Shown here: piece after piece, positions 1 to 64,000 of the stretch
Layout: each line of letters starts with the position of its first letter
How positions within the stretch are numbered: position 1 is the stretch's first letter
DNA from: Rugalucina vietnamica
Lineage: Eukaryota; Mollusca; Bivalvia; Lucinida; Lucinidae
Assembly: GCA_964017185.1 (NCBI GenBank)
Contig: OZ024875.1
Span: 32,993,456-33,057,455, forward strand
Length of the DNA stretch: 64,000 nucleotides
Direction: 5' to 3'
The notes under the pieces: model-generated
Database searches by the model: none
The model's input: the letters and a program-made list of their open reading frames with translations, nothing else
What the model was told of the DNA's origin: nothing
Translations under genes and position numbers: made by a program

Positions 1-27
1 AAAACTGTTTATTTATTACAAAATGGG

Positions 28-293
28 TTGTAGACAGCTAGAATATCCCATTTCGTAAAAAAAATATTTTTGTTACATTTTGGACCGACAGCGTCGACAG
101 CGACAAACTGCCCAAAATGTAACTGTTGTTACATTGTTACATTTTGGGTCGATAGGTACTCTATCAACCCAAAATGTATATAAAAAAAAAATGTTACATG
201 ATTGTTACATTTCTGGTCGTCGTTGTCGGCCCAAAATGTAACAAACTGCCCAAAATGTAACAATAGATACATTGTTACATTTCTGGTTGCAAC
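28..293. repeat. degenerate TGTTACATTTTGG tandem/foldback array
   Basis: Units of TGTTACATTTTGGGTCG and its reverse complement CCCAAAATGTAAC alternate five or more times with short spacers. Direct and inverted copies mix, so it can fold back. It sits just upstream of the first visible SHIPPO exon. Confidence 0.7.
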
Positions 294-386
294 AGGGGTA
301 TACTTTACACGGATATGTTTTCCTGGTAAATAATGTTTGCTTCTTGCGTCTGCGACACAATGAGAATTTTCTTTTATCTGTTTCAG

Positions 387-488
387 GATTCAGTTATCCC
401 GGTCCGGCGGACTATCTTCCGAAAATAGAGCTAGCAACGTCTGCCGCCCCGCACTATTCTATTGTAGGGCGACCGAAGAGAATCGATG
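387..488 (+). CDS. SHIPPO gene, first visible exon (exon 1 of those seen)
   Basis: Acceptor CTGTTTCAG ends at 386 and donor GTATGG starts at 489. It encodes FSYPGPADYLP and a following basic segment. It enters in phase 1, so at least one more coding exon lies upstream of the window or in the repetitive first 300 bases, where I see none. Confidence 0.85.
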
Positions 489-3400
489 GTATGGCTCCCT
501 TTAAAATCGAATTGCCGTTAGCGTAAACAAAGTTTACAAGTTTTCAGAATCCGAAATAAACCAAACACACAAACACGACACAAAAAAAAAAACATAATGC
601 GTCTGGAGTACAAACAAATCAGCACAGTTTGCGTCTGTTGATGTCGTAAAAATACGAACTGATGAGTCGGGAAAGAGGGAGAAAATGGACAATGAGGACA
701 CATCAAAAGCCTTGTTTCAAAAACATATTTATTTGATCAATTAATAAACATACATACATACATACATATTTACAGATATAAATACACAAACACTACAATA
801 GGATTTGAACGGAAGCTATAAACGCTTATTAAGTTCATCTCCCATGTCATTTATGATGATATTAGTAATGAAAGGTGCTGGTAAGTTTTGTGCCAAAGAA
901 AATCTGTGATGTGATTGAACTAATCGTAAAAGCCTGCTTTCCTGACAAAATCTCAGATTGTCGGTATTATTGTTTTATATTATGCTATTGGTGAAAACAG
1001 TTCAAAATGTATTATACTATTTCAGAAAAGCGGCATATACCGGGTCCTTTTGAATACAACTGTTCGGGAGACTCGGTATGGAAGAATAAAACTATTTCTA
1101 TGAAAGGGAGGCGAACTAAAGCACATACAGATGTTGAAGGTATTGTTAACTTAGTGATGATATTGTATTGGATCATTTGAACCTCTTGACAAAACAGCCC
1201 ACATATTTTTGTGAAGTACATGTATATGCCTCTCACATATTTTTGTGAACTATATGCCTCTCACATATTTTGTGAACTACATGCCTTTCACATATTTTTG
1301 GGAAGTATATGCCACCTCACATATTTTTTGAACTATATGACTCGCATATTTTTGTGAACTATATGCCTCTCACATATTTTTGTGAACTATATGTCTCTCA
1401 CATATTTTTGTGAACTATATGCCTCTACATATTTTGTGAACTATATGACTCTCGCATATTTTTTGAACTATATGACTCTCACATATTTATTTGTGAAGCT
1501 CTAGAGGTTTTGATTCGTCTTGAATCACACTTTTTAAAATAGCGATTGGTTAATTTAAAATCTTTTGGTCATTTATATTAATTGCAAATACTTGATCTAG
1601 ACTGGCTCCCGTCCTATATTCAATATTACCTTATCATACCATGTTTTATAACACCCACAAATATCTTTATGAGAATACTAGAAACCGTTCTTAAACTGCA
1701 TGTTATCAGGCACAAGGGTAGTCTTCTGTTGTTAACTTTGATCAAATGCTTATAGATCTGGCCCTGAGGTTATAAAGTTTTTTATGCTCAGCCCAGCTGA
1801 GCATAAAATTTATCATGCGCATAAATGTTAAAATGCCAACAATTGTTGGCATTTTAACATTCATGAGCAGGATAAGTTACAGGCTTTGGTGATCATACCT
1901 AAAATTTGAATTCATTTGGGCTATTTTTGTCATTTTTTTTTTTTTTGCTATTTTTGCTATTTTTGTCATTTGGGCTATTTTTGTCATTTTTGAGCAGTCT
2001 AAATTTCAAGCTCATCTGAGTTGAGCATGAAAAAAGTTTCATAACCTCGGGACCTGCTATGTCATCATTTACCTTTTTCAGCGGAAAAGTCAATAGGAGT
2101 ACTAGGGAAATACAAGGTGGAGTACAAGTCCATTGGTACCATGGGGCCGAAATATAAGATGGGCACTAAGGGTCACACAGTCAACTGGCCCATCTGTCAG
2201 CCTGTTGACTCGCATGGTAAGCGCTGAACTTAAACTTCTTCACTAATAGAGCATGGCTAATTACATGTATGTCCATAAAAATGATTGACAACGCCCGGTA
2301 ATAGAATAATGTCTGAATTCCGAATTGTGCGACCGTACAGAGACGCATACATTTGCGCTAAATACGCACGTACGTTATCCTCCCAATTTAGTAAATATTA
2401 CAATAATACCAATTTTCGATGCCTGGTGTATAAAGCATCCTTAAGCATAAAATTAGACATGTATGCATATATATCTGATACTTTACAGTTGACATGTATG
2501 CATATATATCTGAGTTTTGGAAAAACTATTCAAACTTCGCCAAACAACTCAGTCGCAATGGATTTTAATGTGTTTTAATCTTCTGAAAGAGCACGAGTAC
2601 ATGTCATCAATAATTAAACTATATTTTAGGGTTTCAGGCCCCAGGTCCCGACTACAGACCCAACTCAAGTTACTGGGGTCGAGGTCCTAAGAAATCATTC
2701 GGACAGAAACCAAAGGATATTTCAAAATCAGCAGATGCACCGGGTAGGTATCTATAAATTTTAGGACTCGTAAAATATTCTCATTTGCTAGTTTGGGCCA
2801 TAAAGCGAAACACTCGAAGAGATTTTGTTATCAGGCAAATATACTGACGTCAATAAAAAAAAACCCTCATCGAAAATGTTGCATAACTTGGCCAAAAGAT
2901 ATTTAAGAAATGAATTTCATTTTTCTGGTGTTCATGGAGCTATGAACCGCAGTGGGTCGTGTGCAAAGTGAACGAACCCCGAAGGGGTTCATGTAAGCTT
3001 TGCTAGCGACCCACTGCGGTTCATAGCTCCATGAACAACAGAAAAATTAAACTCATTGCTTATATTTACATTCATTTCTCTCTATCGCTTGTTGAAAAAT
3101 CACCAAGGCGGTCACATTTACAAGCAAACAAAGAATCTACAGATAGTGGGTGTTCAAACAGTGGAACGGCGTCGACGTTTACAACGTCCAATCAGATTGG
3201 CGAGATTCATGTTTTTGACGACAAGTTTGGATTACGTCACGTCACGTGACACAATGTTGTTCATGGAAGTATGAACACAGATGGACATCTAATGGTTCAT
3301 CTAAGGAGGTTTTAGAACAATGTAAATATTACAATATGAACGAAATTTGCATTTCCTTTATTTTTACGTTCTCTCTCATGGTATAGCATAAGCCGAATTT

Positions 3401-6400
3401 GGTTAAGATGTGCACTTTTCTCAAAACTTGCGTGGGTGCACCATTTTTAAAAATGCACCCTGACGTCATTATACAGACGTTTTGAAGTGAAAATTCTTGA
3501 AAGACGTGCAAAGTCGTTTTACAAACTTAAGTAACATAACTGGACTACGTGAAAATGAAATACTGAAAATAACATAGGGACTTTTCACAAGAAAAGAAAC
3601 AGACGGAACGAAAAAATGATATTGTTCAGTTTCTGGTGTTCGAAGCGAGTCCATAGTCTGGGACCATCGTTCGCTTCGATATAAGATTCCCTCTATCGAT
3701 ATTTCTAGCCGTAGCTCTTACGCAGACGCTACTGTAGCAAAATCTTTTTGAAGTCGACGTCTCTTATGCTTACGAATTCTACTGTTGATGATGATGAAAC
3801 GTTTCAGAAACGATGCCGTTATGCTCGGATGCACACCTTTAGTTAATTTTCATAACGTAGTCGCATTTTTTTAAGAAATGAATTTCATTTTTCTGGTGTT
3901 CATGGAGCTATGAACCGCAGTGGGTCGCGTGCAAAGTGAATGAACCCCGAAGGGGTTCATGTAAGCTTTGCTAGCGACCCACTGCGGTTCATAGCTCCAT
4001 GAAAAACAGAAAAAATTAAACTAAGGGGTTCATTCACTTTGCACGCGACCCACTGCGGTTCATAGCTCCATGAACACCAGAAAAATGAAATTCATTGCTT
4101 ATATTTACATTCATTTCTCTCTATCGCTTGTTGAAAAATCACCAAGGCGGTCACATTTACCAGCAAACAGAGAATCTACACACAGTGTGTGTTCAAACAG
4201 CGGAACGGCGTCGACGTTTACAACGTCCAATCAGATTGGCGAGATTCATGTTTTTGACGTCAAGTTTGGATTGCGTCACGTCGCGTGACACAATGTTGTT
4301 CATGGAAGTATGAACACAGATGAACATCTAATGGTTCATCTAAGGAGGTTTTAGAAAAATGTAAATATTTTTAAATGAATAGCCAAGAATGAGCCAACGG
4401 TATTCTGACGCGTATTTCACTAGACGCCAAATACACGTTATCCATAAGGACGTTCGTTTCAAGCTGAAAGCCAGGAGAAGTAACTAAAGAAACTATTCTG
4501 TGTTAAATAGCCATGCCAGGATAGCCTTTGAAAACCTTTTGGCCATTTGACGGCGATTACCATTTAAGCATTGATCATTAGCTGCAGTGACGTCAATAAC
4601 GCTAGAGAACGAATTCGGTTTTCAAAAATGTGTTTTAACAACATTTGGTCACGTATGGATATCCCACTCTATGGCCTCTGTGCTGGTATTACAGAGGAGA
4701 CGTTTAGTGATCGAAAGAAGCGATGCCTGATAGACCGGTTCATGAACAGAATAGGGATTTTGCGAGGGGTGTATGTTTTCAACAGCATGTCATTTTTCAG
4801 GCAGCTGTCTGAATAATTCCATTTCAACACTTCCGAATGCGTAAAAGCTTAGCAAAAGATATAACCATTTATTTAAAATAATTAAAGTTGTTTATCTTGG
4901 CAGTATGACGTGTCAAAGTTGACTGAGGCGTTTTTGTTCACGTTTTCATTGCTTTTGGGTTTCAAGGATGCGCTTATCAGTGTGTCCATCGACATATAAG
5001 TGTGAGTTCCTGATTTTTTACTTTTCAAAATTAGATCGGGCAAGTGGAAGTCCCAATTTTCAATCACTATTCAAATTGCGATTTGTTGAGTGGAAGACCC
5101 AATTTTAAAGGGAGTCCTGGATTTTCTATTCAAAATGCGATCAAGTGAATGGAGCCCATTATCTTTACTTTTCAAATTGAAACCCTATTTTTATATTTCA
5201 AAATGCGATCAGGCGAGTGGTAATACATATTTATACTATTCACAATGAACCTCTATTTTTACTTTTCAAAATTCGATCAGGTAAGTGGAAACCCCTATTT
5301 TTAGTTTCAAAATGAACCCTGTATTTATATACTTTTAAAAACAGAACCCTCTATTTTTAGTTTTCAAATTGAGCCCCTAGTTTTACTTTTCAAAACGCCA
5401 TCAGGTGACTAGAAACCCACGTGAAGCTGAAGAACTGCAGTTTGATAACCATGAACAATAGTTTATAGTTACTGCAAACGGGGAGCTTGCCATGCACATA
5501 GTCGACATCTCTGACAATCGGCTTAATAGGAATCATAGGCATGTTGCCGTCCTGATTATTTATGGACTTCGTCACGAGAAATTCTGTGGCTTGGATCCTA
5601 CCTGTCTTGCTTGCAAGATAAAATCACTCCTGCATGACAAACCTATTTTAGGTAACTTTAGGCGTGGAATTGTTTTCTATACAATGTGCACAATGCGACT
5701 AGATGGTATGGTGTAGCCTTATCCCCGCTTATGTGTGTTATATTTTCCATGCGTGCGGGTCAGTTACATTTTCAGCTTCACCCCCGCCCAGGCAGTTGCA
5801 TATGTACAATATTGTTATTTCATTAACAACTGACACTTAACAAATAAAACAAACAACAGAGCATGCAAATTAATCAATAAAATTTCAAGATATTTATTCT
5901 AAATTTTAAAATGTTATGAGGGTAAATAGATACCAAAGTATATCAATATCGTTGTAAAAAGCGAAATTGTTCGAGTTTATACAGTCCATTTCTTCTATTG
6001 TTTTATAAAATAGCATTATATATTGTCCTTTTCAACTGACATTGTAAAGCAAAGCCTAAACTGGAATTTAAACTTTTTGTTTTAGCATTTAAAAATCTTT
6101 CTTTTTTAATTCAAAGATGGATTTCTTGATAAAATGATCTTTAGCATTTGATCTGGTAAGTCATAACAATGATCTTGAATCTGTCAGAATTGCATGAATG
6201 TCATACACATTAAAAACTTTCATTCTTTCAGTGTATAATAAGATAAAATGATTGGGATCAGAAGATATCTTTTTTCACATTGTTCATAAAAAGTATCCAT
6301 GAAAATACCAGAATACTTTCTTGCACTAAGAACTGACAAATTTGTTCAGTGAAGCTCAAAGGTCACATAACACATTTAAGCGAAAATCACTCGACGTAAC

Positions 6401-6966
6401 TCGACTGGCGTACACTTGCGTTTCATTGCAAAAAAAAGCTTTGTTTGTTTGGTTAATTGCTTTACGTCCCTTTCAACAGATAACGTCCTGACATGACCAA
6501 TAAATCACACAAACAAAAACTGTTTTGTCGCAATTTAACCAAAGTCTACGTAGATTTTCGCTGATGTGGGACTTTGTCTTAAAGCTTAACAATAAACCAC
6601 AATCTTGATGATAAATATAACGAGAATTAGTTTTCAACAGCATCTTGTTTGATTTTATTTCTAACTTCAGGTCCAGCTGATTATGATGTCAACCACCAAA
6701 GACGTGGCCCCTCATATTCTTTTGGAATCAAGCTTCCAGAACCTGTTTCTGTACAATCTTGTAAGTAGTTCTTATATATCGCCATCAGACTTACAAAGAG
6801 GGCTTTTCTAAATCTCACCGGGATCTATGCTATGCTTCTTTCAGTAACTTGTTAGCACGCATATAAATGAGAAAGAGACCGGTGCATGTGGCATTGATAT
6901 ATGGCAACTGATATGCGTACATATTTTTGACTAGTGCTATTAAATGTAAAAATTGTAAGTCCACCC

Positions 6967-7017
<51 letters not shown>

Positions 7018-8329
7018 TTTGAAATTTGGAAATAAGCAATTTCAGAGAATTCATGTCCCCCGCCTTAATTGTTTATTAAAAAACGACTAAGATTTTAAAT
7101 TGCGAAAAAGAGTGGTACAAAATAATAAAAAGAGTGGTACAAAATAATTTGAAGATTATGTTGAATAAAAATAAAACCTGGGTTCCTTTAAGAGACGGGG
7201 GACAATAATAATGCCTTTATTTGATGTTTGGCTATTTTCAGACTATATTGATATTTTATTTAGTATTTACGATTTGTACATTACAGCTGTGAATAAGTTT
7301 AGCCCAGCGGCGAATACCTACGATATTGGGACCACGATCGGAAAGGCCCCGGCGATATCCATAAGTGGCAGAGAAAAAGAACCTGCTGAATGTAAGGCCA
7401 ATTAATTAATCCATTAATGACGAATGGATTCACCCATCATTGTCAGTTGGGTGAGTCCATTTTAATTTAAGGGACTTCAGATGTGATTTCAAACTTTTAT
7501 TTTATACTTTACAATGAAACCCAATGTATATCAAAACTTGATAAAATTGGTATTTTCATTGATATGAAATTTCACTGATATCAAATCTCACTGATATCAA
7601 AAGTCACTAGTGACTGATATCAGCCTATATCGTCACTGTAATGACGTCAGATTTTTTGGATTACTTCTGACGTTTCCATTTACTTGACGTCATTAAATGT
7701 GTCTCACTTCAGAAATTCAAACGCCTATAACTCCGTTATTTATGAACGAAAACATAAAGTGCGGGTATTCATTTTCTTAGTTAGAACATAAGGAACAATG
7801 TGGTACCAAAATTATTCGTGTTTTCAAAACTTTTTTGTTTTTGCATTTTCACCGCCTACCTTGTGCATTGGAAAATGCCTGCGGCATTGTATAAAATAAA
7901 AAGAAAATTTGCTTTTTTTCGGTGAATACCAAATATATTTCATCTCGTGAGTTGAAAAGTGACATAATAATTTTCACTCGTGCTGCGCACTCATGAAAAT
8001 TCTGATGTTTTCAACTCACTCGATGAAATATATTTGGTATTCACCTCAAAAAAGCAAATATCCTCTATCTATTCCATTTTTCGATGAAGTTCCTCTAAGC
8101 AAACAGAATAGCTCCGGATGGGAAGCCGCGTTCTGCGGCGTCACACCTGGGGCTATTCTGTTTGCCTATGCCCCACAAAAAGAACGCAGGGCTTTTATGA
8201 GTTACTGTATTCTATTGTACACAACAAACAAAGACACAGATTATCCATTCTATAGCTATCATATTCATATAAACCATATCATCTCAAAAGGCCTCCTATA
8301 ATATGAGACTGACTCACTGCACCAGATTC

Positions 8330-8372
<43 letters not shown>

Positions 8373-11300
8373 GCATTTTCGAATTTACTGGAAGACCAGT
8401 ATGACAATATTAATTCACAATATTTCATTACATAACAGGGAATTAATAAAATAATTTATTAGTTTATTAAAAAACCTTCAACTTATATTTCTGTAGGATG
8501 TCCTTCGTATTCCGCACTAATCGGCACTGCGTATATTTGACCACAGCATTTTCGATATATTTGCAAATTAAATGGTTCAATTAAAAAGAATACGATCAGA
8601 AGTATCACAGAGGCCTTCCATATTAATGGTTTCTTTTCCTTCCAGTTGACTTCTCACGTATGTTTTCTGTATGTGTTGTAGACCTATAGTCTTGTGTATA
8701 TGCAATTTGATTTGTACTGTCAACAGTATATTTTTCCTATAAACTATTTTCAATCAAAGATCATTGTCAGACTATATTAAGGATGACAAGTCTCTGATAT
8801 TTAGTGTATTTCAAAACGCAATGCACCAATACAGCACGACCACATATCTATTTTATTCCACATTTTCACATCTGTTGTATTGAATGACATTTCTAGATTC
8901 GGATCCATAGTTTTGAATAGTTTATGCCCAAACGTGAAACCTGATATGTATTTCACTTCGCCTTATCTTACTTCACCGTAAGTAACTTTTATCTATAATA
9001 CCATAACAAGCTTTCATACATTTTGTCTTTTACATTTTGTTCTCGTTCTTTTTAAAAGTGAGCCATTGTGTCCTATAAATTTGTAACTTAATGAGCATAC
9101 GGCTTTTAGAATATGTAAAAAGGTGCTGTATTCACCGCACCGATGTTGTTCGAAATATGAGGCAAAAATTTTATACCAGCTTTTCTTGTCTGGTGTGTAT
9201 TCACGTCACTCATGTAAATGTAACTATACTCATCAAAAGAAGTTTTGCACCATTTAGATTTTTTCATATTTTTAAGTGACATTTTAACTAACAAATTTTA
9301 AAGTTAGCTTTTTGAATTTGCACAGTCTGAAAGAGTTTGATAAAGTGTGTGATAAGACCAAAAATTGTTGCGGAAACGATTTTAGGAAAAATTGAAAATT
9401 CCAGTTTTCTGTAAATGCTGAAAATTGGAAAATCGAAAAAATTCCACAAAAAATGCCACAGCATCAAGAACACATTTTTGTTTCCAAATTTACACACAAG
9501 AGCTCCAAAGCTAATGATTAAGCCTAAAAACAATTTAAAAAATCTCAAAATTTTAGTAAAAATTCATTGTTTGACAAAATTGCAATTTTTGAGAAAAAAT
9601 GATAAATATCAATTTGGAAAAAAATGAGTAAAATCGAAATTCATTTCAATTTTTGATCACTATGAGATGATTGCCGCCTGTTTTCTTTCTGTTAAAGGCA
9701 ATCTCATGTCAAAGATGTTGCATGAGTACTTTTTTGACATGCAGCTTTGTAAAAATTCTGAATTTGGATGGGTTGAAAACCAGTACCTACAGTTAAACAT
9801 TAATGGGTGCTGCATGCTGTGTTTGAAAGAAAAACAACTCATTTTATTGGAGAGAAGAGTTACTAAGCTTCATCTGAGAATTTAAACAAAATCTCAAAAA
9901 TCGTTATTTTTGGTCAAAAATAGTGTTTTTGTCAAAAAAATTCAATTTTTAGTTTTTTGCTTTAAACGCTGGCTTTCAGCATCCCGAATGAGGATGTGAA
10001 ACGAATTCGGGTTTGGAAGCCCAGAAATAAAGATGTGGGCTTTTAGCTGCATCCCAAATTTTGGTGTTTTCAAAAACATGCATTTTTGCACATTTTTATT
10101 TAAACTTTTTAAGAAGAAATATTGATTTGTCATTCAGGAAGTCCAGCCCTTTAAGATAACATTAAGTTTTAAAAGTTTATTTGAAAAATATCTATACTAG
10201 ACATTATTTTAAAATGAGAAAAATATTAACTGGTGCAAAACTTCTTTTGATGAGTATATGTTGATAATCTTAAGTGCATTTTATCTAATCGCACGTTTTT
10301 ACGTTCTTTCCTCGTGTTTTTTTTTTTTTTTTTTTTTTTGTAATATTTCAAAACGTCTTTACTAATTATCTTTATTCAACCCATGTTTTTGGATTTTTCA
10401 TGATATTTTAGTAAATCTAAAGTAAGGCCACATGAAAATATTTAATTGCATACATTCTGACAGCTATACTATTTTTGGACAATATAAAGGAAAATTATGT
10501 CAACAGATTATGGACCATTTTGATTTAACTCTAATTTAATGTTTCTCATAACTAATAAATATTTTCGACATAAGCTAGACTGAAAACGTACCATCGCTTC
10601 ATTGTATTCTAATATATAATATAAGAAGTAAAAACTACCATAAGTTTTTTTTCCCTTTTTCATTTCCACCTCTTTTATCTTTCTCTTTCCTTACCTTCTT
10701 TCTTCTCTAGCTAAGAAAGGTCCCTGTCCAGCCACATATTATCCCGTCCGATCTACCTACAATAAGTACAAAGCAGCTTCACTCACGTACAAATGGTTCG
10801 AAGTCAACGGTAAGCTATTTGTTGTATATCATAACATTGTTTGTGGAGAGTTTTAACTTCCACTCCATCTGTAATTTATTCCTCAAAATTAGTCACGGAC
10901 AAATGGTAAATGAACTTTGCGTTCCTATACCTTTAGTATTGCATATTATGATTTCTGATTCACCCATTGATGTATCGTTTGCGGGGACAGCGAACATAAG
11001 ACAATGCATGCCGTTGGAGTGGAAGTTTTAAAATTTCTCCCTTTATTTCGAACTCGAATGGTCGAAATTGTATTAGGGCGTCTTCAAATGTCTTTTGTTT
11101 TCAACTTGGATAGCAGTATTCAAAACAACTACATTACTTTCAGAGCACGAATTCAGTATGGTGATAAAAGGGTGAAAAAGACGTCTTAATGAACTCTCTT
11201 TTCGAGTTCGAAAAGCCATGCAAAGCCATACCTTATTGTAAGAATTGAATTGTGAATGAAATTATTTTCCTTAGAATGGTGAAAAAGGAGACACCACGAT

Positions 11301-14300
11301 CGCACCGGATATATTCGAGATCGACTGGTAGCCTACAAAACCGATCCCCACGATCGCCGACTAGCGATGATGATATATCGCTACCCAGTCTACGCAGCAC
11401 TACACGCCTTCAGTCACGGAGCTCCGTTCGTGGCTTCAACAGGCTAAACGCCGGATCCCGACTGACGCTACCGGCAGAGTTTCAAACGCCGGGACCGGAT
11501 TATTACAATATCAAATCGACGATTGGGGAGCGCGGTGGGCCAGTATTCAAGGGTGACAGGAACCGAAGCTTTATACAAGCGAAATCATCCAATGCGACAT
11601 TCTTACTTCCTAGGCTAGTTAACGAAACCCCATCCCCCGGGCAATATGAAATCAAATCGACCATTGGGAAGGGTCATAGGTCCACGTTTGGTCATGCCCG
11701 TCGAGACGCTCGTTTTGCAGGAGACAGGACTAATAATGCTATTTTCTTGTTACAAAAATATGACGACCCTAGCCCCGCCCCGACTAAATATAACATGAAG
11801 TCTTCCATTGGATCAAAAAGCTTTCATCGTTTATCGCCAATATCCGGCCCATCTTTTGCAAAATCAGAGCGAAATGCTCGCTTCTCGGGAGAAAGGAATG
11901 CTCGATTCTTAGTTCCAAAGGCAATATCAACGAATCCTGGACCAACTTCTTATCAGACAGAACAATATGGTGAATTCGGGAAAAATGTAAAAGGGGCTGG
12001 ATTCGGACGCTCAAGGCGAACATCTAGATTCCCTGGGGACCATAAGGCGGTATTCTTACTAGCAGAACGTGTGGATCAATTTAAAAGACCAAGTTCGTTT
12101 ACCTCATTTAGGATGCCCTAGATTTTGTGAGTTGTTTTGTGTTTGTGCCAACATTTTGTTACGTTGACCAGTGCATTATCCATTTGTTGGTCCTAGAAAC
12201 TTATTTTCGTGGTATTTCTACCGCGAGCCGCACAAAGGAAACAATGCTAAAAGTACAGAACATGTATTTATGAAAGAAAAATGGAATTCCTAACCATTAT
12301 CAGACATGGTTTCGATCGGTCTACCAGAACACAGACGGGCATTTGGTATTTTGAAACATTCTTGACAATATAAATTTGATGTTACAGTGTCTGTGATTAT
12401 GTCCATTCAGAAATATTGGTGCGTCGGTTGATATGTGTGTCTGTTGATATTTGTACATGATTTTTGAATAATTATTATACAGTGGAATTTTCAGCCTTAT
12501 GAGAGTGAAATATCACACCTTATTAACCAGATTATTTTTGAAAATAACTAAGCGTTGTTTCTATTTCTCGTATGGACATGTTATTACCGCTAAGTTCAAG
12601 ATACTGGATTCGGACGGTAGAGTATGAAATGAGGTTCCATTGGGTTTCTACAAGCAATATAATTACTTTTTGCAGGACTAAGAAGCTCGTCTCTACTCCA
12701 TTATTTGAATCATCTTGTACCCAAAATATAAATAACAGAACATAAAAGTACATAGCACGATTAGGCTTGTCGGGAAGCTGCATGAATAGTGACTACTGAG
12801 ATTCGTGATGAATATCTTTTTCAGTTGTGTGTCAGATGAAAGCGTGAAAATAATGTAATATCCTTTCATTTTTCATAGTATTTTTTTTTCATCTAAAATA
12901 TTATCAAATGTTGATGGTTTATAAGTATTATAAGAAGAAAAGCGACAACCATATACCATGCTTACAATCTCAGCATTCGATTCAACCGTTCAATAGTTCC
13001 ATTACCCATTGGATGGTTGGAAGATGTTAATGGGTTGCGGGTTCTTGCGACTTCATTATCCCTTAAAAATCTGTTTCTAAGTATTATGAATTCGGATTAA
13101 AAAGATTAAAGAAATAAAAGGAAGAAATTCCGATTTTTAACTTTCACTGGATGATAAAAACGTTAGGCTGTCTGAATGGTTGTTAAGCCCGAAAGGTTTC
13201 TCAGAGACACTACAACATCAAATGCTTTCCATCATCCAGTGAAAGCTGCGCTTGAATTGCAAGACATATATTTACATTTTATATTTTCACTAAAGTATTA
13301 GATTTTTATTTCGCATCCAAAACGACAATTTTCTTCGCTTAATATCATGGCGATACGCGAACGACAACGTGCCAACATGAATAAACACATTCTTATGATG
13401 TCAGACGAGACCTCATCTAGATATCTCGTATTTGACGCTTTGAATCGTGTGATATAGCCAATTTTGACTTATGGTAGCACACAAAGAAGAAGATTATCCC
13501 TCATGAATTTCCCAGTACCAGCAGGTCTGCGACAATGGAATACAAAAGCACGGTTGCTGGCTAGTATTTGAAGAACATCAAGGGCGAAATTTTCTTTCAT
13601 TTGAGGCAGTTGCAAGTTAAATGTGAATATTAATATTTGAATGTAGGGGTTATCAGAAAGCAGAGAGGTGTACAGAAAACCGCTCATTATTGTGTGGTAC
13701 AAATTAAATACGACCACGAATTAACACACACGAGAGTGAACAGAAGCAGCAACGCTCGTTCACGTGAAAGTTAAATGTTTCTGTAGTAACTGAAAAATAT
13801 ATAAAAAAATCGAATTTAAGACACTAGTACAATGATAGCTCACCCCACATTTAAACCTCGTCCGAGAATTTATAAATGTCGTTGTCGCCAAGAATGTGTG
13901 TTCTTAAAAAAAGTTAACAACGTACTTTATTTGCCGTTTGTCCAGTCGCTCAATAGAATTCAATTCCATAGCCAGGTGTATGTTTGAATGTTTCCGAGAC
14001 TTTATAGTCGTTCTTACCTGCAAGAATGATACAAAAGATTACATCAAAATAATTTATTTAGCACTTAGTTTTTACCAATTTTTCCCATTATAAGACTATT
14101 AAAGCCCTCAACGACATCCGATAGTCTCGGTGACAGCCTGGACCCAGTTGTTCAAAATTAACGACATCGTTAGTTAACGATTCGTTAAAATTTCAAACAT
14201 GAATAATATAAATTCACTGTTATTTTTGTTGATAAAATATGAGAATCCTTTGATTCTCACATTTTATCAACAAAAAATAACAGTGTAATTGCTTATATGT

Positions 14301-17300
14301 AGTCAGCATTTACTTAACGAGTTGAGGTCGAAACGATTACATTAAGCTAACAAAGTTTTGGACAACTGGCCCCTGGACGGACATGCTGAATGACATACAC
14401 CGGCTCAGTTCCAGCCAGTAAGCTCTGATGAGCTTAAGTGCTAACTAATCAAATGGGTGTTTAACTGTTTATCAATAATAAATGAAATTGAAACTGTAGG
14501 TCTGCGCCTTATAATATGACAAATATGACAGAAATACAACTTACTTGTCTTATCGTGTTTTGTGTTTCATGTTAGCTGACTCTTGGGGTAATCTTTTGAC
14601 TTTGACCAGGGTTTCCTTACTTTTTTCAGTTTCACCGGCACGAAAGGGCATATTGGCGAGGCAACGCTACTTTAGATGCTGTGCAGCCGTTGTATGTTGA
14701 AATCACTTAGTGAGGTTTTGACTGTGTCTTTGCAGTATTTCTTGTGTTCACCTTGAGAACGTTTTCCTCCTGGAATTCCTCGTAGAAAACTGTCTTTCAA
14801 AGCCGCCCATCTGGCATTCTTATAGCATTGCCAGATTATCTTAGCTGTTCAAGCTTTTATAATTAGGAGACGCCTGTCTGGAATCTTGTCTTCCCATGAC
14901 TCTCTTGTACTGCCAATGCCTCACATGCATTATAATAGGGATAACCACAACATTATCGAGTTTCAACTTGATGCGATGCTTGATTTCATCCAGTTGCCAC
15001 ACTGGCATTTTAGCTCACCTGAGCCGAAGGCTCACAGGTGAGCTTATAGTATACCCATCGTCGTCGTTGTCGTCGTTCACACTTTTCAATCAACTTTCTT
15101 CTCTGAAACCACTTGGCCAATCAAATTCAAATTTCATGTGGAGGGCTATAAATAGCAAAACCCTTTAAAAATCTTCTTCTCCAGAACAAGAAGGCCTATG
15201 ATTTTGAAACTTGGTATGATGCATCAGACTATAGAGCTCTACAAAGTTTGTATAAATCATGACCCTGGGATGACCTTGACCTTTTTTACGGCAAGGTCAA
15301 CTTAGGTCGCCCATGCATTTGAATGGGAAAAATAGGAAAATGTCATTTAATGGCAATAAACTTGCTAGAAATGAGCCAATGGACAGAAGATTTATGTTTA
15401 TGAAAATATTTTGGGCCCAGGGGGTTGTCTGCGCCTGCCCCTGGGCTATATACATGTATATGACCAAAATATTCAAACATCTTCTTCTCTGAAACTGCTT
15501 GGCCAATCAAAGCCAAACTTTATGTGGAGCATCCTTAGGAAGAGGGAATGAAAGTTTGTATAAATGGTCAAGGTCACATGACCAAGATGGCCGCCATGGC
15601 TATAAATAGCAAAAACCTTTCAAAATCTTCTTCTTCAGAACCAGAAGGCCTATGATTTTAAAACTTGGTATGAAGCGTCTAGGAATGAAGATCTACAAAG
15701 TTTGTATAAATCATCTTATGGCAAGGTCAACTTAGGTGGCCCATGCAACTGAATGGGGAGAAATAAGAAAATGTTAATTAATTGAGAGAAACTTGCTAGG
15801 AATGAGCAAACGGACAGAAGATTTATGCTAATGATAATATTTTAGGCCCAGTGGGTTGTCTGCCCCTGCCCCGGGGCTATATACATGTATATGACCAATG
15901 ATATTTGAACATCTCTAAAACAACTTGGCCAATCGAAGCCAAACTTTACCTGCTGCATCCTCAGGAAGAGTGAATGAAAGTTTGCATAAATAGTCATGGT
16001 CACGTGACCAAGATGGCCACCATAGCTATAAATAACAAAAATCTTTTTTAAAAATCTTGTTTCTCAGAACCAGGAGGCCTATGATTTTGAAACTTGGCAT
16101 GTGGCATCCAGGAATGGAGGTCTACAAAATTTGCATCAATCATGACCCTGGGATGACCTTGACCTATTTTATGGCAAAGTCAACTTAGGTCGCCCATGCG
16201 GGAAAATTGTTAAAATGTCATTTGAGGGCAAAACTTGCAGTAAATTGGCAAATGGACTGAATTTTCATGATTTGAAAAGACATTGACTCCAGGGGTTATT
16301 CTGCCCCTGCCCTGGGGTTATATACACGCATATTGCCATTGTAGTCAAACAAGTTTATTAGTATATATCTCAGGTCTCAGATGAGCGTTTATAGGACCAT
16401 TGGTCCTCTTGTTTGTGTTCTACTGACCTCATCATCATTGTGCACTGTTCTGTGGAGAGGGTTTCTCAGCCAGGACAATTCAACAACATTTTCAGTGATG
16501 AATGGTTCATTGTACTGGTATTTTGTTGACAAAAAATCACTCTTGTCACATGTTTGTGAAACTTGACCTTTTGCCTCTGAGACGTTAGTCACAGGAAAAG
16601 CTTCAGGGAATTGTACGTTCTGAAAACGTGCCAGCATACCAGCATTAAGTACTTCAATCATTTGCCATTATTGTTACGACTCTGGGTGCACATCTTCTCC
16701 CAGCCTCTGTCGAAAGCTTTGAGGCCGACCGGCGCCATGTAGAGATCTACAATTATGCTTGCATTTCTACTGGATTTGACTTGACATGTGAAGATCATTT
16801 ATCGCAATGTGTCTTTCCTGAATTTACTTTGACATTCTGAAGTCCAGCATGGTTGAAATAATTTTCGGGAAAACCCTGAGAAAGTTTAACCAATAGTTGT
16901 AACGTTCTAGGATCTGTCCAGATGCCTCAGCGGTTGTCACGCACTTCATAGAAGTTCCTTTCACTGACGACTGCTTACGTTCAAATTCTTTGTTAGCGCA
17001 CAATCAGGTAAGTAGGGGTAAAAATCCACACATATAAAGAGCTTACCAATATGTCTTTTAATTAGAACTTCTCATCGACTCTGTTTCTTGTGATATTGCT
17101 GCATCTGTAGAGCCGGGTAGACCTGGACCAGCGGATCACGATGTGAAGCACACAAACCTGAAGAAAAGTCCACTATACAGCTGCAGACAGAGGGTAAAAC
17201 CGTCCTATCCAGACTCGGTGACCTATGCCAGAGGTAGGTACAGCATGCCTGTGCATGAAAAAACCAACAATTTGGGTTCCGACCAGGTCCGACACAAACC

Positions 17301-20300
17301 GGGCTGTACAGTCACAGAAGATGGTAAGAGGCTGGAAATTTTGGATTTAGAAAGTAGAGAAATTGTACTTTCCGTGTAGCGAAAACAAAGGCGCTGATCG
17401 AAAACAAAGGCGCTGATCAGCTTCGCAGTACTGCGAAGCTGATCTGCGCCTTTGCTTTGTCTGGTGTGGATTCGAGCCCTCGAGGGCCACACACGGCGCA
17501 CATGTGAGACAAGCGGGTGTGCAAGGTGGATTTTCAACCGTTTTCGCACCACCTACTGATTGTTCCGTCTCGTATGAAAACTGAAATAAAAATGATTATT
17601 TTGGATTAAAAATGGGTACCCAGATAGCAAGGATACGTTGGTCCCACGTTGGTAGTTGGTGGAAATGCAGGCGTGGATTTGTCAACATTGGACCAACATC
17701 GGTCTAATGTAATATACACATGGAAATAAGTTAGGGAACACCGGTAATAATGTGACTACCACCTTTGGACTGTATATATCCTTCTTTGTAAAAAAATATA
17801 AAAAATGTTTTGACAACTTGTCAGAATCTGCAATATCCAATGTTGCTTCTATGTGAAAATGGTTAGCATCAAACATTATCTGTGGCGGACAGCGGCCATC
17901 TTTGATTCAGATTTTTTTTGCTAAAATTAAGAAACGCACTGCTAGTCGTTGCGATAACTTCATTATTTGAAATCGCATTGTCGTACTTTTTCGCAAGCAT
18001 AAAGCTGAGGCATTACTTGTTGAACTTTGATCACAAATTCTTTATTTTCTGACCGACTGTCGCCGGTAGGTCCATACTTTCCCGGGGGTAGGTGTCTTGA
18101 TCACGTTTTGTTCTTTGGGTATACATTTTGCAGGTTGTAAATTTTGGGTCAGATATTCGATATGACCCTTTAGGAATCTAAACATGCACGTTCTGGTTAT
18201 AGTGTCCTAGCGGAATTATTCTTTTACGGCTTTATTGGCAAAATATCCACGAATTTTGCTTTCCATAGAAATCAATGCAAACAGTAGATTTTGTATGATT
18301 AGCTGGTTTAGAGATGACGCATGAAGTTTTAGGTCCGAAGTCGTTTATTCATTCAAAACGATAAGAGTCAACATTTTATTCCTGTTTTGCTGTCAAAAAT
18401 TGAGTTTAGCGGAGTGCAGAAGCAAAAAGGCAAACTTGTTTTACGTAAAAGTGAAGTTTTTCACATATGGCATATTGTATCCTCCGTAGTACAAAGACAA
18501 AATGTTGTGAATTTCCATAAATTGGTCTGTAGCTAGGCCAAGGTATGAAATATATGTGATTAAAATTTCAGTATCGCCAGAAAAAAAGAAAACGGATTTT
18601 TTCAAACTTTCCCCAAGAGCTAAAAGTGTTCCCTAACTTATTTCCATGTGTATATATTGCAAATATTTTTAAAGATAAGCAACACTTACAGAAACTAAAA
18701 ACAAACAACAGTATATTTTGTAGTTCTTTTAAAATATATGTCATGTTTGGTTGTCATTTACTGTTAATATTCTTAAAATAGTTACACAATTTACTACATT
18801 TACACCTAAATGCAACGATTTTTAAATTTAAGTATGCAAAACAACTCAGACATAGTATACATAAAATGCTCTCATTAAACTGCATCTCGTGGGCATCTTC
18901 TTCATGAGAGGATGCAAAATGTGAAAACCATAAAAGGTATAGAAAGAAATTAAGTGATAAAAATATATAACTAATTGCAATGATAAAATTAAAAACGTTG
19001 GATCGGCGTGGAACCGACATTCAGGCATATGTCATATGTGGATCCCATGTGGAGCCATCATGAGGGTTCCATGACAATCTCCCGTGCAAACTTGCGTTGA
19101 GCCCACGTGGATTGCCGACGTCGAACCCACGAAGTGAATGTGGGCGGTCAACATCGTGCCCACGTGGGTCCAACATATCATTGCTATCTGTGTATCTTGT
19201 TTTCTTTTCTGGAGACGTTTCTCCTTAAAATGGTAAATTGTTGGTCCTATTGCGAATTAACAATCTGCATTTAGAACAAAAATAAGAAATAAGGTCGGAT
19301 TCAGGCTTTATCAAAACAAATAGTAGATACATTTGTCTTCTAAATGCTAAATTTGTACATGTACCTTTCACATGTTTCATATCATTTGGACTTTGTGCCT
19401 CTTGCAGTTAAAACGGAAGGGCCGGGTCCAGGTGCTTACAAGACTGTTGACAGTTTCCTAAACAATGATAAACCAGCATTCTCCTTCAGAAAACGACTGA
19501 AAGACCTGGCCGAGGCTGAGAGTAAGTGAACATTCAACTTTATGGTTTTTATAGCCCCGCTTTGAAAAAGTGGGGCTATACTGGATTCACCCTGTCCTTC
19601 CGTAGTTCTGTCGTTCCGTTATTCTGTCATTCCGTCCTTCCGGCATTTCGTTTCCGTTCATTATCTTGAGAATGGCTTGACAGAATCTGACCAAATTTTG
19701 CATACACATCAACATTGACAAGATCTAGCTTGGGATTGTTACCCGTCATTTTTTGCCAAATTTTGACACAGTCACGGACCCTTGATTTACGTCAGAATTT
19801 CGTTTCCGCTCAATATCTTGTGAATGAATTGACAGAATCTGACCAAATTTTGTATGCACATCAACATCGACAAGACCTAGCTTGGGATTATTGTCCATCA
19901 TTTTTCGCAAAATTTTGACGGAGTTACAGCCCTTGATTGACGTGAGAATTTTGTTTCCGCTAAAAATCTTGAAAACGAATTGACAGAATCTGACCAAATT
20001 TTGTATGCACATTAACATTGACAAGATCTAGCTTGGGATTTTCGCACAATTTTGACGGAGTTACTGCCCTTGATTGATGTCAGAATTTTGTTTCCGCTCA
20101 ATATCTCGAGAATGAATAGACAGAATCTAACCAAATTTTGTATGCACATCAACATTGACAATATCTAGCTTGGGATTTTTGCCTGCCATTTTTTCGCAAA
20201 ATTTTGACGGAGTTACGGCCCTTGATTGACGTCAGAATTTCATTTCCGCTCTATAGCTTGAGAACAAATTGACAGAATCTGACCGAATTTTATATGCACA

Positions 20301-23145
20301 TCAACATTGACAAGGTCTAGCTTGGGATTGTAGCCCGTCATTTTTTGCCAAATTTTGACGGAGTTACGGCCCTTGATTCACATCAGAATTTCGTTTCCGC
20401 TAAATATCTGGAGAATGAATAGACATAATCTGACCGAATTATGTATGCACATCAACATCGACAAGACCTAGCTTGGGATTATTGTCCGTCATTTTTCGCA
20501 AAATTTTGACGGAGTTACGGCCCTTGATTGATGTCAGAATTTGGTTTCCGCTCAATATCTGGAGAAACGAATTGACAGAATCTGACCAAATTTTGTATGC
20601 ACATCAACATTGTCAAGATCTAGCTTAGGATTGTTGACCGTCAATTTTCGCCAAATTTTGACAGAGTTACGGCCCTTGATTGACATCAGAATTTCGTTTC
20701 CGCTCAGTAGCTCGAGAACAAATTGACAGAATCTGACCAAATTTTGTATGTACATCAACACTGACAAGATCCAGATTGGGATTGTGGCCCATCATTTTCC
20801 GCAAAATTTTGACGGAGTAACGGCCCTTGATTGACGTCTGAATTTCGTTTCCGCTCAATATCTTGAGAACGAATTGACATACATGTAATTTTACCAATCT
20901 TTTTACGTGCATCAACATTAACAAGATCTAGCTTGGGATTGTTACCTGTCAATGTTTTTCTCACACTGGAAAAAAGCTCAGAAGCGGGGCTATAGTCAGA
21001 TCCTCTGACAATTCTAGTTGTGTCCATCTTTTACCAGTGCTCTTTCTCATCCCATCACCAAATTAACATAAAGCCCATTGACATTTGCGCTGTAAACTTA
21101 GTCTTTGTATGAGTATTAACCTTTCATTGTATACATATATATCTCTTCCCATCATCTGAAAATTGCCTATGTCACTTGCTTTAACCAATTAACAGTATCT
21201 TGAGATAATTCCTTATAATTATTAGAATGAAAAAGTCTAATTTTTTTTATCCCCTGGATGTCCATGAAACTACAGATTTACATTTCTCTTAGAATTGTCC
21301 ATATATGTTATCAGAAATGACCTCCAAATGCTTTGGGGCATGAAAGGTGTCTAAATTGCACGAAATGCCAACACATATATTTTCCACCTTGACATTTCAG
21401 AGGAGACAATACCAGGCCCCAATGTTTATAATGCTGAAAACTGTGATAAACCGGAGAGCAAGAAGGCCCCTGCTTTTAGTATGGCTAAGAGACTGACAGG
21501 GCCAAACAGTAAGGACATAACTGTGTTAAATTTGTAAATTTATCCATATTATGAATTTGTGTTTTACATATGTTATTCATGATATCAGCACAGCAATTTG
21601 TGTACAACTTGCGATGTCAGCCATCTTGGATACCATCATCTGACTGTTTCACTAAAAGTTGCATTAACATAAATACATGGTTGCATAAACATTAACATAA
21701 TAGGTCACTTTCTGGCGGCAGTCATTCCGCTATAACAACATATAAGAACAAGTTTCAAATTATATTTATAAGAAATACAAGAATCCATAATTTCTGTAAT
21801 CATGTACGCACAAATACTATATATAATCATGTACGCACAAATGAGCCGCCTCATGGGAAAACCAACAATCTGCAAAGGCGAAAACAAAGACGCAGATCAG
21901 CGCCTTTGTTTTCGCTACCTGGATAGTATAATTCCTCTTCTACTTAAAGCCGAATTTCAAGCTTCTAGCTTTTTGCTGTGCTTGTACAGGTCGGTTTGTA
22001 TCAGACCTGTTCGGAAACCACATTGTTGGTTTTCCCATGAGGCGGCTCATATATTGACTGTATTGAATTTACTGTAGCACTGACTTCAGAAGCACCTATC
22101 ATATTTCCACTATGTTTGCTGCTCTTCCCTAAGGTATGAAGGACACTCCAGGTCCTGGAGAGTACTCACCAAAACTGAAGCCCTCAGCTCCAAAATATAC
22201 CATGACAACAAGACGAACATGTAAAGGAAGTAAGTAAACATAATTACTTGCACTTTTTTCAAAAACAGATTTTCAAATTCTGGTTACAGTCTGAACATCC
22301 ATGTTTGAATATATTGGTTTGAATATTGACTCGCTGCTGTCTGATATATCTAGGCATGTCAGTTTATATTAAGCTGGCCATTATTAAGTAATGGCCATTG
22401 AGATGTACATAAACATGATGTAGACCAACTTCACCTTTAACTTACTATATGTACTTGGTAAATCTGGTAAACAGATTGACTTTTGTTTTCCGGTCTTTTT
22501 TTTTCTCTAACATAAAAATTGATACATACTAGATCTACCCAAACTACCAAAAACCATTCCCCACCTTTTTATGGTTATAAAACAATAGCAGTTTTCTAAT
22601 GTTGGTTCGCCTGATTGCATTAACAGCACATTATGAAAACTTGCCCATGCAATAAACAGAGATTTTTTTAGCTTTAAAAATTAAAAATTTTCAGCTGAAA
22701 AATTTTGATATTTTTCTTATTTTTGCTCAAAACATAGATTGTGGGTACACGTTAGAACCGCCTCGTGGAGGCGGTTCTAACAAGTACCCACAATCTATGT
22801 TTTGGAGCAAAAATAAAAAAAATAGGTATACACCTGCATACCCCTGTTTTGCTATATAAAAGTGGGGTTTAAGGGGGTATACATTTCACGCACATGTTTT
22901 CGTGATAATGAAAAGAATATATCCTAATTCATATGCAAAATTAATTTCACTTTATATTCAAAATTAAATGTACTTTATTTTTAGCTTTTGTGGGTCCAGC
23001 CCCTAATCGCTACACCCTACCAGAATCTATAGCCTCCAAGAAGAAAGGAGTTATCTTCAAGAGCAGAGCCAGTCCATATGTATATTCTGGATTTAGGGGC
23101 ACCAAGTTAATGGAGCCTTCAACCCTGCCTAAAATCTTAGCTTAA
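387..23145 (+). CDS. SHIPPO/ODF3-type sperm-tail PG-rich repeat protein, 12 exons, 5' partial
   Basis: Joining 387-488, 1026-1139, 2082-2216, 2630-2743, 6671-6760, 7287-7391, 10711-10809, 17111-17233, 19408-19521, 21401-21508, 22134-22229 and 22985-23145 gives one open frame of about 452 codons ending in TAA. Every junction is AG/GT and every intron interrupts a codon after its first base. Almost every exon carries one PGP-x-Y type unit followed by a basic aromatic stretch (for example YPGPADY, IPGPFEY, APGPDY, GPGPGAY, IPGPNVY, TPGPGEY), the signature of the SHIPPO/STPGR repeat found in ODF3/CIMAP and STPG proteins. Family members are associated with sperm flagella and ciliary microtubules; a role here as a microtubule-associated axonemal protein is inferred. 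The repeat number exceeds that of vertebrate ODF3 (about 254 residues), so exact orthology is not assigned. The start codon and upstream exons are outside the window. It converges on the ARIH2 gene downstream. Confidence 0.9.
748..766. repeat. (ACAT)n microsatellite
   Basis: Short ACAT tetranucleotide run in SHIPPO intron 1. The rest of that intron (489-1025) shows nothing recognisable. Confidence 0.6.
1026..1139 (+). CDS. SHIPPO gene exon 2
   Basis: Acceptor CTATTTCAG ends at 1025 and donor GTATTG starts at 1140. It encodes the unit HIPGPFEYN followed by a lysine-rich segment. Length 114, phase 1 at both ends. Confidence 0.88.
1197..1494. repeat. 28-bp minisatellite in SHIPPO intron 2
   Basis: About ten units of a ~28-bp sequence of the form TTTTTGTGAACTATATGC plus CTCTCACATA, with small deletions. 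It begins 57 bases after the donor of exon 2. The remainder of the intron to 1760 has no recognisable feature. Confidence 0.85.
1764..2053. mobile_element. TIR element, GAGGTTAT/ATAACCTC ends
   Basis: The ends read CCTGAGGTTATAAAG and ATAACCTCGGG, with subterminal GCTCAGC/GCTGAGC-like arms and an inner perfect hairpin GCCAACAATTGTTGGC near 1835-1850. A second copy is at 31656-31898 and part of one at 24120-24252. Non-autonomous; its right end is about 30 bases from SHIPPO exon 3. Confidence 0.75.
2082..2216 (+). CDS. SHIPPO gene exon 3 (degenerate repeat)
   Basis: Acceptor CCTTTTTCAG ends at 2081 and donor GTAAGC starts at 2217. The unit has lost the PGP core (reads GVLGKYKVEY) but keeps the GPKYKMGTKG second half typical of the repeat. 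Length 135. A dispersed inverted-repeat element ends about 30 bases before the exon. Confidence 0.82.
2630..2743 (+). CDS. SHIPPO gene exon 4
   Basis: Acceptor ATATTTTAG ends at 2629 and donor GTAGGT starts at 2744. It encodes FQAPGPDYRP and the second-half motif GPKKSFGQKP. Length 114, phase 1. Confidence 0.9.
2911..3312. mobile_element. foldback element, copy 1 (29-bp hairpin arms)
   Basis: Arms 2931-2959 and 3007-3035 are perfect inverted copies (start TTCATGGAGCTATGAACC). The 3' part through GGTTCATCTAAGGAGG at about 3297-3312 is shared with the copy at 3872-4352. Apparent small ORFs inside both copies are repeat-borne. Confidence 0.75.
3872..4352. mobile_element. foldback element, copy 2 (extra arm)
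   Basis: Close copy of 2911-3312 with an additional right arm inserted, so the motif CCCACTGCGGTTCATAGC occurs twice in the same orientation. The interval 3313-3871 between the copies has no recognisable feature. Confidence 0.75.
4990..5420. repeat. degenerate ~45-60 bp tandem array
   Basis: Loose repeats of TTTTTACTTTTCAAAAT, GCGATCAGG and GAGTGGAAACCC. Strongly diverged. The flanks 4353-4990 and 5420-6670 (SHIPPO intron 4) show no gene. Confidence 0.55.
6671..6760 (+). CDS. SHIPPO gene exon 5
   Basis: Acceptor CTAACTTCAG ends at 6670 and donor GTAAGT starts at 6761. It encodes GPADYDV and GPSYSFGIKLPEP, a canonical repeat. Length 90, phase 1. It follows a 3.9 kb intron in which I found no further exon. 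Confidence 0.9.
6968..7015. repeat. poly(T) tract, 48 bases
   Basis: Uninterrupted T run in SHIPPO intron 5; could be the tail of a retroposed copy on the - strand, but no body was recognised. Confidence 0.9.
7287..7391 (+). CDS. SHIPPO gene exon 6
   Basis: Acceptor ACATTACAG ends at 7286 and donor GTAAGG starts at 7392. It encodes FSPAANTYDIGTTIG then APAISISGRE. The PGP core is replaced by SPA. Length 105, phase 1. Confidence 0.88.
7424..8205. mobile_element. repeat copy split by ~570 bp insertion
   Basis: 7424-7500 and 8070-8205 match consecutive parts of the uninterrupted copy at 30936-31155 (shared TTCCATTTTTCGATGAA and GTTCTGCGGCGTCACA). The ~570 bp between them is absent from that copy and includes the palindrome at 7918-8056. 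Confidence 0.65.
7918..8056. repeat. long imperfect palindrome
   Basis: GGTGAATACCAAATATATTT and its inverse near the right edge, with inner arms ATCTCGTGAGTTGAAAA and TTTTCAACTCACTCGAT. It can form a long cruciform; a foldback element is likely. Confidence 0.75.
8332..8369. repeat. (TC)n microsatellite
   Basis: About 19 TC dinucleotides in SHIPPO intron 6. From 8370 to 9224 nothing recognisable was seen. Confidence 0.9.
9225..10258. mobile_element. ~1.03 kb element with perfect 28-bp TIRs (Tc1/mariner-like)
   Basis: Left arm 9225-9252 and right arm 10231-10258 are perfect inverted repeats beginning TATACTCATCAAAAG. TA at each edge fits a TA target-site duplication, as in Tc1/mariner elements. 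No transposase frame is visible, so it is non-autonomous or decayed. Confidence 0.8.
10319..10339. repeat. poly(T) tract
   Basis: Run of about 21 T in SHIPPO intron 6. The rest to the exon at 10711 is featureless. Confidence 0.85.
10711..10809 (+). CDS. SHIPPO gene exon 7
   Basis: A strong polypyrimidine tract and acceptor TTCTCTAG end at 10710; donor GTAAGC starts at 10810. It encodes GPCPATYYPV and a second-half segment. Length 99, phase 1. The next intron is 6.3 kb and contains the nested ORF. Confidence 0.88.
11276..12121 (+). CDS. intronless SHIPPO/PG-rich repeat protein nested in intron 7
   Basis: This is a 281-codon ORF from ATG 11276 to TAG 12119-12121. The first ~75 residues are Ser/Arg-rich and probably disordered. 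Four degenerate SHIPPO units follow: TPGPDYYNIKSTIG, TPSPGQYEIKSTIG, PAPTKYNMKSSIG and NPGPTSYQ, each followed by an ARF-x-G-D/E-R basic motif and an F-L-L/V segment. The ARF..GD/ER spacer distinguishes it from the surrounding host gene. A splice-acceptor-like TTTTCCTTAG ends at 11273, just before the ATG, so a 5' untranslated exon could join here. Splicing host exon 7 to this acceptor would hit TGA at once, so this is not an alternative terminal exon of the host gene. It may be an old retrocopy or an independent gene for a ciliary or sperm protein. The in-frame upstream GTG at 11252 is not favoured as start. Intact frame argues for function; no polyadenylation signal was assigned. Confidence 0.8.
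   Translation: MVKKETPRSHRIYSRSTGSLQNRSPRSPTSDDDISLPSLRSTTRLQSRSSVRGFNRLNAGSRLTLPAEFQTPGPDYYNIKSTIGERGGPVFKGDRNRSFIQAKSSNATFLLPRLVNETPSPGQYEIKSTIGKGHRSTFGHARRDARFAGDRTNNAIFLLQKYDDPSPAPTKYNMKSSIGSKSFHRLSPISGPSFAKSERNARFSGERNARFLVPKAISTNPGPTSYQTEQYGEFGKNVKGAGFGRSRRTSRFPGDHKAVFLLAERVDQFKRPSSFTSFRMP
12122..14142. other. intronic stretch after nested ORF
   Basis: No gene recognised. The only structure is a small foldback at 13141-13249 with arms CTTTCACTGGATGAT and ATCATCCAGTGAAAG. It presumably holds the 3' untranslated region of the nested ORF. Confidence 0.4.
14143..14375. mobile_element. MITE, CCCAGTTGTTCAAAA family, copy 1
   Basis: Ends CCCAGTTGTTCAAAATT and TTTTGGACAACTGGCCC. The inner hairpin centres on GAGAATCCTTTGATTCTC near 14230-14250. 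A second copy is at 24503-24745. Confidence 0.8.
14640..15008 (-). pseudogene. decayed non-LTR retrotransposon C-terminal relic
   Basis: The - strand reads, across several frameshifts, ARMPDGR-like text then LPKTVF and GGKRSQGEHKKYCKDTVK, which resembles the end of many LINE reverse transcriptase ORFs (RMPDxRLPKxxLYGEL..GKRSQGRPKxRFKD). The hairpin-ended element at 15010 begins at its edge. Confidence 0.5.
15010..16410 (+). mobile_element. hairpin-ended tandem-repeat element, AGCTCACC family, copy 1
   Basis: The left end is a hairpin at 15012-15044 (AGCTCACCTGAGCC/GGTGAGCT arms), then a CGTCGT microsatellite (15058-15081), then about three units of 425-450 bp sharing GGCCTATGATTTTGAAACTT and TGGCCAATCAAAGCC. 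The right end holds palindrome AGGACCATTGGTCCT (16393-16407). No coding capacity. This layout resembles tandem-repeat-bearing non-autonomous elements of bivalves (pearl/CvE, Helentron-like). Confidence 0.8.
16411..17110. other. intron 7 remainder, no gene recognised
   Basis: A 90-codon - strand open frame at 16389-16661 spans the element edge and has no recognised domain. Nothing else is evident before exon 8. Confidence 0.3.
17111..17233 (+). CDS. SHIPPO gene exon 8
   Basis: The acceptor ends GCATCTGTAG at 17110 and donor GTAGGT starts at 17234. It encodes GRPGPADHDV then SPLYSCRQRVKP. Length 123, phase 1. A partial TGAGCC-type repeat starts only a few bases after the donor. Confidence 0.88.
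17241..17462. mobile_element. TGAGCC foldback family, partial copy
   Basis: Contains the family internal sequence (AAACCAACAATTTGGG, CAGGTCCGACACAAACC) and the hairpin GCTGATCAGCTTCGCAGT. The right terminus is missing and GAAAACAAAGGCGCTGATC is duplicated. Confidence 0.75.
17617..19194. mobile_element. TIR element with nested insertion
   Basis: Outer ends TACCCAGATAGCA (17617) and TGCTATCTGTGTA (ending 19194), followed inward by repeated CACGTGGG/CCCACG motifs. A second element occupies 17713-18654. No coding recognised. Confidence 0.6.
17713..18654. mobile_element. ~0.94 kb element with perfect 29-bp TIRs, nested
   Basis: Arms 17713-17741 and 18626-18654 are perfect inverted repeats starting TATACACATGGAAATAAG. 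The TA edges fit Tc1/mariner-type insertion. No transposase frame. Confidence 0.8.
19408..19521 (+). CDS. SHIPPO gene exon 9
   Basis: Acceptor CCTCTTGCAG ends at 19407 and donor GTAAGT starts at 19522. It encodes EGPGPGAYKTV and PAFSFRKRL. Length 114, phase 1. Confidence 0.92.
19551..20995 (+). mobile_element. hairpin-ended tandem-repeat element, TAGCCCCGC family
   Basis: The left end is a hairpin (19551-19580, ATAGCCCCGCTTT/AGTGGGGCTAT), then a TTCCGT/GTTCCG microsatellite-like stretch, then nine units of about 151 bp (shared GACAGAATCTGACCAAATTT and GACGGAGTTACGGCCC). The right end is a single arm AGCGGGGCTATAG. It starts 30 bases after the donor of SHIPPO exon 9. Confidence 0.85.
21401..21508 (+). 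CDS. SHIPPO gene exon 10
   Basis: Acceptor GACATTTCAG ends at 21400 and donor GTAAGG starts at 21509. It encodes TIPGPNVYNAE and APAFSMAKRL. Length 108, phase 1. Confidence 0.92.
21841..22050. mobile_element. TGAGCC foldback element (MITE)
   Basis: Ends ATGAGCCGCCTCATGGG and CCCATGAGGCGGCTCAT. It lacks most of the internal hairpin. Preceded by a duplicated ATCATGTACGCACAAAT. Confidence 0.9.
22134..22229 (+). CDS. SHIPPO gene exon 11
   Basis: Acceptor CTTCCCTAAG ends at 22133 and donor GTAAGT starts at 22230. It encodes DTPGPGEYSPKL and APKYTMTTRR, a textbook repeat. Length 96, phase 1. Confidence 0.92.
22622..22912. mobile_element. GTATACCCC/CATGCAAT repeat, copy 1
   Basis: Inverted core around GGTTCTAAC/GTTAGAACC with GTACCCACAATCTATG arms. 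Termini are like ATTATGAAAACTTGCCCATG and CACATGTTTTCGTGATAAT. Other copies: 23144-23340, 36436-36692, 45148-45425, 47590-47840; a poor one near 39475. Confidence 0.75.
22985..23145 (+). CDS. SHIPPO gene terminal exon 12 with stop
   Basis: Acceptor TTATTTTTAG ends at 22984. It encodes VGPAPNRYTLPES, then a C-terminal tail reading SPYVYSGFRG, and ends in TAA at 23143-23145. The stop codon touches the edge of a dispersed repeat (23144-23340). An AATAAA lies near 23575, but no polyadenylation site can be assigned with confidence. Confidence 0.9.
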
Positions 23146-23340
23146 CATCACGAAAACAAACCCATGCAATGTATAGACTTTTCTTAGTTGTAAAACTTGA
23201 AAATTTTCAGTCCAAATATTTTGATATTTCAAATATTTTTGCTCAAAACATCGAGGGTGAGGTGGTTCTAAAGAGTACCCACAATCTATGCTTTGGGTAA
23301 AAAATAAGAAAAATTGTATACTTTTCATGAACATGTTATC
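23144..23340. mobile_element. GTATACCCC/CATGCAAT repeat, copy 2, at the SHIPPO stop
   Basis: Starts with AACATCACGAAAAC at or within the TAA stop of SHIPPO exon 12 and therefore forms the start of the 3' untranslated region. Confidence 0.7.
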
Positions 23341-23681
23341 CGACTGACATCAACAAAATTGACTTCTTTATTTTTCTGCAGTTTTACACAAATGCCTGTG
23401 AAAACAATATTTTTAAGAAAATATTGATCAGTGCAATTTTTCCTAAGGAAAATTTTGAGTTAATTTGAAAGATTTATTTATTTATGTTTATGTTCATTGT
23501 TTATGCCCAGAATTTCATAGTGGCAAAAGGACGCAATGCACGAACTGTCAAAGTTTGTCCATATATTGAGATGGTAAATAAATCAACAACACACACATGG
23601 AGTTTTTCAAAAATTTATGTCCATGATCTTATTTACAGAATAAATAACTCACACAAAATGAGAAATATTATATAGACAAAA

Positions 23682-23916
23682 TGAGCCGCGCCATGAGAAA
23701 ACCAGATTTTTGCCTTTGCGAAAACAAAGACGCAGATTAGCTGTGAAGTAACTGCACAGCTGATCAGCACCTTTGTTTTCGCTACATGGTTGTACAATTC
23801 CCCCTCTACTCATCCCCAAATTTCAAGATTCTAGCTTTTTTCTGTGGGTGTACAGGCTGGTTTGTGTCAGACCTGGTCGGAAATCCCAAAAACCGGTTTT
23901 CTCGCATCATGGCTCA
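23682..23916. mobile_element. TGAGCC foldback element (MITE)
   Basis: Variant with CCATGAGAAAACCAGATTT left end and ATCATGGCTCA right end; internal hairpin AGCTGTGAAGTAACTGCACAGCT. Confidence 0.85.
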
Positions 23917-24502
23917 AATATAACATAGTCATGGAAAAACCGGGCAGACTTAATATGCAAACATACATGTAGGCTTTATCACAAATAAGTCATCCCTTTA
24001 TATATCTCAAAACCGTTCACAGACTGAGTCAGGAATCCAGCCACAAGTTAATTCTTAGTACATGTACAATCCTGGTCTATGGATTATTAGCAGGATAAAC
24101 TACTGGATTTAATTATCTAATCTGAAATTTTGACTTATTTGGGCTATTTCAGTATTTATGAGCAGTTTAAATTTCTATTTCAGTATTTATGAGCAGTTTA
24201 AATTTCATGCTCGGCTGAGTTGAGCATGAAAAAAGTTTTTTACAACCTTGGGCTGTGAATTTTCCTCTGATAAACTGATTTCCTCTTTTTTGCCCAAAAT
24301 TTGAAAAATTATAAAAAGAGCCAGTTTTGATCTATCATGACCAATGCAGATGAATTTTAAAAGGGGTGTAGGGATTTCCTCCTTTATGGACTTTCTTCTA
24401 AAAAATACTGCTCACAGCCCTACTTAACAAGAACAGAGGGAGCTTAAAGTGTATTACTCAAGAGCATAACACAACATCAGTTTAAGCCCTCAAAACTCCA
24501 GG

Positions 24503-24745
24503 GCCCAGTTGTTCAAAATTAACAACATCGTTAGTTAAAGATTCCTTAAAATTTTCAAACATGAATATTACAAATACACAGTTATTTTTTGTTGAAAAAA
24601 CATGAGAATCCTTTGCAAAGGATTCTCACATTTTTGTCAACAAAAAATTACTGTGTATTTGCTTTAATATGTAGTTGTCATTTACTTGACGAGTTGAGGT
24701 CTTAACGATGACGTTAAGCTAACAAACTTTTGAACAACTGGCCCC
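24503..24745. mobile_element. MITE, CCCAGTTGTTCAAAA family, copy 2
   Basis: Same ends and inner hairpin (GAGAATCCTTTGCAAAGG) as 14143-14375. Confidence 0.85.
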
Positions 24746-24894
24746 TGACCCTTTACCAGTGAGTCATCACGCTCTTAACAGGATTGTTTGTGACTAAATC
24801 TTATACTCGTGTCTCTACGGCTACATATCTTCCCCCACTACACACAATAAAACACATCTAGCACCAGTTCTACATTATGCGAAAATTGAAATTT

Positions 24895-25107
24895 GCGGCT
24901 TAATGAGAAAACCGAATTTACGACTGTGTGAAAACTAAGACTCAGATCAGCTACAGCTTATCAGCGACACAGATAGTAAAAGTACAATCCCTCTTCTTCT
25001 TGGATCCTAAATTTCAAGCTTCTAGATTTCTTCTGTAAATGTACAGACCAGTCTGTGTCGGAGCTAGTCAAAAACCCCTAAGACCGGTTTTCTGGCACAC
25101 AGTTCAT
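24895..25107. mobile_element. TGAGCC foldback element, diverged
   Basis: Recognisable from GCGGCTTAATGAGAAAACC and the AAATTTCAAGCTTCTAG internal block. Ends eroded. Confidence 0.65.
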
Positions 25108-25359
25108 ATATTGAAAGCCTTATATTTAAGAAATAAGATTTCTTTACAGTATATTGTGGGATGTTGAAGGGCATATTGTATGTGGTATATTAATTCACCG
25201 CAGCACAGCAAGAGTGGTTTATTATCACATTATGATATGCTATGGAACAACATGCATTTGCCTAAGAAAATTTGCAGTAAAGTATAATTATTTTGTTTTT
25301 TACATGATCAGTTAAGAAAACATTGTTGCAATGTCATTCTGGACAACAGCAAAACAAGA

Positions 25360-26870
25360 CCAGAGGACCAATGGTCCTGTAAACGCTCACCTGAGATCTG
25401 CTGCATATACCAATAAACATGTTTGAATATTATGGTATTTAACTCCAGTGCAGGGGCAGATGAAGCCCTTGGGCCATTTTCTTTCTTCAGACAATATTCT
25501 GTCCATTTGCCAATTTCCTGCTGGCTTTTCCCTTCAAATGACATTTTAACAGTTTTCCCAATTCAAATGCATAGGCAACCCATGTTGACCTTGCCATAAA
25601 CTTGGTCAAGGTCATCACAGGGTCTTGATCTATATATACATTGGAGTACTTTAGCCATCGATGCTTCACGCCAAGTTTCCTTGAAATCAGTTTATTGGTT
25701 TCAGAGAAGAAGAATTTTGATGGGTTTTTACCATATATGGGCATGGCAACCATCTTTGTCATGTGACCTAGATTATTTATATACACATTGATTCCCCAAT
25801 TTTATAGATGCATCACATAAAATTTGGCTTTGATTGGCCAAGGGGTTTCAGAGGAGAAGACGTTTGAATATTATGGAAATATACATGTATATTGCCCCAG
25901 GGTGGGGGTACATGAGCCCCTGGGGTCCAATTTTTTCAGAATCATTAATATTCAGTCCTACTTCCCATTTCCTGCAAGACTTTCACTTTAAATGACATTT
26001 TAAAAGTTTTCCCCATTCAAATGCATTGGCGACCTATGTTGACCTTGCCGTAAAATAGGTCAAGGTCATCACAGGGTCATGATTTATATATACATTGTAG
26101 TGCTTGAGCCATCGATGCTTCATGCCAAGTTTCGCTGAAATCGGTCAACTGGTTCTGGAGAAGAAGATTTTTGAAGGGTTTTTACCATATATGGGCATGG
26201 CGGCCATCTTGGTCATGTGACCTGGATTTTTTATCTACATATTTGTTACCCCTTCCTATTAATGCTTCACATAATATTTGGCTTTGATTGGCCAAGTGGT
26301 TTCAGAGGAGAAGACGTTTGAATATTATGGAGATATACATGTATATTGCCCCGGGGTGGGGGCACATGAGCCCCTGGGGTCCAATTTTTTTCAGAATCAT
26401 TAATTTACAGTCCTACTGCCCATTTCCTGCAAGACTTTAACTTTAAATGACATTTTAAAAGCTTTCCCCATTCAAATGCATTGGCGACCTATGTTGACCT
26501 TGCCGTAAAATAGGTCAAGGTCATCACAAGGTCATGATTTATATATACATTGTAGTGCTTGAGCCATTGATGCTTCATCCCAAGTTTCGTTGAAATCGGT
26601 CCACCGGTTCTGGAGAAGAAGATTTTTGAAGGGTTTTTACCATATATGGGCATGGCGGCCATCTTGGTCATGTGACCTGGATTTCTTATATATACATTGG
26701 TTCCCCCTTCCTATTGACGCTTCATATAAAATTTGGCTTTGATTGGCCAAGCGGTTTCAGAGGAGAAGATCTTTGAAATTGTGGACGGACGGACGCCGGA
26801 CGGACGGACGCCGGATCATGGCCATCCTATAAGCTCACCTTGTGAGCCTAACAGCTCAGGTGAGCTAAAA
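25360..26870 (-). mobile_element. hairpin-ended tandem-repeat element, AGCTCACC family, copy 2
   Basis: Reverse orientation: AGGACCAATGGTCCT end at 25364, units of about 430-450 bp (shared TTTGGCTTTGATTGGCC), microsatellite GGACGGACGGACGCC (26783-26815), then hairpin 26832-26866. It ends six bases before a TGAGCC element. Confidence 0.85.
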
Positions 26871-26872
26871 AA

Positions 26873-27131
26873 TGAGCCACTTCATGAGAAAACCAACAAA
26901 ATGCTTAGGCGAAAACAGAGGCGAGGATCAGCTGTGCACTCAGTGTGCAGTAAGTTCTCCAGTAACTACACAGCTGATCAGCGCATTTGTTTTCGCTACA
27001 CAGATAGAACAATATCTCTTCTACTTAACCCAAATTTTCAAGCTTCTAGCCTGCTTCTGTGACTGTACAGACTGGTTTGTGTTGGACCTGGTCGGAAACC
27101 CAAATTGCTCGTTTTCTCATGCAAAGGCTCA
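26873..27131. mobile_element. TGAGCC foldback element (MITE)
   Basis: Left end TGAGCCACTTCATGAG, right end CTCATGCAAAGGCTCA; internal hairpin enlarged by duplicated CTGTGCA-type sequence. Confidence 0.85.
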
Positions 27132-27516
27132 AATTATAGTGAAATTCAGAAGAAACTTATTAAAGCAACATTTGTGATATATGACTTAACTTGTGGAGAT
27201 TATAAAACATGCTCAGCTGAATCCGTTGCCATTGCTATATAATTTTTTGTTTTGACATAGGCTTTTTAAAAAGTTAGGTCTGAGCAACATGGTATACATA
27301 TAATCAGAGTGTTAACAGACAAAAATACATGTAATGTTAAAATCCTGTCTACATTTATAGGCTTTTTATTTCAAGGAGATTACTATGTTCATGTAAATGA
27401 TGTTTTTGTTACTTGAGACAAAATATTGAAAGAAAACTGCCTTATCAACAACAACAAACTTAAACAACATCAAGCAACAAAAGTACGACTAAGCACCACA
27501 TAATATAAATACTAAA

Positions 27517-27749
27517 TGAGCCCTCGCATGAGAAAACCAACAATTTCGGTTCTGAACAGGTCCGACACAAACCAGTCTGTACAGTCACAGAAGCAGGCTA
27601 GAGGCTTGAAATTTTGGATTTAAGAAGTGGAAGTGTACTATTGGTGTAGCAAAAACAAAGGCGCTGATCAGCTTCGCAGTTTATGCGAAGCTGATCTGTG
27701 CCTTTGTTTTCGCATATGCAAATTGTTGGTTTTCTCATGCGGCAGCTCA
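27517..27749. mobile_element. TGAGCC foldback element (MITE)
   Basis: Opposite orientation to the previous copy; ends TGAGCCCTCGCATGAG and CTCATGCGGCAGCTCA. Confidence 0.88.
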
Positions 27750-28371
27750 AATAGGAAACAAGGTCAAATATACAGGAAACCGGGTTTTACAATACTGTAA
27801 GTTCAGAAATTTTCACAAGTACGTAATTTTGCTAAATTTCCCAAATTTGTTGCTTCACCCATTCAAAGTTCGATAAATACAGTTTTAAAATAGGCTACAC
27901 GAGTACTCACTCACAAATTCCAAAACTCGCTAATACGCTATTATATAATTCCAAACTGGAAAAATCATGAAATAAAAGTCACATGAACATTTCCAAACTT
28001 ACAGTAGCTTTAACAAAAGGTGATTAGTATCCTTTAGAAAACACTCATTAGACTTAGTATTGACTAGCTGTATAGGGACAAAATACATGTACACTGGTTT
28101 AAGGTACACATCTTACAAAGCCTCTGTATAATAATTCTTGTATCATAAACAGTATATAGCTTATAATGCAATCAAAATGAAAAACAGTAACTGTTTCTTC
28201 AAAATAATATCAAATGGTCAGAAAATACATATGTATGGCATTCTGTATTAACTGAGAGAAAAAAGTGAACGAAACATTATCTTTGCACCATCACTGTTTT
28301 GACAAATTTTTTATTGTCAGTCTGCAGCTTGAAAACTGTTTAGTCATGATCACACTCATGAAAACAATAAA

Positions 28372-28594
28372 TGAGCCGCCTCATGGGAAAACCAACAATG
28401 TGGTTTCCGAACAGGTCAGACACAGACCAGTCTGTACAGTCACAGAAGCAGGCTAGATGCTTGAAATTTCGGATTTAAGTAGAAGAGGAATTGTACTATC
28501 AGAGAAGCGAAAACAAAGGCGCTGATCAGCTTCGCAGTAACTGCGCCTTTGTTTTCGCCTATGCAGATTGTTGGTTTTCTTATGAGGCGGCTCA
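28372..28594. mobile_element. TGAGCC foldback element (MITE)
   Basis: Ends TGAGCCGCCTCATGGG and TTATGAGGCGGCTCA, with the AAGGCGCTGATCAGC hairpin. Confidence 0.9.
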
Positions 28595-28751
28595 AATCCT
28601 TTTAAACATAATCAGAACCACTCCTATGTAGTTCACAGATAATTATGACAAAAGTCTGATTAAAAAAGTCACTCATTTTCAAATATTTTTCAAGGTAAAG
28701 ACGAAAACATAAAGTTAAATCAATAATCAACATATTCAAGTAAATAAAATA

Positions 28752-28987
28752 TGAGCCGCCTCATGGAAAAACCAACAATCTGCATAGACGAAAACAAAAA
28801 CGCAGATCAGCTTTGCAGTAACCGCGAAGCTGATCAGCACCTTTGTTTTCGCTACTCGGATAGTACAATTCCTCTTCTACTTAAATCCGAGATTTCAAGA
28901 TTATAGCTCTTTTCTGTGCTTGTACAGGCCGGTTTGTGTCGGACCTGTTCGGAAACCACATTGTTGGTTTTCCCACGAGGCGGCTCA
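28752..28987. mobile_element. TGAGCC foldback element (MITE)
   Basis: Ends TGAGCCGCCTCATGG and CCACGAGGCGGCTCA; inverted relative to its neighbour 158 bases away. Confidence 0.9.
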
Positions 28988-29638
28988 TATGTTTTCAACA
29001 TGACCTTTGTATCTTTATGAATGCCATTATAACAAAACCTGTTTTGTCTTAAAAAATGTCTAATAGGTGTTCTTTCCAAACCTTTAACATTGGTAGTCAA
29101 CCTGTACACACATAATTCTTCAAAAATAGTAATTAACAGTTTTACTCGGTAATTAAAATCTATCAACAAAAATGAAACGAAAATAGTTATTCCAAAAGCA
29201 AAACACAACACTTAGGCAGCTGTTTTCTAAATTGAACAGCCTTTACAAGGTTTAAAACATAACATTTAGCGATTTGTGACAAAATTATTCACTGCTCATT
29301 ATTGGAAAATATTTTTGGTCTGTAAATATGAGTGCTTTCCAAAACATAAGCGTAAGTTTACCAGCTAAGCCATACAAGAAAATTCAAGATGAAGTATTCA
29401 CAATGAACAATAATGACATTGAGCTTTTATGGCCCGGGACAGCTATTTGAAGCATTGATAGGCTTTCAAGATTATGCAGTCTGACTACATAACAAAACCA
29501 CACAAATTTTTGTTCAAAAACATTGTAACTTTTTCAGTTTTCGAACAAAAATGTGCGTACTTAAGTCTTAGCTTTAACCTTAAGGCTATTCCAGTAAAAC
29601 ACAAAAATCACTAAAACTTTGTTTTCTATTTTGTTAAA

Positions 29639-29874
29639 TGAGCCAAATCATGAGAAAACCAGATTTTTGCATGTGCAAAAACAAGGCGCAGATCAGCTGT
29701 GCAGTAACTGCACAGCTGATCAGCACCTTTGTTTTTACTTCTCCAATAGTACAATTCCTTTTCTACTTACAGCCAAAATTTCAAGCCTCTAGCCTGCTTC
29801 AGTACTTGTACAGCTCGATTTGTGTCAGACCTGGTCAGAAACCCCGAAGACCGGTTTTCTCGCGTCGCGGCTCA
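29639..29874. mobile_element. TGAGCC foldback element (MITE)
   Basis: CAGATTTTTGC variant like 23682; ends TGAGCCAAATCATGAG and CGCGTCGCGGCTCA. Confidence 0.85.
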
Positions 29875-30261
29875 AATGAAATTAACCATTCAAAACAAAC
29901 TGGCACCAAGTAACCTGGCTAAACTATGGGCTGAGGTATTCATGATTTGGTTGTTTCGATTCCTTCATTCATAACCTTGCTTCATACCTAACCTTAAAAG
30001 GCAGATACAGGATTTCTTGAAGGGGGTTTCATTCAAGTCCAAAGCGGTTCTTTTTCAATATCCAACCTGATTTTTCATAAATTTCCCCATGAAATTGTGA
30101 TAATTTGGTCTCAGAGGGGGTTTCGAGCAACCCCTCCCCCCTTGGACCCCCTGACCATTTCTTGATACATTCTTGGACATTTGTGTCTGTCCTTGACACA
30201 TTCTTGGAAGGGAATCCACTATCAAAAGCACATATTTCTATGCTACACTACTGTGATGGCA

Positions 30262-30333
30262 TCAAAAGTCAAGAAAATCTTTTAATAGTGTTAGTCTTCT
30301 TTTTTCTGCAATGTCCATTTGGTTTTCCAAATC
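30262..30333 (-). CDS. ARIH2: ARIH2 terminal exon 13 with stop
   Basis: Acceptor CATTTCTAG at 30334-30342. It encodes [19 protein letters not shown] and three more residues, then TGA at 30262-30264, matching the C terminus of human ARIH2. No convincing polyadenylation signal was identified downstream. Confidence 0.93.
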   Translation of the reverse strand, partial: DLENQMDIAEKRRLTLLKDFLDF

Positions 30334-30823
30334 CTAGAAATGAAACAATATTTTAGTAAAAAAAAACTATTTCAGGCCCATGAACATTACACAAAACAAT
30401 GGATAACATATACATGTACAGCTCTAGAAGTCATTTTAATGAGGAACACATTTTTTATCCTCCTCAAAAAGATCATATAAATTGCAAACCAATATTTTTT
30501 TCTGATGATTTTTCTTAATCTGTAGGTCTTGAAAAAATAAAGACATTTCATTTACTATTTTAAACTTAACTCAACAGTTATTATCATCATTATTGTAAGA
30601 CTTTCAAATTTGTTGCAAATATTTTTCAACTAGTTACAAATGACAACCGTAGAATATGTTTAACAAATTTAACAATATTTACCCCTCTGTCTGTGATCTC
30701 AGCTCTCTCCACCTTCCAGGACAGATTCTCAACCTCAGCCTCTAACTGGGCTTGCTGGTACTCAAACTAGAATATAATGATTTTATCATGATTTTCTAAA
30801 GTTTTTTTTTTTTTTTTTTTTTC

Positions 30824-30855
<32 letters not shown>

Positions 30856-33800
30856 GATTTTCTAAAGTTTATGATTAACCTAAATAAATACTGCTAGACC
30901 AGAGCAGATTCACACTATTTTTTCCATTAACCCATATTTGAAAAATGGACTTTCCCATCATTATCATTTGGGCGAGTCCACTTTCATTTTAGGGGGTCGC
31001 AGGTGTGATTTTAAAATTTTATTCCATTTTTCGATGAAATTCCTGAAAGCAAACAGAATAGCCCCAGATGGGACGCCGCGTTCTGCGGCGTCACATCTGG
31101 GGCTATACTGTTTGCCTATGTCCCACAAAAGGGACGCCTTGCTTAAATGAGTTAAAATCTGCATTTTTTGAAATGTCACGTAACATACTGTACTGTAGAG
31201 CTTTGTAGTCCGCAAAAAATGTTTTCTTTGAAGGAAAGAATGATAATGAGAAACAATTACAAATAAAAAGGCCACAAAATTTAAGACTTTATGGCTGCAG
31301 TTGTGATTTTAAGCATTGACAATAACGGCAAATAATGCATATCAAGATTCAAACTGCTCTTAAAGAAACAGGCCCTTCTTTGCTAACTGGTCTAGATACT
31401 CTACTACATCATTTTATCATAACCAGTTTTTCTTTTCAAATGTTACTAAGACTACAGGAAAGTTTAAAGATGTCCACATATTCAGCAAAATCAGTGTATA
31501 AGCTTACCAGCTGTTTTCTTGCACCTTTCTCTGTGTAGTAAGCATAGGGGTAAGTATACTGTAGGGTGTACCGACACTGCAAATACAAAATGATAATGTG
31601 ATTCTTTTGGGAGGTCAAGACACTATGAGAACCATACGGCTACCCAGAGTACCAGCCTGAGGTTATAAAACTTTTTTCATGCTCAACTCAGCTGAGCTTG
31701 AAATTTAAAAAGCTCTTAAATACTGAAATTGCCCAAATAAATTGACATTTTGGGTTAAGATCCACAAAGCCTGTAATTTATCCTGCTGATAAATGTTAAA
31801 ATGCCAACAATTGGTGGTTGGCATTTTAACATTTATTAGCAGGATAAATTTTAGTCTCAGCTGAGCTGAGCATGAAAAAAATTTTATAACCTCAGGGCCT
31901 GGATATAGAAATAAATTTTATGATGACCAGCTGATATTTTTTTCTAATAAAACTAACAACTCTTAAGATCAGTGTTAGTTAGCATCTCTGAAGGGAGGCA
32001 ACTTGCAGCCAATAAATCCATTTTCAGATTCAGTTTTATGTCCCTTTCATTTCAGTTTATATGAGAATGGAAAATCTGTAGGTGGGTGTTATGTATGACA
32101 GTTACTTGTTGAAAGATGTGCATTCAGTACTGGTAAACTTCCCAAGGGATTATGCCCAGGAAAGTATGATGTTATACATATGATGTTTACTTGTTGTCCT
32201 TAGCAATTATTTACTTTTAGTGTCCCAGATATTGGACATAAACAGGTTGTTTACTTCAGAATTTTCTAGAAATTTCAGATTGTTCTTTGACGGAAAAGTC
32301 CGGAAAAACCAAAGATGTAGAATCTTTTAGAAATTTTTTTTTTTTTTGTCAAAAGAGTATTGTGGAATTTTCTGGAAGGATAATGGCCTCTCTAGAATAT
32401 TCCAGAAGATTAAATTTTGGTAAACAACTTGTTATTTTTAGTATATGATATCATAGAATTTGCTGGAATAATCCTCAATGTTCCTCAGTGCTATATAAGG
32501 GCTACACATTTTCATAAGATCAATCTTTGGGTACTGTTACTATTAAGAAGTCAAAATCTATCTTACTGGAATTTAAACTTATTCTTGGATTACTTTGTGA
32601 TATTCGATTCTGGATTGGGACATAGTGCTATTTTGAAACAAACTTTAATTCTTGGTATCAGAAACTGATACAGACTTGTGTTAAAAAATTCTGAGGGACA
32701 TTCAGACATTCTTTAAGGGAATTAACATCTTGAAAGGTATTGTACATTCATTTTTGTTTGATTGTATATATGCTTTTGATTGTTTCACATGTAATTACTG
32801 GTTAAATCACTTCTAAATAGATTTGTTAAATTTTAAACAAAGCTTGTTGCTGGCTAACCAACTTGTTGGTTTCCTTAATCTTCTAGTTACGCCTGGCACA
32901 TTACAGTGGGGAAAAAAAAACGGATAGCAGTGAAATGATCGAATAGATCGAATAATCACGCTAATGAAACCAGCACTCTTAAGCACTCGGGCATGGAGGC
33001 CATCCCAAATTTATAGCCAAAGCATCACATACATATTTGATTTAGAGTAATCATACTATTTGGGGCTTTAGATTTAGTGTAATCCTACTATGTGAAGCTT
33101 TATTCATTTGTCTAGAGGTTCAGCATCACATCAACAGCTGCGGTCATTTGGAAACGAACACTACTGTACTTTGCAGAACTTTCTCCTGCATTGGGACAGC
33201 TATTTCTCAGATGTTCAACCAGGCCGAACACAAACCTGCCTGTACATTTACAGTAGAATGCTAGAGGTAGAAGCTTGAAATTTTGGATCTAAGAAGAAGA
33301 GGGATTGTACTGAGATGCATTTCTATTCACATCATTTCACAAACACACATACCTTTTTGAGTAGATGAGCGGCATCTAGGAGGTACTGCCAATCTATCCA
33401 GGTCCCTGTACTGTTCATAACTTTCTCCTGGATACGAGAAGTGATCTTTGATAAGGTCTGTTCTTCCAGCTTTAAACTTTTGGCATGGTTTTCCCACTGC
33501 AATGGATTGACAAAATTTTATTTCAAGTTTCATTCATAGAGTACATACTGAATTTACAAGACAATTTGAATATGTATTTATGTGAGTGGGATTAAGTTCT
33601 TTGGTATAATTTGTTTGTTTGAATTGAGGTAAACATCCCAGTCTACTATTTTTTTCAGTTATGTTGAGACTCTCCGGATGAACCACCGCTTCTCAGGAAT
33701 TAACCAGTTATACTGGGTGTAAATGTGTCTTGCTTAAGGACACAACATGGAGCCCCATGTGGGGACTGAACTCAAGAGCTCTCAATTCAGAGTCTGATGC

Positions 33801-36800
33801 TCTACCACCAGGCTACAGCGCTCCCCTCTTTGATATAACATTTTTCAAACAGTACTATTACACACAACATAGGTCACATCTAGCAAATCTAGTCATAAAA
33901 CTACTTTCACTGTACTAGCAATGTACCCGGTTTTGTCCATGTGAAATCGTTCACACTTGCAGAAAAATACAAGAACCGTCTAGCAAACTTATACATACCA
34001 CTGGTAAATGACTAAGAACCCACTAGTCACAAAAAAAATATGAAAATCAGTGAATAACAAAATAGGTCAATGTATTCATGGCCAACAGACTTACCCTTTC
34101 AAAGTAAAAGAGGTATTTCTTGAGGGCTTCCCGAGCTTGAGCATGTACGGACTCGTTGGCGATGTTTGGGTTCTCTTTGTAGCGACTACACTCGTAATAC
34201 TCGCTGCCGTGAGTCTTCCAATCACCCAGACACATCCAACAAAAGTCGTATTTACATTTGGAACATTGCTGAAAATATGGAATTGATATCTCGGGTACAT
34301 TAGATGTATCATAGTTATGTCTTCAAAGTGGAGACAGAAGCTGCAAATTGCTTTATGACAATCTCAAGTGTTTAAGAAGTCGCTTACATGTTATCATTTG
34401 CAGGTGAAAAGAGTTGAAGCTTAAAATGGGGTTCTTACATTTATATAGAATGACGATCTTGTGGTTTTCAATAAGAATACAGTTGTTGTTTTTTTTTTTT
34501 TCAACTACTTACCAAATGATTACATCCGCCATTTTTCTCAATACAAACATGGCATTTGGGACACTGAAACACAAAAATATTGGGAAATCATATAAATTCT
34601 ACATTACAGTTACTGCATAACCTATAGAAGCGAATCAATATCAGTAATGTGACATCAAGTACAACTGACAATCTGACTGTAGATCTTTTTATAACTAAAT
34701 AGTCACATTAAAATTATGCCTTACAATCTTATATATTCAATTCTTTAAAGACAAAAAATAGAACATTATGAGAAAACCAGATTTTTGCCTATGCGAAAAG
34801 AAAGGCGTAGATCAGCTGTGCAGTAATTGAGCATGTTTTCGCTACATGGATAGTACAATTCCTCCTCTACTTATACCCAAAATTTCAAGCCTCTAGCCTG
34901 CTTCTGTGACTGCACAGGCCAGTTTGTGTCAGACCTGGTCGCAAATCCCAAAGACCGGTTTTCTCGCGTCCTGGCTCATTTATCTGAACCTACAATTTGT
35001 CTACTTTCTTGTTGATTGGGATAAGTGGGCGACATCTTGATCAAACGTGGTTTGCATAATTATGCAAAAATAATGTCAAAGAGATTGTCCAAATAAGTCT
35101 TTAATCATCTTCTGTGGCTGTACAGCCCTGTTTGTGTTGGACCTGATTAGAAATATTGAGAATAGTGCCATGCTGCTCAAATTTCATAAAAATATTATTC
35201 TTATTATTGTTCCATGTGAACTTACATCTTTTGTGTTGGCACTAATATAGTTGGCTGTTTCTGAGTCATCAGCACACTTTGTCAGCCATTTCTTGATTAC
35301 ATCACAGTCTGTGGGGGCGTGGTACTCAATACCACAACGGAAACTGAAACATACACAACATTGTCATTGAAAAATACACAATGTTTTTACAATTAATCAG
35401 TCATCAGCACACTTTGTCAGCCATTTCTTGATTACATCACAGTCTGTGGGGGTGTGGTACTCAATACCACAATGGAAACTGAAACATACACAACATTGTC
35501 ATTGAAAAATACACAATGTTTTTACAATTAATCAGTCATCAGCACACTTTGTCAGCCATTTCTTGATTACATCACAGTCTGTGGGGGCGTGGTACTCAAT
35601 ACCACAACGGAAACTGAAACATACACAACATTGTCATTGAAAAATACACAATGTTTTTACAATTAATCAGTCATCAGCACACTTTGTCAGCCATTTCTTG
35701 ATTACATCACAGTCTGTGGGGGTGTGGTACTCTATACCACAATGGAAACTGAAACATACACAATATGTTGTCATTGAAATATACACACTGTCATTGAAAT
35801 AAACACAATGTTTTGTCATTTTACAATTCATGCTCCATCAGGCTTTTTTGTCAGCCATTGCTTGATTTAACCAGCTTGTGGGGGGGTACATTTTTTGTCA
35901 ATTAAATATACACGAACACCATATGTTGTCACTGAAATTTGTCATTTTGATTTACAATCAATCAGTCGACACAACATTTTGTCAGCCATTTTTAGGGCAG
36001 TACAGGCCGTAGGATTGTGGTACTCTATACACCACAGTGGAAACAGAAATATACACAATTTGTTGTCATTGAAACATACATGATGTTTTGTCATAGATAT
36101 ATTCACATTATTTTATCACTGAAACGTAAAATTATTTTGTCATTTACAATCAATCACTCACTGGGTTGTCAGCCATTTCTGGATTTTTCACAGGCCCTCA
36201 CAAAATCAGTATTAGGGAGAAATGATCTGTGAGTGTGAGCTTCAAGTGTGCATGACCTGGTTGTCAATTTCTCTTTGCAACTCAGATGAATGTTTGACTT
36301 ACCAGGAACATGTTTTACATGTGGCACACAGAACTTTCTTAGGTTTTGATTCTTTAGCTTTCACAATAACAGAACAGTTAGGACCAGGACAGAACCGCAA
36401 TGCTGGATGACTCTGAAAAAGTAAAAATATCAGGTAAACATGTCCGAATGATGTATACCCCCTTGAACCCCACTTTTATATAATGAAACTGGGGTATGCA
36501 GGGGTATACCTATTTTTCTTATTTTTGCTCCAAAAAATAGATTGTGGGTACTCGTTAGAACCACCTCGCCAAGGCGGTTCTAACTTGTACCCACAATCAA
36601 TGTTTTGAGCAAAAATAAGAAAAATATCCAATTTTTTCTTATGAATTTTTTCAAATTTTCCCTGTTTATTGCACGGACAAGTTTTCGTAATGATATAAGA
36701 TGACTTCACCTGATACTGGAGGTCTTTTATGTTTTGACGCCCAGAATGTTCACAGTAATACTGCTCAAAATGGAAGACCTTTTCTAATGTTATCAAATTT

Positions 36801-39800
36801 GTTACAAAAATATGACACTCCTTAACACAATACACTTAATAGAGGACAGTACCAGAGGACCAATGGTCCTGTAAACGCTCACCTGAAACCTGAGATATAT
36901 ACCAATAAACTTGTTTGACTACAATGGTAATATACATGTATATAACCCCAGGGCCAGATCAGAGCAACCCCTGGAGTCAAATTCTTTTTCAAATCATTAA
37001 ACTCCAGTCCATTTGCCAATTTACTGCAAGTTTTGCCCTTCAAATGACATTTTAACAATTTTCCCCATACAAATGCATGGGCGACCTAAGTTGACCTTGT
37101 TGTAAAATAGGTCAAGGTCATCCAAGGGTCACAATTTATATAAAATTTGTAGAGCTCCATTGCCTGATGCTTCATGCCAAGTTTCAAAATCATAGGCCTT
37201 CTGGTTCTGGAAAAGAAGATTTTTAAAGGATTTTGCTATTTATAGCCATGGCAGCCATCTTGGTCATGTGACATGACCATTTATATATACTTTCATTCCC
37301 ACTTCCTAACAATGCTCCTCATAAAGTTTGGCTTTGATTGGCCAAGCAGTTTCAGAGAAAAAGATCTTTGAATATCACTGTAATATACATGTACATTTGT
37401 ATATTGCCCCGGGGTGGGGGCAGACAGACCCCTGGGGTCCAAATTTTTTCAGAATCATCAATCTTAAGTCCACTTGCCCATTTCCTGCAAGTTTTTCCGT
37501 ACAAATGACATTTTAACACTTTTCCCCATTCAAATGCATAAGCGACCTATGTTGACCTTGCTGCAAAATAGGTCAAGGTCATCCCAGGGTCATGATTTAT
37601 ATAAACTTTGTAGAGCTCCAGTCACTGATGCTTCACACCAAGTTTCAAAATCAGTGGCCTTCTGGTTCTGGAGAAGAAGATTTTTAAAGGTTTTTTCTAT
37701 TTATAGCCATGGCGGCCATCTTGGTCATGTGACCTTGACCATTTATATAAACTTTCTTTCCCCCTTCCCAACGATGCTCCATATGAAGTTTGGATTTGAT
37801 TGGCCAAGCGGTTTCAGGGGAGAAGATGTTTCATTATTATGGAAATATACATGTATATAGCCCCGGGGCAGGGGCAGACAACCCCCCAGGGGCAAAAATT
37901 TTCCATTAACATTAATCTTCTGTCCATTTGCCTATTTCCAGTAAGTTTTACCCATTAAATAACATTTTCCCATTTTTTCCCATTCAAATGCATGGGCGAC
38001 CTAAGTTGACCTTGCCGTAAAATAGGTCAAGGTCATCCTAGGGTCATGATTTATATAAACTATGATGGGCCCACGTCCCCAATGCTACATACCAAGTTTC
38101 GTGGAAATCGGCCCACTGGTTCTGGAGAAGAAGATTTTTAAAGATTTTTGCTATTTATAGCCATGGCGGCCATCTTGGTCATGTGACCTGGACCATTTAT
38201 ATAAACTTTCGTTCCCCCTTCCTAAGGATGCTCCACATGAAGTTTGGCTTTGATTGGCCAAGCGGTTTCAGAGGAGAAGATCTTTGAAATTGTGAACGAC
38301 GACGGACGCCGACGGACGACGGACGACGGACGACGGACGCCGGAGCATGGGCATACTATAAGCTCACCTGTGAGCCTTCGGCTCAGGTGAGCTAAAAATA
38401 GCAACAATTTTAAAACAATTTTCTCTTGCAAGAATTGCCAATCTGGGTAATTTGTCATAAAAAATAGATTCTAAGTTTAAATCTGTAATATTTTGTTACT
38501 AGTTCTTACGAATAAGAAAATTTGTAACTAAGAGATGAAGCATAGTTTGACAGCATCCCACGTCCCTGATGGGATTCGAACCCGGATCGACAGGGTAGAA
38601 ATCCAATGCTCTAACCACCGAGCCAAAGACTTGACCCCATGGAGGTTTCTATGATCCCATTTTAAAACAAAATATTCTGATTTCTTTATAGTAATTGAGC
38701 TGCCTCATGAGAAAACCAACAACCTGTATATGCGAAAACAAATACGCAGATCAGCTTCGCGGTAACTGCGAAGCTGATCAGCGCCTTTGTTTTCGCTACA
38801 CGGATAGTGTACAATTCCTCTACTTTCTAAATCCAAAATTTCAGTCCTCTAGCCATCTTCTGTGACTGCACAGGCTGGTTTGTGTCGGACCTGTTCCCAA
38901 ACCACATTGTTGGTTTTCCTATGAGGCCGCTCAATTATATTGAAACAGACTGATCCTCAGATTTGAATCTCTGATATTTAGGTCTCTAATCTATCTATAA
39001 ACTGCTATGCCTACCTTTACATAATCATAGAATGCGAGCTGTGAGTATCTGTCTCTAAGTTCTGGTTTACTGAGTACACTGCAGAGGAAATCCTCTGGTA
39101 CCAGCACATCACAGTCTATACCCATACACTCTATACCTGAAACAGGGAAACAGCATATTCTAATTATAGAGCGGGGAAACTTATTATCTTTCAAGATGTC
39201 TTTCCCATACATGGACACTGCATTATTCTGTATATAGGAGATGTGCTTGGAGATTTTTTGTCATTTATGCTGGCAAGAAACACAGATATTTCTGATTTAC
39301 TAATTAAAATTCTCCAACTACCAAGGTGTTCTAATGGATAGCATTTTTGCTTTTAAATAGAAATTGCTGGTGTGATGCCAGGCCAGTACAGGCCTGTCAT
39401 GTTGTTAACTTATGTTCATCCTGACTTAATATCGGCAAACCACCTACAGGGTGTAACACTTTGTTGACATAATAATGGAACCACTGAATGATGAACATGC
39501 AAAAAAACGTATACCCCCTCAATCTTTGTTTTGCGAAGTGTACCCACAATCTATGTTTTAAAAAATATATTATTAGTAAAGTTTTCCGAATGAGATTTTC
39601 AATTTTCACAGCTGAAAAAAATCTCTGTATACTGCAATGGAATATTTTTGTAACGAGTTTCCTGGACAGCGCCACCTACCTGTGGTAATTCCCTGCTGTA
39701 TTTGCACCTGACAATAGTGATCCCAGCACTCGGCACAGAACATGTGACCACAGGACAGACCCTGGAGCTGGTCTACTGTCACACGACTCATACATACACT

Positions 39801-42800
39801 ACAGATGTGAATATTACCAAACACCCTCTCCTGAAAGGCAAAATTAAATGCAATATGAATATTAATTATAGTATTAAATGTAGATACATTTGTTTAGGTT
39901 TATGATTAATGCTGGCATCTAACAATCATTTCATGCCACAATGGACAGTTATCTGTGGCACTAATGTTTCTAGGAAAAAGTTCCTGAGAAAGCATACACA
40001 TCATTTTGCACATTTCTTTCCTCATTGACTAACAACTAAGCTTCTTGTAAGTCGTACCCACAAGACTCAAGAAATGAAAGAATCAGCTCTGTGTAAGATT
40101 GGTCAGAGACCTTGATGAAATTTTTCATAGTAATGGGTTGCATATGCAAAAATAAATGTTGCAAATTTTGGATGTTTGGATGTTGTCCAAAAGTTTAAGA
40201 AACATCTTAATGTTGTAATAGTGGTGAACACAGCAGTTTTTATGAAGCTACAGCAACTAACAGCAACTAACACTTTGTTTAAGAATGTTCGCTGCCAATG
40301 AAAAAGTATTCAAACTTTTTTTCTAACCACTCTTTTTTGATTCCAAAATACAACACAAGACATTTGAAAACAAAATAAGTATAGGGTAGTGTGCATTTTT
40401 TCGAGCTACAGGCCTGTGAATGAGACCTCTGAACACCATGTTTTAAATTTAGTAGAATTAATTTAATTTTCAATTCTTTGAAACATACTTGTCTTGAACA
40501 AAAATACACCTAGAATGCTTTCAAAGTCATAATATTTACGTAATGCAGACTATTTTTGACCAAAAGCATAGAAAAATTTGCAACTTGAAGTGGATGACAA
40601 AATTTTACGAGTTGTTTTCCAACCCTACCCCCATACTTGAAAACTCGGAAAAAATCAATTTTTTGAAATGTGCCAAACCCATATTTGTAGATTCAAACTT
40701 TTTCTTGTATTTTCACACAACATAGACCTTGGTAATATTTTTCGAATAAAGAAAGAAATATATAGGCCCTATACCCTATAATAGGGTAGTGTGCATATAA
40801 GAGAGAACCAACAACTTGAAAATCACCATTTTAAGCCTTTTTTCGGCTGTTTTATTTCGTAAAGCCCATTTCATAAAACCATACAAAATTTTAAAACTAG
40901 CACACCAAAGACAGGACTGACTTAGAAGACCATGTACACGTATACTGCTGCTAAAATAACTAGAAATTGGCTGCAAGCAAGGCTTTCAGTATACCCCCCG
41001 CAAAATTATCTAAGGCCAATAAGTCAAACATGCAAAACATTTGTCAAAAATATCTTTTCAATATTATAATCCTTCATGAAAATCCTCCGAATGTCTGACT
41101 CATGTCTGTAAGGTATTAAATAATATACTGAAAGCTCAGGGAGTAAAATTATTGTTGATCATTATTTATCATGAGAAATGGTCAAAAATTGGCTATCTAA
41201 AAAAAAGCTGTAAATTTGTCAAAAATAAATTATTCAGCATAAGAATTATTCATGTACATCTTAAATATATCTGGAACAAGTGTGCAAAGAATTCAAATGA
41301 AACAATGAAAGCACTAGGAAGACTTGATTTCATAAAGTAAGCTCTACCAGCCGTATTGTATATTAGCGATGGTTGAAAAATGTCTAAGTTGAAAAATGCT
41401 GTAAATTTGTCAAAAATTATTTTTTCACCAATAAAATTCTTTAAGCACATCTTCAATATGTATGTAACATGTCTGCAAAGTATTGAAAAGAATTACTGAA
41501 AGCCCCAGGAGGAGTTGGATTTCACAAAGTATGCACTACCAACCATTATTGAATATAAGCAATTATAGAAGTTAAAAATGCTGTAAATTTGTCAAAAATT
41601 ATTTTTTCAGCATGACAATTTTTCATACATTTTCACAAAGTATGTACTATCAACCATAATTGAATATAAGCAGAAATGGTCAAAATTGGCCAAGTTTAAA
41701 AAGCTGTAAATTTGTCAAAACTAAAATTTTCAGCATAAAAATTCTTCATGCACATCTTCAATATATCTGGAACAAATCTGCAAAGAATTAACTAGAAAAA
41801 GTGCCTTGAGAGGCACGTATACCCCCGGCTGGTAGCACCCTCCAACCCCCCCTCTCCTAGCCCCACCCCCTCCCGGCCCACCACCCAGACATGCTCACTG
41901 ACACTGATACAATGAACCTACATTCCCGTATAAAAGAGAGCAACCTCAACAAGTATTACTTATAAATTTGTATTTGCAAAAAGCACTGTCTAAAACCATG
42001 GGAAGGGGGGGGGGTGGGGGTGGGGAATGTAGTAGAATGACAGATCTATTTTAGAACAGTATACAGAGCTGACTTGTATACTCAATCTAGCACTTGATCG
42101 CGGACATTGAGGGTCAGGTCCTCTGTCCTAGATGTAAAGTAGAATGTCATTCTTCCATAATATTAAAAAAAAAAAAAAAAAAAAAATAAGATGTCCTAGA
42201 TCTTGACCTCTAGCCCCACCCTGGGCACGGACCCTAGAGTCTAATGTCATTAGGAACAAGGCAAACCTTATAGAGTTCGTTTGGTGCATGTACAAATCAT
42301 TTCTAAACATAGTGGTAGAGAAAAGTACAGAAAATATAATTTTTAAAGAAGTTCTAGATTTTGACCTCTAGCCCCACCCCCCGCACATGGACCCTAGTGT
42401 CTGAACCTTACATGGTACCTATGGTCTAAGTATGAATGCTTTCTGACAAGACTTTGTGGATGTCAAGAAAATAGACTTACAGAAAATTTATCCTGGTATT
42501 TATCATATTATAAATAAGTCCTAGATTTTGACCTCTAGCCCCACCCCTGGAGATGGTACCGGGCATGAAATATGAAAGCAAACCCTATAGGGTATCTAGG
42601 AACTAAATAAGAATACATCCCTATGATTGTTTGTTAAGATATGGACTTAGAGAAGAAACATTAAAATTGTAAATAGTTTATTTTAGACCTAGATTTTGAC
42701 CTCCAGCCCTACCCCCGGGCATGGGCCCTGGGGTCCGAACTCATGGAAACAAAGCAAACCCTATAGGGTACCTATGGTCCAAATATGAATGGTTTCTGAC

Positions 42801-45800
42801 CATTGGTTCATGAGATATACACCTCTAGAGAAACTTTAACCAAAACTTTGACGTAAATTCCACGAACGTTCCGGAATTACGAACGAAGAAACGAACTAAC
42901 TAACTAACATACGAACGGACGAACGGAAAAGCGAAAGCTATATACCCGTCGGCATAAATGCCGGGGGTATAAAAAGAAACAATGAAAGCCCTAGGAGGAG
43001 TTGATTTCACAAAGTATGCACTTCCAACCATTATTGTATGTAAGCAATAGTCGAAAAATGGCTAAGTTAAAAATTGCTGTAAATTTGTCAAAAACTATTT
43101 TTTCAGCATTATAATTCTTTATGCACATCTTCAATATGTCTGTAACATGTCTGCAAAGTACTGAAAAGAAATACTGAAAGCCCTAGGAGGAGTTGATTTC
43201 ACAAAGTATGTATGTAAGCAATAGTCGAAAAATGCCAAAGTTAAAAAATGCTGTAAATTTGTCAAAAATTATTTTTTCAGCATTATAATTCTTCATGCAC
43301 ATCTTCAATATGTCTGTAACATGTCTGCAAAGTACTGAAAAGAAATACTGAAAGCCCTAGGAGGAGTTGATTTCACAAAGTATGTATGTAAGCAATAGTC
43401 GAAAAATGGCAAAGTTAAAAAATGCTGTAAATTTGTCAAAAATTATTTTTTCAGCATTATAATTCTTCATGCACATCTTCAATATGTCTGTAACATGTCT
43501 GCAAAGTACTGAAAAGAAACACTGAAAGCCCTAGGAGGAGTTGATTTCACAAAGTATGCACTACCAACCATTATTGAATATAAGCAATTATAGAAGTTAA
43601 AAATGCTGTAAATTTGTCAAAAATTATTTTTTCAGCATGACAATTGTTCATGCACATCTGCAATACATCTGAAACATATCAGCAAAAAATTAAAAGGAAA
43701 CATTGAAAGCTGTAAGAGGAGTTGATTTCACAAAGTATGCACTTTCAGTACTATGGCAAACATGTTAAAGGAAGACTTAAAAAGTCCCATAACTCTTGCA
43801 ATACTGACCCTTTGGCCCCTAAATTCATACCACACATGTATTGTCTGATGGTGCAAGTGTGGTGAAAATTTGAAACTAATCAGGCAAAAGCTACTCAAGT
43901 TATTCAGAAAGATGTCCAAATGTTGACGGAATGACGGAATCAAGGAATGACGGAATCACGGAATGACGGACAGGCTGAAAACAGTATACCCCCCTAAAAC
44001 TTCGTTTTGCGGGGGGTATAAACATCGAACTCGTGCAATTAATTTGAATAAGTCTAATATTTAAGTTTAATCTACCCTACCCGCTAAATTTTACTGACAA
44101 CTAAAAATTTCTGAAAAGTTGCAGAAAATGGGGTGAAAAAATGAAGTTTCTTAGATTGACCATTTTCATGACTCATTCAATGCATATCATCAATATGTAT
44201 CCAAATGTAAAATATTAGGAAAATATCTGCAACCGTTTACGAGATATTCAACAAAACAAAAACCGGAAGTTCCGAAATGTCAAATGTTAGCAGCGAACAT
44301 CCTTAAATAATACTTTGTTGTTGTTTTTTTTGGTGTCATCTGTTCGTAATTATGCATATCATATTAGGAAAACTATATTGAAAATTTAATTTTGGACATT
44401 GCATGTACTTTTTCATATCTACAATTCAGAATACAGTTATCCTCAATTCAAGTCAGCAAAGACTGTATACTGACCTTGTGTTGAACCTTTGGCATGATTT
44501 TTGAGTCGACAAGTAATTTGTCGGCATCTTTGGAATGACTGAAAGTGAAGATTTAGGAAATACATTATCATTCTATGAATGACCAAATTGACAGAACAAA
44601 TACCCAATTCTATTTCATAGAACAGTACACATTCTGTAAATTTGGAAATGTTCCCCAGAACTAAATTTTTGCAAATATTCTTGAATGCGTTGTTTTGCAA
44701 ATTCAAATTTTTCGCTAATAAAGACTAAAAGAGTTACTACAAACTTTATAGACTGCAAGAGTACTCATTTGCGAATTCAAGAACTCGCTAATTAATTGGA
44801 ACTAGAAAAATAGCAAAATAGAAAAAAGCATGATTTCCCATTCTTATACATATACATACAACAAATATTGATATTAAGTCTTGCCTGCCAAACTTATGTC
44901 TGAGTACCACCACATTTATGAGCTACATGTATATTGGTATACAGAAATGATGCAGAACCCATGGCTTTAATAAGATAAGAGATAACCATTCTTTAACTTG
45001 ACTACTTAACATGACTATAACTGTTTGACTATAAAATCAAGCAACAACCAAAATATTTACCTTTCAATGACAAACTCTTTCTTCCAGTCATGAGCCTGTA
45101 GCAACATCTTAGCAAGGGATGGCTGGATCTGAAACACGTTGTAGTTTTAACATTACAAAAACTTGCCTATGCAATATATAGAGATTCTTTTCACAGAAAA
45201 AGTTGAAAATTTCTCTGAAAATTTGATATTTTTAATAATTTTGCTCAAAACATATATCGTGGGTACACGTTAGAACCGCCTCGCCGCGGCCGTTCTAACG
45301 AGTACCCACTATCTATGTTTTGGATCAGAAATAAGAAATATAGGTATTCCCCTGCATACCCAAGTTTCACTATATAAAATTGGGGTTTCAGGGGGTATAC
45401 ATTACACGGACATATTTTCTTGTTGACTTTTCAGACCCATCATGACCAGCTGCAGAAGACCTGCATATGTACAATCAACAAAGGTGCTGACAAGTTGTGC
45501 AATAGCTTTTCTTTCTTAACTAAGTTAATAGATTACATAAGTACACCTCAATGTCTTTATAACACTATTGTTGGGGTCCAAGACAATTTCCGTGTTAACC
45601 ATCCCATCTGTGTTATTACAAGTGTAAAGTGTATAAATATATAACAAAATTAGTCTAAAATGACCATTAGGGGTCCAGCAATGGCCCATGTTATATCCAA
45701 AACCATGTTGTAATGAGTCGTGCTATAAAGAGGTCCAGGTGTAATATGAATACCCTACTTACAAAATGTTATGACTCAACACCTTGCGTCAGACCTTACA

Positions 45801-46495
45801 TAAGTTTATAGTGATTGTCAATGAAGAACAGCTTACTCACGACAGCAGCAGCAAGTATCTATAAAAAATTTATTTTCAGCTATATTTTTAAAGTCTCTCA
45901 GTGCAAATATGTCCAAGCCTAATTTTTGTCTTCTCAGGATGCCTAAGTTAGTTTTGCAAGATCTCTGAGAATAAGCACTGAAAAATACACATACACATGA
46001 GCCACCTCGTGGGAAAACCAACAATCTGCATAGGTGAAAACAAAGGTGCAGATCAGCTTCCCAGTAACTACAAAACTGATCAGCGCCTTTGTTTTCGCTT
46101 CTCAGATTTGGTACAGTTCCTCTTCTTCTTAAATCCAAAATTTCAAGCTTCTAGCCTGCTTCTGTGACTGTACAGCCCGGTTTGTGTCGGACCTATTCGA
46201 AAACCACATTGTTGGTTTTCCCACGAGGCAGCTCATATGCATGTTTCTCTCCTACCTTTCTGGAGCTACATAGCACCTCCACTTCTTCATTGAGAAATCT
46301 CTCAACATCTTCAATCTGCAGTAACTCATAATCAAAGTACTCCGGATCATCACTCTTTTTTGGTTTATCAATGTCAAGGTCATCAGTGTCGTTGTCATAG
46401 TAACCACAATAGTCGTCATCATCTTCCATAGGGTCGGAGTTGTCCGAATCGAAGTCACGCTCGGACTCATGGCTCTTCTGTCTGTCCGTTGACAT
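30262..46495 (-). CDS. ARIH2: ARIH2 (Ariadne-2/TRIAD1), RBR-type E3 ubiquitin ligase, 13 exons
   Basis: Thirteen GT-AG exons on the - strand join into a complete 488-codon frame (human ARIH2 is 493). Domains: acidic N terminus (residues 1-80, Asp/Glu-rich), a helical segment (81-124), RING1 (about 134-190; [14 protein letters not shown]), IBR (about 222-270; ending EYHAPTDC), RING2 (292-325; CPKC, GGCNHL with the presumed catalytic Cys near 305, then CWMC), and the Ariadne domain (about 340-488; [31 protein letters not shown]). In this family an E2-loaded ubiquitin passes to the RING2 cysteine before substrate transfer; ARIH2 works with neddylated cullin-5 complexes and is autoinhibited by the Ariadne domain (established for human ARIH2). 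Residue-for-residue match through [19 protein letters not shown] makes the assignment secure against ARIH1. Odd points: NHL replaces the usual NHM after the catalytic Cys, and intron 6 carries tandem partial copies of exon 7. It converges on the SHIPPO gene. Confidence 0.97.
30683..30766 (-). CDS. ARIH2: ARIH2 exon 12 (Ariadne domain)
   Basis: Acceptor ATATTCTAG; donor GTAAAT. It encodes [18 protein letters not shown] followed by [10 protein letters not shown]. 28 codons, phase 0. A T-tract/A-tract insertion lies about 20 bases upstream of the acceptor. Confidence 0.95.
30788..30870. repeat. T-tract plus A-tract insertion flanked by 17-bp direct repeats
   Basis: ATGATTTTCTAAAGTTT occurs at 30788-30804 and again at 30854-30870; between them lie about 18 T, CAGT and about 30 A. 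It sits about 20 bases upstream of the ARIH2 exon 12 acceptor. Confidence 0.85.
30936..31155. mobile_element. uninterrupted copy of the 7424/8205 repeat
   Basis: Contains a hairpin with AGCAAACAGAATAGCCCC and inverse arm near 31050-31115, and CGCGTTCTGCGGCG in the loop. In ARIH2 intron 11-12 space. Confidence 0.7.
31508..31576 (-). CDS. ARIH2: ARIH2 exon 11 (Ariadne domain)
   Basis: Acceptor TATTTGCAG; donor GTAAGC. It encodes [18 protein letters not shown], an ARIH2 hallmark. 23 codons, phase 0. Confidence 0.96.
31656..31898. mobile_element. TIR element, GAGGTTAT/ATAACCTC ends, copy 2
   Basis: Ends CCTGAGGTTATAAAA and TTATAACCTCAGG; inner hairpin AATGCCAACAATT. Matches 1764-2053. Confidence 0.8.
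31899..33200. other. ARIH2 intron 10 interior, no feature recognised
   Basis: AT-rich sequence without recognisable coding or repeat structure. Confidence 0.3.
33213..33313. mobile_element. TGAGCC family internal fragment
   Basis: Matches the internal block (ACACAAACC, GCTAGAGG, GAAATTTTGGAT, GGGATTGTACT) without either terminus. Confidence 0.6.
33353..33496 (-). CDS. ARIH2: ARIH2 exon 10 (Ariadne domain)
   Basis: Acceptor CCATTGCAG; donor GTATGT. It encodes [15 protein letters not shown] and [18 protein letters not shown], both matching human ARIH2 closely. 48 codons, phase 0. Confidence 0.96.
33602..33826 (-). repeat. tRNA-derived SINE, copy 1
   Basis: The - strand starts with a tRNA-like head with A box TAGCCTGGTGGTAGAGC and B box GAGTTCAGTCC, and the far end carries a CAAACAAA-type tail. 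Body shared with 61266-61485. Confidence 0.65.
34095..34268 (-). CDS. ARIH2: ARIH2 exon 9 (RING2 end, Ariadne start)
   Basis: Acceptor ATTTTCAG; donor GTAAGT. It encodes [18 protein letters not shown] and then [15 protein letters not shown], the start of the Ariadne domain. 58 codons, phase 0. Confidence 0.96.
34513..34563 (-). CDS. ARIH2: ARIH2 exon 8 (RING2 catalytic Cys)
   Basis: A 17-codon micro-exon between acceptor GTGTTTCAG and donor GTAAGT. It encodes [17 protein letters not shown]. The Cys of GGCNH aligns with the ubiquitin-accepting cysteine of human ARIH2. It is too short to be found as an ORF; it was placed by splice signals and homology. Phase 0 at both ends. Confidence 0.95.
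34765..34978. mobile_element. TGAGCC foldback element, left end eroded
   Basis: ATGAGAAAACCAGATTTTTGC left part and CGCGTCCTGGCTCA right end, in ARIH2 intron 7. A further fragment of the family is near 35095-35180. Confidence 0.8.
35226..35343 (-). CDS. ARIH2: ARIH2 exon 7 (IBR, second half)
   Basis: Acceptor GTATGTTTCAG; donor GTAAGT. It encodes [13 protein letters not shown] and then [18 protein letters not shown], nearly identical to human ARIH2. 118 bases. The 5' 78 bases of this exon, its acceptor and adjacent intron are tandemly repeated on its upstream side (35401-36200). Confidence 0.95.
35401..35800 (-). repeat. ARIH2: 135-bp tandem array of partial ARIH2 exon 7 plus acceptor
   Basis: Three well-preserved units start at 35401, 35536 and 35671, exactly 135 bases apart and 135 from the equivalent point (35266) in the real exon. 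Each contains, on the - strand, intron sequence, acceptor TATGTTTCAG and 78 bases of exon, then TGA instead of the rest of the exon, and no donor. Units 2 and 4 share changes (Arg to His, Ala to Thr), while unit 3 matches the real exon. Confidence 0.92.
35801..36200 (-). repeat. ARIH2: decayed older units of the exon 7 array
   Basis: Diverged matches to the same unit (TTTTGTCAGCCATT, GGTACTCTATACACCAC, GGAAACAGAAA) near 35828-35905, 35955-36050 and 36150-36200, with extra copies of the TTGTCATTGAAA intron segment. Frames are lost. Confidence 0.75.
36303..36412 (-). CDS. ARIH2: ARIH2 exon 6 (IBR, first half)
   Basis: Acceptor CTTTTTCAG; donor GTAAGT. It encodes [16 protein letters not shown] and VLCATCKTC, the first IBR zinc ligands. 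110 bases, leaves phase 2. A dispersed repeat begins about 24 bases upstream of the acceptor. Confidence 0.93.
36436..36692. mobile_element. GTATACCCC/CATGCAAT repeat, copy 3
   Basis: Starts about 24 bases upstream of the ARIH2 exon 6 acceptor. Inner arms AGATTGTGGGTACTCG and TACCCACAATC. Confidence 0.8.
36850..38397 (-). mobile_element. hairpin-ended tandem-repeat element, AGCTCACC family, copy 3
   Basis: AGGACCAATGGTCCT at 36855; three units of about 450 bp; GACGGACGACGGACG microsatellite (38298-38342); terminal hairpin 38361-38393. In ARIH2 intron 5. Confidence 0.88.
38548..38640 (-). repeat. tRNA-like SINE head
   Basis: The - strand has A box GGCTCGGTGGTTAGAGC and B box GGTTCGAATCC at tRNA spacing and a 7-bp acceptor-like stem (GTCTTTG/CAGGGAC), but no proper anticodon stem. 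Probably a tRNA-derived retroposon or tRNA pseudogene. Confidence 0.45.
38696..38933. mobile_element. TGAGCC foldback element (MITE)
   Basis: Ends TGAGCTGCCTCATGAG and CTATGAGGCCGCTCA; strong hairpin AGCTTCGCGGTAACTGCGAAGCT. In ARIH2 intron 5. Confidence 0.9.
39015..39136 (-). CDS. ARIH2: ARIH2 exon 5 (end of RING1)
   Basis: Acceptor CTGTTTCAG; donor GTAGGC. It encodes [16 protein letters not shown], with the last two RING1 cysteines, and [13 protein letters not shown], the linker to IBR. 122 bases, phase 0 at the end. Confidence 0.94.
39475..39650. mobile_element. GTATACCCC/CATGCAAT repeat, diverged fragment
   Basis: GTATACCCCCTCAATC and GTACCCACAATCTATG survive; ends not clear. Adjacent to ARIH2 exon 4 donor. 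Confidence 0.45.
39680..39830 (-). CDS. ARIH2: ARIH2 exon 4 (RING1)
   Basis: Acceptor GCCTTTCAG; donor GTAGGT. It encodes [10 protein letters not shown] and [16 protein letters not shown], which give six of the RING1 zinc ligands. 151 bases, leaves phase 1. Confidence 0.95.
39890..40980. other. ARIH2 intron 3 stretch without recognised feature
   Basis: Contains a repeated ATAGGGTAGTGTGCAT near 40383 and 40785 but no gene or complete element that I can name. Confidence 0.3.
42003..42027. repeat. G-rich tract (possible G-quadruplex)
   Basis: Runs of ten, five and four G separated by single T, inside the nested element. Confidence 0.6.
42164..42186. repeat. poly(A) tract
   Basis: About 23 A inside the nested element. 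Confidence 0.8.
44475..44538 (-). CDS. ARIH2: ARIH2 exon 3
   Basis: Acceptor CACTTTCAG; donor GTCAGT. It encodes [16 protein letters not shown], corresponding to the human segment just before RING1. 64 bases, restores phase 0. Confidence 0.88.
45061..45128 (-). CDS. ARIH2: ARIH2 exon 2
   Basis: Acceptor GTGTTTCAG at 45129-45137; donor GTAAAT. It encodes [19 protein letters not shown], matching the helical segment before RING1. 68 bases, leaves phase 2. A dispersed repeat starts 20 bases upstream of the acceptor. Confidence 0.9.
45148..45425. mobile_element. GTATACCCC/CATGCAAT repeat, copy 4
   Basis: Starts 20 bases upstream of the ARIH2 exon 2 acceptor; core GGTACACGTTAGAACCGCC with its inverse. 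Confidence 0.8.
45998..46235. mobile_element. TGAGCC foldback element (MITE) at ARIH2 exon 1
   Basis: Ends TGAGCCACCTCGTGGG and CCCACGAGGCAGCTCA. Its edge is 19-20 bases from the exon 1 donor. Confidence 0.9.
46256..46495 (-). CDS. ARIH2: ARIH2 exon 1 of coding (start codon)
   Basis: It starts at ATG 46495 ([10 protein letters not shown]) and is rich in Asp/Glu ([25 protein letters not shown]). Donor GTAGGA starts at 46255. 80 codons, phase 0. A TGAGCC-type foldback element begins 20 bases downstream of the donor. Confidence 0.93.
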
Positions 46496-46521
46496 GATTA
46501 AATGCAATCAAATCTTTTTTG
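46496..46521 (-). other. ARIH2: ARIH2 5' untranslated part of exon 1
   Basis: On the - strand, a pyrimidine tract and TTTTCAG end at 46522, 26 bases before the ATG at 46495. This implies that a non-coding first exon lies further upstream (higher coordinate) and is spliced here. The upstream exon was not located. Confidence 0.55.
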
Positions 46522-46639
46522 CTGAAAAGTAAAGACAAGTCAAGTCAACATACACGGATGGGAAGAACTAATTCGTATGGGAAAAATTGGGAAAAGAAAC
46601 TTCATTTTAGAGTTAATTTCACAAAAGCCAATGTGTCTA

Positions 46640-46725
46640 CTCTTGCTGAAGAGTCAGCATGGTTTGAACCCAGTACCTCTTGATTTGGAGACCAAAGCTC
46701 TACCAACAGGCCACAGAGCTCCAAA
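46640..46725 (-). repeat. tRNA-derived SINE head
   Basis: - strand A box TGGCCTGTTGGTAGAGC and B box GGGTTCAAACC at tRNA spacing. Body not delimited. Confidence 0.5.
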
Positions 46726-46853
46726 AAGTTATTCTATTCAAACTTTTAACCTTGGTAGTCAACATGCTCTCTTGTAAACACCTTTTACATGTATTTTGAT
46801 CTCTCCACCTGGCTCTGCTGTAGGGAGTTTCCTTTTCTGCATCTTATGACATT

Positions 46854-46993
46854 TGAGCCGTCTCGTGGGAAAATCAACAATGTGGTTTCCGAACAGGTCT
46901 GACACAAATCAGGCTGCATCAGGTTACCGCAAAGCTGATCTGCGTCTTTGTTTTCGCATATGCAGATTGTTGGTTTTCTCACGAGGTGGCTCA
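46854..46993. mobile_element. TGAGCC foldback element, internally deleted
   Basis: Ends TGAGCCGTCTCGTGGG and CTCACGAGGTGGCTCA but only 140 bases long. Upstream of ARIH2. Confidence 0.85.
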
Positions 46994-47589
46994 CTTGGTG
47001 GTTTGGTGTTGGGGAACATTTTTTCTCACTAAGTATACGCATGGAACTGAGGCTGTGTGACACATTCGGAATGCTACTGTGTATACATGGAGATTGTAAA
47101 CAACAGCTGAAGGTCTGGGTCTAAGGTCAGGCAAGGAGTTTCCACACATGCAGTCAGGACTTCGCTACTTCAAAGGTTACATGTCTATTACCGCCACACC
47201 TTTTAATTTCTCAAGTATCATTATAATTTATCACCTAATTAGGAGCTCAGTTTGACTCGGATGCATATTTCCTTATCAGCTGCATTGACAGGGAGGTCAG
47301 TGATTTCTCAAAATTAAATCAAATCATTAAAAGAAGCTCACCAGTAGATGCAGGTCATCGACAGAAACAAGATGCAGTTTGAATTTTGAAAATCGATGCA
47401 AAAATGGCTAAGTTACCGTTTTTCTGTACTTTTTCTGCAATTTTCCATCAATTTACAGATCTGGTATCCAGCGTTTTTGATGCCCCTCATGCAAGCAGGT
47501 AGTCAATTTTACTAAATTATTATTACATGTATTATTATTAAATATTGAATAAAATATCCAGGCACATTATTCTTTCATATAAACATCAG
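46994..47589. other. upstream of ARIH2, nothing recognised
   Basis: No open frame or repeat recognised. A non-coding ARIH2 exon and promoter may lie here or further out. Confidence 0.25.
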
Positions 47590-47840
47590 GATAACATGTC
47601 TGTGTATTGAATACCCTTTTAAACCCCACTTTAATATATAGTAAAACTGGGGTATGCAGGGGTACACTTATTTTTCTCATTTTTGTTCTAAAACATAGAT
47701 TGTGGATACTCGTTAGAACCGCCTTGACGAGCAGGTGTACCCACAATCTATGTTTTGAGCAAAAATAAGAAAAATATAAAAAAAATATATTCAATTTTTA
47801 CAACTTAAGAAAAATCTTACATGGGCATGTTTTCTTAATG
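47590..47840. mobile_element. GTATACCCC/CATGCAAT repeat, copy 5
   Basis: AACCCCACTTTAATATATAG, GGTATGCAGGGGT and inverted ATAGATTGTGGATACTCG arms. From 47841 to 48650 I see no feature. Confidence 0.75.
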
Positions 47841-48659
47841 GATGGTATGTACACGGTGTACTCTAGTAAGGAAATGGTATCAGTGGGGAATGTCACTCTA
47901 GATTTTAAGGTTTTGACATTTTTTGATATCCTGATCTGCCAATATACAAGGAAATAAAATGAGCATGTCCCCACTATTTCAGAACAGAAATGTTTCTCAC
48001 AGAATTCATGATTTTTGTCCCCTAAAACTGTAATAAGAAGTAAATGAAAAGGTGTAAAAGTAGTTTTAACATGAAGAACAATAACTTAATTTATTTCATT
48101 TTTAATGTTATATCAGAGCGTAAAATGATGTGTACATTTATCTAAAAAAAGAATAATTCTGGTATTTTCATATTTTATTATTGTTTGAATTTCCATTTCT
48201 ATATGACTACAATTTATTTTTACAAGAACCGTGTCAAGAAGTTTTAAGAGCAAAATAAAATCGGCATAGATACATATATAAGTATGTAAAACAACGAGAA
48301 AAACAAAAACTAACTTAGCGTACTATTCGTTGGGCCATTGACTACAGCCTGATTTCAATAATTCAGCACAGTACTCAATTTCATGCGCATGTTTAACACC
48401 TTCGGCAGCATTTGGCAATAATATTAATAGAAAGTCCTTGGGTCAGGCCACACTAGCTCTTTTCTGCTCCTGTGACCAAAGTCTAATTATGTATAGAGAG
48501 GCCATGTATGTATGTATGTTCGTAGTGTTCCGCCGTTGACTTATCGGCACACCTCGTTTTAACCCCGATTAAGGGTATTACCATCACCAGACTCCAATGA
48601 TAGAACTACACTGCCCGCCACCAACCATCACCTTAACATATTTACTGTATTCCCATCAT

Positions 48660-48840
48660 TGATGTTATCTTTTTGAGAGAAGAGAAGCCAGTGCCTGCCT
48701 TACAAATGCTGAGCGCCAAGCAAGGTAGCCACTGGTACCATTTTTAACGTCTTTGGTATGACGCGGCCCAGGTTTGAACTCGCGCCTCCCGCTTCCGAAG
48801 CGGACGCTCTAACCATTACGCTATCGGGACCGATGCTGAG
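48660..48840 (-). repeat. tRNA-derived SINE
   Basis: - strand head (from 48833) has A box AGCGTAATGGTTAGAGC, a good anticodon-like hairpin CCGCTTCGGAAGCGG and B box GAGTTCAAACC, but no matching acceptor stem; followed by a conserved-looking body. Confidence 0.6.
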
Positions 48841-48930
48841 AGAAACAGGAAACCCTTTTTTTTGAAGTTCAAATAAATAATAAATTAATAATGTTAGACA
48901 GAAATATTGCGTGTTTTCGGGGTTCTCCCA

Positions 48931-48980
48931 ATGTCTGTCTTCAGATAATGTGTCGATCAATTTCTGATCATCACCTCCGG
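48931..48980 (-). mobile_element. ~50-bp LINE 3' tail fragment
   Basis: - strand GGTGATGATCAGAAATTGAT plus following bases match the tail at 59266-59325, ending in AGACAGACA in place of AGATAGATAG. Confidence 0.65.
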
Positions 48981-49100
48981 TACAATTGGCTGGTAACATT
49001 TGTATCATTGGTACCAATTGTCATTGCCATTACCATTTGCACCATTTTCTGTACCAATGGTACCATAGGTAATTAAATTGGTACAAATGTTACCAACCAA

Positions 49101-49911
49101 TGGTAGCGTAAAGGGACCAGTGATCGATCAAAAATAGCCATGTTTGATATATTTGCGAATCAGACATGCATTGGAGAATGCCTGTGTACATACCATATGC
49201 AAGTTTGAACCTTCGCCATGTTTTTCAATATGTTAATTTATGACATCATCACGACACATTCTCAGTGACGTCATTTTAACACACCCACCATCATACAGCG
49301 TGAATCAGGGTCAGGTGGACCAGTGATCGATCACCTTCTTTTTCTCTCCAAAACTGCGGCTAACTCGGAGGGTATTTACATTTTTAGAAAGAATAATTAT
49401 TGTTTACCTCTAGCCACAAAACACAGTTTGGAAAATATCGGTGAGTTAAAAGAAATATAGCAGCGAAATGAGGTGGTTGAAAAGCATAAACGCCCATAGA
49501 AACAATGGAAAACTGTTGAAAAAATGGCTCGAAAATCACAGAAATGGTCCATTAATCACAGCGTTATCCTATAAAATTTGGAAAGTGGGTCAAATTTGTT
49601 TAGTATGCAGTAAAGTTAAAACCTTTCGCCAGTCGGAACGAATGCAGGTTGTTTCATCTTGAAGAATTTGTTGAACAATCACCGCTTTTAAGCAGTTCAA
49701 CTAAGACCCCCTCTTCGTAAAGTGCCAGAAAATGCAAGATAGAAAAGCTTTCCAAATGAACTTAAGTTAGTGATTGTAAGGTAATATAATGCGCTTAAAG
49801 TTGAGACTGGCATAAGATTTACTTCAGGTATCCTTTGAGAATTAATAGCCGATAACCACTAGTTGATCGATCACTGGTCCCTGATCGATCACTGGTCGCT
49901 TTACGCTACCA
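49101..49911. mobile_element. ~0.8 kb TIR element, TGGTAGCGTAAAG ends
   Basis: Left TGGTAGCGTAAAGGGACC; right arm ends CGCTTTACGCTACCA. The GACCAGTGATCGATCA motif is doubled in the right arm and also occurs at 49316. Flanking TA fits a TA target. No transposase recognised. Confidence 0.75.
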
Positions 49912-50493
49912 TTGGAAAACCCCGAACACACGCATTAGTTAACCTCAGCTGGGAATTCCGAAGTGAAAAAAAAAATCAATTACGCATCAATCATCATCAG
50001 TTTTGTTGAAATTATCGGATAATTCATACCGTTTTATCCCAATGTTTTGCACAGTCAAATAGGTTAATACATATTCTTTAGTAAGGCATTGTTTTCTTTT
50101 CCGATCTCGATGGACAAAGGACAAATTATCAACGAAAACAAAGGTTTGTTTGTTTTGTTCTCTGTTAACAAAGGTTAGACAGATTCCGGATATGGCGTAA
50201 TACAGCTTCTGGTTTCCGGCAGGTGCACCCGAGACAGTTCACCATCATATTTATTGTATAGATTCTGCCATTGTTGGCGCATATGGTCTTGACTCACGAG
50301 TACGGGCAACGTCTATCTATCTCTTCATACTGCAGCACCCTCTTACGAGTATTATGTGCAGTTGCGCTGTCAGTGCTAGAATAAAGCAAGATTGTAGGAG
50401 ATTTAAAAGTGCAATAGTGCGACTGGATTTTAAAAGACATAGTGTTAGTGAAGAGGAGGTGAAGTTAAAAGAGGTTAAAAACAGTGTATAGGA

Positions 50494-51967
50494 TTATGGT
50501 AGAGTGTGAGTGATCTTACTGACTCCTCTCCTGAAGGAGTCAAGATCATCCAGTAGGACAACTTCAGAAGGAAGTCTGTTCCAGAGAACAATCGACGCAG
50601 GATAGAATGAGTTCTGATAGTACTTTACGCCAGTGTGTATCTGTCTGAAAGAGGGTGCATGTGACGAGTGTATCTCGTGGGTCTTTCAAAGTATGATGGT
50701 AGTTGAATGGCAACATACCCATGTATTATCTTATAAAGCATTATCATGCGAGCATCAATCCGTCTGTCTGCCAGTGATCTCCAACCAAGCTCACACAGCA
50801 TATTGGAAACACTATCATATGAGGAGAAATTGCCAGTTACCCACCTAGCTGCTCTTCTTTGGATCATTTCAATTTTCTTAATGTTTTCTTTTGTGTGGGG
50901 AGACCAGACTGGGGAGGTGTATTCGACTTGGGGGCGGACTAAAGTTTTGTATGCCAGTTCTTTAACTTTTGAATTATTGGTTTTTACATTGCGTTTTACA
51001 AATCCTAGTGTTCCACTTGCTTTGGCGGTTATTGAACTGATGTGCTCATTCCAGCTAAGATCTTTAGAAAGTGTTACACCGAGATATTTAGCAGTGTTAG
51101 TCGACTCAAGTACCTGATCATGAAGGGTATACTGAGTATTTAAAGGTTCTTTTTGCTTTGTGATATGGAGCACCTGGCACTTACTTGGGTTAAATTCCAT
51201 ATCCCAAGCGTGTTCCCAAGTCTGTAGAGTATCAAGATCTGCTTGAAGGATATCCCTATCATCTGAAAAGCCAACAGTTAGGTAAACAGCAGTGTCATCG
51301 GCGAAGAGTCTGACTTGAGATTGGATGTTTTGTGGCAGGTCGTTTATATAGAGCAGAAAGAAGAGAAGCCCAAGAACAGATCCCGCCATTATGATCCCTG
51401 AGGCACACCAGATGTCACAGGGACCTCAGATGAGCTCTCCCCCTTCAGCACTACAGCCTGGGTTCGACCCACAAGAAAAGCTCTAATCCAGTTTAGAGTA
51501 TTACCTTTCACTTCATGCTGAGATAGTTTGAATAGGAGTTTGGAATGACTGATCTTGTCAAATGCCTTGCTAAAATCAAGTAGGACAAGGTCAACTGGCT
51601 TACCATCTACTAGCTGTCTGCCCAGGTCTTCAACAAGCTGTATGAGCTGAGTCTCACATGATCTCCTTTCTCTGAACCCATGCTGGAGATCGTAGAGGAT
51701 ATTATACTGGTTAAAATGTTGTGTCAGTTTGGAAGCAATTATATGCTCCATCACCTTGCATAATATGCATGTCAAGGAGATGGGCCTATAATTGGCTGGA
51801 TCACTTTTTGTTCCCTTCTTGAAAACCGGGCTCACATTAGCTTTTTTTCCAGTCTGTGGGTATATTATCGGTGAAAGAGATTTCTGAAAAAGCAGTTGGA
51901 TTACAGGTGTGATCTCCTCTCTAAGTTCTTTCAGGAGAAAGTCTGTCCCATCACCACTCCACTCCAC
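50494..51967 (-). pseudogene. non-LTR retrotransposon reverse transcriptase, frameshifted
   Basis: A 192-codon frame (51967-51389) covers RT motifs including VFKKGTKSDPANYRPISL, LVLLDFSKAFDKISH and the start of motif B (GVPQGS). A 254-codon frame (51389-50625) continues with VLGLLFFLLYINDLP and the active-site RLFADDTAVYL, then KYLGV and RPQVEYTSPVW. A third frame to 50494 holds the C terminus (IVLWNRLP). There are two frameshifts, no endonuclease domain, and a 5' truncation. Jockey/CR1-like by motif style. The copy is not intact. Confidence 0.92.
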
Positions 51968-52008
51968 TACCTACCATCCTACCTACCTACATACCTACCT
52001 ACCTACTT
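51966..52008. repeat. (CTAC/TACC)n microsatellite
   Basis: Repeated CCTACCTACATACCTACC pattern at the 5' edge of the LINE fragment. Confidence 0.8.
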
Positions 52009-52202
52009 GGTCAATATGGCTAGTCTATGTTGTATATTGGATATCACATCATATTCAATAGAGAGTACCCAACAATTGTTTTATTATATACCACTTACTT
52101 TTTATACAATACATCTCGGATCCAATAAATCGTTATTTTGGATCCGAGAATACCTTAATGGCATTGAAAAAGCTACCAATTACCAGAGGAAAGAAGTAGT
52201 AT

Positions 52203-52849
52203 TTATAGTAGTCTGTACTTGCTTGTAACTGGCGAAAGGCCAGTGAATGGCAGTGAATGGCAGTACCTGGAGATTCTATTAGAATGTTCAATGTAGTCAG
52301 GAAGGGTTACAGCATCCAGGCCATGTACTATTTTGAAAACTAGACATAGACGGGCATCTTCCCTTCGTAACTCAAGCATTCTACATTCGTGTTTGTCTAA
52401 AGTAGCAGTAGTGCTTGACCGGTAGTCGAAATTGCTAGTGGTCCAGCGTGCTGCCCTGCGTTGGACTTGTTCCAACTGGAGTCTTTTTTTCTTTAGTGTG
52501 GGGGTCCCAAACGGGGGCTGCGTACCCCAGCTGGGGCGGACCAGTGTGCTGTAGGCAGTCTCTCGTACCTTTTGATTTTTGGTTTTGATGTTACGCTGGA
52601 TGACATTTAGCGTCCTGGTGGCATTTTTAGTTATTTTGTCAATGTGGGGATTCCAGGAAAGGCCACTGGAGATATCAAGCTCCAAGTACTTTGCACGTGT
52701 GACAACCTCCAGGACTTGGCCATGCAAAGTATATGTTACACCAATGAGTCTACTGGAAGTTGTCACCCGTACTACTTGGCACTTGGAAGGGTTGAACTCC
52801 ATGTCCAACCTGTCCCACCTGTATAATAGATTTCAGTATGACTAAATTT
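52203..52849 (-). pseudogene. second LINE reverse transcriptase C-terminal fragment
   Basis: 201-codon frame: MDMEFNPSKCQVVRVT, YTLHGQVLEVV, LSWNPHIDKITKNATRTL, QVQRRAARWTTSNF. Same protein region as 50494-51967 but clearly a different subfamily. It begins mid-domain and is cut by the foldback element at 52850. Confidence 0.88.
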
Positions 52850-53038
52850 TGCGTGTGTACGGGGTTCTCCGATGGTAACATTGGTTGGTAACATTTTTAC
52901 CATTTGTACCAATTTAATTACCAATGGTACGATTGGTAAAGAAATTGGTGTAGATGGTAAAAATGGTAATGCCCCTGGTACCAATCGTACAAATGTTACC
53001 AACCAATGGTAACATTGGGAGAACCCCGAACACACGCA
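52850..53038. mobile_element. 189-bp foldback element, TGCGTGTGT ends
   Basis: TGCGTGTGTACGGGGTTC at the left and GAACCCCGAACACACGCA at the right, with long inner GGTAACA/TGTTACC arms. Almost the whole element can fold on itself. Confidence 0.85.
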
Positions 53039-53184
53039 TTACAAAAATCATGCGTTACTTCACGAGAAACCTGCTATTTGCTGTGTGCAGAATTAAATTT
53101 CCAGGACAGCACTGACCGATACGCCGATCAGCACAGTTTCATTAGGCTAACAACATTTCAATCCATCTCATTTGGATTGCACAC

Positions 53185-53225
53185 GAGGAAAACCTAGTTA
53201 CATGGTTTTCATGGCACGGCTCATT
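53185..53225. mobile_element. TGAGCC family end fragment
   Basis: Ends ATGGCACGGCTCATTG after ATGGTTTTC. Confidence 0.5.
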
Positions 53226-53230
53226 GTAAT

Positions 53231-53310
53231 AACTAGATGACAAATGGTCCCGTAAACGCTCGCCTGAAATCTGGGATATATACAAATAAACTTGTTTAAC
53301 TTGATTCAGC
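53231..53310 (-). mobile_element. AGCTCACC family end fragment
   Basis: GACAAATGGTCCCGTAAACGC and CTGGGATATATACAAATAAAC match the single-arm end of 36850-38397; the rest is absent. Confidence 0.65.
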
Positions 53311-54600
53311 TTAAATGTTCCCCTTTGTTTTAGAAAGGCACCACCATAAGTTGTAAGATTAAGTAGTCATGATTAAGTTAAATGAGCTCAACAGTGTTAT
53401 ATAATGTGCTGGTGAAATTAATATGTACAGTTTGTGACACAATTTATGTACACTCTTTAACACTGCGAAAACTCGTTTAGTTTTGATATACTCCACCTAT
53501 GAATCTGGCGAATAGACTCTCTCGAGCAAAGATCTAGAAACTAGATGTCCTCGAACCTGCCCACATACACGGAACAATCTATGGTCAGCTGAGTAAGGAA
53601 ATCTGGGTTCTGAACACACGTTTACAAGAAGAACTGGTTTATTTCTCATTTTCTCAACATAAACTTTCCTTTCCTGGGAGATGGAGATAATTATCAAATA
53701 CGGAGTCAATCACCATATCGGGGGACTGTCTCCGGTTTTAGGAGACAAGTTATATGTTAAATAATGGCTACATCCCCCAAAATCATATATGCCCTTCGGT
53801 CGGGGGAATGTCTTCCGTTTTGGACACAAACATGTCTCCAATTCAGGGGACATTCTCCCCATCGGGAAAAAGTTTGAAAAATTCATATTTTAGGCATTTT
53901 CAGACTGTCCTGTGCTATTTACTACGAAAAACAAGTTGGGAGGACACCAGTCCAGCAAGACCCTAAATTTAATCCGTTGCATTAAAGAAATTCACCATTG
54001 CGATTAGTACAGAGATGTGAGACAGACATCCCAGGCCTAACCCCAACTGCACAGCACCCAAGACCCCACCCCTACTGAGCTACCCTGACCATGGGGAGCC
54101 AGTTTTGGTATAATTAGATTAACGAATCTTATTGCAACCTTATATGGCTTCAAAAGTATTTTTGTGCATTCAAAGTACTCGATGCCACAGATACAGATAA
54201 AATTTATGTTCATTCCGGTAGTCTATTCCGGTAATTAGGCCCATTCCGGTAAAAAAATCACGCCTGTTTGAACATCCCGGTCCCAAAGGTGGTCAATGAT
54301 CCTATGGTCACGTTTGAGGGCAATGGCATCTCGGCGATGCGAAACCCCAGTCCAAATTATCCATTTTGCCCTTTCTTCGAGTGAAACTTTATTTATTTGC
54401 CACTTTCCTCTCACTAAGCTCAGAATATCTTTTTTTTCTGTCTTCCTTTACATCTTAACCTCCGAAGAGGACTTTAGATTGTGTTCTGGTATACCAAAAG
54501 CTGAAGGGGGTCAGTCGAAATAAAGGCAAAGAAAAGTGGGTGATGTGAATTTGTACAGTGCGAACAAGTGTGTTAGTATAGATGAGAGATAAAAACAGAT
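53311..54600. other. no gene recognised
   Basis: Contains repeated GGGGAC..GTCTCC segments (53715-53850) and a CCATTCCGGTA triplet near 54210-54255, but no coding or named element. Confidence 0.3.
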
Positions 54601-54608
54601 GCTGGTGT

Positions 54609-55870
54609 TCAAGTAGTTTTGAGGACTATCTGGCAAACAGCTGTGCTAAACTGTGCCAGAGTAGGAAGTACTAGGATATGTGGTGGTAGGGTATTCCGAG
54701 GGAAGAATGTATACTTGAAGTAGTCTCTAAGAGTCATGATCAGTTGGTATGCAAGGGAGTGATTTCTAGATGATGAACGGGTGTTCCGGACCAGGTAGTC
54801 AGACGCAGGGATGGCTACAAGGTCATATGTGACCTTATATAGGAGGACCAACCGACTGTCAATACGTCGTTTGATGAGGGTATGCCAGTTGAGATCCTGA
54901 AGCATTGCTGACACACTGGAAGTTTGTCGGTAATCTCGCATTGCCCATCTAGCAGCCCTACGTTGTACAGATTCAAGTTTGCCAATATCTTGATCTGTGT
55001 ACGGAGACCACACATTAGAGGCATGTTCTAGCTGTGGGCGGACGTGCCTTGTAAGCTGTGAACTTCAGGTCTCTATTGTAGACCCGGATAATGCGTTTGA
55101 CAAAACCAAGGGTCTGATTTGCCTTCTTATTGATATGGTTTGGCCAACTGAGGTCTTCTGAAACAGTGACCCCAAGGTATTTTGCAGAGGGTACACTTTC
55201 GAGAGCACAGCCATGAAGGTAGTAAACTGTTTGGATGGGTGGTTTACGTCGGGTCACATGAATGACCTGGTATTTTGAGGGAAAAACTCTCTCTTATGAA
55301 TCACATATCCCAGAGTTTTTTTTTTCCCCATTTTTCTAAGCTTTTCAATGTCATTTTGGAGGATCTCTGAGTCAACTTGCTTATCAAGGGCAAGGTACAT
55401 GGCTGTGTCATCTGCAAATGCGGGTCACCGGAGGATACTGAAATACTGCCTGAATTTGTTCCGTTTAAAATGACAGATTGAGATCTGTTGTCTAGAAAGT
55501 CTTTAGAGTATTCCCCCTTATGCCATAAAAATGAAAAGGTACAAGTAGGCAACGATCAGGAAAGGGCGCAATCAGAAAAAGATTCCCACTCCAAAAACCG
55601 AGGCGGGAAAAAAACAAAGTAACAATAAGGTACTTATACCATGAAAACATTTCTTAAGCCGAATGAGCAGCTATTTTACCAATAGGTGGCCACTCAGTTA
55701 CCTAAACTTAACTAAAAATATGATAACATGTAAAGTCCTCTTTGCAAGTTGCTTTAGGGTAATTGGACTCTTTGGGGGTAAATACAGAGTGGAACTGACT
55801 GTTTAGGGCATTAGCCTTCAAGTTATCAGGGTCTTCTGTAAAGAGGCTAGACTGCTCCACTGCGCATGTG
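54609..55870 (-). pseudogene. third LINE fragment, several frameshifts and deletions
   Basis: - strand pieces in order: ALNSQFHSVFTPKESNYPK (55870-55740), FLDNRSQSVILNG near 55490, then SAKYLGVTVSEDLSWPNHI (55257-55015), then QRRAARWAMRDYRQTSSVS to the end (55013-54609). The RT active-site region is largely deleted between them. Confidence 0.85.
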
Positions 55871-55932
55871 TCGGATTTGAAAATCCAATAACACAAGCAG
55901 ACAGCCGTACGCCAATATTTACATCCAAGCAT

Positions 55933-56330
55933 TCGTGGATGTAATAATTTTAGCTGCGATATCCCAATACTATAATTATACTGTTGTTGTCTGCTCGCAG
56001 ATGTGTAGCTATGTCGTTATCAATGAAACCATATCAGGTGTTGAAAACAATTAGCCAGTTTATTGGGGTTTTTTTAGCACAAATCTAACAGCAGAAAAAA
56101 AGGTCTCGTTAAAAACATTAAATAGGCCTGTGTGCGGCAATTGTTGAATTTATGATTCCCCCGGGATGATTCCACAGTTGTACAACATGTACAATGAATA
56201 TTACTGCAAATGATGGTAGATTTAAACATAGCCTGTACATATAATAGAAACTGGTCATAGAATTATGAAGGGTTTGCATCATACAACTTTTAAAAACAAG
56301 TTCGATGATCGAACCCGTATCTGAACATAT
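55933..56330. other. no feature recognised
   Basis: AT-rich sequence with no open frame of note. Confidence 0.25.
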
Positions 56331-56333
56331 AAT

Positions 56334-56402
56334 TGAGCAGTGCCATGAAAAACCAAACGTTTTGCATATATATGCAAAAGCAAAGACGCAGATCAGCCTC
56401 GC
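56334..56402. mobile_element. TGAGCC family left-end fragment
   Basis: TGAGCAGTGCCATGAAAAACC and AAGACGCAGATCAGCC; truncated at the hairpin. Confidence 0.6.
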
Positions 56403-56831
56403 TTTCTTTCCTCAACCTCCATCTCGAACTAGAGCTATAAAAGCCAACAGTTTAAAAAGTCAATAAAATCACACAATTATCAATTGAACATATTAACACT
56501 ACATGGAGCGTTATCACCATTTTCTGAAAATCTAATGCGTGTGTAGAATCAGGTAATTAAGAGATGACAGGTTTATGTATTATTTTAATAGACGCTGTGG
56601 TTGCACGACAAGAAACACAGAAAAAGGGGCATTTGGTCGTATACAAGCCGATGTGTGCAGCAGAATATAAAAGACACAGAAGAATCTTTCGTAGTTCAAA
56701 AGACGAGTGTGCTATTTTTTCAATATGTGGATATAGCTATTTCTACTACTATTGTAAACCGTTAATAAGCAAGCCTGTTTTTCTTTTACCACGTGCCGCC
56801 AATGATCTACAAACACATAATTCATCATTAA

Positions 56832-57081
56832 TGAGCCGCCTCGTGGGAAAACTAACAATCTGCGTAGACTAGGCGAAAACAAAGAAGCAGATCAGTTTCG
56901 CGGTAACCGCGAAGCTGATCGATCAGCGCCTTTGTTTTCGCTTCACGGATAGCACAATTCCTCTTCTTCTCTTCTAAAATCCAAAATTTCATGCTTCTAG
57001 CTGTCTTCTGCGACTGTACAGGTTGGCTTGTGTCGGACCTGTTCAAAAACCACATTATTGGTTTTCCCACGAGGTGGCTCA
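56832..57081. mobile_element. TGAGCC foldback element (MITE)
   Basis: Ends TGAGCCGCCTCGTGGG and CCCACGAGGTGGCTCA, hairpin AGTTTCGCGGTAACCGCGAAGCT with a duplicated GATC. Confidence 0.9.
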
Positions 57082-58465
57082 AATATCTATTCTATACAGT
57101 CGATTCAGTGTGGGGGAAGCCTTTCTTAAAATAGAAAATCCGATTATCGTAAAGGCTGTGACTCAGGTCATGTAAACAACTTTTGATTGGTTGGCCCCAT
57201 GGCAACAGCGCGTAAACAAGTGGCCATTATTGGGCGTTCAGCTGGCGTGTGATTGATAATGAACTCGCTCAGCCTAGCGGGCTATAAAGAGGCGGGGATC
57301 TGAGGTTCCATTCACAGTTTCGTACTTTTGAGGTGGCCAAAAATTTGAATATTAAGGGGTAGGGCATGAAATTGGGCTGTAAATTATCCTCTTTCAATAA
57401 TTTGCCGACATCTTTCCCCAAATCGGATCAATTATGCCTAAAAAACATGTGAAAAATACTTATTTTCTATTTTTAGACTGGTAAAAACCGGGATTATATA
57501 AGGATCCCGGATCGTTCGCCAGTCATAGCCGGTGACGCTCTTCACTGTCGACTTTGCAGGGGTTATCTTTGTTCAGAAATAGCGAAAAAAGTAGATGGAT
57601 GGCACATATTTGTGCACTGCTCATTATGATCCTGGGTCGATTCTCTAAGTATTTGCATGAGATCTATGGGGCTTCCTTTTGCACATAATATGCATGGGGG
57701 CCCAGACTTCAGGCATATTTTACGAAAATTCACTGGTCTGAAAGAGGGGGTAGGGGAAAATATCCCCAATACAGGTAGGGTGATAGTCAGTGCTAGGCAA
57801 TTTAGATGATATTATTTTGTTGTTAGACATTTGATTTAATGATTTTATGGGAGAAATCGGATTGTTCACCAGATTGGACAGAGCTATTATCAGTTTTGGC
57901 GGATCTAGCAAAATTAACTGAAAAATGCTCTAAAAACTGTGGATTGCTACCTGAGGATTTGACTTAATAGTTGGCGAACTGTCTTATCATGATTGAAGGC
58001 TTGCTATTGGCAAGCGTCTGACTAGTGGAGAACCTACTTTCGTTTTCGTTTTCAAGAGGTTTTCAAGAAGTGTCCCCATACCGATATTTTAATTTACAAG
58101 AGCAGAGTTATTGTATATTGATAAACATGTACGTGTTTAATTTACATGCGTGGAATATTTGAATGTTTTTAGTGAAAGTTGGCATTGAAGTTGTGACCGA
58201 CTCATAAACCGTGGTATAGACCGCTTTCCGGTGCAAATACAAGTAATATCTTTCCAAACATTAAGGTTTACATCAAAATTGCATACATTTTCCTGTTTTA
58301 CTGTTTTAAAAGAGGATAATAATATACATGCAGGGATATTTTTGGCAATTTTGGGAAGGGGCCCTAGGGCCTTTCTGATTGGGAAAATTAGAGGCATAAA
58401 CCCTGGATTTGGGAAAATTTCAGAACATTCAAAGTTGATCATAGATTCAATGTTAGCAAATGTCA
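57082..58465. other. no gene recognised
   Basis: Two TATA-box-like sites (GCTATAAAGAGG near 57283, ATTATATAAGGATC near 57490) stand out from a plain background, but no linked open frame was found. Confidence 0.25.
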
Positions 58466-58469
58466 TTCA

Positions 58470-59140
58470 ATGAGGGTGACGCGGCTACATCCAAGCAGGC
58501 ATATAGATTTCAATTACACACTGCATCAGCAAACATTAGAACAGGTTCAGTCCGCTAAATACCTCGGTTTAACTATCACAGATGATCTTGATTGGGGTCA
58601 ACACATTTCTGAAATTACATGCAAGGCAACTAAGACTTTGGGTTTTCTTCGGCGCAATTTGGCACTGGCACCTAGGCATACTAAGGAAGTTGCATACAAA
58701 ACATTGGTTCGGCCTCAACTTGAGTATGCAGCTCCTATTTGGCATCCCTATCATGAAACTCAGATTGAGATGGTGGAGAAGGTGCAGAGGACTGCTGCCC
58801 GGTGGACCTGCAGGCGATGGAGGAACACCAGTAGCGTCGGTGAAATGCTAGACGAACTTGAGTGGCCATCCCTGGAGTCTCGCAGGGAGCGGTCCTCCTT
58901 AACCTTCTTCTACAAGATACACTCCGGTACAGTGTCTCTTGATAAAGACAAATACCTGACCCCGGCACCCAATCTAAGGCACACTGGGCATCACATGAAT
59001 CACAATACACAAGACCATTTGCCTATAGTGATGCCCTGAAAAATTCCTTTTTCCCCAGAACTATTCCGGTTTGGAATAGTCTCCCTTCTTCAGTGGTCCT
59101 ATCTAAGACCATTGAGGAATTTAAGGCTTCTATTTAAATC
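58470..59140 (+). pseudogene. fourth LINE reverse transcriptase C-terminal fragment
   Basis: 189-codon frame 58470-59039: QSAKYLGLTITDDLDWGQHI, KTLVRPQLEYAAPIWHPY, VQRTAARWTCRRW. The C terminus continues in another frame from about 59018 as FAYSDALKNSFFPRTIPVW and NSLPSSVV to a TAA at 59140. One frameshift; opposite strand to the other three copies. Confidence 0.9.
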
Positions 59141-59265
59141 ATTGGCCCAGAGGCATGCGTCTTAGTATGCCTCTCATCTATATCTTGTAAATAGTTTTAA
59201 TGGTCCACCCCAAATGTTTAATTTTCCCTTGACTAAATTCTAAATTTAGCCACCCACCCCACGCC

Positions 59266-59325
59266 TGAGGTGATGATCAGAAATTGATCGACTCAGTATC
59301 AGAAGATAGATAGATAGATCATTAT
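59266..59325 (+). mobile_element. LINE 3' untranslated end with GATA tail
   Basis: GGTGATGATCAGAAATTGAT followed by AGATAGATAGATAG, the usual short-repeat end of such elements. Matches 48931-48980. Confidence 0.7.
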
Positions 59326-59537
59326 ATTTTCCCAGTTAACACATTAAAAGAATCTCATTAATTTAAGATCATTTAAGAATAACTTCTTATCCAAGTTATA
59401 CAGCATTTCAAACAGTAGAGTTTGAATTTCACAATGTATGGAACTAATGAAAATTATTTTCAGCTGTGATTGGGAATTTTAATCTCCAAATTGGGAAAAA
59501 GTCACCTAAATCTCATTGCGAATGGGGCCTTATTCTT

Positions 59538-59695
59538 CTAGTGTTTAGTTACTCTTTGTTAATGATTTTTTGTTCAACATCCAGTCACCTCACTATAATA
59601 GCTTTCATCACACCTGGCAAAACACATTCTGTTTAAGTGTTTAGTTACTCTTTGTTGATTATTTTCTGTTCATCATCTGATCACCTCACTTGGAG
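59538..59695. repeat. ~100-bp tandem duplication
   Basis: GTGTTTAGTTACTCTTTGTT and CACCTCACT recur about 100 bases apart. A further 26-bp duplication (TTTTTCTATCTCTATATAG) is at 59822-59875. Otherwise 59326-60388 is featureless. Confidence 0.6.
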
Positions 59696-61265
59696 GGTAG
59701 CCAAATTTATTATCAAAATATATTTGTAAATTTAATTGGCTGGTTACCCTCATACCTTTTGAGTTGAAACCATTTCAATCCCAGATTTTAAACTAGCAGT
59801 ATAAATACAACTTGCTTCTAGATTTTTCTATCTCTATATAGTTACTGTATTTTTCTATCTCTATATAGTTACTGTGCCACCCTCATTACTGAGTTTTCAT
59901 TTTTGCGCAAGGTTTTGAGGTGTAGCATCAATTTAAGAACAGCATCCAATAATACTGAGCTATAGTATGATACTGCACAATATGTCCTCACTGTCATAAT
60001 GTTTAAGCTGACAGATTTAATCTGGCACAGGCATGAATCTACTTAGTCCCATTAAATGAGACTTCACAATTCAATTATTATCATTCACATTTTTATTTTA
60101 CGTTTTCATTGGTCATTTTCTTTTTATATTTATGTTTATGTTATCTGGCTGAATTGTGAATCGCATTCATACTGACAATATCCGATGAAGAAAAAATGAA
60201 TGCGAACTCAAAAAATTGGAGTAGAATCTACTGTGAATGAACTATTTTTGCAAATTGGAAAAGTTAATTCAGAAAAAAGAAGTAGTTATGAAAAGAAAGT
60301 TTTTTGTTACCCATTAAAAATCAAACCTTGTGAATAATGGAAGTAGGAAAAAAAGTATCAACAGTATTAAATTATAGCTCTGTATATACAGTAGTGTTAT
60401 GGCTAAAAACCCACTTTAGCCGTTTTAATGGCTAATTTATTAACGGCTAATTGTAAAATTTCGCGGCGAAATTGTGTGAAAAATTAAAGTCAGCGCGGAA
60501 TTTCGCCACAAAATTCCGCCACAAAATTTACGGATTTTGCGGCGGAACACGGCGTAAAAAGTATACCTGTCATTTCACATAAAAATCACTTGACCGGTGT
60601 CATACATGTGATGAGTCTGAAAGAGGAATCAGGGAGATTTTTGTTCCATTTCTGGGAGATTTTTGAAAATTGTATAGAATATATAGGAAAATTCCTGATT
60701 CATTTCAGGGAGATTTTGAATTTTTGTTAAAAAAGTGGTACATTTTAGAAGAAATTTTATCGATTTTAGGGCTCATTTCCTGGAGTCTCCCTGATGATGA
60801 GGGAGGTATCACATGTATGCGGTGTTTCGCGGCGAAAAAGACGACAGTCAAAAATTTTTTTTGTTTAAATTTAATTTTAATTTGGATATATTTATTTCAT
60901 TTCAAGTTGTATCAATATTTTGTTTTCGTTTAAATTTTGCATAATTATCGTTTCAGTCTTTTAGTCCCGACAGTCACAAAAGTTTATTGTTTAAATTTTA
61001 TTTTAATTTGCATGTATTTATTCCTTTTCAAGTCGTATAAATATTTTGTTTTGTTGCAATTTTGAACAATAATCGTTCAAGTTTCGTGTTTTATTCGTGT
61101 CTTAACTGCTTTGAAGTTTCTGAGACCCTAATCACGGCTTTGTGTTTATTTTTATGCTTCTTTTTCAGATTGATCAGACTTACCCGATTATATTAGATCC
61201 TATTATCTAGCTTAATTAACAGAACAAAAGCTTATAGCGGCGTAAGCAATTTTCATGGGATGATT

Positions 61266-61485
61266 GTCCACAAATTTGTTTGTTTGTATTGAGGCTGAAC
61301 GTCCCAGTCACCAATTTTTCAGTCATGTCTGGACGGAGCTACCGTTTCCTGGGTATTAATTAGTACTTAGGATAGTTAATGTGCCTTGCTCATGGACACA
61401 ACACGGTGTCGCCAGTGCGGATCGAACTCAGGTCCTCTTGATTCGGAGTCTGATGAACTACAACTATGCCACCACGATCCCAACC
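61266..61485 (-). repeat. tRNA-derived SINE, copy 2
   Basis: Body shared with 33602-33826 (GTCTGGACGGAGC, GCTCATGGACACAACAC); - strand B box GAGTTCGATCC; A box degraded. Confidence 0.6.
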
Positions 61486-62695
61486 CACAGACCTATACAA
61501 GTCTTTGGATTCAACATGATGATCGGCTTCAACTCTTCTTTAGACATTTAATCACCTGTGGTAATGACACTGCTAAAAGCATCAGTGAATTTTCGATTAC
61601 GTCAAGTGAACCCCGTTTCGTTGAAACCAATTTGGTCGAAACAACATTTGGTCTGATACGACCTTCACCGGGACGATACGATATTCAGTCGAATATGAGC
61701 AATACAGCAACGTACTTGTACAAAACTGTGTCAAAATATTATCAATATTAAATTGATGGGGTTCTTTTGCTAACCATTTTGAGTTAAAACAGCGTGTTGT
61801 GTGCCTTCCAAAATCCACATGTACAGATGGCTTGGAACATGTACATGTACATGCATGTCGAATGTCAAAACCTCATTGTATACAAGGCACAATACACTAG
61901 AAAAAGGGATGATACTGTGTTTAAAACAAAGTATTGTAGTTCATACTTGTACACTAATTTTGTGTAAGAAATGGGTTATATGAAGTTTTCAGTTTATTTC
62001 GGAACACTTATATACAGTAAGGGCCACGAGTATGCACCGTGGCATTATGAGCGCATGCCGCATAAATCGATGGTGAATAGATTAATTAGAATAAAGTTGA
62101 GCGCAGAAGTCTAGTGGTGGATTGTAGGAATAGTGACCGGAATCAAAATGTCCTGTGTTCGATTCCTATATACATGTATATTCATTGGGTTTCGTACGTG
62201 AGCAAAACCGGTATACATGTATTACCCTGAAAGTGTTGTCGCCATGGGACTCAAACATTGTTGACTGTTAAACTGAACTCAGGATGATCTTCGCTAGTTG
62301 TACTTCTACAAGGCAAGTTCAATGTATAAATCGATATGATTGCGATTAGTCTTGTGCTGGCATTCATAGAGGGTGATCAGAGTGGTAACCAGCAAGCCCA
62401 AAGGTCAATATGTATCTTTTTTTTTCGTCGTTTTTTACATGGTTGTGCTCAAATTAAGTTATCGCAGTTCACACATTAAATGCTATAAAGTGAAGCAATT
62501 GAGGAAAATGTTCAAAAAAGAAAGCAAGGAATCTAACTGTTTTTTAAGCAATACACTTTAGACAATGTATGTGCTACAAAACAAGGCACAAAGTTAGATG
62601 CCCCCTGCCCATTGGGACCTAGATGGGCTGCTTGTGCCTCCAGGCAAAGCTTATACGCTGTTGACTGATCATCTGATTACTGGTTTACTGCTCAA

Positions 62696-63285
62696 ACAGC
62701 AGTCACACATAAGCATATAAGTGAAACGCGCGCCGGGCGTGTTGAAAAATTGCAAAATTCCACATACGCCAGACACACGTCGGAGACACGTTCGAAACAC
62801 GTTACGAGTATGTTGTGTATGCTTGGTGTACGTCCGGCGTGCGTCGCTGTATGTTGCTAAAATCATCGCGCGTTTTGTGCGCGTTTGGGATAAAAAATTT
62901 TTAAACATGCTTTTACAGGCGCATTGAATATGCTTCGAACGTGTTTGGCGCACGTTTGAGGTATGCCAGTGTACGCTCCACAGGCGTTCCGATTTTATGA
63001 GATATTGCTTCAGTAGCGCGCCCCAAGCGTGTGTGAGGCGCGGGTTGAAAGTTTGCTGCGTGTCCATAGCGTATGCTTAGCGTGTCTGGGACGTAAGACA
63101 AACATACTCTAAATCTTTGAGATTATTTATACGTTTGGCACACGCCTCAGTCCCGCGCTAATTTGTGACTGCTAAAGCGAGTTAAAGGTACAAATTAATT
63201 TTTATATGTCCAAAATCTTCAGTGTGTTGACATTTTTCATAAGCCCGGCGCGCGTTTGGGTTATACGCTAATATGTGACTGCTGT
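62696..63285. mobile_element. 590-bp GC-rich foldback element nested in the 3.6 kb element
   Basis: Imperfect ~43-bp TIRs: ACAGCAGTCACACATAAGC left and TATGTGACTGCTGT right, with inner AACGCGCGCCGGGC on both sides. The interior is dominated by ACACGTT/GCGTGT-type motifs, unlike the surrounding AT-rich DNA. Confidence 0.7.
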
Positions 63286-64000
63286 ATAAGGTCTGTACCT
63301 TTCTAGGAAAAATGATTTCAAGTCAAACCGTCCATACATATAAGCAGTATTGGCTTAGAGGGATAGTTATATTTCAAACACTTGTTGAATATCATGGCGT
63401 TCCATAAAATGGAGGCAGCGTCCCGACATGACCATTGCTGTTGATTGGGACGTAAAGCATCTATTGAATCAAACAAAGTTAGATTCAATGAGCTGGCGCA
63501 TTACGTTATAAATAATTTCGCTTATCCGTGATATCGCTATCGTACCATGTAATACCAATGGAAAAGTTGCATTATGCACGTTTTTCATTTCTATACATGC
63601 ATAATCATACATATTTTTAATATGCACATAAATCACGATCTATACTAGGAACAGATGAATCATAGTGTGGACATTAAATTAAAAAATAAATAAATCTATC
63701 TTAACATTTCCAGGTATTTCGCCGTGTTTCGCGGCGAAATAGGAAATTTAAACTTACCTGTTGTAAACGTTAAAAAACGAATTTCGCCGCGAAACACAGC
63801 GAATTTTATGCGGCGAAAAAATTAACCGATTAAACGTTTAAATTTTCCCTTGCCCGGTGAAACTTTGCGGTGGTTTCGCTGCAAAAAATCACAAGTGATC
63901 AGCGCGAACTGTGCAAAAATGGGTTTTTAGCCATAACACCACTGTAGTTATTGACCACATTTAATGCCAGACTGGTTCTCTTTTTTAACCATCCGATTTA

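Follow-up and report, generated by a model that had tools for sequence, protein, structure and literature searches.

The window, a stretch of 64,000 nucleotides from the lucinid bivalve Rugalucina vietnamica, carries a minus-strand gene whose joined exons match the solved human ARIH2 protein over 356 query residues (E=3e-171), a match that bears out its earlier assignment as ARIH2. Four 135-bp units lie head to tail across the boundary between one exon of this gene, here called the real exon, and the intron upstream of it. Read on the minus strand, each unit consists of 57 nt from the 3' end of the intron followed by the first 78 nt of the exon, and the last unit in transcription order is the start of the real exon itself. 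The features, given by window position and in transcription order, are as follows.

36303..36410, minus strand: upstream ARIH2 exon (exon 6 of the sequence-only reading); this is the span used in the exon joins, and the real start may be 36412.
35344..36302, minus strand: 959-nt intron preceding the real exon; the array and its remnants take up about 850 nt of it (36193-35344).
36153..36193, minus strand: oldest recognisable exon copy, score 37, exon start lost.
35974..36043, minus strand: decayed exon copy, score 44, acceptor CAG now CTG (read by eye).
35847..35887, minus strand: decayed exon copy, score 42, exon start and acceptor lost.
35264-35791: tandem array as reported by TRF, period 135, 3.9 copies, 96% matches, score 982.
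35671..35805, minus strand: unit U4; decoy acceptor precedes 35748, exon part as in U2 with one further change, intron part diverged upstream of -15.
35536..35670, minus strand: unit U3; decoy acceptor precedes 35613, sequence the same as U1.
35401..35535, minus strand: unit U2; decoy acceptor precedes 35478, and only two CpG sites distinguish the unit from U1.
35266..35400, minus strand: unit U1, 57 nt of intron 3' end followed by 78 nt from the start of the real exon, with the real acceptor before 35343.
35226..35343, minus strand: real ARIH2 exon (exon 7 of the sequence-only reading), 118 nt; donor GAT/GTAAGT, its G at 35225.
34513..34563, minus strand: next downstream ARIH2 exon, 51 nt, encoding 17 residues at the start of RING2 and flanked by TTTCAG and GTAAGT.

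TRF and a unit-by-unit comparison agree on the exact 135-bp period first described for the array, and the three intact decoy acceptors (35748, 35613 and 35478) do precede the real one (35343) in the direction of transcription. These young decoy acceptors are the same as the real acceptor from -15 to -1. The exon boundaries required correction: the last base of the upstream exon is 36303, and the real exon spans 35343 to 35226 (118 nt), with introns of 959 nt upstream and 662 nt downstream. The older, decayed units that had been proposed farther upstream were recovered as three exon copies, reaching 36193, whose scores (42, 44 and 37) all exceed those of 500 dinucleotide shuffles, the best of which scored at most 30. 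The acceptor AG is present in all three young decoys and in 0/3 decayed copies, the latter partly read by eye. A search of the genome with the exon peptide returned the real exon, the three decoys, two weak matches and one exon on contig C8 (58%), which we take to be ARIH1-like and which, by eye, has its acceptor at the same position and phase as the real ARIH2 exon. A search of the genome for further copies of the array reported one match, the array itself, from one candidate. Tandem arrays are common in the window, with others at 19645-20951, 25493-26785, 36995-38285 and 43035-43739 (periods of 151, about 454 in two arrays, and 174 bp). Two pairs of hairpin-like inverted repeats, 74% and 75% complementary, lie at 36453-36624, just upstream of the exon that precedes the ARIH2 array.

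The differences between units are few. No difference separates U1 from U3 over their 135 nt. U2 departs from U1 only by two G to A changes, at exon positions 6 and 26; U4 has both of these, has A for T at exon position 16, and diverges in its intron part from -16 upstream. U1 contains just two CpGs (positions 5-6 and 25-26), and no CpG is present in U2 or U4; the U2 differences are thus CpG to CpA at the only two CpGs of the unit (the chance of both falling on CpG bases is about 0.0007), and both alter an amino acid (R to H and A to T). Overall, the decoy exon changes comprise two nonsynonymous and one synonymous. The alternation of unit types, in which U1 resembles U3 and U2 resembles U4, is real; however, the doubling of a 270-bp block that had been proposed for it is one of two histories that these data do not separate. 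Repeated CpG decay may explain the pattern equally well, since both differing sites are the unit's only CpGs and are lost in both U2 and U4. Exon position 16 and the intron part of U4 would be a poor fit to a simple 270-bp doubling.

When the upstream exon is joined to any decoy, the product reads ...KCADD and then TGA, as had been anticipated from the reading frame. In the predicted truncated ARIH2 the Pfam IBR match is retained, whereas those covering RING2 (IBR_1 and IBR_2) and the Ariadne domain are lost, again in agreement with the initial prediction. Exons running from a decoy acceptor to the real donor would measure 253, 388 or 523 nt. The statement that the units have no donor was too strong: each contains a weak donor-like site, AAA/GTGTGC, at 4.5 bits versus 7.4 for the real donor (approximate donor matrix), and a site at 36161, inside the oldest decayed copy, reaches 7.5 with the same matrix, as high as the real donor. 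It is more accurate to say that there is no strong donor in the intact units. A complete poison exon was rejected, since each unit has only the weak donor-like site. Alternative polyadenylation was also rejected; of four signals sought in 36310-35100, the only occurrence was one ATTAAA at 35105, outside the array. An approximate acceptor matrix singled out neither the decoys nor the real site, scoring the real acceptor at 3.4 bits, that of U4 at 4.5 and others inside the intron at up to 5.1, and no conclusion is drawn from it.

Arrays of this kind have been described in amphioxus under the name of mirages. The published text on the globin gene BflGb6 describes units of 150 to 160 bp, each made of an intron 3' end and the 5' part of an exon, with six and three units in two haplotypes, the units being 81 to 100% alike (PMC3087553); BflGb9, Adh3, TnC and PGBD5, the last in PMC3902484, are further examples (PMC3087553, PMC3902484). 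As described there, the amphioxus arrays resemble the ARIH2 array in being minisatellite-like tandem units across an intron-exon boundary, with the acceptor and the 5' part of the exon in units of about 150 bp in BflGb6, and in having inner units that are alike and a boundary unit that is less so. In ARIH2, the units run head to tail across the boundary, many but not all of them have the splice signal, and U1 to U3 are homogenised (98.5 to 100% alike), with the edge unit U4 left out by virtue of its diverged intron part. The ARIH2 array would therefore appear to be a further case of a known kind, the tandem boundary-spanning mirage, to judge from its sequence organization. A literature search judged on titles alone gave no title on mirages beyond PMC3087553 and PMC3902484, both on amphioxus, which does not imply that none is in print.

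It could be envisioned that the array is regulatory, such that the three intact acceptors would capture part of splicing and lead it to a premature stop, with the number of units setting ARIH2 output. The identity of the decoys to the real acceptor from -15 to -1, their position ahead of it in transcription and the early TGA that follows from every intact decoy are consistent with such a role; however, the acceptor is retained in none of the three decayed copies, the young copies arose too recently to show whether they are conserved, and amphioxus mirages reportedly splice normally, as RT-PCR suggests for BflGb6 (PMC3087553). We regard this regulatory function as unlikely.

It is probable, in our view, that the ARIH2 array is a boundary-spanning mirage without a selected function that arose by unequal exchange, and that splicing is kept correct mainly by exon definition. 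An initial duplication with one endpoint in the intron, 57 nt from the boundary, and the other about 78 nt into the exon would have left the intron with a truncated exon start that had an acceptor of its own. The array would then have been expanded by unequal exchange and renewed at its downstream end near the real exon, which is consistent with the identity of U1 and U3 and with the presence of decayed units farther upstream. The tolerated duplications would be only those that leave one whole exon, the copies falling inside the intron while the exon stays whole, and this would account for the architecture of the array. The real acceptor alone is close (118 nt) to a strong donor, and together with the long flanking introns this would lead exon definition to favor it. 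Decoy use may occur in a minority of transcripts, which would then be lost to nonsense-mediated decay. It is expected to be low rather than zero because, in human data, the upstream 3' splice site is described as significantly less preferred where the flanking introns are long, its preference being neither abolished nor shown to be reversed (PMC9225289).

Three further cases were found in the same genome (1.09 Gb, 47 contigs), as follows.

C17:29979493-29982048: DNAH6-like array, 158-bp period, 15.8 copies, 97% matches.
C15:4128681-4128995: dynein exon pair, with one older, truncated copy 162 bp upstream of the real exon and 89% alike.
C16:24901300-24901950: myosin P-loop exon, with its 3' part and donor region repeated 135 bp downstream as a 112-nt direct repeat, 96% alike and with the same translation.

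The first case emerged from a DHC_N2 profile search, in which one exon appeared 16 times at a spacing of about 158 bp; its peptide has DNAH6 as best match (E=1e-30). Ahead of the real exon lie 15 decoys with an exact period of 158 bp, each with about 131 to 133 nt of exon start. The AG is kept in 15/15 decoys, and the last 25 intron bases are as in the real copy in 12 of them. A strong donor follows the last copy only, giving a 181-nt exon, and use of the first decoy would give one of 2,551 nt. Among the 15 decoys there are 13 distinct exon versions, whose distinct changes are 10 synonymous and 5 nonsynonymous where about 75% nonsynonymous would be expected (P 0.0007), a count that leaves out one nonsynonymous junction base present in all 15 copies. 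Changes common to several copies are 5 synonymous to 1 nonsynonymous (P 0.004), and singletons are 5 to 4 (P 0.046). Such a synonymous excess would be expected if different alleles of that exon had supplied the copies.

The diversity of the DNAH6-like decoys also bears on whether units have been added or collapsed by the assembler. The ARIH2 array is known from one assembly and includes two identical units (U1 and U3), and one amphioxus mirage appears, according to the published description, to have been aberrantly assembled in the draft genome (PMC3087553); however, the ARIH2 array is extended by decayed units with differences of their own, and the 13 exon versions among the DNAH6-like decoys argue likewise against such an error. 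An assembly artefact is therefore very doubtful.

In the C15 dynein pair, 12/13 changes are synonymous, where 71% nonsynonymous would be expected. No further genome copies of this exon were reported (one candidate). The retention of coding sense in its truncated copy lends some weight to the idea that these arrays are remnants of mutually exclusive exons, the upstream members of which have lost their 3' ends. In ARIH2, by contrast, none of the copies makes up a full exon ending in a donor of its own, each unit having a weak donor-like site only, and the young copies all end at one exon position, 38 nt short of the end of the 118-nt exon (allowing 2 shared bases), followed in U2 to U4 by the same intron piece; moreover, 2/3 of them have nonsynonymous changes. 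We consider such an origin for the ARIH2 array to be extremely improbable.

The C16 myosin case is the mirror arrangement, with a putative decoy donor instead of a decoy acceptor. Exon 3' ends are reported to be duplicated in amphioxus mirages too (PMC3087553), and in this respect the two are alike. Elsewhere, at C3:16465077-16467095, three copies of one myosin-head range lie about 950 bp apart, like alternative exons. The scans by eye gave 95 DHC_N2 matches, 16 of them one array (103/122 candidates scored); 66 AAA_8 matches with one clear pair (76/76 candidates scored); and 64 HECT matches, among which no neighboring copies of the same range were seen (88/88 candidates scored). The myosin head scan gave 91 matches (65/253 candidates scored), with one pair, on C16, confirmed. 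A set of AAA_8 matches with overlapping ranges on C16 showed no repeat. In a survey of kinase exons (20 regions from 136 matches, selected as short, mostly stop-free matches), no direct repeat with a spacing under 1.5 kb overlapped any of the exons (0/22); the one region flagged in the repeat search has its repeat between its two exons and was discounted. Overall, the survey of this genome gave three cases besides ARIH2 in roughly 321 matched places, which, coming from partial scans, is not a genome-wide rate and leaves out other neighbors with overlapping ranges, such as C4:39568019/39569486, C8:56014160/56015929 and C15:4126688/4127358.

Compared with the amphioxus mirages, the cases found here involve other genes (ARIH2, a DNAH6-like gene, another dynein and a myosin), with periods of 135 to 162 bp, and there are up to 15 decoys, versus the six and three units reported for BflGb6 (PMC3087553).

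Two older lines of work offer further parallels. Reed and Maniatis reportedly studied competition between duplicated splice sites (discussed in PMC9225289); in the ARIH2 array, likewise, near-identical acceptors would compete in cis, but the arrangement is natural, with three decoys in ARIH2 and fifteen in the dynein gene. Rogers (cited in PMC3087553) is said to have proposed in 1989 that introns are gained by tandem duplication of a proto-splice site. The ARIH2 array is also an exon-derived tandem duplication inside a gene; however, no new intron is evident, the existing intron having grown instead, and the duplicated 78 nt of the exon contain no AGGT, the motif required for intron gain by AGGT tandem duplication.

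The interpretation of the ARIH2 array as a mirage without selected function is favored by the array and its unit identities, by the decayed units without an acceptor, and by the fact that the changes among U1 to U3 are confined to CpGs and both change an amino acid. The recurrence of the same architecture in the DNAH6-like, C15 dynein and C16 myosin genes would also count for it, as do the normal splicing suggested for BflGb6 (PMC3087553) and the weakened upstream preference of human 3' splice sites between long introns (PMC9225289). Three points count against it. The human preference is weakened and not shown to be reversed, so that decoys would be expected to see some use. All young decoys have the AG (3/3 in ARIH2 and 15/15 in the DNAH6-like array), which their recency explains but does not require, and the copy changes in the two dynein cases are mostly synonymous (10/15 and 12/13), which plain neutral decay does not predict. 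A broader proposal is that boundary arrays, recurrent in this genome, act as length-variable splicing rheostats, in which unit number would set the loss of transcripts to decoys and ARIH2 and dynein output would vary among individuals with the length of the arrays, and that they also store past versions of exons; we consider this distinctly unlikely.

In conclusion, the ARIH2 array constitutes a natural version of a classic splicing experiment, in which acceptors that are identical over the last 15 intron bases differ mainly in their distance from the donor, and the DNAH6-like array, with 15 decoys that all have the AG, is an extreme test of exon definition. Boundary arrays can also mislead gene annotation and the mapping of short-read junctions. 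That they recur within one genome suggests that duplications of a splice boundary are commonly tolerated and are able to lengthen introns, as in the ARIH2 intron, where about 850 of 959 nt are of this origin.
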